Of a stretch of DNA of 64,000 bases, positions 1 to 64,000 are shown in pieces. Source of the stretch: Balamuthia mandrillaris (Eukaryota > Discosea > Longamoebia > Balamuthiidae); assembly GCA_031835245.1 (NCBI GenBank), contig JAVKOQ010000038.1, positions 20,001 through 84,000 on the forward strand, in the 5' to 3' direction. A program made the position numbers and the translations under genes. The notes under the pieces were generated by a model that did no database searches, was not told the DNA's origin, and was given only the letters and a program-made list of their open reading frames with translations. Each line of letters opens with the position of its first letter. The stretch's first letter is position 1.

Positions 1-105
1 TTAAGAGAACCGCGTATGCTATTCTTCTTATCTTTTCTTTCCTTTTATTGCTTTCTTTTCTTCTTTTCTCACTTTATATCACGTTTTCTTATGCAAAAAA
101 AAAAG

Positions 106-495
106 TGAACGAAGCAACAGAAATAGAACTACTGAGGCGCACAATTCAAAGCTTAGAAGAGAAGTTGTTGATAGAAGAACAACGCAACCTCAGAATAGAA
201 GCGTTGCGGGCAAGCGACGCTAGTCTTTGCTATAATTGCAAAACTGCACTGCGGGACACTGCTTTGGTGCCATGTATGTCTCTCTCTTCTCTCCATTCTC
301 GCCCTCTTTTCTCTTCTCTCCTCCTCTCCTCCTCTGCTTCTCTTTTTTTTTTTTAATCTATTGCATTTTCTCTCTCAAGGTATGCATTTTCTCTACTGTT
401 GGGCATGTTGCAAACGAATGGAAGAAGATGGCGTTTGCCAGCAATGCAAGACCCCTGTTCAAGGTCTCATCAAATGTAAAGTGGATGTATATTAG
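106..495 (+). CDS. RING-finger protein, C-terminal part (5' end not in window)
   Basis: Two exons are visible: about 106-273 and 380-495 (TAG). The intron 274-379 has donor GTATGT and acceptor CAAG. Joined across the codon at 272-273/380, the reading gives a complete cysteine/histidine series: CYNC near 231-242, then LVPCMHF, YCWAC, and CQQC followed by TP. This is the C-x2-C, C-x-H, C-x2-C, C-x2-C ligand pattern of a C-terminal RING finger, a domain that usually makes a protein an E3 ubiquitin ligase. A short heptad-rich coiled coil (IELLRRTIQSLEEKLLIEEQ) lies just before it, as in coiled-coil/RING proteins. The left edge is probably an intron acceptor after a poly-A stretch (AG 104-105), because no credible start lies upstream. 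Substrate and upstream domains cannot be seen. Confidence 0.72.
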
Positions 496-1078
496 CACAA
501 CAAACTTTCCAACAAGTAAACAATAACTAAACACCAATCAGAAATCAAAATTTTTGATCGATCTTATCGCACACGTCACTCATGCGATGTCGACATCAAA
601 CCCCCATAAGGTAAAATCTTTTCGAAGAATATTTCCTAATAAAAAGGGACACAGAAAGAGGCGCCACTGTGTCCAAGATTACACACTCCTGAACGTATAC
701 GTATACGTAGCCCAACCTCAGCGTTTCCCAGCCAGAACTAACCTTTTTTGTTTTCCCTTATTTAGTAGGTGTCTCTTCGTGCAGGTAGTTACCAGCGCTG
801 AACAACCAATATAAAAAAAAATAATAAAGGAAAGAAGAAACGAGAAAATAAGGGAAGGGGTCACCACACAATCACTCTTTGCTTCAAAGCAGGCTCCGAG
901 GGCGACCGTTCCATTGGAAGTTTATTTTTGTTTGAGATTGTTTTCTGTATTTTTTTTTTTTCGTTCAAGTTCGGTCTTCCCCCTCAGACTGCTGTCTATG
1001 CGGTCGTATGGTCTTTAAAGGCCAAACCTACCTACAGCAAACACTGCAACCCAGAGTAAGACGATCAACTAAACAAAG
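496..1078. other. Intergenic region upstream of the P-ATPase-like gene
   Basis: No convincing coding sequence. It holds an inverted GATCGATC, a TGTCGACA-type palindrome (GTCGAC at 589-594), a self-complementary GTATACGTATACGTA near 695, and a CCAAT/TATA-like stretch (aaccaatataaaa) near 805-816. Transcription of the gene starting at 1079 probably begins between about 840 and 1070. Confidence 0.5.
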
Positions 1079-4000
1079 ATGTCAAATGTTAATCGGAGGA
1101 AAAGTGTTGGAGACACTCTCGATGGGGGAAGCAAAGATAAGTTAGGAGGTGGCGGCGGATCAGCTGTAGGAAGCCCTTCCCCCTCTCCTGCTAATGGCTC
1201 AGGAATCAAAAAGGTTGGGGTGATGTTTCGTGGGTCCACAGGAAGTCTTCGAGGCCCAATGGTCAAAGCCCACGACGAACCTCCAACCAAGAAAGCCAGC
1301 ACCCTTCGAGTCAAAAGCAACCCCCAAGAAATAGATAAGCTGGGCACAAATGGTCCTTCGCAGGTTTGTCCTACTATGATGCTATCGGCTATCCTTCTCC
1401 AGCATACTAACAAATCATCTACAGAGCTCAATGGAGTTAGGTGAGTCTTCCTCGGACGAAGACGACCAGAGCGGTGTCCCCCTGCGATTCGGTGGAAGGA
1501 GTGCCTCCACACCCAACACCAAAGGCAGCGTGGGAAAGTCGGTGACCATCAGCACCAAGAACGCGGTACAAAGTCAAATAGAAAAGGAGATAGAGGAGGG
1601 GAGGGAGAAGGAAAGAAAGGCGCAAGTGGAAAGGGAGAGAGAGAAGATCCGCAAAGAAAAGAGAAAGAGCTTGAGCATGCTCAAGGACAGGATGAGAGCT
1701 CAAAGAAAAGGAGAAGCCGATCCTTCGGATGAGACTGGAGGAGACGGGAGTGAGTCTCCCTCGCCCTCCGCTTCAGCTGCTTCGTCTTCGACGATTGTTC
1801 AGGTCTCTGGCCAGAAGAGAGGAAGCATTGGAGGAGTGACTATAGGAGGGAGTGGGAGTAAACCTGGAAGCAAGGCTGGCAGCAAGCCGGGAAGTAACAT
1901 CAAGGAAACAGAAGCCCAAAAGACGGAGAGAGAAACTAAGGCAGCGGCCAAAGAAGCTGAAAGGAGAGAGGCAATGGAGAAGCGGTTGCAACAGGAGGCA
2001 GAGGAGATGAGAAAGAAGGAAGAACGAGAGGAGGCGGAACGAAAGAAGGCAGAAGACTTGAAGAAGGCAGAGGAGGCCAAAAGACAGGCAGCAGCTGAGG
2101 AAAAGGCTCGGAAAGCTGCAGCGGCAGAGGAGGCAGCTCGGAAAGAAAAGGAAGACAAGGAGAGAAAGGAAAGGGAGAAAGAGAAGGAGAAACAAAAGGA
2201 AAAGGAGGAGAAGAAAAAGGAGAAGCAAAAACAAAAAGCCAAAAACGAGGATGACGAGTGGGACTTGGGTTCCGATGAAGAGAAAGAGAAAAATGCAGGC
2301 AAAAGAGACAAAGGCAAACAGAAGGACGGACGACCGCCTTCTGGGGGAGGAGGAGGAGCAGGAGAACTTCAAGCTTTGGGAGAACTCTATGAAGATGGCA
2401 CCGAAGTCTCTGAAAATTTTGTACGCCCATCACCTTGCCTTGCTGCGAATTCGCAGCCATCAAACTGACCTGTCCCACGTTCTTACTTTTCCAACAGGAC
2501 ATACATCTCATTGGCGTTCCGGCCGCCGTCAAGAGAATGCGAACGGACGTCATCAATGGTCTCTCGGAGGAAGAAGTCTTGAGGCGACGCGAGCATCACG
2601 GTGAGAATGTCATTCCTTGCCAGCAGCTTGATGATGACTACGTTCAGTACGTCTTTGCTTTCCCTCTTTATCCTCGCAGTTGCATTCTCTTGTCTCTTCT
2701 CTCTTCTCGCATCGTTTTAGTGTAAACCATCATAAAAAACAGCCTTCCTGACGAGATAGTACGAGTACGGAGAGATGGCAAGAGCGTCAGCGTCCCCTCG
2801 CGAGAGCTCGTCATCGGCGACATTGTGGAGTTGAAGAAAGGGGAGCGCATCGTGGCCGACATGTTGGTCATCAAAAGCATGTACATGATGGTGGATAACA
2901 GCCTCATCACTGGCGATCCCGAACCCCAATACCGCAGCATCAACCACACCACAGAGATTGCTCTCGAGACGGCCAACCTCTTGTTCTACGGCACGGAGGT
3001 GACGGCCGGAGAGGGCCTGGGGTTGGTCTATAGCATTGGAGGAAAGACCATACTAGGAAGAATGTTGTTGTATAACGAAGAGTCGCAGGCTAGAAAGGAC
3101 AGTAAGCTGAGTGGACCGAGGGCAAAAAAGAACATCCTGAAAATGTTGCAAAAGAAGGGCATTCAGTGCAAGGACGAAAGAGCAGGTTCGTTTGCTCGCT
3201 TTCTCTCTTTATCTCTGTGAACAGAAGTAATAATCAAATCGGACAGCTGCTCGCTTGGGAAAAGTAACAGCGTTGGTGGTGGACATGGGCGGTGTAATTA
3301 CCGAAAACAAGCTCAGTATTTGTTCGTTTTCCCTCCTGTTTCTTGTTCTTGTTCTTCTTCTTCTTCTTCTTCTTCTTCTTCTTCTTGTTCTTCTTCTTGT
3401 TCTTCTTGTTCTTCTTCTTCTTCTTGTTCTTCTTGTTCTTCTTGTACTTCTTGTTCTTGTTCTTCTCCTTCTCCTTCTTGTCCTGTTGTTCTTCTTCCTC
3501 CTTTGGGTTATATAATTCTCATATGAACAAAACAGCCTACCTACTTATGGATGGACAAATCTTCAACACAGCAGAGAAGATTCCAGATGAGAGTCGCTCC
3601 TTCCCCATCGTCATGCAGACAGCTGTCCTTTCCACAAATGCCTACTTCAGCAAACCCTCAACGCCAAGAGTGGTGACCGGCAAAACGAGGAAGGATCGAG
3701 TGGAGAAGCTCTTTCATGCGGACAACATGGAGGTGGTCGAGTACGACCTTACAAGCGGCGCTCTGCTGAGGTTCTATGAGAAGTATCCACCAAAGAAGAG
3801 GGACAAGCCTCGAGAGTCTTCTCTTTACAGCGAAATGGTTTGATCTTCTCTCTTGCTCTGTCTCTCATGAAACGCTAACACAACCAATGTGCCAAAAGGA
3901 ACGAGAACTTTACCAGAAGGTGGCTGAAGATGAAAGCGATATTCGCGTCAGTGTACACAGAGTGCCCGCAGCGGAATGTGAGGAACACGAAAAGCCAGAG

Positions 4001-5107
4001 GCAGAGCTGACACCCGAGGAGAAGAAGAAGAAGGAGGTCCGGGGGCGACAAACCTTTGTGGTCTGCATGTACGGACCCTTCAACGTCATCCTGCAGCATT
4101 GCACCTCCATCCTCTACAAGGGAGAGCGCTTCAAGCTGGACTCTGCCGCCGCCGACAACCTCAAGGCCAAAGCCAACGAGCTCTTTGCATACGGAGAGCG
4201 ATCGGTGGCCCTGGCGTGGCTGCCTCTCTATGAAGACAAGTTTCCTGAGGACTATGAGTTCGACTCCTTCTCCATGAACTTCCCCGTGGTAAGCTTTCTC
4301 CCTTACTTTCTTTCTCCTTGTCCGAGCAAAGAAGTTAACTTCCGGGTATACAAACCTAACAGAAGGAAATGTGTTTCGTGGCATTGGTCTCGACGGCTCC
4401 TCGCCCTATGCCGAACATCCACCGCATCATCAGCAAGTGCAGAGAGGCCAAGCTGAGGATCGTGATGGTCTCCAGTGAGGGTCCAGCGGCCGTAAGCCTT
4501 CTAGGCAAGAAAGTGGGGCTCCTCACGCACGACACCGTCTACGACATTGCAGAGAAGGAAGGCTGTCGCGTGGACGAGCTCACGAGGAAGCAGGTGGAGA
4601 GCGCCCGGTCCGTGGTGATAGATGGGCTCAGCCTCATTGCCACGGAACAGCTCACCAAAATTTGCCAAAGCTATGATGAGGTCGTCATTGCGAAGTATGA
4701 ATTCCCTCTTTCGCTCCTCTTATCTCTCTTACTCTCTCGTGGAAGAAACTTACCTAGTGAAACAAACCAGCACGGACCCAACACAAAAGATAAAAGTGGT
4801 GCATGCCATACAAAAAGTGTCGGACTCGGAGGTGGTGGCCTGCACTGGCTTTCTTCCCAACGACATGCCGTCCCTTGCACAGAGCGATGTTGGGCTGGCA
4901 ATGGCCGGCAGCATGGAAGCCGTTCAACAGGCTGCAGACGTGGTGCTCGGCGAAGGCTCCCTTGAAACCATCCTGGAAGCCGTTGAGCTTGGTATGTTTG
5001 TTTCTTTGCTCTTCTTCTTCTGCTCTTTGTTAACCCTTTCGTGTTCTGTTTTAAAAACCACTACAGTGAAAAAGAAAAGCGGAGGAGGTGGATGCATGGT
5101 TCAGTAG
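1079..5107 (+). CDS. Membrane-segment-less P2C (Na/K-ATPase-like) P-type ATPase homologue with C-terminal CaaX box; likely pseudo-enzyme
   Basis: Ten exons: 1079-1363, 1425-2420, 2498-2646, 2743-3185, 3247-3315, 3536-3837, 3899-4288, 4363-4694, 4771-4991, 5067-5107. They sum to 3228 nt in frame, 1075 aa. Residues 1-420 are low complexity, largely a charged Lys/Glu coiled coil. Then come, in order, the P2C cytosolic elements: N-terminal GLSEEEVLRRR, an A domain with VDNSLITGDPEPQ (TGES replaced by TGDP, about 533-536), a P-site VVDMGGVITENK (Asp637 kept, DKTGT replaced by DMGGV), an N domain with MYGPFN in place of MKGAPE (about 805-810), TAPR for DPPR, SSEGP for TGDHP (about 915-919), and TGFLPND for TGDGVND (about 1014-1020). 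The places where M1-M4 should lie have no hydrophobic stretch, and M5-M10 are absent. The protein ends KKKSGGGGCMVQ, a basic patch plus a CaaX box with Gln last (farnesyl-type). Ion transport is therefore excluded. A lipid-anchored scaffold or regulator is my inference. Confidence 0.85.
3340..3480 (+). repeat. Intronic TTC/TTG microsatellite in the P-ATPase-like gene
   Basis: A run of TTC units broken by TTG fills most of the intron 3316-3535. It is pyrimidine-rich on the sense strand. Long open frames through it (poly-Ser, poly-Leu, poly-Phe) are artefacts. Confidence 0.9.
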
Positions 5108-5252
5108 TTGTTGCGTTGGTGGCTATGAGCGCCAATGCCTGGTTTAAGGAGGAAGAAAGAAACATGGTTTCACCACTTGTTATTTGTTTGTTTTAACATT
5201 TAAAAACTTAAAAGAGTACACTTACCTTTTCTCTGTTTTTGTGGTGGTGAGC

Positions 5253-6410
5253 TTAATGGTGTTGCGGGGAAGAAGAGTCTTCAGAGGATGGTTGAGCTTG
5301 AAGAATGGAGCCATCAGCAAGCGCTTGAACGTCCTCCCAGGAAACAAACTTTTGGCCATATTCGCAATAAGCATTGAGGAGCACGTCGATTCGTTCGTTG
5401 CTCTCTGATAATATCCGAAACAACTGCAAAAGAAATGGTGAAGAAAAGGCAGAGAAAGAGCAACAGAGAAGAACAAGAGAGAAGAGGAGAAGGGCAGAGA
5501 AGCAGAAAAGCAAGGGAAGAGAAGAAGAAGAAGAAGAAGAAGAAGAAGAAGAAGAAGAAGAAGAAGAAGAAGAAGAACAAGAACAAGAACAAGAATAAGA
5601 AGAAGAAGAAGAACAAGAAGAACAAGAAAGAGAAGAAGAAGAACAAAGAGAAACAGACCAGCAGAGGAGCGGAACAGCAGAGACGAAAGTTGACGAACGA
5701 GAGAAGAGAGGCAAAGAAGCAGACAGAGAGGGGCAAAGAAGTTAGCATAGAGAGAGAGATGAGAAGAGAAGAGAACGAGGGCAGTCCTTCCACTCAAAAC
5801 GTACCTCAACTCCACTCAAGGAGGCGGCCTGCATGCTCTCAATGCCCGTCAAGCCAAGGAACTCCTCCAACCGCCGCTTCGAGCTGAAGGCCGGCAGCTT
5901 CATGGTATTGGGCGGCTCGGCAGGGTCCACCGAAGGCACCATCAAAAAGTTCAACTCTGGCCCGTTCTCCCCCTTGCGCCCTATCTCTTCCTCGCCGCTT
6001 GGTGGTTGAGCGAGGACCCACAGCCGGGTTTCTGCGAGGAGGCGGAGCAGGGCTGGGCTTTGCTTGATGTCTCCCATGGGAGCACGCAGCAGCTCCACCT
6101 CGAGGTCGTTGGTGGTCCACAGTGGCGGCGTTGTTGCTGTTTCGCGTTCTTCATAAGACGAAGAAGAAAAAGGGGAGGAGGGAAGGAAGGAAGGAGGAAG
6201 GGAGCGATCCTTTGCGATGTTGGGAGGAACAAGAAGAGCAGTCTTGTGGGATGAAAAGGAGGTGAGCGTTGGAAGAGCAGAAGAAGGACGATGAGCGGGT
6301 AAAAGAGTGGTGAGACTCCTCCAAGGGCTCTGAGCCTTGTGGAGCTGTCGGGCCTGGCAGAAGGAGAAGGAGAAGGAGTATGAAGAGGAGGAGGAGGAGG
6401 CGACTCTCAT
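5253..6410 (-). CDS. SseB-like domain protein with probable mitochondrial presequence
   Basis: Two exons on the minus strand, 6410-5805 and 5423-5253, give 258 aa in frame with a TAA stop. The intron 5424-5804 (GTACGT...TTTGCAG) is filled by a TTC repeat on the sense strand. Residues 1-70 are rich in Ser, Arg, Leu and Phe with almost no acidic residues, as expected of a mitochondrial targeting peptide. The middle has the pattern of the SseB N-terminal family: a hydrophobic strand LWVLAQP, a variable loop, NFLMVPSVD, then KLPAFSSKRRLEEFLG, matching the family's 'lPAFTSxerL' signature. Eukaryotic members are of unknown function, so no role is assigned. It shares a short promoter region with the methyltransferase gene that starts at 6647. 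Confidence 0.7.
5519..5645. repeat. (GAA)n/(TTC)n intronic microsatellite
   Basis: Nearly pure GAA followed by GAACAA-type units on the plus strand, inside the intron 5424-5804 of the minus-strand SseB-like gene. It is thus TTC on the sense strand. Confidence 0.95.
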
Positions 6411-6646
6411 TTCCTTTTTATTATTTTTATTATTTTTTTGTGTTTTTTTCTTTTGAGGGGAATTACGTCAGCAATGTGACGTCATCGATGACATCATCAG
6501 GACACGTAACAGTTCACTAAAAAAAGAAAAAGTGACGTGGTATATAGTTTTTGGCGCATTAAACCGAGAAAAGGAAAACTCAAATGACGCTTCGCTCAGC
6601 TCGTCGACAAGAAAGGAGCAGACTTTGAAACAAAAGAAGGAACACC
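6411..6646. promoter_or_regulatory. Bidirectional promoter with clustered CRE-like sites
   Basis: This 236-bp gap separates two divergent genes. It contains TTACGTCA at 6463-6470, a perfect TGACGTCA palindrome at 6477-6484, an adjacent ATGACATCATCA, and TGACGTGG near 6534. TGACGTCA is the classical binding site of CREB/ATF-type bZIP factors. Which gene it controls, or whether both, cannot be read from sequence. A TATA-like GGTATATAG follows near 6539. Confidence 0.5.
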
Positions 6647-8421
6647 ATGGGAGGAGAGGAGGACCCCAGAGAGAGGTCATTGCAAATCCAACGCCTGGTG
6701 AGGATTTTGGTCTACCTAGGTTTAGCGGCCTTTTGGACTGTGGGTGTGTACAAAGTTATAAATATGTATGTTCCCTCGGAAGGTTCTATCCAGGATCACA
6801 TTAGCACATGGAGGGGAGGGTACCAGGTGAGGGAGAGCCGGATGAGAGACAAATACTTGAACGTGATACGGGACTCGCTCACTGGGGCTGCACTTCTTAC
6901 AATGTTAGCGGTCGTTTTTGTCTTCTTTTTGTTTTTCTGTGCGGGCCTGTGTGCGTTTTCTTTTTTTTTCTTGTTTTTCCTGACTGAATAATCCATCTCT
7001 TATTTTCAAAGCGACCGTGATGCATTGCGCTGTTGGGAACAGAACCTTCCAGAAAGTGCTTGTCCTCCAGCAGACCCTCGGAAAAGGCAGATCGGTCAAG
7101 GTTCGCCCTCTGTTGTCGTTGTTCTTCTTAAACCCTTGTTGATTTTATTATTCTCCGTTTACATCGTGGTGTGCATATGGGTTTAGATTGGCCTGTATCA
7201 GGGTTGACAATGATTGGGACTGCACGAATGAATAACATCCGAAACTTATTGGAACGAGTGGAAAAAGAGAACATTCCTGGCGATTTTATGGAGGTACATC
7301 TTTTCTGTATCTTAAAATGGTCTTCTCTTTGTCCTTCTCTTTTTTTTTCTTCCACCCCTTTCTTTTTCGCAAATATTCTCTTCCTTTCCCTAACCTTTTG
7401 CATCCATTCGAAAGTGTGGCGTATGGAGAGGGGGTGCTTCAATCTATGCACAGGCTGTGCTTTCATCAGGGAACATTGATCGTCACGTCTGGTTGGCAGA
7501 TTCCTTCCAGGGGCTTCCGCGTCCAAGAACCAGCAATGACGTCGAGATGTGGAGCCAAATGGATTATCTCAAGGTTGGTGTGCAAGTTGCAATTTTCTTT
7601 GGTTAAACACCGAACTATTAGGTGGCTATGGAGGACGTTGTGGAGAACTTCAAAGCATTCGATCTCTTCGATCCAGAGCGCGTTCACTTTTGCAAAGGTT
7701 TCTTTGTGGACAGCCTTCCTACATGCCACCCAAAACAGGCATAGTTTTCTTTGTCTCTTTCAACCTTGTGCCTAAACGTGTATTAGTTTGCTTTGTCCTT
7801 TAAAAGAGGTGGCTGACAAAACTCAACATCAGATTGCAGTGCTACGCATGGACGGGGACATGTATGAGTCTACTATGGACCAGCTCTTCAATCTCTATCC
7901 TTTCGTTCGTCTCCCTCTTAGCAATGCTATGCTGTTACTTGCCCTCAACGCACTCTCCATTTGTGAAGGTAACATTAGGCGGATTCATAGTTGTGGATGA
8001 CTGGCAGATACCTGCATGTCAAAGGGCCGTAAAGGACTTTTGGGAATGGCATGGACTAACACAAGCGGTGACGCCTGTCGCAATCGACGACTGGAGTCTC
8101 TACTGGAAAAAGACGAGCGAGGTTCCGTTACAGTGGCATCGTTACCAGGCGCTTTTGAAAGACTCTCCCCAAACAGAAAGAAAAGAAGAAGCACAGCCCA
8201 AGTATTCGGAAAGAGCACTTCGCAAAGAGGAGAGAAAAAGAGAGCTGGAGGGCAGGAAAATCGAAAGACAAACCGAACGACTGACAAAAAAAGATCAAAG
8301 CAAGACGGACGCTAACCGACGACATGGGGTGGACGTCTACAAAGATGAAGCAGTCGGGCAACGAACGGTGCAAACTTTATCTTCTTGGAGTCCAGGAATA
8401 CAAGAGATGGTAGAATATTGA
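6647..8421 (+). CDS. TylF/macrocin-O-methyltransferase family protein, copy 1, with signal anchor
   Basis: Seven exons: 6647-6903, 7012-7100, 7187-7293, 7415-7573, 7622-7738, 7833-7904, 7969-8421 (TGA), 417 aa. Residues about 15-35 (RILVYLGLAAFWTVGVYKVI) form a single N-terminal hydrophobic anchor, so the enzyme is probably a type II membrane protein with a lumenal catalytic domain. The domain shows TylF-family motifs: MIGTARMNNIRNLLE, DFMECGVWRGGAS (SAM-binding loop), HVWLADSFQGLP, LRMDGDMYESTMDQL and GGFIVVDDW (metal-ligand aspartates). The family transfers methyl groups from S-adenosylmethionine to sugar hydroxyls. The substrate here is unknown. Unlike copy 2 it has a long basic C-terminal tail. 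The intron at 7739 starts with GC (CAG|GCATAG), supported by both paralogs having an intron at the same codon. Confidence 0.82.
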
Positions 8422-8695
8422 TGAATTGAGATGCACTTCAAAATTCATGGTGAAGGCAGGGCTTCGTGCATGAAGTGCGTTTTTTACTGAGAGCCATGCG
8501 GCATGGGAATGGTCCAGTGGCGTACGCTCAAGTTCGTTGGTGTCTGCAGAATAAAGTATCTGAGACCTCCTCTGGCCCACCTATTCTCCTATATATAGTC
8601 AAATCGTTGAAACGATTCGTCAACGAGAGACCGTTGTTTCCTTTAGCGTTGTGCTGGGGGTTAAAAGGTGTTGAAACAGCGTTCATCGAGTTGAA
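8422..8695. other. Intergenic region between TylF copies 1 and 2
   Basis: No coding signal. A TATATATAG sequence near 8588-8596, about 100 bp before the copy 2 start codon, is the best core-promoter candidate. Confidence 0.4.
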
Positions 8696-10450
8696 ATGGG
8701 GAGTGAGGACGGGACCCCACGCTCCGTCAGACCGCCAGGCGGGCTGGCCCGGCACATACCGTTGTGGCTGGCCATAGCGGTGAGCAGCGCCACGGTCACC
8801 TATCTGCTGTTGGCTGTTTCGGAGGCGGAGAACGCAGCGCCTTCGTGCATCCAGCTCTCCCGTGAGCCCTCCTCGCTTTCGCGCCTTCATGAGGACACGA
8901 TGAGACAAAAGTACTTGGAAGTGCTTCGTGACTCGCTGACGGCCGCTGCTTTTCGGAAGACGTAAGCCACCTCCTTCCCATTGTGTTGTCTTGTTACCAG
9001 CGGATGTTTACCCTTCTCTTTGTACAGGGAGATGGATGCATCGGCGTGCTGGGTTGAAAAGAAGAAGATAAAGCCGTTTTGTCCTCCAATGAACCCTGTG
9101 AAAAGACACGAAGGAGGAGGTTAGTTCAGTACCTTTTTTTTTTGTTCTCCTTGTGCTCATCTCAGACGCCCGGTCTCCAGACTGGCCTATCACGGGCGTG
9201 TCCATGATTGGAACGTTGCGTATGAACAACATCCGTGAGCTGTTAGAACGAGCTGAACAAGAAAACATTCCCGGTGACTTTATGGAGGTTGGTATGCTTG
9301 AGCTGCTCTTCTACATGTTCTCCTTGCTGTTGTGGCTTTGTTGCTTATTCTCACAGTCCTCTTCTCACCGTTATCCTTCTGACTTTGTATCCTCACCAAA
9401 GTGTGGGGTATGGCGAGGCGGAGCATCCATCTTCGCACAGGCTGTTCTGTCGTCAGCCAACATCGACCGTCACGTCTGGTTGGCCGATTCCTTCCGAGGC
9501 TTGCCTCCTCCTCGAACCTCAAAAGACACGACTTACTGGAATGAAATCAGCTATCTTGAGGTTCCGAACCTTCCTTTACTGTTCCGTTTTGTTTCAAACA
9601 CGGGACCTACCCTCCTCCCTCCTACCCAACAGGTGTCAATGGAGGAGGTGATCGAAAACTTCAAGGCTTTCGGGCTCTACCACCCCGAGCGGCTTCACTT
9701 TTGCAAAGGATACTTTGTGGACTCCCTCCCTCATTGCCATCCCTCCAAGGTTGGTTGCTGTGATGATTCAATGCGGTCACTTTACTCACTGCAAAGGTTA
9801 TTCCCAACCATCAGATAGCGGTGCTTCGAATGGACGGGGACATGTACGAGTCCACCATGGATCAGCTTTTCAATCTCTATCCTTTGGTCCAATTTCCCTC
9901 TTCTTTCCCTCTTTTCTTCTCTTCACTGTATCTAACGCATCCCCACTCACACTCTCCTCTCTCACCGCTCACTCTCCTCTCCGCCTCCTCTCGCTTGTCG
10001 TTTCATCATCATTCTCTTCTCTTCATCGTTCTCTTCTCTTCTCTTCATCGTTCTCTTCTCTTCATCGTTCTCTTCTCTTCTCTTCATCGTTCTCTTCTCT
10101 TCTCTTCTCTTCTCTTCTCTTCTCTTCTCTTCTCTTCTCTTCTCTTCTCTTCTCTTCTCTCTTCTCTTCTCTTCTCTTCTCTTCGTCGTTCTCTTCTCTT
10201 CTGGTCGTTCTGAATAAACAACAAGCAGGTTTCCTTGGGTGGGTTTGTTATAGTGGACGACTGGACCATTGAATATGCCAGAGAGGCCGTAAAGGACTTT
10301 TGGGAGTGGCATGGCCTCCTGGAGGAAGTGACTCCCGTTAGCATAGACCGCTACAGCATCTACTGGCAAAAGCCCAGGGAGGTCTCCTTGCAATGGCATC
10401 GGTATGAGGCCCTCCTCCCTGGGAAGGGTTCCCCTCCGGAGAAGCCATAG
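8696..10450 (+). CDS. TylF/macrocin-O-methyltransferase family protein, copy 2
   Basis: Seven exons: 8696-8961, 9028-9119, 9181-9287, 9402-9560, 9633-9749, 9815-9886, 10229-10450 (TAG), 344 aa. Exons 3-6 have the same lengths as copy 1 (107, 159, 117, 72 nt), so the architecture is duplicated intact. A hydrophobic anchor (LWLAIAVSSATVTYLLLAV) lies at about residues 23-41. The catalytic motifs are complete: MIGTLRMNNIRELLE, CGVWRGGAS, HVWLADSFRGLP, LRMDGDMYESTMDQL, GGFVIVDDW, and the C-terminal WHRYEALL. The acceptor of exon 3 is ambiguous: AG at 9164-9165 also keeps frame and adds five residues; I prefer 9181 because it matches copies 1 and 3. This is the copy most likely to be an active sugar O-methyltransferase of the secretory pathway. 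The intron 9887-10228 is filled by CTTCT repeats. Confidence 0.83.
9990..10205 (+). repeat. Intronic CTTCT satellite with TCATCGTTCT interruptions (TylF copy 2)
   Basis: Tandem CTTCT pentamers interspersed with TTCATCGTTCTC units inside intron 6 of copy 2. The same unit mixture fills the homologous intron of copy 3 (11960-12385), so it pre-dates or moved with the duplication. Confidence 0.9.
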
Positions 10451-10612
10451 TATCCACCACAGTGTTGTTCCTCTGTTTATACATATAAATGCCTTTGGGA
10501 GTCTCTTTTCTCTCTTGTGCAAGCAAGCAACACCTCCCCGATGATGAAGCTGAAGGCCATTCTAGCACCTTGTTAGGGTTGAGAAGCTTTAGGACCTTTA
10601 TCATTTTTTTCA
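10451..10612. other. Intergenic region between TylF copies 2 and 3
   Basis: Short spacer without coding signal. An AT-rich ACATATAAAT near 10481 may be a TATA element for copy 3. Confidence 0.35.
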
Positions 10613-12624
10613 ATGGCAGGAAGGGAAGCATGCCCCGCCAACGGCCCTTCAAGTCGACCAAGCGAACGTGGCGGCAGAGTCACCTTCAAGCAGAGATGGA
10701 TGCTGCTGCTGCTGCTGCTTATCCCATGCCTCTGCCTCGCGCTCCTGGTCGCCAACGGCATCAGCAATCCACCCTCCTCGGCGACCCCACTGACGGGCGG
10801 TCTTCCAGCCGACCGAGCGAACTCGATGCGGGATAGGTACCTGGATGTGCTGCGGGACGCGCTGACCGGAGCGGCGTTCAGGACCACGTAGGGCATGGCT
10901 TGCTTGTGTGTGCGTTGTGTGGAGAGACGAGTCCGGTGGGTTAACTTGTCTCTGTTAATGTTCATCAGGGAAATGGAGGCTAGCCAGTGTTGGCTTGCGA
11001 ACAAGAAGAAGCAGAAGGAATCAACCCCTTTGAGCTTATGTCCTCCCATGGACGCGGAGAAAAGACGGGTTGGTGTAGGTGCACATCGTTCGCTTTTGCC
11101 ACATCCCATTTGTGAGCGCTCACGTTGTTCGCTGCAGAGTGGCCCGTTCTTGGTTTAACAATGATAGGCACGCTACGCATGAACAACCTTCGGGAACTGT
11201 TGGAACGGGTCGAGAGAGAAAGAGTCGTTGGTGACTTTATGGAGGTTTGTTTGGCCTTTCTGTTTGCTTCTCCTCCTTCTCCTTCTCCGTTATCATCTTG
11301 TTCTTGTCGCCGTTGTTGTTGTTCTTGTTCTTCTTCTTCATCATCTTCTCCATCATCATCATCTTCTTCTTCTTGTGCTTGTTCTTGTTCTTCTTCTTCT
11401 TCTTCTTCTTCTTGTTCTTCTTCTTCTTCTTCTTCTTCTTTCCTTTCCCTTGTATCTAGTGTGGGGTATGAAGAGGAGGCGCGGCCATCTTCGCGCAGGC
11501 TGTCCTTTCATCCGCCGGCATCGACCGACACGTCTGGCTGGCCGATTCGTTCGAAGGGCTTCCCCTCCCTCGAACACCCTCTCTAAGCAAGGACGGAAAG
11601 CATTGGAACAAGATGGCCTACTTTCAGGTTTGGTCGTTTTGTTTTGTATTGTTGAGGCTCTCCACCGCAGAGGCTTAACATTCTCCTCCTCCGCGTTGAC
11701 CCAACAGGTGTCAATGGAGGAGGTGCTCGAAAACTTCAAGGCCTTCGGGCTCTACCACCCCGAGCGGCTTCACTTTTGCAAAGGATACTTTGTGGACTCC
11801 CTCCCTCATTGCCATCCCTCCAAGGTTGGTTGGGCTTTCACACTTTTCTTCTCTCACCCTGACGACACACACCCCGTCAGATAGCGGTGCTTCGAATGGA
11901 CGGGGACATGTACGAGTCCACCATGGATCAGCTGTTCAATCTCTACCCTTTGGTTAGTTCTTCTCGTTCTCTCTTCATCGTTCTCTTCATCGTTCTCTTC
12001 ATCGTTCTCTTCTCTTCTCTTCATCGTTCTCTTCATCGTTCTCTTCTCTTCTCTTCTCTTCTCTTCTCTTCTCTTCTCTTCTCTTCTCTTCTCTTTCTCT
12101 TCTTCTCTTCATCGTTCTCTTCTCTTCTCTTCTTTCCTTCTCTTCTCTTCTCTTTCTCTTCTTTCTCTTTCTTCTCTTCTTTCTCTTCTCTTTCTTCTTC
12201 TTCTTCTTTCATCGTTCTCTTCTTTCTTCTCTTCTCTTCATCGTTCTCTTCTCTTCTCTCTTCATCGTTCTCTTCTCTCTTCATCGTTCTCTTCTTCTCT
12301 TCTCTTCTTCTCTTCTCTCTCTTCTTCTCTTTCTTCTCTTCTCTTCTCTTCTCCTCTCTCTTCTCTTCTCTTCTTTCTTCTCTTAACAAAACAAAACAAA
12401 AGGTTTCGTTGGGAGGTTTCGTTATAGTGGACGATTGGAACGTGGAGCATTGCCAAAGGGCTGTGACAGACTTTTGGGAGTGGCACGGTCTCCTCGACGA
12501 GGTGGCTCCCGTTAATGGCAGCGCTATGAAGCCCTTCTTCCTCAAGATAATCAAGTATCTCAAAGAAGGAAAAAGAAGAGCTAAAAATGCAAGAAAAGAA
12601 GGGAGAAAGAGAGAGAGAGCGTAG
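10613..12624 (+). pseudogene. TylF-family methyltransferase, copy 3 (two disabling lesions)
   Basis: The exon layout follows copies 1 and 2: 10613-10887, 10969-11078, 11138-11244, 11460-11627, 11708-11824, 11881-11952, 12403-12624. The start, signal anchor (MLLLLLLIPCLCLALLVA) and most motifs are preserved. Lesion 1: in exon 4 the conserved Trp codon of CGVWRGG is TGA (11469-11471), and no alternative acceptor in exon 4 restores the frame past it. Lesion 2: in exon 7, alignment with copy 2 shows 52 nt missing at 12514/12515, so the frame shifts and the conserved YWQK...WHRYEALL end is replaced by a basic tail up to 12622-12624. Exon 4 also carries a 9-nt insertion. Two independent lesions argue for a decaying duplicate rather than a sequencing slip. 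Read-through of the TGA is possible but would still leave the altered C-terminus. Confidence 0.78.
11960..12385 (+). repeat. Intronic CTTCT/TCATCGTTCT satellite (TylF copy 3)
   Basis: Pyrimidine-only tandem array of CTTCT and TTCATCGTTCTC units in the last intron of the pseudogene, longer and more degenerate than in copy 2. Confidence 0.9.
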
Positions 12625-12645
12625 AGAGGGGGAAAAAAGCGTTTG

Positions 12646-12940
12646 TTAGACGGAACGAGGATGATGGAGACAATGCAGCATGAAACAAGCGGTGTTGAGC
12701 AGCTTAAGAAGGTCTTGTTTCTCAACATCGTGGTCCCCTTCCACCTCTCCCCACTGCGCCAGTTGGTGGTGCTCGTCCACCCTGCTGAACGCAAATATGT
12801 CTTCGGAAGTGTACCGGCCTCTTAATACTCCTTTATTTAAGTTTTTTTCGTTTGTTTGTGTTGAATGAAAGTTGTAAGGAGCGACAAAGGAAGAAGAACG
12901 AGAGAACAAGAACGAGAGAAGCAAAGAGGAGTGAGAGAGC

Positions 12941-12978
<38 letters not shown>

Positions 12979-13525
12979 ACGAACCAAGAGCAAGAATCAT
13001 GGACTTAGTGTAACTGGTGATGTGATCCAAGCAGGCCAAATGCCAGTCGTTGCATTCGGAATGAAGAAACATGCGAATGGTGTTGAGAGTGTGAGGGGGC
13101 TGCTCCTGCGCTTTGATGCTGTAGTGAATGGTCATGTCCACATTGAACGCACGTGAGAACCACTGCACCACCGGATCCAGAATCTCGCTTTGGCAATCTC
13201 TCAGGCTCATGTTTTTGTCATCTCGATAACTTTCATCAAAAGAAAAAAGCTGAGTTCCGACTTCAAAGAGAAAGAAGAGAAAGAAGAGAACAAGAAAAGA
13301 GAGAGACAGAGGAAAGAGAACACGAAAAGAGAAGAGGTGAGAGATAGTACCATATTTGATCGGTGGCAAGATAGTCGAGCAGCTGGAGAACCAAAGCGTG
13401 ACGGACTTGAGGCCCTTCGTTGATTAAACGATCAATGGTAGTAGTAGCTAACGTCATCTGCATTCTCCAGACAATAACTAAGCCAGTTCACGAACAACCC
13501 ACAACAAAAAACACAAACATGAAAG

Positions 13526-13565
<40 letters not shown>

Positions 13566-13803
13566 CATGGGCATGCTGGAAGGCTTGATGACTTCTTTTT
13601 GCATTTCCCATTCTCCAGCGATGGCGTAGGCAGGAAGCTCTTCGGGCACAGCAAGGACGTGCCCCTTTGGCGTTAGTAGTTGTCGTCCATCCAGAGTGAC
13701 CGCCCACATGCCGTCTTCCGTTTGTTCTGGCGTGTAGCGGAGAGTTAAAGCGAGCGAGAGCGAAGAGCGAAAGCAGGGGGACAAAGTCAGAGAGAGAGAG
13801 AGG

Positions 13804-13834
<31 letters not shown>

Positions 13835-14105
13835 AGAACTAGAGCGAAGATAACGAGAAAACGAGAGGAGAGAGAGAGAGAGAGAGAGAAGAGAACGAGA
13901 AGCAAGAGAAGAGAGAGAGCGAGAGAGCGAGAGAATAGCAAGAGAAAAGAGGAAAGAGAACGAGAGAGAAGAGCGGGAGCACGTACCAACATCCACTTTT
14001 TTGTACCAACGCTTCGTCTTTCCGGGAATCACTTTTTTTAGAGTAGGTGGGGAGGGGGAAGCATAAATACGTGAGCAAAGCAGCAGAATAAGAAGCAGAA
14101 GAAGT

Positions 14106-14136
<31 letters not shown>

Positions 14137-14487
14137 ACACGCACCAGCTTCCGTTTTGACCCAAAGTCTTTTCTTGGGAGCGGCGCTACTGCCGCCGGTC
14201 GTAGCAGGAGCTCCCGCCGAGGAGGAAGAAAGCAAAGCGAGCGAAGAAGGACGAAAGCCTCTTCGAGTCATCATCATCGCCGAAGAAGAAGGATGCAAGG
14301 AGACGGGTTTTGAGCGGCGCACAGCTGACCATGAAAGCCGCTGAGGAGAATGATACTGCCGACAGGTGCCGAGGGTACATCCTCCTCCGAGCGAGGGTGC
14401 ACGAAGAAGAGCGCCAGTGCCACCACCAGCAGCAACAAAAGAAGAGCACCACGCCACCAGCCCACCACCGCGAGAGGAACTTCTCAT
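12646..14487 (-). CDS. ATPAF2: ATP12-like mitochondrial F1-ATPase assembly factor
   Basis: Six exons on the minus strand: 14487-14145, 14031-13987, 13726-13566, 13457-13351, 13229-12985, 12830-12646 (TAA), 361 aa. Residues 1-110 form a long Ser/Arg/Ala-rich, acid-poor presequence, consistent with mitochondrial import. The mature part follows ATP12 along its length: RWYKKVDV, WAVTLDGRQLLTPKG, AIAGEWEMQKEVIKPSSMP, TIDRLIN, a TDQICYRDD segment joined exactly across an intron, LDPVVQWFSRAFNV, and FSRVDEHHQLAQWGEVEGDH. ATP12 binds the F1 alpha subunit as a chaperone during F1 assembly in the matrix. Introns carry CT repeats on the sense strand. Its 3' end is 21 bp from the end of the TylF pseudogene, in convergent orientation. 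Confidence 0.88.
13785..13960. repeat. GA-rich intronic repeats of the ATP12 gene
   Basis: Several (GA)n blocks, interrupted by GAACGAGA units, fill the intron 13727-13986. Similar short blocks lie at about 12943-12974, 13528-13562 and 14113-14137. All read (CT)n on the sense strand. Confidence 0.9.
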
Positions 14488-14761
14488 CTTCCTTGTTCTT
14501 TTTTTTTTTCAATGGTGGATTTGGTGCACAAAAGCTGCAGTTTTTGTGGTCCACACACATAATCGTTGCACAATTGCTGCACTATTTCTGCAATTTTGGT
14601 GCAACACAGAAGATTTGCTGCACAATTGCTGGAGATTTACTGCAACTTTTGTGCAGGAGATCATAATGTAGCACAATTGTTGCACTATTTGTGCAGCATC
14701 TGAAAAAGAAAAATAATAAAGAGCGGGCAACGTTACAGCAACAAGAAGAAGGACTCCGGTC
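14488..14761. promoter_or_regulatory. Divergent intergenic region with degenerate 51-bp tandem repeat
   Basis: This spacer separates the ATP12 gene (-) from the F-box/WD40 gene (+). Three copies of GCACAATTG start at 14568, 14620 and 14671, a spacing of 52 and 51 bp. Each is followed by related TGCA-rich words (CTGCAA, TTTTG, GTGCA). The region must hold both promoters, but I cannot assign function to the repeat. Confidence 0.45.
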
Positions 14762-16846
14762 ATGAAAGCAGCGACAACAAAAACGGCCGTCGTGAAGCAA
14801 GGCAACTGCTTTTTGATCCTTCCCGATGAGATTGGTTCGGCTATGAATACTTTCTTTTTTTTTTTTATCTGTTTCAAAGCTTTTTTTTAAAAAAAAAAAC
14901 ATTTGCAATATATTGCAGTCTTATACTTGTTTTCGTTTTTGCGGGTGAGGGACCTGTGCGCCTTGGGACAGGCCTCCAGGAGGCTCCACCAGCTCAGCAA
15001 CGACGATAGCCTCTGGAGGCGGCTCTTTGAGGCGTTCCACTTCTCCTCTTCTGCCGCTGCTGCCTCTTCCTGTTCTCGTCACTATCATTCTTCTTGTTCT
15101 TCTTCTTCTTCTTGTTCTTCTTCTTCTTCTTCTTCTTCTTCTTCTTCTTCTTCTTCTTCTTCTTCTTCTTCTTCTTCTTCGCCTCTCAATGAAGAAAGAG
15201 GAGGGGAAGAAGAAGAAAAAGTCTTTTCGTTCAAAACCGCGTTCGCTCAAAAGCATCGCTCGGTCGAGAGGTGGACGCGCCAGCCGGTACGGTACCAGGT
15301 CCTCAATTGCGGGGAGGTCAGCGGGGTCGTCTTTGACCTTCACCTCGACGCCGAGAAGCTTATCGCCGGCGGGTCCGTTGCTTTCTCTCTCTCTCTCTCT
15401 CTCTCTCTCACCAACAAAAAACAACACTGAATGCTCCCCGCAGGTCGTTGTGGTACTCCGGTAACACCTCATGAGGCAACAAACAAGGGGCATTACCGAA
15501 CTCCTCCACAAAACAAAAAGAGGGTGCGCACATGGAAGCTCGGCAACGGGGACGAAGGCGAAGAGGAAGCCACGCCCCAGGCGCCCGTGCACGCCTTTGA
15601 CCCTGGCCACCGCGTCTTTCGCCTGCTTTCCCACGAGGACCGCATCATCACCGCCTCTCGCTATCCAGCGGACCGGGAGAGGGGCTTCATCCGCGTCTTC
15701 AGGACGGACGATGCCTTTCGGGAGAGCTTGGCCAGAGGCAAACCGTTGAAGGCCAAAGCGGGCGTCCCGCCGTGGACGCCTCTCTCCATCCTCAATGGGT
15801 TCGTGTCTCTCTCCTTTGTTCGGCGTAGTCTCTCTCTCCTCTGTCCTCATCCTTGCTTCTTCCTTCAGCCACACCTCAGGCGTGCAGGACATGCTCTACG
15901 ATGGGCACAACACGCTCATCACCAGCAGCGAGGACTGGAGCGTGAGGCTGTGGGACCTCACCGCGGAGCGCTGCACCGGCACCATCCACGGCAAACAAAA
16001 GATCATCGGCTGCATGGACGTCGACTTCGGCTCCAACCGTTTGGTTTGCGGCAGTTGGGATCGTTCCGTCTGGCTGTATGATTTGAGGATGGCGAGCAAG
16101 AGCGAGGAAGGAACAGAAGGAGAAGGAGGAGCGGGAGGAAGCGGAGCGGTGAGACAGTTTGTGGGGCATACGCACGCGGTCACGGCCCTTCAGTTCGAGG
16201 GAGATGCTTTGATAACGGCGGCGGATGATCGCAAGATGATCCGCTTTGATATGGCCTCTGGCGAGGAGGAGCGTTCGGTCGACTTGAGAGAGCTCACTAA
16301 CGAGTTTGATGGTTCTCTCTTTCTCTCTCTCTCTCTCTCTATGTCTCTCTTTCTCTCTTTCGTCAGTACCAACCTTTTCTTATTTTGTTGATCTTGTGCG
16401 CAGTGGGTCTTCCGGTGGTAGCTTCTCTCCGTTTCGACGACGAGAAACTTCTAACAGCATTCGTCTCTGGCGAGCCCGTCGTTTGGGATCTTGCTTCCTT
16501 GACTCCCATTCGTGCTCTCCATTACAACAACTACGACGATGAGGAAGGATCTCCTGTAGAAAAACAAACAACAAAGAAGAAGAAGAATGAAGTCAGAAAA
16601 GAAGAGAAAGAGGAGAAAGGGAAAGAGGAGAAAGAAGTGGGTCGTGAAGTGTATGGAAAAATGTGGGGTGTTCATACCATTCATTACTGCGGAGATACGG
16701 TGGTGCAAGCAAGAGAGAAGGAGTATCGATACTTGTTAGATATGTGGAAAGTCGGTCAGAGAAGAACAAGAAGAAGAAAAGACGACCACAAAGATAAAGA
16801 ACGTCACAAAAAGAAAAAGAAGAACAAAGAAAAGAAACATAAATAA
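14762..16846 (+). CDS. F-box/WD40-repeat protein
   Basis: Exon model 14762-14834, 14919-15372, 15444-15452, 15523-15798, 15869-16311, 16404-16846 (TAA), 565 aa. The F-box is split by intron 1 and reads LPDEIVLYLFSFLRVRDL with SRRLHQLSNDDSLWRRLF behind it. A poly-Ser tract (TTC codons, 15090-15180) follows. WD-type blades are clear: FDLHLDAEKLIAGG, VRTWKLGN, LITSSEDWSVRLWDLT, GSNRLVCGSWDRSVWLYDL, HTHAVTALQFEGDALITAA and RFDDEKLLTAFVSG. The tail is Lys-rich. F-box/WD proteins are substrate receptors of SCF ubiquitin ligases: the F-box binds Skp1 and the propeller binds the target. The 9-nt exon 3 is my least secure junction; skipping it also keeps frame. The tract could be mistaken for an intron but no usable splice pair removes it in frame. 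Confidence 0.78.
15090..15180 (+). repeat. Exonic (TTC)n encoding poly-Ser
   Basis: Part of exon 2 of the F-box/WD40 gene. It is the one large TTC array in the window that appears to be translated. Confidence 0.75.
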
Positions 16847-16933
16847 AGAGAAGGAAGAGTGACTATTCCATCCTTTTTTTTGTTAACTTCGCTAAATAAT
16901 CTTCTACCATCCTTGAGCTGCGCTCTTTGTTCT

Positions 16934-18379
16934 TTACCTCTTCCTCTGCACACCATAATCATCGTCGTCTTCCTCCTCCTCTTCATCGTCAGATTCTTCA
17001 TCCTCATCCTCTTCTTCCTCATCACCAAAGAACTTGAGACCGCTCAACCTCTTCGTGATCTTTGCCGCTTCCTCCTTGGCAGCAACTGCCCCCCTATCCT
17101 CATCCTCCCAATCTTGCTCACCCTCTTCTCCGTCCTCGTAGTCCTCGCCTTCATCCAACTCATCCTCTTCCCAATAGTCGGCTTCCGAGGCCTGCCTCAT
17201 TGTGCGCGTGAACTCTCGTGTCTCTGTCCAGATTTGGTACAAGTCCAACCCTGCGGGGAGAGTGTGAAGGAGCTTCATCTCTTGGCTGCCTTCCACTGCC
17301 GCCTTGCTAAACTTTGGCCATTTGACGGACTTGAAAGCGGCCAACCTGTGTTGTTTGTTTTTTAGCAAACGGTGAGTTGTTCGAGAACGAGAGAGAACGA
17401 AAGGGAATAGAGAGAGACAAGAGAGAACGAACCAATCAGGGGGAATTTGGATGTGGCGCTCTTGATCAAGGCCGTGGACCAAGTCCTTCTCATAGAAGGA
17501 CATGGTCCGTGAGTTCCAATCAATGACAAGCTCTCTAGCAAGCTTGTCCGGTGCAAACGACAAAATGGGCACTCTCGTCCGCCTTTCCGGACACTAGGTA
17601 TTTTTTCTACCTTTGTTAGTAAACATGAAACATGAGAAGAGAGAGAGAGAAGAGAGAAGAGAGAAGAGAGAAGAGAGAAGAGAGAAGAGAGAAGAGAGAA
17701 GAGAGAAGAGAGAAGAGAGAAGAGAGAAGAGAGAAGAGAGAAGAGAGCGAGAGAGAGGTAGAGAGGAGCAGCGAACGAGAGGAGAGAGCGCGAAAAGAGG
17801 AAGGAGAGCGAGGAGAGGAGAGGAGAGAGAAAGAACGAAGAAAAGAGAGAAGGAAAAGCGAACCTTTTCTTCATCCCACCAATGATAAAACTCGTCGCTG
17901 TCCTCGGAGATAGAGGGGCTGAGCCAGCCGTAACCCAGGCGAGAGGTGCGGATGAGCTTCTGCGTGAACGCGGCGAGGTGTTGGTGGTAGTGCCGCACGG
18001 AGGGGTCCGGCTCGTCGATCTTGACCGCCTTCTGGTTGGCCGTCATCTCCTCCGCTGCGGCAGCCGAAACAGCAGCATCTTGTTGTGACTTTGTTGTGCC
18101 GCGATAATAATAGCGGAGGTTCGTTGAGAGAGGATTGGACAGGAAGGCACGACGAAAGCGAGTGGCGGAGACGGGAGAGAGCAATCGGCGCGAAGGCGCA
18201 GCAGAGGAGGAAGAAGACAAGGAGCACAGCCCACGTTGTTGTTGTTGCAGAGAGACCAAAAGTTTTTGCTCCTTCAAGGAAGGGGTCCCAAAGGAAAATA
18301 CCGCTCCCGCTCCTCCTCCTCTCTTTGGTCGTACGAGTGAAGAAGCGAAAGGAAAGGGCGACTTTTGTGCTGCTCTCAT
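16934..18379 (-). CDS. Unrecognised protein with mitochondrial-type N-terminus and acidic tail
   Basis: Three exons on the minus strand: 18379-17864, 17593-17433, 17345-16934 (TAA), 362 aa, all phases closing. I do not recognise the family. Residues 1-110 are Arg/Ser/Ala-rich with few acids, like a mitochondrial targeting sequence. The middle is globular, with aromatic-rich segments such as RLGYGWLSPSISEDSDEF, RELVIDWNSRTMSFYEKDL and KWPKFSKAAVEG. From about residue 275 the chain is extremely acidic (Glu/Asp runs) before a short GVQRKR end. Globular core plus acidic tail suggests binding to a basic partner or RNA-protein complex, for example in mitochondrial ribosomes, but that is only a guess. 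It converges with the F-box/WD40 gene, 87 bp apart. Confidence 0.6.
17634..17755. repeat. (AGAGAAG)n heptamer tandem repeat
   Basis: About sixteen near-perfect 7-bp units in the first intron of the minus-strand gene at 16934-18379. Pyrimidine-rich on the sense strand. Confidence 0.9.
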
Positions 18380-18596
18380 CTCGCCTTTTTTCTCTCTCTC
18401 TTTTTTTTGTTGTTTTTTCGGTTTTTTTTGTTAAGTCCTCTGATTAGAACCCTCAAACAACATAAAACTGTGTTCAACATGTACACGAATCGTGCACCTT
18501 CGTTTGGACCCATGTCATTCAATATAATGTCGACACGAAGTGAACTTCGTAATGTCGACATGGGATTTTCTCCACGTCGACATGAATTTTCCTGTT
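18380..18596. promoter_or_regulatory. Upstream region with three TGTCGACA-type palindromes
   Basis: GTCGAC occurs at 18529-18534, 18554-18559 and 18576-18581, all within 55 bp and all followed by ACA or AT. The region is the 5' side of the minus-strand gene that starts at 18379 and the 3' side of the next minus-strand gene. Nothing coding was seen. Confidence 0.45.
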
Positions 18597-20924
18597 TTAT
18601 GCGTTCTTTCTGGTCTTACGGGCTTTCTTCTTCCGTCCTTCCTCTTTGTCTTGTTGCTTCACCCCAACGGGGTTTTTGCTGCTCTTCGTTTTGTGGGTTG
18701 GTCGTACGACTCCTTCTTTGTCTTCTGCTTGTTTTGCTGCTCCCTTCTTCTTTGTTTTCTTGGTTTTTGTCAGGTTTGTGGGCAGGTCCTGGTTTTGCTG
18801 TGGGTGTTGTTGTTCGGTCGTTGATGACGTCTGAAGAAGAAGATCGGCGGTGGAAGATGTTCGTGAAGAGGATGATGAGAAGGTGCCTTTGGGGGCTACT
18901 AATGTCCATCCTCGAAACCTGCCTTTCTTCAGGTTGGCCACCATCGTTGGCGCCATTTCGAAGCTCTCGTCATCCAACAATAAGAAGCGATCGAATTCGG
19001 ATAAACTCATCCTCCAACTTGCTTCTTCATCGTCATCTTCTTTTTGTTGTGTTGATGCAAAAAGAGAGGCGCTTGATTTACTCATGTTTCCTCTAGCTTT
19101 TTCTCTTGACTGCGGAGAAATGAGATAAGAGAAAACAGCAAAAAGAGAAGCGAAATGAGAAAAGTCAAGAATGAAACAGCAAGACAGAAAGTAAAACCTT
19201 CGAACAAACAGGCTTCCCAGGAGGCGAAATTTTCTTTTGTTCAAGCGCATTCCAATCGATGTCAGCAAAGAAAGGATGGTGCTTGATGTCGTCACCACGT
19301 ATGCGTTTGTCTGGGTCGTGTTGCAACAATTGCAGCAAAAGCGAGCGAGCATCCGTGGATACCCCTGCAGCATCTTCCAGCGAAAACACGTGCTCCTTGT
19401 TCATCACCCGCTCCAGTTTCTTAGAGATATCTTCGCAGTGAAATGGTGCCTTTTGTTTGTAACAACAAAAAAATGGTAAGATAACAACGAAAAGGAAGAA
19501 TAAAGGAAGTAAAACGAAGGTCGTACCACTCCAAAAAGCATCTGATAGATAAGGTTACCAAGTTGCCACCAATCTGTGGTTTTATCATAAGCTCCTCCGC
19601 TCAATTCTTCTGGAGAGATATAACAATCCGAAGTAGAAGGGTTATGAATAGCATGCACTTGTTCAATGCTGTCTTTCTTAGGTCGTTTGAAATAAAACTT
19701 TGCAAGAATGATGTGTCCCTCTGCGCTGATGTAAACGTTGGAGGGAGCGAGAGCACCAAACACGAACCCTAATGCGTGAAGATGTTGAAGAGCGAGTACT
19801 ATCTCTGCGGCGTAGAATACAACTAAACTTTCCGGAAGGATTAGAGTTGTTCCTACTGCATGCTTCTCTGCCTTTTCTTTCACTTTTTCAGTCTCTGTTT
19901 TAGTTTGTTGAGGTTCTTTCCTTTCGAATAAAATGCTCTCCAACGTGTCTTCGTTGTGGAGGGTTTGGTAGATTATGAAGAAGTGATCTTCTGTGTCGAT
20001 TGTCCATTGAACAGGAAGAAGGAAAGGATGAGTGACGATCTTGTCCAACTTTATGGGAATGTCGTTTGCTTCTTGCTGCAGTTTTGCAGCATCGTTGTTG
20101 AGGCGCTCCTGTAGAATTTTTTTGTTGATGATAGAAAGAAAATGCTTGGATTGAAGCAGTCTGTGCCGCACGAGAAGTTCCTATAATGGAGCAAAGAAAA
20201 GCAAGCCAGGTGAACAAAAAAGGACAATGCAGCTATGGACAAAGAAATACTCACTCGTTCAAAGCTGGATTCACCCATGATAGTCAGTACGTCAAAGTCC
20301 TCAATTGTAACTTTATATTCCCTCAAAGAAAGACCTGATGGAAGCAATGTTGGCCGTTTGTCTTGCGCTGTCTTGTGTTGCAGTTTTTGTACTAAGGCTT
20401 CCACCATTTTTTGCATCTCTTTTAGTGCCTCAGATTCTTATTTTTGTTTATTTGTTTAGTTTGTTTAAAACAGATAAACAATTTGAAGTAGGAGCAGGAG
20501 CAGGAGGAAAGATAAAGAGAAAAAGAACATAAAGAAAGTGCACGAGAAAAAAACAAACCTGTAGAGGTTAGCTCTTCTTCTTGTTCCTCCATAATAGGAA
20601 TCTTAGTTGCGTCAAAGTTCGGTAACGCCTCTGAAGAAACACTGTTATTCTTTAGCACTAAACCTACGCAGTAAGCCGCTTCTCTGCGTATTTGAGAAGC
20701 AAATGAACTGTTGGCAACCAATGAGGACGAAGCAGACAACTCGTTGAGAAGGCCTAACGCTCTGCGCTTGATATTCACTTTAGAGGAGGCAGCAAGTGCC
20801 AACAACGGCTTTAACTTGATTTGAAGCGGTCCAACTATAAACCACATCATGAGATCACAAAAGCATAAGAAGCGGGAGGCAAGGAGGGAGGGAGAGAGGA
20901 GAGAGCGAGAGAAAGAGAGGGAGG

Positions 20925-20967
<43 letters not shown>

Positions 20968-22211
20968 AGAATCGTACAAGCAATGACAGTATGACAGAAT
21001 AAGAATAAGTAGAGATCTATCACATGAGCTAAGTTGATATGTAAACGTGATATCTTAGGAGAGAGCGTCGAGCTGCCGCTGGAGGCTGCGGATAAAGACG
21101 AGGAAGAAGACTCTGCGCCAACAAGAGCGAGTTGGGAATGCAGCACCTTACCCCAATTGTAGAGGGCGTTAAAATAGTTAGGGGTTATGAAGAGAGCGTG
21201 CAGATATTTTTGAGCAGCCCGTAACAAGAGCATGTATGTGGTGCCTATGTTCCTTGTCTTGGGATCCGCCATCAAAGCTTGTCTGTACAGAGTATTTCCC
21301 CAGTTGAAATATACTTCATAGTCGTTTGGTTTTATCTGGAAAGAAAAGCGAGTTAATGAGTATGTATTCATGATGGTTAACGCAGAGAAATACAGAAATG
21401 TAACCTTTATACATTCACTGAACTTGTCTTCAGCAGCGCTGAAGAGAGCGTCAGCCCGCCGGGGCGATCGCTTCTTGGAGCGAGCATACTTAGAGAGGGC
21501 TACGCTCCAATTCTTCAACGCAGTATAAGATGAGGGCTTCAACGAATGCACCAAACTTCAAAAATGTTAGCAAGTGATTGCAATGAAGAAGGAAGAAAGA
21601 GAGAGGCACCTATATTTCTGGACGGCGTGTTTGTACAATTCAGAGTTGCCGCTCTCTAGCTTAGCGCGATAGAGAAGTACGTTTCCCCAATTGTAAAGCA
21701 GTTCAGGATTGTTGCTATTGATGCTGTGGGATTGTTGATACTTTTTACAAGCGAGCACTAGCAACGCATGCACCGCATCATCGCTTTGTGTAGTAGCTTC
21801 ATTGTTATCTTGTTTCGTTGTCTTCTGCTGCTTTTTCTCTTCCTTTATCTTGCTTTCTTCCTCTACGTTTCCTTGTTTGTGTGCGTCATCTTGTTTTCTT
21901 TTTTGTGAGGGTGTTGGTGTTATAGCTTTTTGAAGAAGATCGCTTTCATCTTTTAACTTTCTGGAACGCTCGCAAAGCATGTTGCCCCAAAGAAACAGGG
22001 CGCGGTCGTCCTTTGGATTGACGGTCAACGCGTCTTTGAACTTTTGTTCGGCCAAAGTGAAAAGAGCATCCGCTTCTGCTCCTTGCTTTGCCATTGCTTG
22101 AAGAGATAGTGAAAGACCCTTTTGAACAAAAAACACCAAATTTAGAATCAGACTAAAGAGTGGATGAAAGGATGAAAGAAAAAAAGAAAGGAGGAAGAAG
22201 TAGAGCGAGCG

Positions 22212-22247
<36 letters not shown>

Positions 22248-22361
22248 GAGACAGGGACAGAGACAGAGACAGAGACAGAGACAGAGACAGAGACAGAGAC
22301 AGAGACAGAGACAGAGACAGAGACAGAGACAGAGACAGAGACAGAGACAAGAGACAGAGAC

Positions 22362-22396
<35 letters not shown>

Positions 22397-25300
22397 TTAC
22401 CCAATTATGTAAAGCTCTATAATCATCCGGTTTGATGCGCAGTCCTGCTTGGAACTTTTCGTTTGCAATCTGAAAGTATTTTTCTGCTTTTCTGTCTCCT
22501 GTTTTAGTGGCAGCCTGCACAGATAACGCAGTTCCCTCCTCAAAAGATATTCTGTGGAACAAATAAGACGTTAAATAAAGAAAAGATAAAGAACATGAAG
22601 ATGAAACAAGAGAGAACCTGTGAGTATGTTTAACCACAGCGAACATATCGACGAGATCGCCTTGTGTGAGAGGAATGCGTAAAAGAGGCTGTAGTTTCTG
22701 TTGTCGAACATCACCCCTTGCATCTATTTGCAAGACAAAACAGAACGAATTAAAACATGTGATAAAGAAGGATAAAAGGAGAGAAAGAGAGAAAAAGAGC
22801 AACCTGAATCAATTATGTTTACAGCTTTCTTGTTGCCAACCGGTTCCTGCTCAAACTTCTCTTCAAGGACAGACCGCTTAAAGGAAACCCCAGCAATATC
22901 TTGCAATCGCTGAAACAGCGCCCGAGTGAGGAGAGCATCTCGTAAATCCCAACCCAACCGTCCTTTGTTTTGTTCCAAAAAAAGAATGCTATTATCTTCA
23001 TCCTCTTTCTGTTGTTGTTCTGTCGCATCTTTTTCCTCATGTCTGCTGCCACGTCTTCTTTTTTCTTTTGCAGATGATGATGAAGGAGAGAGCGACTGTG
23101 CTGAAGTGGAAGATGAAACAACGTTGTTGGGGGCACCATCAGTATCGTGTTTCATAGAAAGTTGAAGCTGCAACAATTCTTGAGGTTGGAAGGTGGAAGG
23201 AAAGCGTTGGGCGATGCTTTGAGGAAGACATGTTGCCCAGTACTGAGCAGAGGATGGAGTGTTGGAAAAGAGAATATTAAAGTATCGAAGAACAATTCGG
23301 TGGTAGTCTTCCTCTTTAGAAGACTTAAGCTTGCGTAATTGTGCACTACATACATAAATGTTAAAGGAAATAGGTAAGTATAGGAAAAGCTAATGTAGAG
23401 AATGGATATGCATACCGAAGGATGTTTTTACATGTGCGTGCAACTATCTCTGTGAAAACGAGAGCTCTGGTAAAACTGGAGTGTACATGAGAGCGAACAA
23501 TTCCCAAACAGAGTACGTTAATTCCCTTTCTGTGAGCTTGATTAACCAGCTTTGCAAACTGTTCTCGTCGTACAAGATCATTTGGTGACGAATCTTTTTT
23601 ATGTTGCTGTGTTTCTTCTTCTTCTTGTTCTTTGCTTCCAAAACATTCATCCAGCCATTGACCGAATTCTTTGCACAGCACTTCCTTCATTCGTTTGGTG
23701 GCTGCGACCACTTCCGCATTGTGCTGTTGAGAACCTTCGATAGGCCATCTCGAAAAAGCATCGCTGCTGAGCGCCACTGAATTGTTTTTCACCAGTTCCG
23801 GACGAAGCAGACGATACAAGAACGAACCTTTCACGCTGTGACAATGATTAAAACGAGGGAGAGAAGCGGAGAAGTAGAAAAGAGATACCCTTCAGCTGGT
23901 GTTTGTGGAGGGAAAACTCGGGCAGTGTCCAAGACGTAGAAGCGATTGTCTTTGCCCAAATGGCCTTCAATGTCTATGGGGCCATGAATGAGGATCTTTT
24001 CGGTTCTCTCCCAGTTGTACACATAATGCCCTTTCAAGTTGAGTATATTTGCTGCAGCTTCCATCCGAGCGTTCATTTCGGGAACGTCAGCATGGGTGGT
24101 CCTTCCCCCATCAGAAGAGCCATAAATCAACGTGTTTGGTCCTAGTGGCAATATAGACTCTGCAATAAGTCGATAGCCTCTTTTGTTGAATAAAAAGAGG
24201 TTAGACAGGCAAATGAAATAAACCACGATAGAGAGAGCGCGCAAGAGAGAATAAATTGAAGACGAAAAAACATGCCTGTAATCCACCAAAACCATGAGAG
24301 GAAAGTGAAGTCCTTTTACCCTACAATCCATATACTCCATCAAGCCTTTTAATTCGTGACCTGCTGCCTTTTTTTTTTTTTTTTTTTTTTTTGTGTATGT
24401 GGCCCAAAGTCTTAGCTTAGAATTCACGAGAAAGAGAGAGGGGGAGAGAGGGAGAGAGAGAGAAGAGATAAAGAAAGAGAAGAGAGAGGGAACCTTCATT
24501 ATGTATTCATCTCCTCCATAGAGACCATGTTTGTCCACAGCAATCTTGAAGAAAATGCCTTCGGGTGCATAAATGTACTTCTCTCCTCCAGCGATGCCTA
24601 TCCGATCAACAACAACCAAAAGCACAGGACAAGAAATAAGAACAGAAGAACAAGAACAACATATGCAGCAGTTCTAACCTCCTAGAGAAGTGGTAGGGAG
24701 GATAGTCTTTCTGCTATCAGGCAGGAAGAGCTCTCTGATGATCCGGGTGCCAATGTCCTTGGCCACCTCCGCAAAGTCCTCGCAGAGCTTCCGCAGCTGA
24801 GCCGTTCGCTTGACCTCCGTGGCAGGGTCGATGCGGTCCTCATCTAACGAATTACGGCTCTCGAGCAACTCTTGAAACTCATCATTCCACTTTCTTCCTT
24901 TTTTTTTTTGGGGTTGTTTTTAACGCATGAAAGAGAGCAGCAAGAAGCAAGAACTGAAGACAGCAGACAAAAGAAAGAAGCAAAAAAAGAAGAAAAAATC
25001 TACCTGTTACGTTTTGCAGTTCGCTAAAGGCATGAACCTCATGATCGGTGGATGAAGCGCCACCACTTGCTGCTGTCGTGGCAGCAGTAGTAGCAGTAGT
25101 TCCTGTTGTGGAATAGATTCCCGACGGAGCGATTAGAAGGCCCGGATAGGCTTTTCCGCTCTCTACAACAACAGATAGATCATGCGTAAGTCTTAGAAGA
25201 AGAACAAGAAGAAGAACAAGAACAACAACAAGAAGAAGAACCAAGGGAGAACAAAAAGAATGAGAAAAGAAAGAAAGCAAGAAGAAGAAGAAGAAGAACA

Positions 25301-25497
25301 AGAAGAACAAAAAAAGAAGAAGAACAAGAAGAAGAAGAAGAAAAAGAAGAAGAACAAGAAGAAGAAGAACAAGAAGAAGAACAAGAAGAAGAAGAACAAG
25401 AACAAGAAGAAGAAGACCAAGAAGATGAACAAGAACAAGAACAAGAACAAACGGAAGGAAGGAAGGAAGGAAGGGAAGAACCATCAGGAGAGTTCAT
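18597..25497 (-). CDS. CLU-like / TPR-like / AGC-family pseudokinase fusion protein
   Basis: Eighteen exons on the minus strand: 25497-25482, 25162-25004, 24897-24679, 24597-24494, 24367-24276, 24179-23889, 23835-23416, 23345-22804, 22723-22618, 22551-22401, 22118-21610, 21555-21405, 21335-20978, 20834-20559, 20436-20255, 20180-19527, 19449-19210, 19109-18597; 4983 nt, 1660 aa, every junction in frame. Residues about 60-460 match the CLU central domain (WNDEFQ, LYGGDEYIMKAAGHELKGL, FPLMVLVDYRGYRLIAES, YGSSDGGRT, RFYVLDTARVFPPQTP, LLRPELVKNN, LSSDAF). Residues about 640-1040 hold TPR-like units (KFQAGLRIKPDDYRALHNWG type), then a short helical-repeat region. About 1180-1490 is an AGC kinase fold, with DKTTDWWQLG and HPFFADIDWNALE kept, but catalytically dead: VAIK Lys to Ile, HRDLKPEN to FGALAPSN, DFG to KFY. 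The AGC hydrophobic-motif segment FRGWTLVAP is kept. The second donor choice at the end of exon 17 (19198) also keeps frame. Role unknown; a scaffold is my inference. Confidence 0.8.
20927..20963. repeat. (GA)n intronic repeat
   Basis: Simple dinucleotide repeat in the intron 20835-20977 of the CLU-pseudokinase gene, CT on the sense strand. Confidence 0.9.
22215..22400. repeat. (GACAGA)n hexamer array flanked by (GA)n
   Basis: About sixteen tandem GACAGA hexamers (roughly 22251-22368) with GA dinucleotide blocks on each side, in the intron 22119-22400 of the CLU-pseudokinase gene. Confidence 0.92.
25198..25450. repeat. GAA/GAACAA intronic array
   Basis: Long array of GAA with CAA interruptions filling the first intron (25163-25481) of the CLU-pseudokinase gene. 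On the sense strand it is TTC/TTG. Confidence 0.92.
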
Positions 25498-25927
25498 CAA
25501 GCTCGTTACGCTCACTACGTTCTTGGGTCTTCTTTCCAAGTTTCACAACTGACGTGTGCTCCTGCTATTTTAAGAGAGCCTGACATTGGATCTAGATTAC
25601 TGTCTACAACAAAAATATACTTTGAAAAAGTCGATAAAAAAACGATAGATTCCGGTGAAACGATAATTATCGGATTATTAAGAACAAAAAATTGTCCCTC
25701 AAGAAAAGGCGAGAAAGAAGAAGGAAAAGAGACGGTCGAGATCGTGCGTTGCTCTTCTCTCCTCTTCTTCTCGATTTGTTTGTTTTTTTTTAAGAAAAAA
25801 AAAGCGACTCACTGAGACTTTTTTTTTTGTTCACGGGTTTTTGTTTTTTTATTCAGGTGTCTTGCAGCGCGTTCGAGTGATTCAAAAACAGTTTTTTTAA
25901 AAAAAACACACAACAAAGGGGAAAAAA
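25498..25927. promoter_or_regulatory. Divergent promoter region between the CLU-pseudokinase gene and eIF3h
   Basis: AT-rich, with no coding signal. It contains a palindromic CGATAATTATCG near 25661 and related ACGATA words at 25639 and 25658. Both flanking genes begin here on opposite strands. Confidence 0.4.
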
Positions 25928-27541
25928 ATGGCAGCAAAAGGGGAAGAGAAAGACGTAGCCAAGATGAGCGTGGAGGAGTTGGAACAGTTGGGCGAGCAGT
26001 ACGGTCTCTCCAACGACACTTCTTTGGACTTGGTCCAACTTGATGGACTGGTAAGTCACAAAAAATAATCTTTTTTAATCGCATTTTGCTACTTTTTTTT
26101 TCCATTCGCAATGATCTCGCTCTCCTTCTTCTCTTATTTCGCTTCTCTGTCCTCTCTTTTGCACTCTCTCTCTCTCTCGCTCGCTCTTCACTCACTTTTT
26201 ATTTTATTTCCTCATCTTTTCCAACTCATTTGTTTTTTCCCTTTGCGCTGATGGAATACCTTGATTTCAAAATAAAATAAAATAGGTAGTGCTGAAGATC
26301 ATCAAACACTGCAAAGAGAACCTTCCGGAGCTCGTGACCGGGCAACTGCTTGGCCTGGACGTGGGCTCCACCCTCGAAGTCACCAACTGTTTCCCCTTTC
26401 CCTCCCGCGGAGACGCCTCCGAAGAGGAAGGCAGCGGCGCTTCCACCGCGAGCTCCGCTGACTCTGGCGCCGAGTACCAGATTGAGATGATGAGACGCCT
26501 TCGCGAGGTCAATGTGGACTACAATACCGTCGGCTGGTATACCTCCACTTACCTTGGCTCCTTCCTGCACGACGAGAGCTTGGTCCACGACCAGTTCAAC
26601 TATCAGACCACCATTAATAAGTGTGTGGTGGTTGTGTTTGACCCGCTGAAGATCAATCAGGGAGAGCTCTCATTGAAGGCCTTTAGGCTCACCAATGAGT
26701 TCATGGAACTCTACAAGAACCAAGACTTTACCTATGAAAGGTATTTCTTTTTTTCTTCTTCTCTCTGCTTCATTGTATTCTCCTTCTAGTCACTTGTGCT
26801 TGTGTTTCTTGTCGTGTCTTTCTCCTTTTTTTGTCGAGACTCTTGTTGCATCCTCTCTGCCTCCTTTGCAGCTTTTCTCTCATGTTTTGTTTATTTCGCT
26901 TTACTTTATAACTTATAAACTTCTTGTATAAAACCAGTCTCATCAAAGCCAACCTCTCCTTCAACAACATCTTTGAGCAACTGCCTATCCGCATCCACAA
27001 CTCTGGCCTCGTGACCGCCTTCCTCTCTCAACTCGAAGAGGAGGAACAATCTTCTTCCTCTATTTCTCGTTCCTCTGAGTTTGATTGTTTGGGCCTCTCT
27101 ACCCATCCTTACCTCGAGAAGAACCTCGAGTTCCTCATCGACTGCGTCGACGTCTTGGCAAATGAACAAAAGCAAGCGCAGTTCTATCAGAGCGCGTTAC
27201 ACCGACAACGCCAGATCATTCACAAGAGGGTTTGCACTCTCTTCCTTTCGCTCTTTCTCTTTCTCTCTTTCTCTCTTTCTCTCTTTCTCTATATCTTTGG
27301 TGACAGCATGGTTACTGACTTTGGCACACAGAAAATGCAAGGAGAGCGCGAGGAGGATATCATGGCGACGTTGAAGCCGCTGCAACAGCCAAACCGTCTG
27401 GAGTCGCTGCTGATCACCAACCAGGTCAACAACTATTGCAAACAGATCAACCAGTTCTCGGGACAGAGCTTCAGCAAGTTGTTCATGTTGCAAGGATTGC
27501 AGCCCGCTTCTTCCTCTCAAGACCTTCCTTCCACAAACTAG
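25928..27541 (+). CDS. EIF3H: Eukaryotic translation initiation factor 3 subunit H
   Basis: Four exons: 25928-26050, 26286-26740, 26938-27229, 27332-27541 (TAG), 359 aa, close to the usual size of eIF3h. The MPN domain begins at LDGLVVLKIIKHCKENLPELVTG and continues with GQLLGLDVGSTLEVTNCFPFP, TVGWYTSTYLGSF and HDQFNYQTTINK. The catalytic JAMM metal ligands of active MPN+ proteins are absent, as expected for eIF3h. The second half holds the helical region with THPYLEKNLEFLIDCVD and LLITNQVNNYCKQINQFSG. The subunit sits in the PCI/MPN core of eIF3, binding the 40S ribosome in the cytosol. The start ATG follows AAAAA; the first exon also has an in-frame Met at codon 13, which is less likely because the first ATG has the better flank. 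Confidence 0.93.
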
Positions 27542-28059
27542 AAAAATCCAAAAAAAAAAAAAAAACGTGCTGTCCTTCTTCACGCACTTGCTGCTTCCAT
27601 TCTTTCTCGCAATAACTTTTCTCTTTCTTTCTTCTCGTTTCTTGTCGTTTTTTTCTTGTGGTTTCTTTCTTGTCGTTTCTTTCTTTCTTTCTTTCTTTCT
27701 TTCTTGTCGTTTCTTTCTTTCTTTCGTTTGTTTCTTATCAACAAGTCTTGTTAAAACAAAAAGCAGTGGAACAAACAGGCAGCGAAGAGGAGGAACCGCA
27801 GCAGCATACAGGAGAATGTCCCTTGGGCAGAGCCACCGTCCACAAGAGCCGCGTGCACGCCAACCACGCCCTTGCTGGCCTCCTCTCTGAGCTGTTGGTC
27901 CATACCTAGCCGTTTGCTCTTTTGTTCTTCCCCCATATATGGAACTCGGAAAAAAAACACAAAGTGAACTGAATGTTCAAGAGAACGGGTGATGAGGAGA
28001 ATCCTTGTGCGTTATAGCAGACACACCTTGCTTCCGTGCACTTAGCGATGCTATATTAA
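27542..28059. other. Intergenic region with TTTC repeat and an unassigned open segment
   Basis: A (TTTC)n run lies at about 27663-27725. From 27769 to 27909 the base composition turns coding-like and is open on both strands. On the plus strand it follows an AAAAAG acceptor and ends in TAG. On the minus strand it reads a 50-residue frame with a hydrophobic end. I cannot link it to a start, so no gene is called. ATATTAAATG near 28050 may belong to the next promoter. Confidence 0.35.
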
Positions 28060-29142
28060 ATGCAATATAGCCTTATGGTCTCACCCTCAAAAAGAAAGAA
28101 AGAAAGAATGAGCGAAAGTGAGCGGAGCTCCTTATTGGACCTGCCGAAGGAGCTTCAGCGGCTCATCTTCGAGTGCGTCCCAACCGCTGACCTCATCCCG
28201 AACGTCTTTTTGGTGTGCCGTGCTTGGTTCGACCTTCTCAACGACGATACCTCTTGGCAAAGTCGTTGTTTGTCGGACTTTGGCCCGCAACCGGAAGTGG
28301 AAAAAGAAGACGCACCCAAGTCATGGCTGGAGACCTACAAAGAGCTCCACTGTGCTGCAAGCGGTTGGGACCCACAGAACACCTCTCTTCCTTGCGACGC
28401 CGCTACCTTTGACAAAAACAGGATACGGTAGGCGCTTCACTTCCGTTCACATTTGGCTATTTCTGAACTCGCTTCATTCGTTCTCTCTCCTCTCCTCTCC
28501 TCTCCTCTCCTCTCCTCTCCTCTCCTCTCCTCTCTCCTCTCCTCTCCTCTCCTCTCCTCTCCTCTCCTAAACTAGGTGGGAGGGAAAAACCAGTTACCTT
28601 CTATCTCGCAGCAAACGTGGTTGGTCGAATGGCTTAGCGTACTTTGACCTGGTCATCCGAGGGTACAAGCACGCCGCTGCCGATCATGTTTTTGGAGTAG
28701 GCGTTGTGGATGACTCTTGGGACATTGTCAATCATCGTTGTCGATATCCCAGGCAGGCTCGCAGCTGGCTCCTGTGGTCCAAGCCTAGATGGTTTGTTGT
28801 TGTTTTTGTTTTTGTTGGAAGCTTCCTGAATGGTTATTGTTGAATAGGCACAATATCGAAGGCGATCCTTTCTCTTATGGCACAACAAGAGTGGCAACAG
28901 AAGGTTGGATGGAAGGAGACGTCATTGGAGTGGTGTTGGACCTTCGGACAGACGGGGACAGAGCTTTATACTTCTTCAAGAACGGGAAACCTTTGGAGCG
29001 TATCCCCTTGCCTCCTGACGTGAAGCAACTTTGGGCCGTGGTTCGGCTGTATAACATCGGAGATGAAGTGGAGCTGCGCATTCGTCCGCCTTATGAATTG
29101 CCTCCACCAGAGTCCTTTCCTCAACAGCAACAACACCCATAA
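28060..29142 (+). CDS. F-box/SPRY-domain protein
   Basis: Three exons: 28060-28427, 28576-28791, 28848-29142 (TAA), 292 aa from the first ATG; the in-frame ATG at 28108 gives a start nine residues before the F-box and is equally plausible. The F-box reads LLDLPKELQRLIFECV with LIPNVFLVCRAWFDLL after it. The SPRY domain follows: WSNGLAYFDLVI, HVFGVGVVDDSW, FSYGTTRVATEGWMEGDVIGVVLDL, ALYFFKNGKPLERIPL and LWAVVRLYNIGDEVELR. F-box/SPRY proteins bridge Skp1 and a bound substrate in SCF-type ubiquitin ligases. Intron 1 contains a CTCTC pentamer array. After the TAA the same frame stays open to a consensus donor and three more exon-like segments (see the 29143-29829 entry). Confidence 0.82.
28480..28568 (+). 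repeat. (CTCTC)n pentamer array in the F-box/SPRY intron
   Basis: About seventeen near-perfect pentanucleotide units in the intron 28428-28575. Confidence 0.93.
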
Positions 29143-29829
29143 AAACGGTCCGGCGGCCTTGAACAGAAGCATCACAAGGTAAAACCCACATGATGAATGT
29201 GGCTGTGTTTGTTTGTTTTACAGCCAGACAAAGAAACACTTTTTCTTTTTGTTTTTATTTTGCTTTCGTCTTGTTTTTCTTTGGGGGAAGCTGCGCCAGT
29301 GGTTGGCCATTTATCCTAACATGGTGAGGCTTTTCTTGTCTCCCTCCCTGTCTTCGCTCTTCGTCGTTCTCTCCTTTTACATTTTTTTCCTTCTCCTCTC
29401 CTCTTCAAACATATCAATGCACCTTTGTATGTGCTTCGCCTATTTATGTTATTTTGTTCTTGTTCTTCTTCTTGTTCTACTTCTTCTTCTTGTTCTTCTT
29501 CTTCTTCTTCTTCTTCTTCTTCTTCTTCTTCTTCTTCTTCTTCTTCTTCTAAGTGGGCGCCAACTACCAGGACAAAGCTGAAACGAAAACAAGGTTGGTT
29601 TTTTATTTTTATTTTGTTTGTAACATGGGGATGCTCAGCAATGAACTAACGCTTACCCAAACTTTAAAAAAAAAAAGATAATGCCGAAGAGGGATGGGAG
29701 GCGGTCAAGAAAGGACGAGCAGGAGGAGGAGCGGGTTCCTCCTCCTCTTCATCAAGCCAAGGCCCAGATTCCAGCAACAGCGTATTGCACAAAGTGCTTC
29801 GAGGTGGTGGCTTGAGTCTCTCTGGATAA
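29143..29829 (+). other. Possible 3' extension of the F-box/SPRY gene, or separate small gene
   Basis: Directly after the TAA at 29140-29142 the same frame continues (KRSGGLEQKHHK) to a GTAAAA donor at 29179. Segments 29291-29323, 29554-29593 and 29678-29829 have good acceptors (GGGGAAG, TTCTAAG, AAAAAAG) and donors (GTGAGG, GTTGGT), and they join in the same frame to a TAA, ending GGGLSLSG. The last segment is Gly/Ser-rich and coding-like. Either the stop is a recent or tolerated nonsense codon, or the stop is read through, or a second transcript starts here. A TTC array (29456-29551) occupies the middle intron. Confidence 0.4.
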
Positions 29830-29994
29830 ACGCACGTTATCGGTAGCTACTTTTCTATCAGGGCTTCTTGCCTCTTACTTCTCTTCTTCTCTTCTTCCCG
29901 TTAACGGTTCTCCTCCATCTTCTTCTTCTTCTTTCTTATTCTCCTTCTTCTCTTGTTCTTCTTCTTTCTCTTCTCTTCCTACTAATAAAGAAGG
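29830..29994. other. Intergenic spacer
   Basis: Pyrimidine-rich spacer (TTCTTC, CTTCTC) without coding signal, upstream of the next F-box gene. Confidence 0.4.
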
Positions 29995-31027
29995 ATGAAC
30001 AGGGAAGCGCTATGCCCTTCCGCCGATGAAGCGGAGGCAGTGGAGCGGCAGGGAGCTGAATTCGCCAAAGGCCATTCCTTTGAAGCAGCCAAAGAGTGCG
30101 AACGCAGCCACAACGACAATGGCTCTGGCACTGAAGATGGCCTTCCTCCCCTACCCGTTGAGATATGGCATGTAATCCTGTCCTTTCTTCGAGGCCGACA
30201 GGTCAGGAAAGCCGCGCAAGTTTGTCGCACTTGGAAAGACCTCCTCCAAACCAGAGGTTCCCTGTCCTTTCCTTCTCTTCCTTTTCTCTTCCTCTTCTTC
30301 TTTGTTTTCTCATCGGATCAATTGTCGCTGCTCTTTTCGTGTTCGTCTTCATGCAGAGAAGCGCCAAACGCTTTTCGTTTGGGGCAACTTCGCTGGCAGC
30401 CAACGATTCCTCGAGGCCTATTCCCCTCCTCTTCATGCTGCTGAGGGGAAACAAGTGCCTTCTTCTCATGCAGCACACGAAGCAGAAGAAAGGGCTCCGC
30501 TCTGGACCGTTCCCTTCCCTAGAAAGGAGGTGGACATTGTGCAGGTCTCGGCGGGCTGGAAGCGCGCCCTCTTGCTGGACAGCAAGGGCAGGGCGTGGGA
30601 GTTGGATTTGGAGGCGTTAAGCAACGGGCCGGCCGTTGTTAAGGAGCTCTCTCAGGAGCGCGTTGTTCATGTGGCTGCCAGTGAATACCACTATCCTTCT
30701 TTGCTTCTTTGTGTTGTTTCTGCTCTTTCAAGTCGCTCTCTGTTTTCACTTCTCATTTAGCGCCACCCTTTTCATGTTCCTTTTAATAGGCAAAGGAGAA
30801 GTTTATTCATGGGGAACAGTTGGGAAGATCCGCCACGGAGCAAGAATCGTTCAGATCGGGTGGCTTTCACGTCCTTGCTCTTGATGGTACTTTTCTCGAT
30901 TCCTTCTCGTTATATATCTCCACTCTCTCTCTCTCTCTCTCTCTCTCCTATTTTGTTTGTATTCCATCTTTTGTTGAGCGTCGATATTATCACAGACCGT
31001 GGGATGCTCTATGCATGGGGATGGTAA
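29995..31027 (+). pseudogene. F-box/RCC1-like gene, frameshifted and truncated
   Basis: Exon-like segments 29995-30256, 30357-30710, 30790-30886 and 30998-31027. The first encodes an F-box (LPPLPVEIWHVILSFLRG with AAQVCRTWKDLL). The second encodes RCC1-type blades (LFVWGNFAGSQ, VDIVQVSAGWKRALLLDSKGR, VHVAASEYHYPSLLL). The third starts in frame as CKGEVYSWG, but the next RCC1 signature (EQLGRS...SGGFHVLALD) is in another frame, so bases are missing or extra near 30817-30822. The last segment joins to the second frame as DDRGMLYAWGW and then stops. A normal RCC1 propeller has seven blades; only about three are represented. A broken gene is the simplest reading, with a sequence error as the alternative for the frame change. 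Confidence 0.6.
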
Positions 31028-31587
31028 TGTTAACATTTTCGTTTGGTCTTCTTTTTCTTTCTTTTCATTTCTTTCTTTTGTTTATTGCCCTTTTTGGTTG
31101 ATTCCACCAGTTGACTGAAAAGAAATGGCAAGGGAAAAAAGGGCAGCAAAAAAGTCCTTGCGCTTCCCTGCTACTTTTAGCGGGGAAAATTAGTGTCGAC
31201 AAGGACCACTGCCAAACCCAACCATTGCGCGTTGGGCAGTTGACAAACCTGTCGACACAAACACGTGCGTGACAACAAAAAAAAACAAGCGGTAATCGGT
31301 GGGAGTCGATCTCGACACGATAGAACGCCTTTTGACAAAAGAAATAGTCAGCGGTGGGAGTCGAAGCGCAAAAAAGGACATATTTGTGACGGTTGGCGAG
31401 AGAGACCGGTGGTCGTGGCCAGAGGCTTTGCTAGGCTACGTTCTTGACCGGCCGTAAAGAAAAAAAAAAGGGGGGTAAAAGAAGAACAAAAGAGAACGAA
31501 CACCGCTCTTGTCAACAAGAACGAAAAGAACCGGAGCGAAACCAGAAACAAGCGAAATAGGGAGGAAACGCAAAGACATTTATAACA
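31028..31587. promoter_or_regulatory. Upstream region of the RhoGEF gene with TGTCGACA-type sites
   Basis: GTCGAC at 31195-31200 and 31251-31256, plus a related GTCGATCTCGACAC near 31305. The word GGTGGGAGTCGA occurs twice (near 31299 and 31354). No open frame looks coding, and no tRNA fold was found. Confidence 0.45.
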
Positions 31588-34500
31588 ATGTCTTCATCTA
31601 CCTCTTCAGCCTCCTCCGCGAAGGAAGAGGAGAACGATCGACGAGCCAGTCTCGAACTCTCCTCCTCCTCCACCTCCTCCTTCAAGGACGGCGAAGAGGA
31701 CGACAGCATCTTCTCCACCAGAGATGAGTTTACGGAGGACACCAGCGTGGACTTGAGCGAAATGGACGACTTTGATGAGACCGATGTTCTCGACGAGCTT
31801 TCGATCAGCTCCTCCAATTTAGGAGAAGAGAGCGACCTTCTCCCGTCATCCGCCGACAGCAACAAACAACTACTGCGAAGGAGAAGACGGAGCAGAGAAA
31901 ATATGGCCTCCAATCAGCAGGATTTGTTGTTGTTAGACAGAGGAGGAAAAGATCACCCACAACTGCAATCACTACCAAACCAAAAGACGGTTCCTCCTTC
32001 TCCGTTGGCGAACCGAAAGGAAATGTCGCCGGAGAGGCTAAACGAGATGCGAGCCAAAGTCTTGTCCGAGCTGTTAGCTACAGAAGAGAGCTACATTGAA
32101 GATCTCGAAGTGGTGACAAAGGTACGCCAAACGGATTTTAAAAAAACGCACCAAGCAACACAAACAAACAACATAACTCATCAACTAACTCTCTCTGTCG
32201 TTTTAACTCCTAAATACAAAACCTAGTACTATTTGCCTCCGTTAAAAGTAATACTGACAGACAAAGAGGTTGGCATGGTCTTCTCCAACATTGTACAGAT
32301 ACTCGCCGTCAATCAAACCATTCATTCGGCACTGAAGCTGCGGATAAAGGAATGCAAACCCGAGTTGTTGCATCAATGTCTGGTCGCAGACATCTTTTTG
32401 GATAACGTTCGTTTCCCGAGCTTCTCTTCCGTCCTCATCCATTCTTCTCTAACTCCTTTTCGTATTGCTAAAAGGCGGATTATTTGAAACTGTACTCGTC
32501 GTATACTATAAACCAACCTGAAGCTTTCGCGATGATAACCGAGAAGAAGAAAAGCCATCCTACGTTTGCAACTTTTGTTGAGGTACACTCGCTTCTTCAC
32601 TATTGATCAGGTCTTCTGACTAACGGCAACTCTTTTGCTGTCTTGAAGGAAATGCAAAAGCATCCAGTATCCCACAACCTGGACTTCAAGTCCTTTCTCA
32701 TCAAACCAGTGCAGAGGATATGTAAATATCCTTTGCTCTTGCGGGTAACGTTCCCTATTGTCTATAGCTCTTATTGGTATCCTTGGTATTATGCCTGATA
32801 TCCCTGGTTTACCACAAAAACAAACACAAAGGAATTGTTGAGATATACAGCGGAAGACCATCCAGAATACGAGGACTTGGCGGCAGCTTACCAAAAGGTG
32901 GAGTCTGTGGCTCACCACGTGGAGAAACACAACAACAGAGCGGAGAACGTCTCCAAGATGATAGAGATACAACGCTCAGTTACCGGTTTAGGAAAGATAA
33001 CCATCGTTCAACCTCAGAGAACTTTCCTGATGGAGGATGACTTTGTGAAGCTCTCTTCCAAGAAGAGAAGGTCCAACTATCCACTTCATCTGTTTCTCTT
33101 CAATGACGCATTGATGGCAACGAAAGCGGTGAAGAAGGAAGGGAGTTCATCGGGAAATAGCGGAGGCGGTTCATCTGGAGGTACTGGCGGAGGAGGAAAG
33201 GAGAAATATGCATTCAAAGGAATGATGCCCATCAAAACGATAATTGTGAGAGATATGGAAGATACGTCTGGTATGTTCTCCTTCTTCTTTGCTTATCAAG
33301 CCTTTCCTTACATTTTTTCTATTTCTTGTTTGTCTCTCTGCTATCATTCTCTCCCTCTGTCTTTTCTCACAATCCACTAGCATATAAGTATGCATTTGAG
33401 CTGATTGAAGTACGAACGGAGGAAAAACGAAAGAACACGGCGGTCAAGTTATCGGTGGTGGCCTCTGCCGAAAACATAAAGTTAAAATGGTTGAAAGCCA
33501 TCCATGACGCCAAGAAGGCCATCCAAAGGTAACCGCTGTGCCTCTTTCTTGTTCATCTTTCTGCTCCTCACGTCCTTTGTTCTCCGCAACCAGAGGAACA
33601 TTGTTGACAACGGTAGGGGGTCTACAAGGCCGTCGACGAGGGGACAAACGGCCACGGTCTACCTCCTCTCTTCCAGCCGACATCCTTGCTCAACTCAAAG
33701 CCTCTTCTCCTTCGTCTCCGTTAGGGTTATCGGCCTTAGGTTCCTCGTCTATCCCTGCCCCTTCCGATTCGTCTTCCTCTTCTCCTCTTTCTTCTTCTGG
33801 TTCGCTTTCGTTGTCAGCGCTAGAGGATGAGAATGGAAGTGAATGCTTAACGTCCTACATTGATTTGAATGTGCTGAAAGGAGAAATGGAGAAAGAAAGA
33901 GAACGAGCAGAGAAAGAAAGGAGTCTGCAGGCTGCTTCTGCTGCTTCAGGCAAGCAAACACCAACAAAAAACGTCTCCATCGCAGCGGAAGCCTTGCAAG
34001 AAGAAGGATCCAATCTTTCTTCTTCTTCGACCTCCTCTTTGAGTCCTGTTCTGAGCAAGAAGTCATCCAACAGAAAAGGACAGCTAAAGCACACCATCTC
34101 TCTCTCCGCCTTGCCCAAGCTGAAGAAGGACAGTTTAGATGGCACAAAACATCTTCGAGAGAGCTCAGGCAATCCCTCATCCAAAAACTCTTTATCTTCT
34201 TCCACTTCCTCTTCCGGTCAGAAACAGGCAGTGAAGAAAAAAGCTGTGGTGGTTCGTGCTCTTCACGATCCGCTTTGTGATGGAGGTGGTGGACCACATC
34301 CACCTCCTCCTCCGCCTCCTCAACAACAAGACTCCTCTCTTCGCATACCTCCTCGCTCGCCTGGGAGACGAAACGCTGCTGGAGGAAGCGGCAACAACGT
34401 CGTTGCTGGAGGAGGAGGAGGAACAGCGGCTGCTCTCCGTAAAGGCAGCCTTCCGCCAATGCGGCTAGGTTCCACCAACCTAAACAACAAGGTGATGTTT

Positions 34501-35778
34501 GGTCCTCCCACTCAAGCGGCAGTTACAGAGGCTTTCCAAAAACTTCGCCCAGTAGCGTCTGCTCACAACTTTCCTCGTCCTTCTTCGTCTTCACCTTCAC
34601 AACAATCTGCTCCAACAACAACAACAACGACAACAAAGGTATCGATACCGGGAGGGGCCACCCTTCGACCGGGCAAAGGCGGTCTCTCACATGCATTCTT
34701 GCCACCCCCACCCCCTCCCGCTTCCCTGCCTACATCTTCTTCCTCCGAGTCTTTATCACTGTCCAGCCTGAACAACAGCAACAACAAAGGTGTGAACATG
34801 AACAGCTTTGCAAACTTGAAGCCGCCTCCTCCTTTGAACTTGCCTCTTCCTGGCTCGAACAATTTACCACCCCCTTTAACCATTCCTCCGCAACCTCCTC
34901 TTTCCTCTTCAACTCCTCTCCCGCTTCCCCTTTCTCTGCCTCTGTCTTCTCCAACAAGCACCTCTTCTCTTAGCAATAACAACAGGGTCGCTCGTGTCAT
35001 CAGCGGAAGAGACACCCTGAAAAAGAAACAAGAACAAGACAACGAAACCGAGCATCTCCACCATCGACAGTCATCACCGAACACTCATACTGCTGATGCA
35101 TCCAACAACAATAGCAAACATGCTGTGCTTTTGCCGATGATGATACGACGAAGGAAAGAAATGTCGGAGACAGCATTGGCAGAGACTCGGTGGACGGCGA
35201 TGCTCAGCCCTCGTGGCACTCCCTCTTCGTCCTTCTTTCAACAGCAAATGCAAAAGAGAGGAATGGAGGAACGCGAGGAGCAGGAAGCGGCAGCAGCCCT
35301 CAACTCCGCCAGAAGTCAGTTGAGAGCGGAGGAGGAGGAGCTTCGCAAACGGTTGAAAGAGATTCAGTATAAACTGTTTGCTTTGGAACATGATAACAAA
35401 CGACAACAGACATCTTATTACGTGGAAGATGACGAAGAGGAAGAATACACGGAAGAAGAGGAACAGGATGAAGAAATAGATCCCTTGTTAATGGGAGCTA
35501 GCAATGAACCCTACAGAAGAAGAAGAGAAAGCATCAATAGAGGGAGAAGGAGCACAATGGAGAACGAGGAAGATATGATCTCTTCTGGTTCATCGTCATC
35601 TTCTTCCACGCCAACTTCCTCCGCGCCCCCGTCCCCATTGTCTTCATCAACCACTCCAAAAGGACGAAAAGAGTTGGAACAGGCGTTAAAAAAACAAGTC
35701 GAAGAGAAGAACAGGTGGAAGAGGAAGTACAAACAACTCAAAGCAAAATATAGAGAGACCTCCTCCACTGTGAAATAG
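31588..35778 (+). CDS. DH-PH Rho guanine-nucleotide exchange factor with long Ser/Pro-rich tail
   Basis: Seven exons: 31588-32121, 32227-32406, 32475-32582, 32649-32744, 32832-33270, 33381-33528, 33594-35778 (TAG), 1229 aa. The DH domain starts at LNEMRAKVLSELLATEESYI (about residue 150) and contains SFLIKPVQRICKYPLLLREL, the hallmark CR3 helix that contacts the GTPase. The PH domain follows (about 360-500), with FLMEDDFVKLSS, HLFLFNDALMAT, a Gly/Ser insertion, and KLKWLKAIHDAKKAI as its C-terminal helix. The remaining 720 residues come from one uninterrupted exon rich in Ser, Pro and Asn, with two poly-Pro tracts, ending in an acidic stretch and a Lys-rich coiled coil. The protein should activate a Rho/Rac GTPase at the cell cortex. 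The tail probably docks actin or signalling partners. Confidence 0.9.
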
Positions 35779-35844
35779 CATTCATTCTTGTTCACTTTTG
35801 TAAAACAAAATACTGAGAAAAAAACTGTGTAAAGTCCTTAGAGG

Positions 35845-38532
35845 TTACTGCTGTTGAATGGAAGCGATAATATCATCATAAACAGAGCCCCAAACCCTTC
35901 TAAACCGCCTCTCGTTCGACCTGTACTTTCCTTTCGTCTTCCTCTCGCCAGGCAGCCAGGCTTTGCCCCCATCCAAAACGTCGATCGTCATCTTTCTTCC
36001 ACTGGCCTCGTCGTTGTACTCGTATTTACCGGTGAGCAACACTCTCAGCTTTTCCGCTCCCAAAGGGATGGACGTGCCGGTTAACTCGGAGGAAGTAGAA
36101 ACTTGGAACTGCCAGTAGAGTTTTTTGAAGGGGGTATTGGAGCGGCTACCACCAAAGCCATGCGCGGCGCTGCTGAGATAGCCGACGAAGAGCAGCATGT
36201 CGGTCGTGCTGAGACAGGTTTGAATGGCATACGTTAATTCGTTGCTTCTTGACTCTTTTTCTCCTATTTTTTTTCAAAGGTTAAAAGTCACATGAAGAAC
36301 GAAGAGAGAGCAACAACAACACACCTGCAGCTTTCTCTTTGGCAGCTTGTTGGGAGTGGAAAGCGGAAAGAACTTGTTTAGGAGATTCGACAGGGGAGGT
36401 GTAATTGTTGGCTTCGATAGCTTCGCGACAGACCTTGTTCGTTCGGAGAGCAGTTCCCTGGGCCACCATTCCTAGAATGTAAGATTTTGTAAGAAAAACA
36501 AGCTAGAGAAGAGAAAAGAAGAGAGGACAAAGGAAAGAACAAAGGAAAAGGAAAAGCGCGAACGAGGGAAGAGAACGTACCTCGAATGACGTGGACACAA
36601 TCGGGGAGAACAGGCTCGGAGGTATCTCTCTCCTGTAGCAAATGGAACAGGGTGACAAAGCTACTCTGCATCTCTTTTCTTTGTTCAAAAGCGGCCTTCA
36701 TGGCGTCAATCCAAGCTGTGGGGGCCACTCCCGCATTGTTGTCTATCTCTGCCAAAAGACCAGAGAGACCTTCATTGTGTGCCCTATGTTTCCCAGGTTT
36801 GGACGACATAAATTAGAGAACTTGTATTTATGAGAGAGAGAGAGAGAGAGAAACATACCTTTGCATAGCGTGCCACTGCTTGCTATAAATCATTATAGAG
36901 AGCAAGGCAGCAATAGTAGGATAGCCGCGTTGCAACAACTTTCTCTGGAACCACGTCAACGCGTTGAGCATGCCAGGCGTCACCCGCTCCGCATCGTATG
37001 TCTCTCCTTCTTCTTGCTGTTCCCCTGCTGCACTGCTTCCTCCTCCAAAGGAGCCAAAGCCACTCACCAACTTGGCAATAATCGCCTCTTTGGCGGTGTT
37101 GTCTCTGCTAACATTCGGAATGACTTTACGCGGGTTCACTCGAGACTTGCGAATGGTCGGCTCCTTCTTCTCTTCATCATAACGAGCTCGCTTCGTTGCC
37201 TCTCTTCCTCCTCCACCTACTCGTTGAGGAACCGAAGAAGGAGCAGATTTGCTGCTGACAACTGGTTTGTCCTCTGCTTGTCGGTCAGAAAGTTTCACGC
37301 AAGTTTTTAAGCCCATGAATGGATGAGCGAGGAGCTGCTCCTCCGAGAGTTGCGCTTGCGCATCGCTCTCCTCGTTCTCCAATCCGTGGACGATGCAGCG
37401 CACAAAGTCTTCCACCTCCTGCTCCGTGCTGTTCTTCCAAATGCCGTCGGCAGCCCGTCGAACGGCCTCCGCCAACACGTGCTGCCAGAACTGGGACCAA
37501 ACGGGAGCGCCTCCCTGAAAACCGGCTGCCGAGTTGAGCGTCTCCAGAGGGACAAGGAAGGTGTAGGCGGCAAGCACCAGCAGGCTCTTGGTTTTGTCCT
37601 TCAACCGGGATTCAGGATTGTTCAAGAAGTTTTGGAGCGCTTCCACCATTTTTTCCTTTTGTTATTGTCGCTTTAGTCATCAAAACAACGAACAACAAAA
37701 CGAAGGAGAGATAGAGAGTAAACTAACCTGCCAGTTGCCAATATCTTTCATGGCCTGAATGCAAGTACGATGGTACTGGAACAACAACACTAGCTCCCTT
37801 TCGCCGGGTTGCTCCAGCCTTGACACCATCGCGCCCAACAACATCCACAAAAACTCCCATTGAGAGAAGGAGTAACCCAAGGGATCCAGCGTCACCAGAT
37901 AGCCCAGGACGGGAGGGAGTTGAGGGCGAACCAGCCGCCAGTGCTCCTGGTGGATGAAGAGCGGGACCCATGCGTTGATGGGCTCTCTTCCCATGCCACG
38001 AAGCGCCACGCCCATCTCACCGCCATGGGAGAAGCCGCCATGAGCCTCGATTTGCCCCTCGGTGGAGATGGCGTACTTGAGGGCGTCCTCGAAGGAGGCT
38101 TTGCCCACGGTTGTTATGCTAATGTCTTGGATTCGGAGCTGTGTTGGGTCGTCCACCGCCACTTTGATGTTGGAAAGTGGAGAGAGAGAAAGAGAGAGAG
38201 AGAGAGAGAAAAGATTTAGAAAATAAGCTGGTGAAGAATAAGCTGAAAGCGGAAAGATACCTTCAGGACGAGAAACAGCAATGCCAAAACCAATAATGTC
38301 GCGTTGCAGCTCATCGCAAAGCAGCTCAGGCCAAGTGCCTTGCGACAACAGACACTTGAAATAGTCGACGTTCTTGTTGTGGTTCAGCTTTTCCAGAAGC
38401 TCTTTTTCAGTGGGAAAAGTCATTTGGGCAAGTTTATCCTCCATTTCTTTCAACTTGGCTGCATTCCTGTTATTGTTGCAAAGTTTGCATAATATAATGA
38501 ATATAAAGAAACGGAGGAGAGGGAGAGAGAGG

Positions 38533-38581
<49 letters not shown>

Positions 38582-40554
38582 AGAAGAAGAAGAAGGAGGG
38601 AGTACTTTTGCTGACGCTCGTCCATTCTACGAGTTCGACTTGCGCTTTGGAATTGTGCTCCATAAGACAGCTCTGAAAAAAGATACGTAAGAAAGAAATA
38701 AAGCAAGTAAGAAAAAAAGCAAGCGCACCAGCTAAACGAGCTTTAAGAGCTGTGCCAAGAGTTTGAGTGGCAAGGGTGGCCAACAAGTTGTTCAACTGGT
38801 TGACGGTCTGGTTCAGCCCGGCCAATTGCTCCACAACCTTCTGCCTTTGTGCCTTTTTGAAGATACGCAGCAGTTGCAGCCCTTGATACTCTGCCAACTT
38901 GCTGTGCAGCTGCTTCAGCCTCTTAGACCATTGTTCTCGTAGAGAGCTCGTCACTTTTTCTATTCCAACGAACGAAGAAGAAGAAACAAATAAGTTAGAA
39001 GAAACAAACGCAGCAAACGAGAGAACATACCGGAGGTGGCAAGACGAGCAATGATCTGTTTAAGAGCCTCCAACTGCTTTTCCAAAAGAGTGATTTGAAG
39101 CTGCTTGCCCAGAGCATCGTTGCTCGTGGCCTCCCTTACTTTCACCGCCACTTGTTGGTGCTCTTCCTCGTTTCGAGACTTTTTGCTCTTCTCTCTTTCC
39201 TCCGAAGGCGACAAAGTGATGTCAATAGCAAGTGAAGAAGAGGTAGCACCTTGAGACGATGATCCGAGAGAACCTCCCCCAAAGCTTTCCAACAACGAGG
39301 AAGAGGAAGAAGAAGAAGAGCCTGCGTCTTCGTTTCTTTTTACCTAAGCAATTCTCGTATCAGAAAGAAACAAAACAACAAAGAAAGAAAAAGTAAAAAA
39401 TACCAGCAAAGTCAATGTGGTCTCTCCGTTTGTAAAAGTGACGGGCATGACCAACGTCGGGGACGCCTTCCACTTCATCTTCGTGGTCTTCACCATGACA
39501 TTTGAGGCTGTGCTCTTTCTCTCCTCCGCTTCCTCCTCCTCCACCTCCACAAAGGCATACCCTGGGTCCGTCAGCCTCAACGTGGCCGCCACCTTATTGC
39601 CATCAGCACCAGCCGTGACAGCATCAAAGAGGGCCTCCAGCTTGCCTTGCAGGGCGTCCGCTCCGTCGCTGGGCTCGGCATACTGGAAACCTCCCTCCTC
39701 AGTACCGACCTCCCTCCTCAACCTGTCTAACAGCTCAAAGTCGTGGTCAGCGGTGAAGGCCACCGCATGGCAGACCGTTCTACGGACATGGGGATAGTAG
39801 CGACGCTGTTTGTCGTGGATGCGTTCAATCAGCGTTTTGTAGTCAGCGCTGCTGTTGTTGTTCTTGAAGCCCCAGTCCTGCCCGTCGGTGAGGAAGCCGA
39901 TGACGACCTCCTCGTAGATCTTTTGCTTGTTGCCTTGCTTGAGAGCGGCGGGGCTGAGCTTTGCCTCCATGAGCTGCTTGATGGTGGTGAAGGCGCTGGC
40001 GAAGGATGTGCCGCCACGAGCGTAGAGGGGAGAGAGCACGGCCTGATAGTTCTCCGGAGTCAGGTCCAGCCGTGTGGCCTTGGACTGTATAACATAAATA
40101 GCAAGTCAGTTTTTGTGTTGTCGTTTTTTTGGGGGGATAACAAAGAGCACAAACCTCGTAGAGGACCACTTCACAGTCCACGTGAGGGAGATTGAAGGAC
40201 TGACCGACGACGTACTTTAGAGCAGGGACCACCTTTGTTGTGTGGTGTCGGTTTTTTGTTAACATTATTTTTTTAACAAAAAACACAAATAAAAAAAGAG
40301 AGTAAGCAAAGCGAAACCTGTCTGGCAAAGTTGGAGCCCATGGAACTGCTCTGATCCACGGCGAGGATGAGCAGCACGTTGGAGGGAGGGGCGGCGGTCG
40401 CATCGCCGGCGCTGCCAAAGCCGTCAAACTCCAAACGAAGGGTCAGCTGCCCGGGCTCCTGCGGCTGATCGGAGAGGGCCACTAGCTCGGCGGTGGCTCT
40501 CAACGGGCCGCCTCTTTGTTGCGGTTGCTCTTGCTCTTCTCGTGGGGCTTCCAT
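35845..40554 (-). CDS. Large VWFA-domain protein with coiled coil and uncharacterised C-terminal region
   Basis: Twelve exons on the minus strand: 40554-40318, 40232-40155, 40084-39404, 39343-39031, 38959-38729, 38672-38606, 38466-38261, 38161-37728, 37655-36859, 36783-36581, 36471-36325, 36263-35845 (TAA); 1270 aa, all in frame. An N-terminal VWFA domain (residues about 30-250) carries a complete MIDAS: LAVDQSSSM (DxSxS), RGGTSFASAF (Thr) and FLTDGQDW (Asp). A Ser-rich linker and coiled coil (about 335-520) come next. The C-terminal half has strongly conserved-looking blocks (GTWPELLCDELQRDIIGFGI, GKASFEDALKYAISTEGQ, GYLVTLDPLGYSFSQWEFL, GERELVLLFQYHRTCI) that I cannot place in a named family. 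No signal peptide, so it is intracellular. The join between exons 8 and 9 is an in-frame GTTAG...AAAAG intron, so I treat the two halves as one gene. Confidence 0.72.
38521..38598. repeat. GA and GAA intronic repeats of the VWFA gene
   Basis: (GA)n followed by (GAA)n in the intron 38467-38605, pyrimidine-rich on the sense strand. Confidence 0.9.
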
Positions 40555-41234
40555 TTTTTTTGCTTTCTTATCTTGGTTTGTAACGAAATGAAAATTTTGT
40601 TTGTTTTCAGTTGATTTTTGTTATATTATTTGTTGTTTTTTTTAATTATTCCGATTTTTTTCTATTATTTCGAACTTTCCCTGAAAACATGTGCTAAAAT
40701 TTTGCCGACACCACTATCATTGATTTTTGGTTGGTTCCTAAAGCGGCTCAATGCTATGATCGGTTACTGAAAGTTTCAAACCACCAATCAAAAATCAAAA
40801 CAGAGGCTTAATCTTACCATAAAAAGGCCATTTCTGTTGTCCTTTTCTTTGTCTCATCTCTAGCAGAGATCTTTTACGTCGACAAAAATTCATTGCTCTA
40901 GTTGGTTCCTCGCAGATCAGTTAAAATCGATCAAGTCGACAAAAATGATGAGCTGGACTCTGTGTGTCGACATGGAATCATCGAAAAGATCAGTCGAGGG
41001 TCCCCTGTCTTTTCTCAATGAATTAACGAATATATTCCAAAAAACGGAACCGTTATAGGTTATAGGTTGCCGCGACACCCTGGGCCTCATTCCATGAACG
41101 TAATATAGCCGGTCCGGGATTTTCGGACGATGCGTACATTATTTGAATACGCGAACCCGTGTGGGATTTTTGTTTTGTCTTCTCAACGAAAAAAAAATAA
41201 AACAACGAAGAAAGCGTGAAGAGAAGAGAGCACA
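40555..41234. promoter_or_regulatory. Divergent intergenic region with three TGTCGACA-type sites
   Basis: GTCGAC at 40878-40883, 40935-40940 and 40966-40971, each followed by A. Two copies read GTCGACAAAAAT. The region separates the VWFA gene (-) from the CID gene (+) and is AT-rich. A GGGCCTCATT word lies near 41083. No coding signal. Confidence 0.45.
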
Positions 41235-42489
41235 ATGAACCGTGCAAGGAAGCAAATGTTTAAAGAGAAGCTCCTGGCTCTCGAGAAGATTACCCTGAAA
41301 AAGAAAGCGGTCCCCACGTCGTTATTGCAAGACATTACAGTTTTTGCTCTCAGCAATGTTCAGGTACCTGTCGGCTCTTTACTTTTAGAGTTTTTTATTT
41401 CTCTTGTTTCTCGCTTGTGTAACTTTTTCTTTCTTTTAAAAACAAAAAACAAAGTTGGCAACTGCTCTTGCCGAAGCTGTGGCCGACTTTATAGAAGAAT
41501 GTGAGGAGCTGGAAGCCATCATTGGGGGTTTTCTTCTGGTGGACTGCATTTGCAGAAAGGCAGAGGAGGAGCCAGAAAACCCAATGTACCTTTCTTTCTT
41601 GGTTTCTTTCTTGTCGTTTCTTTCTTTCTCTTTGTGTTATCTTTCGTTTTTGTTTCTTTCGTTGTTTCCTGCTTTTGTTGAACGATTTGTTGCAGGCGAC
41701 GTTGTGAGCACGCACGAGCGTCTTACGCGTTGGAATTTGCGCGGATCTTGCCGGACGCCTTCAACGAGACTTTTGCCAGACTACAGGAGAATGAGGTACT
41801 ACTCTTCTTCTCTTCATTCTTTCTGTTGTCTGCTTGTTTTTTTGTTCTTTCTTCTTCTTTCTGCTTTCTGTCTCTTTTTTTTCTGTTGTCTTCCTTCCTT
41901 CATTCGACGTTTCTACTCCGTTTCTAACTTTCCACAAACAGAACGCAGGCGTTGAAGAGGAAATCTTCAAGCTGTTGAACTTGTGGCAAGAGCATCATGT
42001 CTTTCCTCGTCCCGTAATCCTCAAGTTCATAAAGCATTACAAAGGCCAGTCCCAGTCGTGGGGCTCGCTGTTGAAACTGATCAAAAAGGACCAACAAGAG
42101 GAGCTACAGCAGCAGAAAGAAGCACCATCCTCAGACTCTCCCAGGAGAAGGCTGAGAGCTTCAACCCATAGCCCCCAACCAAACTCGAGGCTGACCAGAT
42201 GCGCTTCTGGGGTTTTCGACCAGCTCAAACTGAACGCCATAAACTTTACCGGTTTATCAGGTAGGGTAGTCTCGCTCTTCTCTTCAGAAGAAGGGGTTCT
42301 ACCACAAACACAAACGCACATACTGACTTCATATTCCTTCTAAAACAAACAGAACAAGAGCTAAGAAAGCCACAAACCAAGCTTAAGGCGAGCACCTCTG
42401 CAGTTGCCAAATCACCTTCTGCTGCGACTTCCTCTGGCAGCTTCATTGTGGTCCGTCGGCAGAAGAAGAACGTGGACAGGAGAACCTAA
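41235..42489 (+). CDS. CID (RNA polymerase II CTD-interacting) domain protein
   Basis: Five exons: 41235-41363, 41455-41585, 41696-41795, 41942-42260, 42353-42489 (TAA), 271 aa. Residues 1-145 form an all-helical CID/RPR domain: MFKEKLLALEKITLKK at the start, IIGGFLLVDCICRKAEEE as the central helix (the 'lYLlNDil' position), ALEFARILPDAFNETFARLQ, and EEEIFKLLNLWQEHHVFPRP at the end. CID domains bind the phosphorylated heptad tail of RNA polymerase II and couple transcription to 3'-end processing or termination (Pcf11, Rtt103, Nrd1, SCAF families). The remaining 120 residues are basic and Ser-rich, with no RRM visible, so it resembles short Rtt103/RPRD-like members. Its exact subfamily is not decided. 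Confidence 0.75.
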
Positions 42490-43174
42490 GAGAGAAGAGC
42501 ATTCGCAAGCATTACTATTTATTTTTTTTGTATTTTTTTAAAACCGATCTTATTTTGTTCAGAGATAGCTATGAGCTTTTGTTTTGGAAGGTACAAGGGT
42601 AAGGGTGGGTTCTTCTCCTTCCCTATCAAAGTGGAGCGCACAGAAAAGAAGACAAAGGAGAAGAAGCAACTGAAACGGCAAGACCGACCGAAGCCTCTTC
42701 AAAACGGTCCACTCGCCGTGTGCCGCCTGCTTCTTGTTTTGTCTCTTGAGACTCTTGCGGGGTTAACACATGTCCACTGTGGAGAGCAACCGAAACCTGA
42801 GCCTGGTTCCTTTTGAAGATGCCCTATCATTGAATTTTCCTTGTCTATATTGTTCATTATGAATACAGATGAATGAAAGGCTCTTTTGGCCTCATCCCAC
42901 GACCCAAAGAGGGCCTACGCCGCAGGACAAAACCCAAATCCATGTTTTGGATACCCTGAAGTTTCAGCAGAACTGAACGCCGCATACAAAGCGTGAAGAA
43001 CGATGCGAAAACAGAAACTCCTCCATGATGGATTTCGAGGACAATGCTCTCCTCCAACCAAACTTTCCCATTCTTGACCAACTTCGCTTCGACCATAAAT
43101 ATCTCCCTCCTTTGGGAGAAAGAACCACAACAACAATAAACAGTTCAAACAACAAGCTCAGCGAACAAACGAAA
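42490..43174. other. Intergenic region with a weak open frame
   Basis: An ATG-started frame at 42571-42816 would encode 81 basic residues. It lacks splice signals, domain similarity and the codon bias of the neighbours, so it is not called. The stretch from 42850 is probably the promoter and leader of the secreted-repeat gene at 43175; GGCCTCATC occurs near 42889. Confidence 0.35.
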
Positions 43175-43717
43175 ATGAAGGCAAACTCTATCAAGCTCTC
43201 GTTGGTTGCCCTGTTTTTGGCCGCCTTTGTTTCTGCTGCTTTCGGTGCGGAGGAAACAAGCAAGGCTCAAACCAAGAAGTACTACGACGGTGGCGACATC
43301 TACGATGGAGGTTACGGTGGCGGCAACGTCTTTGATGGGCGCTACGACGGAGGCAACGTCTACGATGGAGGTTACGATGGTGGCAATGTTTATGATGGTG
43401 GTTATGATGGAGGCAACGTCTACGATGGCGGCAATGTCTACGATGGAGACAACTACGACGGCCACGACATCGACTACTATGATGACTACACTGACGAGGA
43501 CGTCTATGACCCCTGCGGCGGTGATATCCACGACGGCCGTGATGGGAACGTGGATGACGGTTATGATGGCAACGTGGAGGACGGCTATGATGGCAATGAT
43601 GGCAACGTGGGAGATGGTAAGAATGATGGAAAGGACGACTCCAAGGACTCGGGAAGCAGCTCCTCCGGAAGCAGCCAGACCAGCTCTGCTGCTTCTTTGC
43701 GTCCTTTTTTCTTCTAA
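43175..43717 (+). CDS. Secreted Tyr-Asp-Gly repeat protein (copy A)
   Basis: Single exon, 180 aa, TAA stop. Residues 1-24 are a clear signal peptide (MKANSIKLSLVALFLAAFVS then AFG). The mature part is built of imperfect YDGGNVYDGG-type units (about residues 35-100), continuing as degenerate DGYDGNVEDGYDGN units, a Lys/Asp/Ser linker, and an end in SLRPFFF. An open reading upstream of this ATG in the same frame lacks a signal peptide and is probably leader sequence. The Asp-Gly-rich repeats could bind calcium or form an extracellular matrix, cyst-wall or adhesive material. That is inference from composition. It faces copy B tail to tail. Confidence 0.72.
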   Translation: MKANSIKLSLVALFLAAFVSAAFGAEETSKAQTKKYYDGGDIYDGGYGGGNVFDGRYDGGNVYDGGYDGGNVYDGGYDGGNVYDGGNVYDGDNYDGHDIDYYDDYTDEDVYDPCGGDIHDGRDGNVDDGYDGNVEDGYDGNDGNVGDGKNDGKDDSKDSGSSSSGSSQTSSAASLRPFFF

Positions 43718-44053
43718 AGTGAACACTCACCTTTTTTTTTTCCCTCAACAAACATTAAATATAAAAGTTGATATACAATCCCTTTTAATACATTCTTCAC
43801 CTTTTTGTTCCACTTTTTTCTTGCTCTTGTCTTTTTTTTCATCTTCGTTTTCTTCCTGATGTTCTTATTCTTGTTCTTCTTGTTCTTCTTGTTCTTCTTC
43901 TTCTTCTTGTTCTTGTTCTTCTTCTTCTTCTTTTTCTTCGCTTCGTCAACAAATACAAACTACCGAGACCGAAAACATAAACAATATATTTAAAGTTAAG
44001 AAAATAGTAACGAAAAAGCAAAACGTTGCGGTTGTTAAACTTGTTTTAGAAGG
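43718..44053. other. Convergent intergenic region with TTC/TTG array
   Basis: 3' flanks of the two secreted-repeat genes. A TTCTTG/TTC array occupies about 43858-43945. Nothing coding. Confidence 0.6.
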
Positions 44054-44977
44054 TTAGAAGAAGAAGGGGCGCAACAAGTCAGCAGAACTCTTGTCACCGC
44101 TTTCATGGTGTCCAAAGGAACCGCTGTCGTCGGTGCTGTCTTTGGAGTCATCCTTCCCGCCATGATGCTTGCCATCGCCCACGTCTCCTCCGTCGTGATG
44201 CTTACCGTCATCCACGTCTCCTCCATCGTGATGTTTGCCATCACCGATATCTCCTCCGTCATAACCATCATCCACATCTCCTCCATCGTAGCCATCGCTG
44301 ACATTGCCTCCGTCATAACCACCATCATAAACGTTGCCACCATCATAGACGTCCCCTCCGCAGTATCCGGGACCATAGACATCATCTCCGCCATCCTCAT
44401 AGTCGTCATAGTAATCGATGTTGCCACCATCATAGCCGTCATAGTCAACGTCTCCTCCATCGTAGTCCACGTTGCCTCCGTCGTACCGTCCGTCATAGAC
44501 ATCTCCACCGTCGTAGATATCGTCTCCGTCGTAAACATTACCTCCATCATAACGTCCATCATAGATGTCACCGCCATCATAGCCAACGTTGCCACCATCG
44601 TAGATGTTACCACCGTCGTAACCAATATTTCCTCCATCGTAACGTCCATCATAGATGTCACCACCGTCGTACACATCTCCGCCATCATATCCAAGGTTGC
44701 CGCCATTGTAGATGTTACCCCCGTCGTAACGTCCGTCATTGACATCTCCACCATCGTAGCCAATGTTGCCACCATCATAGATGTTGCCGCCATTGTAGAC
44801 GTCACCGCCATCATAACCATCGTAGTCGACATCTCCCCCGTCATAGGCAACGTTACCGCCATCATAGACATCACCTCCGTCATAGCGGCTGTCGTAGACG
44901 TCACCGCCGTCATAGCCTCCACAGAGGGCAACAGAAACTAGCGTCGCCAACAACAAAGCGATGAATGTCGGTCTCAT
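44054..44977 (-). CDS. Secreted Tyr-Asp-Gly repeat protein (copy B)
   Basis: Single exon on the minus strand, 307 aa. Residues 1-19 form a signal peptide (MRPTFIALLLATLVSVALC). The mature chain is almost entirely YDGGDVYDGG / YDGGNIYDGG units with NVAYDGGDVDYDGYDGG variants, followed by GDGKHHDGGDVDDGKHHDGG units that alternate Lys-His-His with Asp, then DSTDDSGSFGHH and the end DLLRPFFF, almost the same end as copy A. His-His and Asp clusters could bind divalent metals. The long open frames on the opposite strand are by-products of the repeat. The pair is an inverted duplication that has diverged in repeat number. Confidence 0.75.
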   Translation of the reverse strand: MRPTFIALLLATLVSVALCGGYDGGDVYDSRYDGGDVYDGGNVAYDGGDVDYDGYDGGDVYNGGNIYDGGNIGYDGGDVNDGRYDGGNIYNGGNLGYDGGDVYDGGDIYDGRYDGGNIGYDGGNIYDGGNVGYDGGDIYDGRYDGGNVYDGDDIYDGGDVYDGRYDGGNVDYDGGDVDYDGYDGGNIDYYDDYEDGGDDVYGPGYCGGDVYDGGNVYDGGYDGGNVSDGYDGGDVDDGYDGGDIGDGKHHDGGDVDDGKHHDGGDVGDGKHHGGKDDSKDSTDDSGSFGHHESGDKSSADLLRPFFF

Positions 44978-45486
44978 GGTGCACGGTTTTCTGGTTTCTC
45001 TTCTCTCTGCTTAGTTTTGATTAGTTTGGTTTGGTTTGGCTTTGAAGTTGTTGTTCGTTGTTGTTTGTAGGTTTTATGAAAGAAACTATTTATGGACGGA
45101 GGGTCAGTGCGAAGAAACGAAAGTAATGATTCGTTGTTGTTCTCCCTCCATGAAATTCAACGAGCCAGAGTATCTTGTTCGTCGCTTTTTGTCCATTCTC
45201 CTTACTCTTATCTCATTGATATAGGGCGCGCAACTCTTCCCGAGAAACTTCCCAAGAGGCTATTCCTGAATGAGGTCATAATCAATCAATTATATGTGGG
45301 CTCTATACCGGCAGCCTCATTGCCTTTTTTTCAAACATACAATCCAATGAAAAATCAAAGCCATTTTCGGGCCTCATTAGGAATTTTAGGTATTCAAAAA
45401 ATCCGATGAATTCTTGGAATGGATATCATTGTCGACACGTAGTCGACATAAATGATCCTACACCGTCGACACGAGAGTCAGCTGGG
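44978..45486. promoter_or_regulatory. Upstream region with three TGTCGACA-type sites
   Basis: GTCGAC at 45431-45436, 45442-45447 and 45465-45470, all followed by ACA, within 40 bp. GGGCCTCATTAGG lies near 45368. The region is the 5' side of both copy B (-) and Sec5 (+). Confidence 0.45.
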
Positions 45487-48400
45487 ATGGCTGCGAAATT
45501 TCGAAGAGAAAACATCGAAGGAGAAAGAAGCGACAGCTCTCTCTTCCAAAACTATCCAAGCCTCTCCTGTAACAGTGGTGTTTGTTTGAAAAAGAAAACA
45601 CCCCACACTACGTACTGCGTAGTCAGCATTGGACGTTGTGATAGTTGCTCCACTCCTTCCATGCCAAAGGTGCCTACTCCTTGTTCTCGTCACTATCATT
45701 CTTCTTCTTCTTCTTCTTCTTCTTGTTCTTCTTCTTGTTCTTCTTGTTCTTCTTCTTCTTGTTCTTCTTCTTCTTCTTGTTCTCGTCACTATCATTCTTC
45801 TTCTTCTTCTTCTTGTTCTTCTTCTTGTTCTTCTTCTCTCTCTTCTCCCTTCTCTTCTCTTCTCTTCTCTTCTCTCCTCTCTCCTCTCTTCTTATGCTGC
45901 TGCTTATGCTTTTTCATTTTTGTATTTATTTTTTCTTTTTCTCAAACAAAAAGATCAAGTCGTCCTCTTCCTCATCTTCCTCAGTTTCAAAGCATGAAGG
46001 AGGAGAGAAAGAACGAAAGAAACGTGCCAAACGAGAGAAGAAGGAAGAGCGAGAGCGACGCAAGAGACACGAAAAGAAGGCTGCAAAAAGCAAGAAAGAC
46101 GATGGCATAGATTCTTCTTCAGACAAAAAGAAGAAAAGAAGGTCTCGCATGCTTCTTCGCAAGAAGAAGAAGAAGGAGACAACAAAACAAAAGACTGAGG
46201 CAGGGAACAAAAAAGACGGAGAAGCGACAGAGACAGAGAGTGAGTGGGAAACGGATGACGACGACAGCAGCATTGCTACTGGCAGCGAAGTCAGCGACGT
46301 CAGCGACGCCGAAGAGCTTTCCTCCGACAGTTCTTTCACAGACAGCGAAGAATTCGAGACGAACGACGAGGAATCTTCCGCTTCCTCGTCTTCTGTCTCT
46401 TCTTCGTCATCCTCCTCCTCTTCTGCTTCTTCGTTGACCCACGAAGTGGAGAAGGAAACCAAAACAAAGTCTCATTCTAGAACTCGTTCATCAGTTGCAC
46501 TGCCAGAAGAAAAAACTTCTTCAACTGCTACTACTGCTGCTGCGAACAAACACCCAGAGAAAGAGAGAGAGAAAGAGATCGAAAAGAGAGAAGAAGAATT
46601 GGAGAATCGTTATCAACAACAACAGCGAAGAAGCAACGAAGAAAGAAGACAACACTACGAAAAGGAGCCACAAAAGATCAAAATGAAAATAGTGGATGAT
46701 GATTCATCTTATAGCACAAGAGGAAACGGAGAGTTTGGTCAATTGTCTGTTGATAATTTTGGATGTTTCATATTTTGCAAAGATACTATTGATGGTACGC
46801 ATTTTGCTTTTCTTGTCCTTCTGGGCTCTTTATTTTGCTTCTCTCTTTTTCTGGTCGCTTTGCGTCTTTCCGTTCTGTGCCTCTGTTATACTCTTCGCTC
46901 TGAACTTCTTCTTTTCTCTCTCTTGTTTCAGAAATGTCGCTGCAAGTGAAGCAAACTATTTTATCCAGCCACCAAGGACTTCCCAAACTGGAAACGACCT
47001 ATGCCGGTTTGATCTCTTCGCTGATTTCTCTTTTTTAAACCTCTGTTTTGTCTAATGTCCTGTATTGTATTAGAGCTCATCACTAAAACGGAGAGAATTT
47101 TTAGTTCTCTGCTGGAACGAAAGAAAGAGGCAGACACTAAGAGGAACGTTTTGGCTGCTCTGCAGCGTTATCGATTCGTGTTTGATCTCCCTATACGCAT
47201 CAAAGAGCACATTCAAGCAGAAGAGTTTGATAAAGTTGTTCGAGTAAGTCGTTTGCTCCATGTCACGCTTCGTCCGTTTTTACGCTTTTATTCTTCTCCT
47301 CCTCCTTGTCACTTTTGTTCTCTTTATAACGTCACAGCAATAGGATTACAACAGAGCAAAAACTCATCTCTCACAAACGAACGTCGGTATATTTAAACAA
47401 GTTTTAGTGGAAGTTGAAAAACTGGTGGAGAATTTTCGAGCGGAGCTCTATCGTCGCCTAGATGACATCAGTGCCACCTCTCCAGAAGAACAGGAGAATA
47501 TCATAAGACTGTTAGGAGAGCTCAAGTCGGAAGAGGATAAAGAAGATCCCGCTTGGCAATACTTGAAGAGCCTCCAGCGCAGAATCTCGGAACAACTGTC
47601 TGCTCCTGCATCTGCCAACAGAGAAGACAGGAGAAAAAGCGTGGCGCTCTTCGCTTCTATGGCCAAGCAAAGACCAGTTATTGATGAGGAAGATAACATG
47701 ATGGCGAAGTGCAATCAGATCGCAGAGTATTCGCGCGTGTTGATGACTTACTTACCATCCTTTTGGAAGATTCATGCCTTTTACTTGGCATCTACTTTTG
47801 CTGCGAAAGGTGAACGAAGCAAACCTTCTGCTGCAATTAAGGTACGTGCACTTGCCTTCTTCGTGTCATCTCCACTTCTTCTTTTCTTTCTTTTTTCATC
47901 GCACTAATTTTACTATCCCAACGTTATACACTATAGCACAAAAAAGAAGTTGAAAAACTGGCGAAAGAAATCGTTGAACTGTACGCTTCGCGCGTACGCT
48001 CTTTGTTTGCAGCAATAGTGAACGAGGAGGCAAAAATAGCAGCTACCAATGTTTCTTCGCAGTCACAAAGCACTGCGGAGGAAGAAGAACAAGAAGACAC
48101 CGAAAATACGAAAGAAGGAACTGATAACAACACGAGAAGAAAGGCTCGCTCGCAACAACGCGAAAGTGCTGCTTCGCATTTAGATGCGCATGGCGATCAA
48201 ACTAGACCTATTGCAAGACAAAACAGAACACGATTAGACAAGACAAACAGGAATGACAAAAAACAAAACGAAGAAAGACGAAGCATTTACTTAGCGATGC
48301 TGCTACTTTGCGTGGAGGAAGTGAAGAAATGCTTTGAAGGCTTGAAAGAGTTAAAGATGCCACGCGCTTATATGGAAGGTATTTATGAAGTGCTGCACGA

Positions 48401-48804
48401 CTTTACTCGAACTTACATCGATGCAACTGCCAACCATTTCATTCATAGTACACTCTCTTCTTTGCATCTCTTGCGCAATGATTTTTTTGCTTATTCTTTA
48501 TTTACATTTGTTTTGAAGTAATTTCTCGTCTGGGAGAAGAAGAGACGTGGGAGGTGGAGCAAATTGACTTCGGAGACATTTTAGGATTCAACCATTTGCT
48601 TTCCGAACGGCGAAGTGACTCTTTCCTCGTGAAGACAACTACCACAAGCGAGGCTCTTGGGGAACCGACAACTGGTTTCATGCACACGACACTCCCTTCT
48701 TTATTCATGACAAAGCTCACTGATGTGCTCCAAATGCAATTCCAAGGGCTCGGTATTGGATCCATTCATACCGCAACTCTGGAAGAGGTTTCTTATTTAT
48801 TCAT

Positions 48805-48839
<35 letters not shown>

Positions 48840-50251
48840 ATCTCTCTCTCTCGATCTCACACACGCACTTTTAAACTCATTACTCTCCTTGCCGTTTTGT
48901 TTCAGCCATCGTTGGCGAGTCTTGTGTTGGACTTCCAAGTTGCGGCCTTTCAAACATTCCAAGAAACGTTGCAACGCCTTGCAAAGGATATCTTTTCAAC
49001 AAATGAGAAATCAGAAGATGATGACGACACAGTTGTTTGTTTCCCTGCCTTCTGAAATCTTTTCTGCTTCTGCTTCTTCTGCTTCTTCCGCTTCTCCTCT
49101 TTCTTCTTCTTCTCTCTTCTTCTCTCTTCTTCTTCTTCTTATTCTTGTAATCTTTGTCTTCATTTTTTCTTACTTATATTTAACAACAGGAAAAGAAGCT
49201 AGTGTTGGTATTAGGAAATTGCACCTTTGCACGTAACCAAGTGGTGCCTCAAATTTTTGAACTCTTCTATTCTCTATTTCACAGCACTGACACCGCTGCA
49301 AAGCGAGAGCTGGCACAGACTTACTTGCAAGATTCTATGAAGGTTTTCCATTATTTGCGTCGCATTTGTCTCCTTTATCGTTTTTTTGCCTTATTCTCTT
49401 CTTTCTTCTATTTCCAAATCATACAAACTCACACACAAACAGAAAATAAACAGCAGTATGGAGCAGTTAGAGGAATGGCTGATAGATGCTTTTGTTCAAC
49501 AAAAGAGCAACAATCTCATCTCCATCATTCGCAACGGACTTTTACATACTCCCATCTCTGCCAAACACTTGTCAGTCAGCAACTATGTCATCCAACTTCT
49601 CTTACAATTGGTCAACGTTCACCACCAGCTGTCTTCTTCTTCATCGTCTTTCTCCTCCTCCTCACCCACAAGAAAAGAAAGAAAGAACTCTTCTACCTCC
49701 ATTCTGTCTCGTTTGGTGGATCACGTTTTTAACGCCTTTTTGAGCTCTTTACGCGACCTGGACAAAGGAGAAGGATCAAACGGTGTCGCTACTTTGCTCT
49801 CCTCTTCTGCTTCTTTGTCTTCTGCAGACACGTCAACAAAGGAATGGGGCAAACAAAAGCTTCAACTTAGCTCTGAAGATCTTCATGCAAAGAAGAAAGA
49901 CAGCAAGAAGAAAGCAGTCAATGACCCCAAAGCCATTTTGTTGCAGATAGAAAGGGACGTTCGCTTCGTGGAAGGAGTCATGCGCAACTACATCGATGAT
50001 GACGCAAAAAGTTATCTCCGCAGCTTGGACGGCCTCTTGGAGAAGTGGTATGCTCGCTTTGGCGATCTGAGTGCTTCTGGTTTGTTTCCTTGTTCTCTTT
50101 TTTTGTTTCAAGGGTTCGCTTTTTATTAACACCATTTTCTTTTTTTTCAAAAAACATTTTGAACACACCAATAGCAAGGAAAAAAGCGACCAAAGGAGCT
50201 TTGCTCGAGAACGCCAAGTCCAAAACTTGGCTCCTCTTCAGTTGCTTTTGA
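45487..50251 (+). CDS. EXOC2: Exocyst complex component Sec5 (EXOC2)
   Basis: Eleven exons: 45487-45669, 45954-46794, 46932-47006, 47074-47243, 47344-47841, 47937-48447, 48519-48787, 48906-49034, 49190-49342, 49443-50079, 50175-50251 (TGA); 1180 aa in frame. Residues 60-330 are a Lys/Glu/Ser-rich low-complexity region. The Sec5 core then starts: RNVLAALQRYRFVFDLPIRI, DYNRAKTHLSQTNVGIFKQV, EVEKLVENFRAELYRRLDD and EDPAWQYLKSLQRRI, matching the Sec5 pattern in order and spacing. Downstream are the CATCHR-type helical bundles, including LVLVLGNCTFARNQVVPQIF. Sec5 is one of eight exocyst subunits that tether secretory vesicles to the plasma membrane and is a Ral effector in animals through an N-terminal IPT domain, which I do not see here. 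Exon 1 and the start codon are the least certain parts. The donor at 49035 could also be 49032. Confidence 0.82.
45685..45885 (+). repeat. TTC/TTG array with two copies of a 20-bp lead sequence (Sec5 intron 1)
   Basis: TCTCGTCACTATCATTCTTC occurs at 45685-45704 and 45781-45800, each heading a TTC array. The same 20-mer heads the exonic array of the F-box/WD40 gene at 15074-15093. Confidence 0.9.
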
Positions 50252-50615
50252 ACCTCTTTTATTCAACCCAAAAAAAAAAAAAAACAATGAAATGTAAATA
50301 CCTTTTTTCTCTTCTCCACCATTTTCTTTCACGTTTACCGCTGGCTCGCTTTGCGTCTTCTGCCTGACGCAAGGGCAACGTGGTGTCCGCCTAAAATTCA
50401 AAAGGGCCAATAAGAAGCTCAGCTGTTTCTAAAATGAAGGTGCCCTGCTTTATGGAAAAATGTAATTATAATATGGTTATTTTGTGTTATTCGAATACCA
50501 ACAATTCAAATGCTATTGGCGGATCTTGCAAGCGTTGCTTTTTATTCCCCGGTGATATGTTTTCGGGAGTTGGGTTGGTTCCTCGTTCCTCTTGTTGGGT
50601 ATTTGAACTGCTGCT

Positions 50616-50647
<32 letters not shown>

Positions 50648-50677
50648 ATCATAACACAAGCAAACAAAAGCCTACAA
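50252..50677. other. Intergenic region
   Basis: 3' flank of Sec5 and promoter of the following secreted-protein gene. It holds a poly-A run (50271-50285) and a poly-T run (about 50618-50646). No coding signal. Confidence 0.45.
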
Positions 50678-53600
50678 ATGACAACGCCTTACTTTCCGGC
50701 TCTCTGTACTATTATCCTGTTCGTCTCGCTCTTTGCGTTCAGCTCGGATGCTCTGCGTGAACGTTCCGCTCAGGAGGAGCTGCTTCACCCCGGACTTTTG
50801 CCCCTTCGCTCCGGCCAAAGATTGGGGGAGGAGAGGCATCATGTCCCGCGACACAAGCCCGGCTATCTCCCCAAGTTTGGCGGGAGGAACTCCTACAGGC
50901 AGCTCAGCGATGCCCTGGCCAACGAGACCGCCATGAGCGACCCCTTCCAGAGCAACTACCAGCTCAGCAAGGCCAAGAACCTGGTCGTGGTGAACCGCTT
51001 CGAGAAGTGCGCCAGCCAGGAATGTGGAGAGCAGGTCCCAGCGACGGAGATTCTTTTGACGGAGTACAGAAAGCTGGACGGCAACAACGAGTTCCGCTAC
51101 GAACTGCCACCATTGACGGAGGTGTATGCGGTGGCCAGCCCGGACTTTGAGGGCTCTTTGCATTCAAGCCTTGTGGTGTTCTACTCCTCTGACACGGGTT
51201 CGTTTCCTGTTCCCCCTCGCTTCCCCTCCCTCATTATTGTATTACGGTTTAACATAAGGTCGTATACGCAGGGTGCAGCAGCAATGCGTACGTCATCTTG
51301 GACACCAAACACGATGACTTCGCTACCGGTAACGCCCCATCGGTGATCAAAGGCTGTCTTGGAGGCGTACGTCTTCTGCCCTCCTTTTTCCTTCAAAGCT
51401 TTTAGTTTGTTTGTTAGTGTTTTCTGTTGTTCTTTGCATAACTTCTAACTTTAAAAAAACAGGCGAACGAACAAGTGCGCGGAGTGGCGTGGGGCAACGT
51501 CAACCCAACTCCGGCCAATGAATTGCACAAGGAGGAGCTGTTGGTGGTCACCCTGACGACCTCCGGAACAAACGCTGGGAGACTGACGTTCAAGCTGTTC
51601 AGCCGAAACGAGGATACTGATCTGTTGGAAGAGCAGAGCAGATTGTTCATCGACGACGTGTATTCCTTTGAGCCAAACAACAAACTGGGAGATAGTATGT
51701 ACTGCTTACTATTACCCTCTTGTTTCTTTCTCCTTTTCTTTGTTCGCTGTTCTTGTTGTGGTGCTTGTGCTTCCTTTTTCTAACGTCTTACCCATAGTTG
51801 TGACCGGAGACTTTGATGGAGACGGTATTTGAACGCCCTCCTTTATATATCCTCATCGATAATCTTTCTTCTTCGTGTTATGTTCTGTTATAACAAACAT
51901 GGAACAGGTTTGGAAGAATTTGCCGTCTTGTACTTCACAGCCGAAGATGAAGCCGAAGTGGCCATCGTAGAGGCAGACCCACGAATGAAGCTCCTGGTCG
52001 ACACTGCCATCACCCTGGATGAGTTTGGTTCCAACGCTAAAGTCCACGGCCAAATGGCAGCTGGGCACTTGTTCAGTCCTGATTGGGAAGAACTGGCTCT
52101 TTTGTTCGGTGTTACTGCCGATAAGGTTTCTTTCTTTCTGCACCTCTCTCCCTCTTCCTCTCCTGTTTATTTCCTCTTCTATATTGATGTTGGAATGTAC
52201 CTATAACGTTTCTACCACACATTCTACAGAATGCAGACAGTGGTTTCTTTTTGTATCAGCTCAGTTTAAACAACGCTGGTTTGTTACAACAGGGAACTCC
52301 TCCTTACAAGCTTCCCAACGGAGCGATAGACAGAAGTGCAGGACACATGGGAATGGACATTGGTGTTGGGGACTTGAACGGTGACATGCGTGATGAGGTC
52401 AAACACCTTCAATTCCACCAACGCAACCTTTGGCGATCGTTCTTTCTAACCTGGACTTGTAGATTGCTTTTGTTTACACCAATGATGCATCCGGCAGCGC
52501 CTCTGGATGGCCTGCGTACCTTGGCGTGGCTGTTGCGAATCCGATAGGCTTCAGCATCATCGATACCTTTTCCGATGATCTTAACAACCTGGTAGTAAAC
52601 AATGCTCTCGGGTTGATGTGCTCCTCTCTGGCCATCGGTAGGTTCAGTCAACAAGAGGATATTGAGGTCGAGGGAATGTACGCGAACACACCCTTTAATC
52701 ATCGTGCCTCCTTCCTTCTCCTTGATCGGACTCGCTCATTCATTCCCAACAAAAAAGCTTTCAAGAACACATCGCTATCATGGGCCATGGAGTTGTGAGC
52801 CTATTCCGTCTCCTCGACGGCTCTCTGGAAAAGCTCTCCACCATGGATCCTATTCCGCGAACTGGAGGAGGACAAGAGCCCCCCACTGAACAGTACAGCA
52901 AGGAGTTCATGGTGGGGGTGTATTACGCCACCCAGAATGTTCGCTTGGGTAAGCCTCGTCACTGGAAGTACCCTCAAGTCCTCAACATTGTTGCTTCTCT
53001 TCGAAGTGCGTTTTCCCTCAACTCTCAGTGTCTCAACTCCGTTGTTTAACAAACGTTTACTCATTGCTCTCCTCTTCAGCTCCACCCAGGCATTACGACA
53101 TTGTGGATGGAGAGGTTTATGCAGTCCACGTAAATCCCCCTAACAACTTTGGATACGTCGCTACCAAGACCTCCTTCGAAACCACCCAAAGCACCGGCTC
53201 TCGTTTCAGCATCCAGTACAAGAAGAGTTGGTATGCTGGTTCTTCGTTAAATGTAAGCCGCTCTTTCGCTTCAGTTTCGTTGACTCCGTTACCTCGTCGC
53301 TTATACACTTTCATTGCATAACGAAGGTCTATTTGGGCAAAGTTACTATCGGCCTTGAAGCCTCATACGGGCAAAACTTTGAGAATGTAAACACCCAACA
53401 ATCCATCGAAACGTGGAGCGACTTGACGAACGCCGTATCGGATGACGCTCTCATTCGAACGGAAGTGATGTATGATGTGTGGGAATACCCTGTGTACTCC
53501 TTCAACTTTACCGAAACGGAACCCACGGACTACATCCTTGTCATCTGGCCGGAACGTTTGCCTGATGGCTCCGAAGCCAGAAGACTCCATTCCCTTGGGT

Positions 53601-54881
53601 GTGTTATTTTGTTTCTCTCTCTCTCTCCTTTTATATGCACTGAGTTTACTGATGTTATTTAAACTAGTTTTAAGGATCCAAACTCGTTCGTGCGTCCCTT
53701 CAACGAAGTCAATAACCTGTTTTCCTACTACTACCAAAGACCGCCCAACTTTGGTCGCCAACTGAAAGAGACCAAAGCAAACTCCTACGGAGGCGTCAGC
53801 TCCCTCTTCACAGTCACTTGGGAGGACATCCAATCCGAAGAAGGGCTCGAAACTACCAGTTGGGGAGTGGGAGCTTCCTTCGGCCTTGACGTGGTGGCCG
53901 CCACCTCCACTGGTTTCGACTTTTTTGGCAATAAGGCCTCTACCAGCGCCCGCTGGGGTTTCGACCTTCAAGTCGAAGGAGAGTACAACGAGGAGCAAAT
54001 GGAACTGGCCACAATGACCATCAGGTACTACCATTAAGACGTGTTTGAAACAAACGAATGCAAACCTTTTTTGTTGTTGAAACAGTTCAGGCATGTCGAT
54101 AACTATCCAGTTGTCAGGAAATGCAAACGGAGGGACTTATCCTTACACCATCTATCCTTATGTTTTTTATGATAAGTACCATGGCTATCTCTGCGTTGAC
54201 TTTGCGGTCGAGTTAAGCGATGCGAATCATCAAGGGACTGTCACATTCTGGGAACTTGTTTACAAGTATATTGTTTTCTCTCTGCCTCGCTTCTCCTTCT
54301 CCCTTTCTTCCACTAAAGCTTCTTATTGTTGCCTTCGCTCTGTTATAACCTGAAGTAAGCCGGATCTAACGTGGAACATGCCCTACCGATGGGACATGCT
54401 CAACAACCGCCCCTCGGACAACAAGTACTTCACCAAGTCCCTCGTGGCCAGCAACGACAACCCCGAGGCTGGCGAACAGCTCGCAGTCGTCTTCCATGCG
54501 CGCGACTACAGTCTCATCCCCGCCAAAAACGCGGTGCTCCGCTTGTTCCAAGGAGACTTCAGGAACCCTGCCAACCAGTTCGGAGAAGACGTGCTGTTGG
54601 AGGAAGTCTTTCGCGACGGCCTTTATGGAACGGTCAACGGCACATGGAGAGAGGTGGAAGAGCCATTGGATCGTTGTCTGTACGCCTGGTTGGATCCTGA
54701 CGATGAGATGGAGGAAGTCCACGAGGACAACAACGTCGGGTACATCATCATGAACGTGCAATCGTTCAGCCAGAACGAACTGGTCTTGTGCGGGGAGATC
54801 ATCAAGGACACCTTTGGCTTTGAGATTCCGCCAGACAGCCTCTCCTCCTCTTCCTCCTCCCTCGCTCCGTTTTGGCTTTAA
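50678..54881 (+). CDS. Secreted protein with FG-GAP-like repeats and CARDB-like C-terminal domain (copy 1)
   Basis: Thirteen exons: 50678-51197, 51272-51366, 51463-51694, 51798-51824, 51908-52125, 52230-52397, 52463-52677, 52758-53005, 53080-53252, 53327-53598, 53668-54024, 54086-54265, 54356-54881 (TAA); 1076 aa. A signal peptide occupies about residues 1-25. Two FG-GAP/calcium-loop motifs are clear: GDFDGDGLEEFAVLYF, reassembled over a 27-nt exon, and GVGDLNGDMRDEIAFVYT, as in integrin-alpha-type propellers. The last domain (about 900-1050) resembles CARDB: AGEQLAVVFHARDYSLIPAK and LYAWLDPDDEMEEVHEDNN. Cysteines are few. The tail is SSSSSLAPFWL, hydrophobic at the end. Most likely a cell-surface or secreted adhesion protein; no catalytic motif was seen. 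A closely related gene follows in tandem. Confidence 0.75.
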
Positions 54882-55513
54882 TTGTTGATACTATTTATTT
54901 AGTTGAGAATTCTTATCACGAGAACCACAACCACATGGTGAGGAGAGAGATGAGGGAGCGAAGAGAGAAAAGCGAGAGGAGAAGGTGAGAGAGGAGAGAG
55001 GAAAAAGGAGAAAAGAGAGAGGAGAAGGAGAGAAGAGGGGAGAGAGGAGAGAGGAGAGAGGAGAGAGGAGAGAGGAAAGGAGAGCGAAGAGAGGGGAGAG
55101 AGGAGAGAGGAGAGGAGAGAGGAGGAAGAGGAGAGGAGCAAGGAGAGAGGGAGAAGAGAGGAGAGAGGAGGAAGAGGAGGGAGACAGGAGAGAGGACAGA
55201 GGAGAGAGGCGAGAGAGAGCACAAACTGACGTCACCCAATGTTGAAATTCGCCTAAAGTGAGATGGACCAATGGGGTGGCCGCTTTGAAAACTATATTTG
55301 GAAATTTTAGATATGAATTAAAAGTTATTTGCCGAATTTTATTCGCTCATCTCATTAGGCCGTTTATATGCATGATGCTGTTTCTTCCCCCCACACGAAA
55401 CTTATTTTTTAAAGTTCGTTTCTTTCTCCCGTTTTTTCTCTCTCTTTATTCTGCAAAACGGTAAGGAGAGACTGGTCGCCTTTACCTTCTTCCCACCTTT
55501 TGTAAAAGCAATC
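54882..55513. other. Intergenic region with purine satellite
   Basis: About 54938-55215 is a polypurine array of GAGAGGAGA and GAGAAGAG units on the plus strand. This is the only large array in the window that is purine on the sense strand of both flanking (+) genes, and it lies outside introns. The rest is the promoter side of copy 2, with CTCATTAGGCC near 55351. Confidence 0.7.
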
Positions 55514-58500
55514 ATGCAATATTCCAAACGGCCTGGCCTCCTTTTGCTTCTTCCTCTTTGTACGTTTAGCCTTATTTTCGGTGTTCTGCTGCTGGCAGAC
55601 CCGAGCCAAGCCCTGCGCGAGCGCTCCGCCCAGGAGGAGCTGCTTCACCCTGGGCTCTTGCCTGTTCGCTCTGGCCGACAATTGGGGGAGGAGAGGCATC
55701 ATGTCCCGCGACACAAGCCGGGATACCCTCCCAAGTTTGGCGGGAGGAACTCCTACAGGCAGCTCAGCGATGCCCTGGCCAACGAGACCGCCATGAGCGA
55801 CCCCTTCCAGAGCAACTACCAGCTCAGCAAGGCCAGAAACTTTCTCGTGGTGAACCGCTTCGAGAAGTGCAGGGATCAGGAATGTGGGGAGCAGGACCCC
55901 GCGGTGGAGCTCCTTTTGACGGAGTACAGAAAGCTGGACGGCAACAACGAGGCCCGCTACGAACTGCCACCATTGACGGAGGTGTATGCGGTGGCCAGCC
56001 CGGACTTTGAGGGCTCTTTGCATTCAAGCCTTGTGGTGTTCTACTCCTCTGACACTGGTAAGGGTCCCAGCATTTTTCTTTTCTTTGACTAACTCCCCCT
56101 CTCCCCCTTCTCTCTCTCTCTCTCTCTCTCTCTCAACAATAACAAACAACACAAAAAAGGTTGCAGCAACAATGCCTATGTAATATTTGACACTAAACAT
56201 GATAACTTTGCGAATGGCGACGACCCAGACCAAGTGAAAGGCTGTCTTGGAGGCGTACGTCCCACCTTCTATGTTCCTCCTTCTTCCCTTTCCTTTCATT
56301 CTCTGTGCAAACGAACCACTTCGACTCATTGCCTCTTATGATTCTTTCCGTGTGAAGGCTAACGAGCGAGTGCGTGGAGTGGCATGGGGCAACGTCAATC
56401 CCACACCGTTCAACGAGTTGCACAAGGATGAGTTGTTAGTGGTCACTCTGACAACTGCGGGGACCAACGCTGGCCGCCTGACATTCAAGTTGTTCATCCG
56501 AAACGAGAACACCGGGCTTTTGAATGTGGAGAGCAGTTTGTTCATCGATGACGTTTTTGCATTTGAGCCCAATAACAAACGAGGAGACGGTATGCTTCTA
56601 TGCTTCTTCTTCTTCTTCTCGTCTTCCTCATTATTATCTTTCGCCACTAAACTGACCGCTTACATTCGCTCGCAGTGGTTGCCGGAGATTTTGATGGCGA
56701 TGGTTTGCTTTCCCTTTCTCTTTAAGATGTATATAACATTCCGTGCGTATATCGGATATTCACCTTTCTTTTGTTTGAACAGGTTTGGAAGAGTTTGCTG
56801 TATTGTACTTCACCGCCAAAGATGAGGCCCAAGTGGCCATCTTGGCTGTCGACGATGACATGGCGTTGGTGTTGGACACGTCTTATACTTTGGATGATTA
56901 TGAAGGTAACGATATGAAGGTGTTTGGTCAAATGGCCGGTGGCCACTTGTACAGCCCTGATTGGGAAGAGCTGGCCATTTTGCTTGGTGTTGCCGGCGAG
57001 GAGGTTCTCTCTCTCACTCTCCCTCCCTCTGCGCCTTGATCGGTTCTCATCCCACCTCAACGAACAATAGAATGAAGACAATGGTTTCTATCTGTATCAT
57101 CTCAAATTGAGCGAGTCGGGCCAGCTGGAAGAAGGCGCTCCCTCCAACAAGCTTCCCGAAGGAGCCATCACGCGAACCGGGGGACATATGGGAATGGACA
57201 TTGGAGCTGGCGACTTCAACGGAGATACTCGTGACGAAGTACGTTTGAAACACAGAGAGAAACAAAACGAACACAGCAACAAGAAAAACAAAGTGACAAT
57301 GAAAAGTATAAGCAATAGTTTGACCTTGTTCCTTCTCTTCATAGATTGCGTTTACTTTTACGAACGACGCTAGTGGAAGCTCCTTTTCATGGAGTGCATA
57401 TCTCGGGGTTGCGGTGGTGGAACCAACGGCCATCGTCGTTGGAGACATTCATTATGACACCTTCAGCGGCGTCCTCGTGGACAGTTCAACGGATCAATTC
57501 TGCTCCTCCCTGGCTATAGGAAGGTTCAGTCAACAGGAAGAATCAGAGTTTGACGGAATGTACGTTCGTTTGCTGTTCTTCCTCTTGTCCCTGGTGAAAC
57601 CTAACGTTCTCTTTCAAATAAATAGCTTTCAAGAGCAGATTGCTGTCATGGGTCACGGCAATGTGGCGTTGTTTACCTACCTTGACGGTTCTCTGGCACA
57701 GCTTACCACCTCGGAACCCATTCCACGAACTGGGGGAGGACAGGAGCCCCCCACCGAACAGTACAGCAAGGAGTTCATGGTGGGAGTGTATTACGCCACC
57801 CAGAATGTTCGCTTGGGTAAGCCTCGTCACTGGAAGTACCCTCAAGTCCTCAACATTGTTGCTTCTCTTCGAGGTACCGTTCTATTTCTTTTGAATGTCG
57901 TTCATGTTGTTTATCATTGTTGTCTCCCTCTCTTCTTACGTCTACTGGTACCTCCTTTCTCTCTCTTTCCACTTTGTGCAGCCCCACCAAGGCATTATGA
58001 CATTGTGGATGGAGAAGTTTATGCTATTCACGTCAATCCACCCAACAACTATGGATTCATTGCCGCAAAAACTATCTTTGAAACAACCGAAAGTACCGGC
58101 TCTCGTTTTAGCGTCCAGTACAAGAAGAGTTGGTTTGCTGGTGCTGAGCTCAATGTACATATCTTCCTTTCAACGCTGTTCGCATGTTATCATGGAGCAC
58201 TAACTTTCTCGCATTCGCTTTCTTTTTCGTCACGGAACTGCATTCATGATAAAGGTCTATCTCGGGAAAGTGACGGTCGGACTAAACACGACCTATGGCC
58301 AAAACTTCGAGAACGTTAACACCGAGCAATACTCCGAGAGTTGGAGCGACGTGACCGAGGCGGTAGAGGATGACGCTCTCATTCGAACGGAAGTGATGTA
58401 TGACGTGTGGGAATACCCTGTGTACTCCTTCAACTTTACCGAAACGGAACCCACGGACTACATTCTTGTCATCTGGCCTGAACGTTTGCCTGATGGCACG

Positions 58501-59901
58501 GAGGACAGGAGGATTCATTCTCTTGGGTAGGAATTGGTTTTGCATTGTTTTCTGTGACCCTTTTAACGTTATTCTTCCCAACAAAATGCCAACAGCTTCA
58601 AGCATCCAAACTCTTTCGTAAGGCCCTTCAACGAGGTCAACAACCTCTTTTCCTACTACAATGACGTGCCTCCCAATCTCGATCGCCTGCTGAAGGCGAC
58701 CCAAGCGAATTCCTACGGAGGAATGCGTTCGCTCTATCAAGTAAGTTGGGAAGACATCGAAACAAACAAAGAGCTGCAATCCACGAGTTGGAGCGTAGGA
58801 GCGTCTTTCGGTCTCGATGTCGTGGTCGAGACCTCTACGGGCGCGCAAGCCTTTGGCAACGGAGCCAAAACCAAAGGCAAATGGGGCTTCGACCTGGAGG
58901 TTAAGGGCAAATATACCAGCCAGGAAATGGTCCTCAGTACTATGACCGTCAGGTACCTTCATTGTAAATCTCTTTTTAAAAGTTGCAACAAAAGCATAAG
59001 ATAAAAACAAAGACTGATGCACTCTTCTTCTTCTGCTTCTTTCAGTTCTGGAATGTCGATTGCGATCAAGTTGTCGGGCACATCGAATGGAGGGAGCGTT
59101 GCCTACACCGTCTATCCTTACATCTTCTACGATAAAAACGAGGGATACCTCTGCGTAGACTATCGCGTCGACCTTTCCGCAGGAGTACAACAAGGAACGG
59201 TCACCTTTTGGGAAACTGTGTACAAGTTGCGTTTTCACTCTTTTTATTCGCTCTCCTTAATTCTCCCTTTGTTCTCGTTCCGTGGAGGTTATTTTGTATA
59301 ATACCCTTTCACCTGGACCTGTTCTCTCTTTACTGGATGTTCGACTCACTTCGTTACCTCTCACAGTAAGCCGGATCTAACGTGGAACATGCCTTACCGA
59401 TGGGACATGCTCAACGGACACCCCTCTGATAACAAGTACTTCACCAAGTCCCTCGTGGCCAGCAACGACAACCCCGAGGCCGGCGAACAGCTCACCGTCA
59501 TCTTCCATGCGCGCGACTACAGTCTCATCCCCGCCAAAAACGCGGTGCTCCGCTTTTTCCAAGGAGACTTCAGGAACCCTGCCAACCAGTTCGGAGAAGA
59601 CGTGCTGTTGGAGGAAGTCTTTCAGAATGGAGCCTTTGGAGCCATCAACGGCACATGGAGAGAGGTGGAAGAGCCATTGGATCGTTGTCTGTACGCCTGG
59701 TTGGATCCTGACGATGAGATGGAGGAAGTCCACGAGGACAACAACGTCGGGTACATCATTCTGAACACCCAATTGTTCAGCGAGAACGAGCTGGTCTTTT
59801 GTGGGGATATGGTCAAGGACACCTTTGGCTTCGAGATTCCACCAGACAGTCTGGCCTCCTCCGCTTCCTCCGTGCTACCTTTTTGGAGGAGTTCATTTTG
59901 A
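55514..59901 (+). CDS. Secreted protein with FG-GAP-like repeats and CARDB-like C-terminal domain (copy 2)
   Basis: Thirteen exons: 55514-56057, 56160-56254, 56358-56589, 56676-56702, 56783-57003, 57071-57238, 57345-57559, 57626-57873, 57982-58154, 58255-58526, 58596-58952, 59046-59225, 59367-59901 (TGA); 1088 aa. Ten of the thirteen exons have exactly the same length as in copy 1. The signal peptide (LLLLLPLCTFSLIFGVLLLA) and FG-GAP motifs (AGDFDGDGLEEFAVLYF, GAGDFNGDTRDEIAF) are present, as is the CARDB-like end (YAWLDPDDEMEEVHEDNN). Some exons are nearly identical to copy 1 at DNA level while others and the introns have diverged freely. It ends in SVLPFWRSSF. Function as for copy 1; the pair may form related surface proteins or a heteromer. 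Confidence 0.75.
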
Positions 59902-60348
59902 ATAAACGAAAGAACGCAATAAGTTTTTAGTTCGTCAGAAGTCCAAGGTTGGCCTTGCTGTCCTGCCGGCTCGTCTTGGAGCCAAAGTCACAAGGTTGCC
60001 GTTTTGCTGGAGAGGGAGAAGAAGGAAACCGCGACAGAACAAGGAGGAAACAGGACAGCGAGTCACAAAGACTGGTACTTGTCCCAGACGCCGCTCCCCA
60101 GCCGAGCCCGCGCCGCAGTCCTCGTGACAATGCAGAGAACACTCTGCTCCTTCTTCCTCCTCATCACCTGATTGAGCGGAATTCCACGATCGCTCCGCCA
60201 CCAAAGCAATCCCTGTCGACGACTTTCGATCGATCCCAGAAAAAAATCGGAAATCGAAAAAAAACTACGAAAACTATTTAAACCTCTTTTCATTTATTTT
60301 CATTTATTTTCTTGGTCACGACAAACCAACAAGCATTACCGGAACCAC
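59902..60348. other. Intergenic region with a GC-rich spliceable segment on the minus strand
   Basis: 59930-60170 is GC-rich. On the minus strand it has a good donor (GACAA|GTACC, near 60080) and acceptor (CTCTCCAG, near 60005). Joined frames are open but short, none has a convincing start, and no family is recognised. The remainder (60190-60348) is AT-rich and probably the BCS1 promoter; it contains CGATCGAT near 60225. Confidence 0.35.
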
Positions 60349-61788
60349 ATGGAGGAGGAGGAGGGAACCAATGTCGAAGCCGGTGGAGGAGAAGGGAGCC
60401 TCTCCTTCCACCAACTGTTGTTCCTGGTGGCCGGCGGCGTGTTCATCGCGCTGGTGCAAGGGACGCTGCGGCAGCTGCTCGACCTCCTCTGGCAGCAGGT
60501 CACCACCACGCTGGAGGTGAACAACCAGGACGAGGCCTTCTCCTGGTTGATGGAGTGGCTGGCCGTGCAGCCCTTCAACGACCAGGCCCTGCTCATGAGC
60601 CTCACCTCCAAACGCCCGACCAAGCGCCGGAGGAAAATGGGGGCCACGCCGGCCCGCGCCGTGGCCGAGCGTCGGGCGGAGAGACGGGGGTGGAAGGTGA
60701 CGGTCACCCCAGGCCCTGGCGGCGCCCACCTCTTCCTTCACGGCGGGACGCTCGCCTGGATGACCCTCACCGTCAGCGACGTGGTCACGAGCCAGAGGTA
60801 CGGGGCCTCCAGCAGGGTCATGCAGACCCTGCGCCTCTCCTGTCTGGGCCGGCGGCGAGGGCTGCTGCTCTCCATCGTGGAGGAGGCCAAGCGGCAGCAC
60901 CTGGTCAAGAGCGTGGCGGAGGACAAGGTCCTCATCTACGTGCAGAAGGACACCTGGAACGGCGGGTGGGGCGGCGCTGTGCCCCGCTCCATGCGCGGGC
61001 TGGAGAGCTTGGTGCTGGATGAGGGCCTCGCCGAGCGGGCCGTTGCGGACCTCCAGCGCTTCTTCGACTCGGAGGGGTGGTACCTGCAGCACGGCATCCC
61101 CTACCGGAGGGGCTACCTCCTCTACGGCCCGCCGGGGACGGGCAAGAGCTCCTTCGTGCTGGCCGTGGCCAGCCACTTTCGCATGGACGTGTGCTACCTC
61201 TCGTTGAGCGTGGGGGATGGGCTGAACGACCACCAGCTCAGCCAGTACTTCAACAACGTGCCGCCCAACAGCATCATCCTCATCGAGGACATCGACTACG
61301 CCTTCCCTGCCATCACTGCCAACAGCCACAAGAAGGGCAAGGGCAGCACGGAGGAAGGAGGAGGAGGCGGCGGCGGTGAGGAGGACGGGGAGGATGAAGG
61401 AGGAGGAGGGGAAGGAAGCAAGTTGACGCTGGCCGGCTTGTTGAACTGCATCGATGGCTTGGTGGCCCAGGAGGGGAGCATCTTGATGGTCACCACCAAC
61501 CACCCCGAGAAGCTCTGCCCGGCCTTCCTGCGCGCCGGCCGCATGGACGTCAAGCTCGAGTTTGGCCATGCCACCAAGGAGCAGGCCCGACGCCTCTTCC
61601 TCTCCTTCTTCCCGGAGGAGGAAGACCTGGCCAAGGACTTTGCGGCGGGCATCCCCGAGAAGCGAGTCGCCCCGGCGGAGCTTCAAGGCTGGTTCCTGCG
61701 CCACCGAGACGACCCCGTTGGGGCCGTGGGACGGGTGAAAGAGCTGCTCTCGGAGCTCGACCTGGAGGACGAGGAGGAGAGGCAGTAG
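60349..61788 (+). CDS. BCS1-like AAA ATPase
   Basis: Intronless 479-aa gene. A hydrophobic N-terminal segment (LLFLVAGGVFIALVQGTLRQLL, about residues 23-44) is followed by a BCS1-type N domain (SWLMEWLAVQPFN, WKVTVTPGPGGAHLF, MQTLRLSCLGRRRGLLLSIV). The AAA domain has Walker A GPPGTGKSS, Walker B IILIEDIDYAF, sensor 1 SILMVTTNHPEKL and the arginine-finger region FLRAGRMDVKLEF. A Gly/Glu-rich insert sits between Walker B and LTLAGLLNCIDGL. BCS1 inserts the Rieske protein into mitochondrial complex III, but related AAA proteins act elsewhere, so only family level is assigned. Within the window it is the most GC-rich gene and the only long gene without introns, which may mean a retrocopy or later arrival. 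It converges on the nucleoporin gene, 64 bp apart. Confidence 0.85.
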   Translation: MEEEEGTNVEAGGGEGSLSFHQLLFLVAGGVFIALVQGTLRQLLDLLWQQVTTTLEVNNQDEAFSWLMEWLAVQPFNDQALLMSLTSKRPTKRRRKMGATPARAVAERRAERRGWKVTVTPGPGGAHLFLHGGTLAWMTLTVSDVVTSQRYGASSRVMQTLRLSCLGRRRGLLLSIVEEAKRQHLVKSVAEDKVLIYVQKDTWNGGWGGAVPRSMRGLESLVLDEGLAERAVADLQRFFDSEGWYLQHGIPYRRGYLLYGPPGTGKSSFVLAVASHFRMDVCYLSLSVGDGLNDHQLSQYFNNVPPNSIILIEDIDYAFPAITANSHKKGKGSTEEGGGGGGGEEDGEDEGGGGEGSKLTLAGLLNCIDGLVAQEGSILMVTTNHPEKLCPAFLRAGRMDVKLEFGHATKEQARRLFLSFFPEEEDLAKDFAAGIPEKRVAPAELQGWFLRHRDDPVGAVGRVKELLSELDLEDEEERQ

Positions 61789-61852
61789 TTGAAAGCGCTT
61801 CAACTTTGTGGTTTTGTTGTTCTTTATTTGTGTGTTGAATGAACGCCTCTGC

Positions 61853-63717
61853 TCACATGACAAGCCTTTCTCTGTCGCTTTCCTGAAGCTGGTGTTGCGT
61901 TGGCTGGTGTTGGTCTGGCTGTTGCAACAAGATGTCTTTGATGGCTCGGACCAACAGGTAGAACAGGTTGCCTTTCCATTTGGGCTGTTGCTCCTCCTTC
62001 TCCAGCTTGGCGATCCTCCTCAACGGCCCCTCCAGAACGATCTCCGCGTTTCTTCTCAGCTCCTCCCATTCGTTGCGGGAAAGGATGAGAGGGAGGGCTT
62101 TGCTTCGTTTGCCTCTTCTTGTGGCTGGTGCGCCACCTCTTCTTCCTCCTTCGGAAGCAAGTTCCATCGATGAAGCTTCCTCGCCAAACATTCCTTCCCT
62201 TTCGGTTTCTTCAAAGTCGTCGATCCCTTCTTCCAATTCTTGGTCCAAGAACGAGGCTGTGATGTGAGAAGAAGAAGATGGAAGAGAAGAACTGAAGTAA
62301 AAGAGATGTCTCCAAAGCAACAGCAAAGTATTCTCCAGTATGTCTATTGTTCAAAAAAAAATGAGGATGAAGGAGGAGGAGGAAGAAGAAGAAGAAGAAG
62401 AAGAAGAAGAACAGGATGAAGGTAGAAGGAAAAGAGAAGAAGCAAAGAAGAAATAAGAACGTACAGAGTAAAGTTGCGATGTCTTTCTCTTTCTCAACAA
62501 TAATGTCGCTCAGCCGCAGCTGAGCCAGGTGTTGACGTTGATGTAAGCTAGTCTCCTCCGATACGTCATGCGTTCGCGAAGCAAGCTGTTCAAACACACG
62601 GCGTTGAACCAAAAGAGATGAGAAACTGCAAAGCAAAACATCTTTAAAAAAAACAAACAAACAAATAGACCACATACATTGGTTATTTCTTCAGAAGGAA
62701 GCTCGATGATGTGTTCGTATTGGAAGCGAGCGGTCTTCAACTGTTCTCTTGCTTCTTCGTGTTGCTTGAGACAGTCGTCCAAGTAGCTGGCCAATATACC
62801 CAATGACGGCGCTTTGCCGCGTCCGCTTATCGCCAAAGGAAAGTCTGTGAATGAAGTGGGGGAAAAAAAGTTGGTAAATCACATTTCTTTTTCGTTTGTT
62901 TGGTTGTGCCGTTTATTTACCTTCATCGGAATTGCCATCGATGGAGCCACCAGCAAAGCTTGGTGTGAACAACACACGAAAGTTTCCAACTGGAGTGACT
63001 GGCATTCCTGAAGAATCTTTTGTTTATTCAGAGACAGTTAGAAAAAATAGAGAGAGAAAGAGAGCAAAGTAGAAGTTCGAGGAAGGGAAAGCAAGAGAGA
63101 ACCTCGAGGACTGTCCGTCAAAATGCGGCAATAGGCAACAAGATTGCGACAAATGCACCTGATGAGAGCATCTACTCGTTCTTCATCTCTTTGATGCATC
63201 ACACTTGCAACATCTGCACCTCCATTGATGAGGTTGGTAAATGGTTGCGTTCTTCTGCCTGCTTTTTTCTTTTGGGAGGCCCAATTCTTTCTCGTGCAGT
63301 ATTTGTACAAAAGGTTCATGAGAAGATGGTGAAAGTTGGCCGCATTATCTAGAGCTAACAGAGGAGATGTGCGTGTAGTTGCAACAGAAGAAGACGAAGG
63401 AGAGGAGCGACGAGAGGAGGATTTGGTAGCGGAAGAAGAAGAAGAAGAAGAAGAAGAAGAAGAAGAAGGAAGAAAGGCAAGGGGTTGAGGAAGGTTGAGA
63501 AGATAAAAGATGGACGTCACAAGTTCAACTTCTTCCAGAAAATCAGGATGCATAGTTGGAGCTCTGTCTTTCAAAATGGTCGAGAAGAGTTCAGAGTGAG
63601 CGTTGATGAACTCGCATGCCTTCGTTTGTTTAAGGTGGGAGAGAGAATGAGTAAAAGAGAGCGCATAAACAGAGGGGAGAGAGAAGCATCCAAGTGACAG
63701 GAGATAGAGTGAGTGAA

Positions 63718-63761
<44 letters not shown>

Positions 63762-64000
63762 GAACAGAGATAGAGTGCATACCTTCGTTAATACGTCGTT
63801 ATTTCGAGGAAGAGCCACGAGAAGAGAAACTGTCAAACGCAAGACTGGTAATAACAGCTGGTGATAAAGTTCGGAGACAGATGGAAGCCACTCCATATCT
63901 TCCTCTGTTGTTTGTTAACCAACAAAAGTTAGAGACACATTGGAAGAGAATTGGAAAATTGATACGTACCAGCCATAGCGGAGTACTCAGGACGATGGTC
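61853..64000 (-). CDS. Nup205/Nup192-like nucleoporin, C-terminal part (5' end outside window)
   Basis: Seven exons on the minus strand are visible: 64000-63970 (cut by the window edge), 63904-63783, 63619-63103, 63007-62921, 62844-62678, 62585-62465, 62343-61853 (TGA). They cover about 511 residues in frame. The order of signatures fits the C-terminal end of the Nup205/Nup192 inner-ring scaffold family: EWLPSVSELYHQLLLPVLRL, ACEFINAHSELFSTILKDR, EEVELVTSIFYLLNLPQPL, RCICRNLVAYCRILTDSP, GILASYLDDCLKQHEEAREQ, and YILENTLLLLWRHLFYF, the last close to the family's 'iENsLyLLWRHLeYY'. A poly-Ser stretch interrupts the second block. The protein would be an alpha-solenoid of the nuclear pore inner ring. 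Identification rests on pattern recall, so it needs a profile search to be certain. Confidence 0.72.
63719..63754. repeat. (GA)n intronic repeat
   Basis: Dinucleotide repeat in the intron 63620-63782 of the nucleoporin gene, CT on the sense strand. Confidence 0.9.

Follow-up and report, generated by a model that had tools for sequence, protein, structure and literature searches.

The window, a stretch of 64,000 nucleotides (contig C37:20001-84000) of the 64.8 Mb, 775-contig assembly of Balamuthia mandrillaris that also served for the genome searches, harbors a gene of ten exons at 1079..5107 on the forward strand (Table 1). All of its introns are bounded by GT...AG, and the spliced exons form a single frame of 1075 codons plus stop, a stop-free run expected by chance at ~4e-25 given the base composition of the window. 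The product matches letter for letter a deposited B. mandrillaris protein, P0001, named 'Potassium-transporting ATPase alpha chain 2', so that the ten-exon frame proposed in a preliminary description, made from the DNA letters alone, proved right. A passage of PMC10471605 names RNA-seq reads among the inputs to the published annotation of this species, of which P0001 is presumably a product. The neighboring genes exhibit no tie to pumps, as judged from ten of the 41 frames that reach 220 codons or more.

Residues 1-427 of the window protein are of low complexity and, by structure prediction, include two long helices, and residues 428-1075 represent a pump head in which the A, P, and N domains stand in the pump arrangement, with both PF00690 and PF00122 scoring above their cut-offs.

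Table 1. Features of the membrane-less pump-head gene, in window positions (motif coordinates worked out from the exon table)
Feature	Position	Strand	Description
Exon 1	1079..1363	+	residues 1-95; low-complexity N-terminus; pLDDT ~30, taken as disordered
Exon 2	1425..2420	+	residues 96-427; predicted to form two long charged helices (residues 140-191, 258-370)
Exon 3	2498..2646	+	begins at residue 428; Cation_ATPase_N part (PF00690), 23.4 bits vs cut-off 20.4
Intron 3	2647..2742	+	96 bp, phase 2; site of missing M1-M2
Exon 4	2743..3185	+	actuator (A) domain, PF00122 residues 480-595, family E 1.2e-20; M3-M4 joint inside
TGDP (for TGES)	2909-2920	+	residue alignment
Exon 5	3247..3315	+	P domain start
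DMGGV (for DKTGT)	3282-3296	+	Asp kept; residue alignment
Exon 6	3536..3837	+	N domain, first part (structure prediction)
Exon 7	3899..4288	+	N domain, remainder
MYGPFN (for MKGAPE)	4067-4084	+	residue alignment
Exon 8	4363..4694	+	P domain, continuation
SSEGP (for TGDHP)	4471-4485	+	residue alignment
Exon 9	4771..4991	+	P domain end, up to where M5 would begin
TGFLPND (for TGDGVND)	4844-4864	+	residue alignment
Intron 9	4992..5066	+	75 bp, phase 1; position and phase common to second gene
Exon 10	5067..5107	+	VKKKSGGGGCMVQ plus stop; polybasic run, glycine spacer, CaaX box
CMVQ	5093..5104 (stop to 5107)	+	farnesyl-type CaaX box (sequence)

P2C affinity, a second gene, and the other pumps of the genome

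By sequence comparison, the window protein is affiliated with the P2C branch. Its best match among PDB sequences in a phmmer search was H,K-ATPase alpha 2 (E 1.4e-65); animal Na,K-ATPases there ranged from E 1e-54 to 1e-60, and the first row outside P2C stood at E 7.3e-23. Among 19 families, TIGR01106 (P2C) scored best with 239.2 bits, a value below its curated whole-protein cut-off of 946 bits, and the next subfamily reached 112.4 bits. The hydrolase family PF00702 was not reported for the window protein at E 0.001.

Furthermore, a protein-level search of the genome hit a locus on contig C11 where the aligned stretch passes from A-domain into P-domain sequence and leaves no space for M3-M4. 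When spliced, this locus yields seven exons and an open frame of 1239 residues, and its product is a second deposited protein, P0121, which bears the same name as P0001 and shares ~30% identity with the window protein. In alignment, it also lacks M1-M2, M3-M4, and M5-M10. The cut-off of the P-type ATPase profile TIGR01494 (62.3 bits) is exceeded by the window protein (74.8) but not by the second one (58.6).

In a tree built from 540 columns of 31 sequences, the two genes joined each other (100/99) and fell into one set with eight P2C rows and P0002 (98/97). Because the program warned of long branches (3.0 and 2.5 changes per column for the two membrane-less genes) and odd composition, each gene was additionally placed alone: the window gene, with its paralog left out, remained in that set at 100/97, and the second gene did so at 95/95, while a strict clade of P2C plus query without P0002 obtained 86/74 and 83/77, respectively. 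The best identity of the window protein over the tree columns is 29%. Profile scores and tree thus disfavor an origin from P2A, P2B, or P2D and, along with the PDB matches, sustain the Na/K-ATPase-type origin with A, P, and N regions that had been suggested from the letters alone.

The two genes also resemble each other in their introns. The pairs 'IA|N'/'FA|S' (phase 2) and 'EL|V'/'EI|V' (phase 1) occupy the same columns in two alignments, and 'EM|ER'/'EE|AR' (phase 0) does so in one, two others shifting that poorly conserved stretch; the phase-2 introns at the M1-M2 joint lie ~5 columns apart between the genes, and the phase-0 introns ahead of KEMCF/QGKFT ~4 columns apart. Given these common joints and introns and the pairing in the tree, loss of the membrane parts and the swap of M5-M10 for a short basic exon most likely predate the duplication. 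The occurrence of the second gene on another contig suggests that the membrane-less design is old and shows that the CaaX end is not common to both copies; with the same joints found there, a single assembly accident is disfavored.

An animal Na,K-ATPase matched 21 Balamuthia loci besides the two membrane-less genes. Its best-scoring match, the C53 pump with 38% identity, itself scores best as P2D; over short stretches some loci exceed C53 in Na,K-ATPase identity, reaching up to 60% over 40 residues. Profile tests of 11 of the 21 loci gave seven P2D (C53 among them), three P2B, and one PMR1-type P2A, and no intact P2C pump among these 11. Seven loci (C216:76k, C619, C11:409k, C120, C63, C39, and C61) were judged around DKTGT only and C202 by motifs only, and C427 and C43, as well as the A-domain matches C143 and C252, stand outside the P2C count. 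Judging by equal scores, C427, C43, C143, and C252 are apparently duplicates of C234, C39, C128, and C82, respectively. It is likely, though not proven, that the Balamuthia genome contains no P2C pump. Since a published survey (PMC9609216) assigns some amoebozoan sequences, including Dictyostelium, to a protist assemblage related to Na,K-ATPase alpha, such an absence would represent a loss. The earlier proposal that the window protein regulates a real Na/K-type pump is weakened, as none of the tested loci is P2C. PF00287, the beta subunit, had no match in the Balamuthia genome and likewise none in 14 control genomes.

No ortholog of the window gene was found among the best 120 of 367 matches or among the 13 of another protein search, nor was one found among the 49 matches obtained with the second gene. 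Neither gene occurs among the other's listed matches, and animal Na,K-ATPases are not named among those listed for the window gene but do appear in the search with the second. As these searches overlook relatives near 30% identity, they give no evidence of absence from Acanthamoeba or other amoebae. P0165 was rejected as a membrane-less relative: only PF00122 is listed for it, yet DKTGT is present and hydrophobic segments are discernible by eye.

Membrane joints, catalytic motifs, and the basic tail

The highest 19-residue Kyte-Doolittle mean in the window protein is 1.27, the usual limit for a membrane helix being 1.6. Aligned with the P2C pump P0123, the protein is gapped at M1-M2, at M3-M4, and from M5 onward, in agreement with the preliminary description, according to which all membrane segments are lost. 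Both the ten membrane helices and the M4 PEGL ion-site motif of P2C are absent, and without helices there are no ion sites. Intron 3 falls at the M1-M2 joint and intron 9 at the point where the head stops short of M5; the M3-M4 joint is encoded within exon 4, ~15-25 residues ahead of intron 4 (61 bp). With gap-site introns of 96, 61, and 75 bp and one joint inside an exon, no room is left for helix pairs. The M5-M10 domain, PF00689, was matched 23 times across the genome, and none of these matches lies near the window gene or the second gene. At 2646-2743, at 3185-3247, and after 4991, where membrane exons would have refuted the preliminary description, the introns are too short for helix pairs and PF00689 is not nearby. 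If retained, intron 3 runs into a stop, and intron 9 is read in frame and free of stops, giving a hydrophobic stretch ahead of KKKSGGGGCMVQ and the same end. Membrane exons hidden in introns were thus ruled out by intron length, stop codons, and the missing PF00689. T-rich introns often read as hydrophobic, and the deposited model splices intron 9 out.

All five catalytic motifs, which serve ATP binding, phosphorylation, and dephosphorylation, are altered in the window protein, and the readings given for them beforehand hold at the respective residues (Table 1). Retained are Asp637 (the phosphorylated Asp), Gly640, Thr643, Arg849, the motif-III Lys995, Asn1019, and Asp1020. In the second protein the motifs are altered differently (TGVK, DTEGL, RGMPE, TPLHP, and TGESVSE), with Asp409, Gly412, Thr415, Arg988, and Lys1149 retained; the automatic 45-pump alignment misplaces this protein at DKTGT, and its residues were taken from another alignment. 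As for Phe475, Lys480, and Lys501 (Na,K-ATPase numbering), which we take to be ATP contacts, the window protein has no counterpart of Phe475, Asp for Lys480, and Tyr for Lys501, in an alignment that is weak around Phe475 and Lys480. Owing to the loss of these contacts, a nucleotide sensor, as formerly envisaged, has become less plausible. Of 66 near-invariant columns (at least 41 of 45 pumps), 58 are occupied in the window protein and 35 of these carry the conserved residue; by hand count, 9/20 are kept in the five catalytic motifs vs 26/38 elsewhere, a modest contrast.

The tail VKKKSGGGGCMVQ starts where M5 would begin, and three lysines and four glycines precede the CaaX box. CMVQ is presumably of the farnesyl type, Gln at X being taken to favor farnesyltransferase, and this end in Gln, already noted beforehand, is followed by the stop in both the gene model and the deposited protein. 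A farnesyltransferase-beta-like exon is present on contig C24 (E 4.6e-22 to 1n94_B), and a C-x-aliphatic-[MSQAC] end is expected by chance in ~5e-4 per protein at the composition of both proteins. The second protein carries behind the same intron a basic tail, KASRKKKKRSRDKVSSAAGAP, without a CaaX box, its C-terminal end being EIVKASRKKKKRSRDKVSSAAGAP; therefore, the feature common to both paralogs is basic charge rather than the CaaX box. The window protein is probably tethered by farnesyl.

A pump head devoid of membrane helices

A pump head with no membrane helices, broken motifs, and a CaaX end is the architecture well supported by the sequence data. As to its meaning, we give a roughly even chance (about 0.5) to a pseudo-pump, i.e. 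a P2C head lacking helices and catalytic cycle, tethered by farnesyl, and serving as a non-catalytic binding platform. Accordingly worded as a model, a P2C ion pump would have shed every membrane helix along with the catalytic cycle, and a duplication into at least two genes would most likely have followed. The CaaX Cys may be farnesylated and, together with the lysines, would anchor the head to the cytosolic membrane face at the spot where M5 formerly entered the membrane. The A, P, and N surfaces and the long charged N-terminal helices would then gather partners without catalysis, among them possibly the cell's remaining P-type pumps (P2D, P2B) or components of the cytoskeleton. More tentatively, and at slightly less than even odds, the sodium-pump branch in Balamuthia might consist of non-pumping heads only, cut at the same three joints and duplicated, with one copy reattached by farnesyl, as a scaffold or signaling class.

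With regard to chemistry, the chief rival is a head that keeps a reduced HAD-type activity (binding of phosphate, Mg, or a phospho-ligand, or a slow phospho-Asp) and works as a sensor or weak phosphatase, because the Asp and Lys are kept in both copies. The other retained residues, Gly640, Thr643, Arg849, Asn1019, and Asp1020 in one protein and Gly412, Thr415, and Arg988 in the other, fit this as well, and DxGGV is reminiscent of the nucleophile loop in certain other HAD proteins. However, the hinge Asp has become Phe in the window protein and Glu in the paralog, the Glu of TGES is replaced by Asp or Val, DKTGT has lost its Lys and both Thr, the window protein lacks the ATP contacts, and PF00702 goes unreported at E 0.001, all of which makes such chemistry unlikely. 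Slightly less unlikely, but still doubtful, is that the basic tail is a protein- or lipid-binding peptide and CMVQ a coincidence, any membrane association being electrostatic as in the second protein. The CaaX-free KASRKKKKRSRDKVSSAAGAP behind the same intron accords with this, as does the chance level of ~5e-4 per protein for a CaaX-like end, whereas CMVQ fits the farnesyl rule, is preceded by KKK and a glycine spacer, and occurs in a genome with a farnesyltransferase-beta exon.

That the two genes are merely decaying, functionless copies of a lost P2C pump appears improbable. Their long branches (3.0 and 2.5), broken motifs, and lack of an ortholog among the matches listed could be read in this manner, but no stop interrupts either frame (1075 and 1239 codons), both genes equal deposited gene models, and 35 of 58 near-invariant columns are kept against a best identity of 29% over the tree columns; a pseudogene is thereby disfavored. 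Least credible by far is an error of the gene model, with true transcripts carrying membrane helices: although keeping the 75 bp, stop-free intron 9 in the transcript would place hydrophobic residues ahead of KKKSGGGGCMVQ, the introns next to the gaps measure 96, 61, and 75 bp, exon sequence runs across the M3-M4 joint, a retained intron 3 hits a stop, no PF00689 match exists at the locus, and the second gene lacks the same segments, its 115 bp last intron shifting the frame if retained.

Compared with known systems, the Balamuthia head shares with P2C alpha subunits (Na,K-/H,K-ATPase, TIGR01106) the order and fold of the N-terminal, A, P, and N regions but differs in its missing helices, five altered motifs, and basic CaaX tail. 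P-type ATPases are regarded as integral membrane proteins. The archaeal soluble 'P-type ATPase' MJ0968 is likewise a P-type core devoid of membrane helices, but it is a small P-domain/HAD phosphatase with intact chemistry, whereas the Balamuthia protein comprises the full A-P-N head with changed motifs. K-Ras4B-type polybasic farnesylated proteins also end in a lysine run plus CaaX, the cargo being a GTPase there and a pump head in Balamuthia. Among the titles and abstract openings listed from open-licence PMC texts, none describes a complete A-P-N head without membrane helices. Both sequences are already public; new is a P2C-derived head that fails the membrane and motif criteria of its family.

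Non-pumping roles of intact Na,K-ATPase alpha1 are reviewed in PMC6152704. A soluble head piece of the animal enzyme (CD2) is, according to PMC4638348, a ligand of the Src SH2 domain that raises basal Src activity in cells; direct Na,K-ATPase-Src binding is questioned by the title of reference 115 in PMC6152704. Such scaffold roles likewise use the cytosolic head as a protein-interaction surface, yet there the head is part of a membrane-spanning active pump or an engineered piece, whereas in Balamuthia it is a natural gene. Here a pump has apparently given rise to a non-pumping protein, and two diverged natural heads offer a test of what the cytosolic head does once pumping is impossible, thereby bearing on the debated non-pumping functions of Na,K-ATPase. 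A soluble natural head is, in addition, a candidate for structural work, and in the public records of both proteins the transporter name is misleading.

Intron 9 and the membrane-less genes

Intron 9 of the gene at 1079-5107 contains no in-frame stop, and its retention would place a hydrophobic stretch before KKKSGGGGCMVQ and yield a membrane-tailed form. The protein of L027, a second P2C-type gene without membrane segments, has a basic tail, and its N domain carries large low-complexity inserts.

Other P-type pumps of the genome

Among the 11 profile-tested frames from Balamuthia loci matching animal Na,K-ATPase, scoring placed seven best in subfamily P2D (fungal ENA-like). In the P2B-like pump L049, LAGLPMMIAIVLSL precedes DKTGT at the site occupied by (V/I)PE(G/A)L in other P2 pumps, and the M4 Glu appears to be lost.

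Neighbouring frames

By eye, a Cys-rich RING-like pattern (CYNC...CWACC...CQQC) lies at 199-495, upstream of the gene, and frames at ~7.4-8.4 kb resemble the TylF-type frame, with which they perhaps form a tandem pair.

Features in the window (bare coordinates) and elsewhere in the assembly
Feature	Location	Remarks
Long TTC/GAA-type repeat	3316-3535	within intron 5
Intron 9	4992-5066	75 bp
Long TTC/GAA-type repeat	5520-5640	downstream of the gene
TylF-type O-methyltransferase frame	9102-9815	E 2.4e-33
Protein kinase frame	19407-20180	
CLU-domain frame	23834-24673	
BCS1-like AAA frame	60172-61785	
L027	G000:C11:270663-275205	minus strand
L049	G000:C234:65500-70000	minus strand
P2D pumps	G000 contigs C53, C21 (three places), C203, C204, C216
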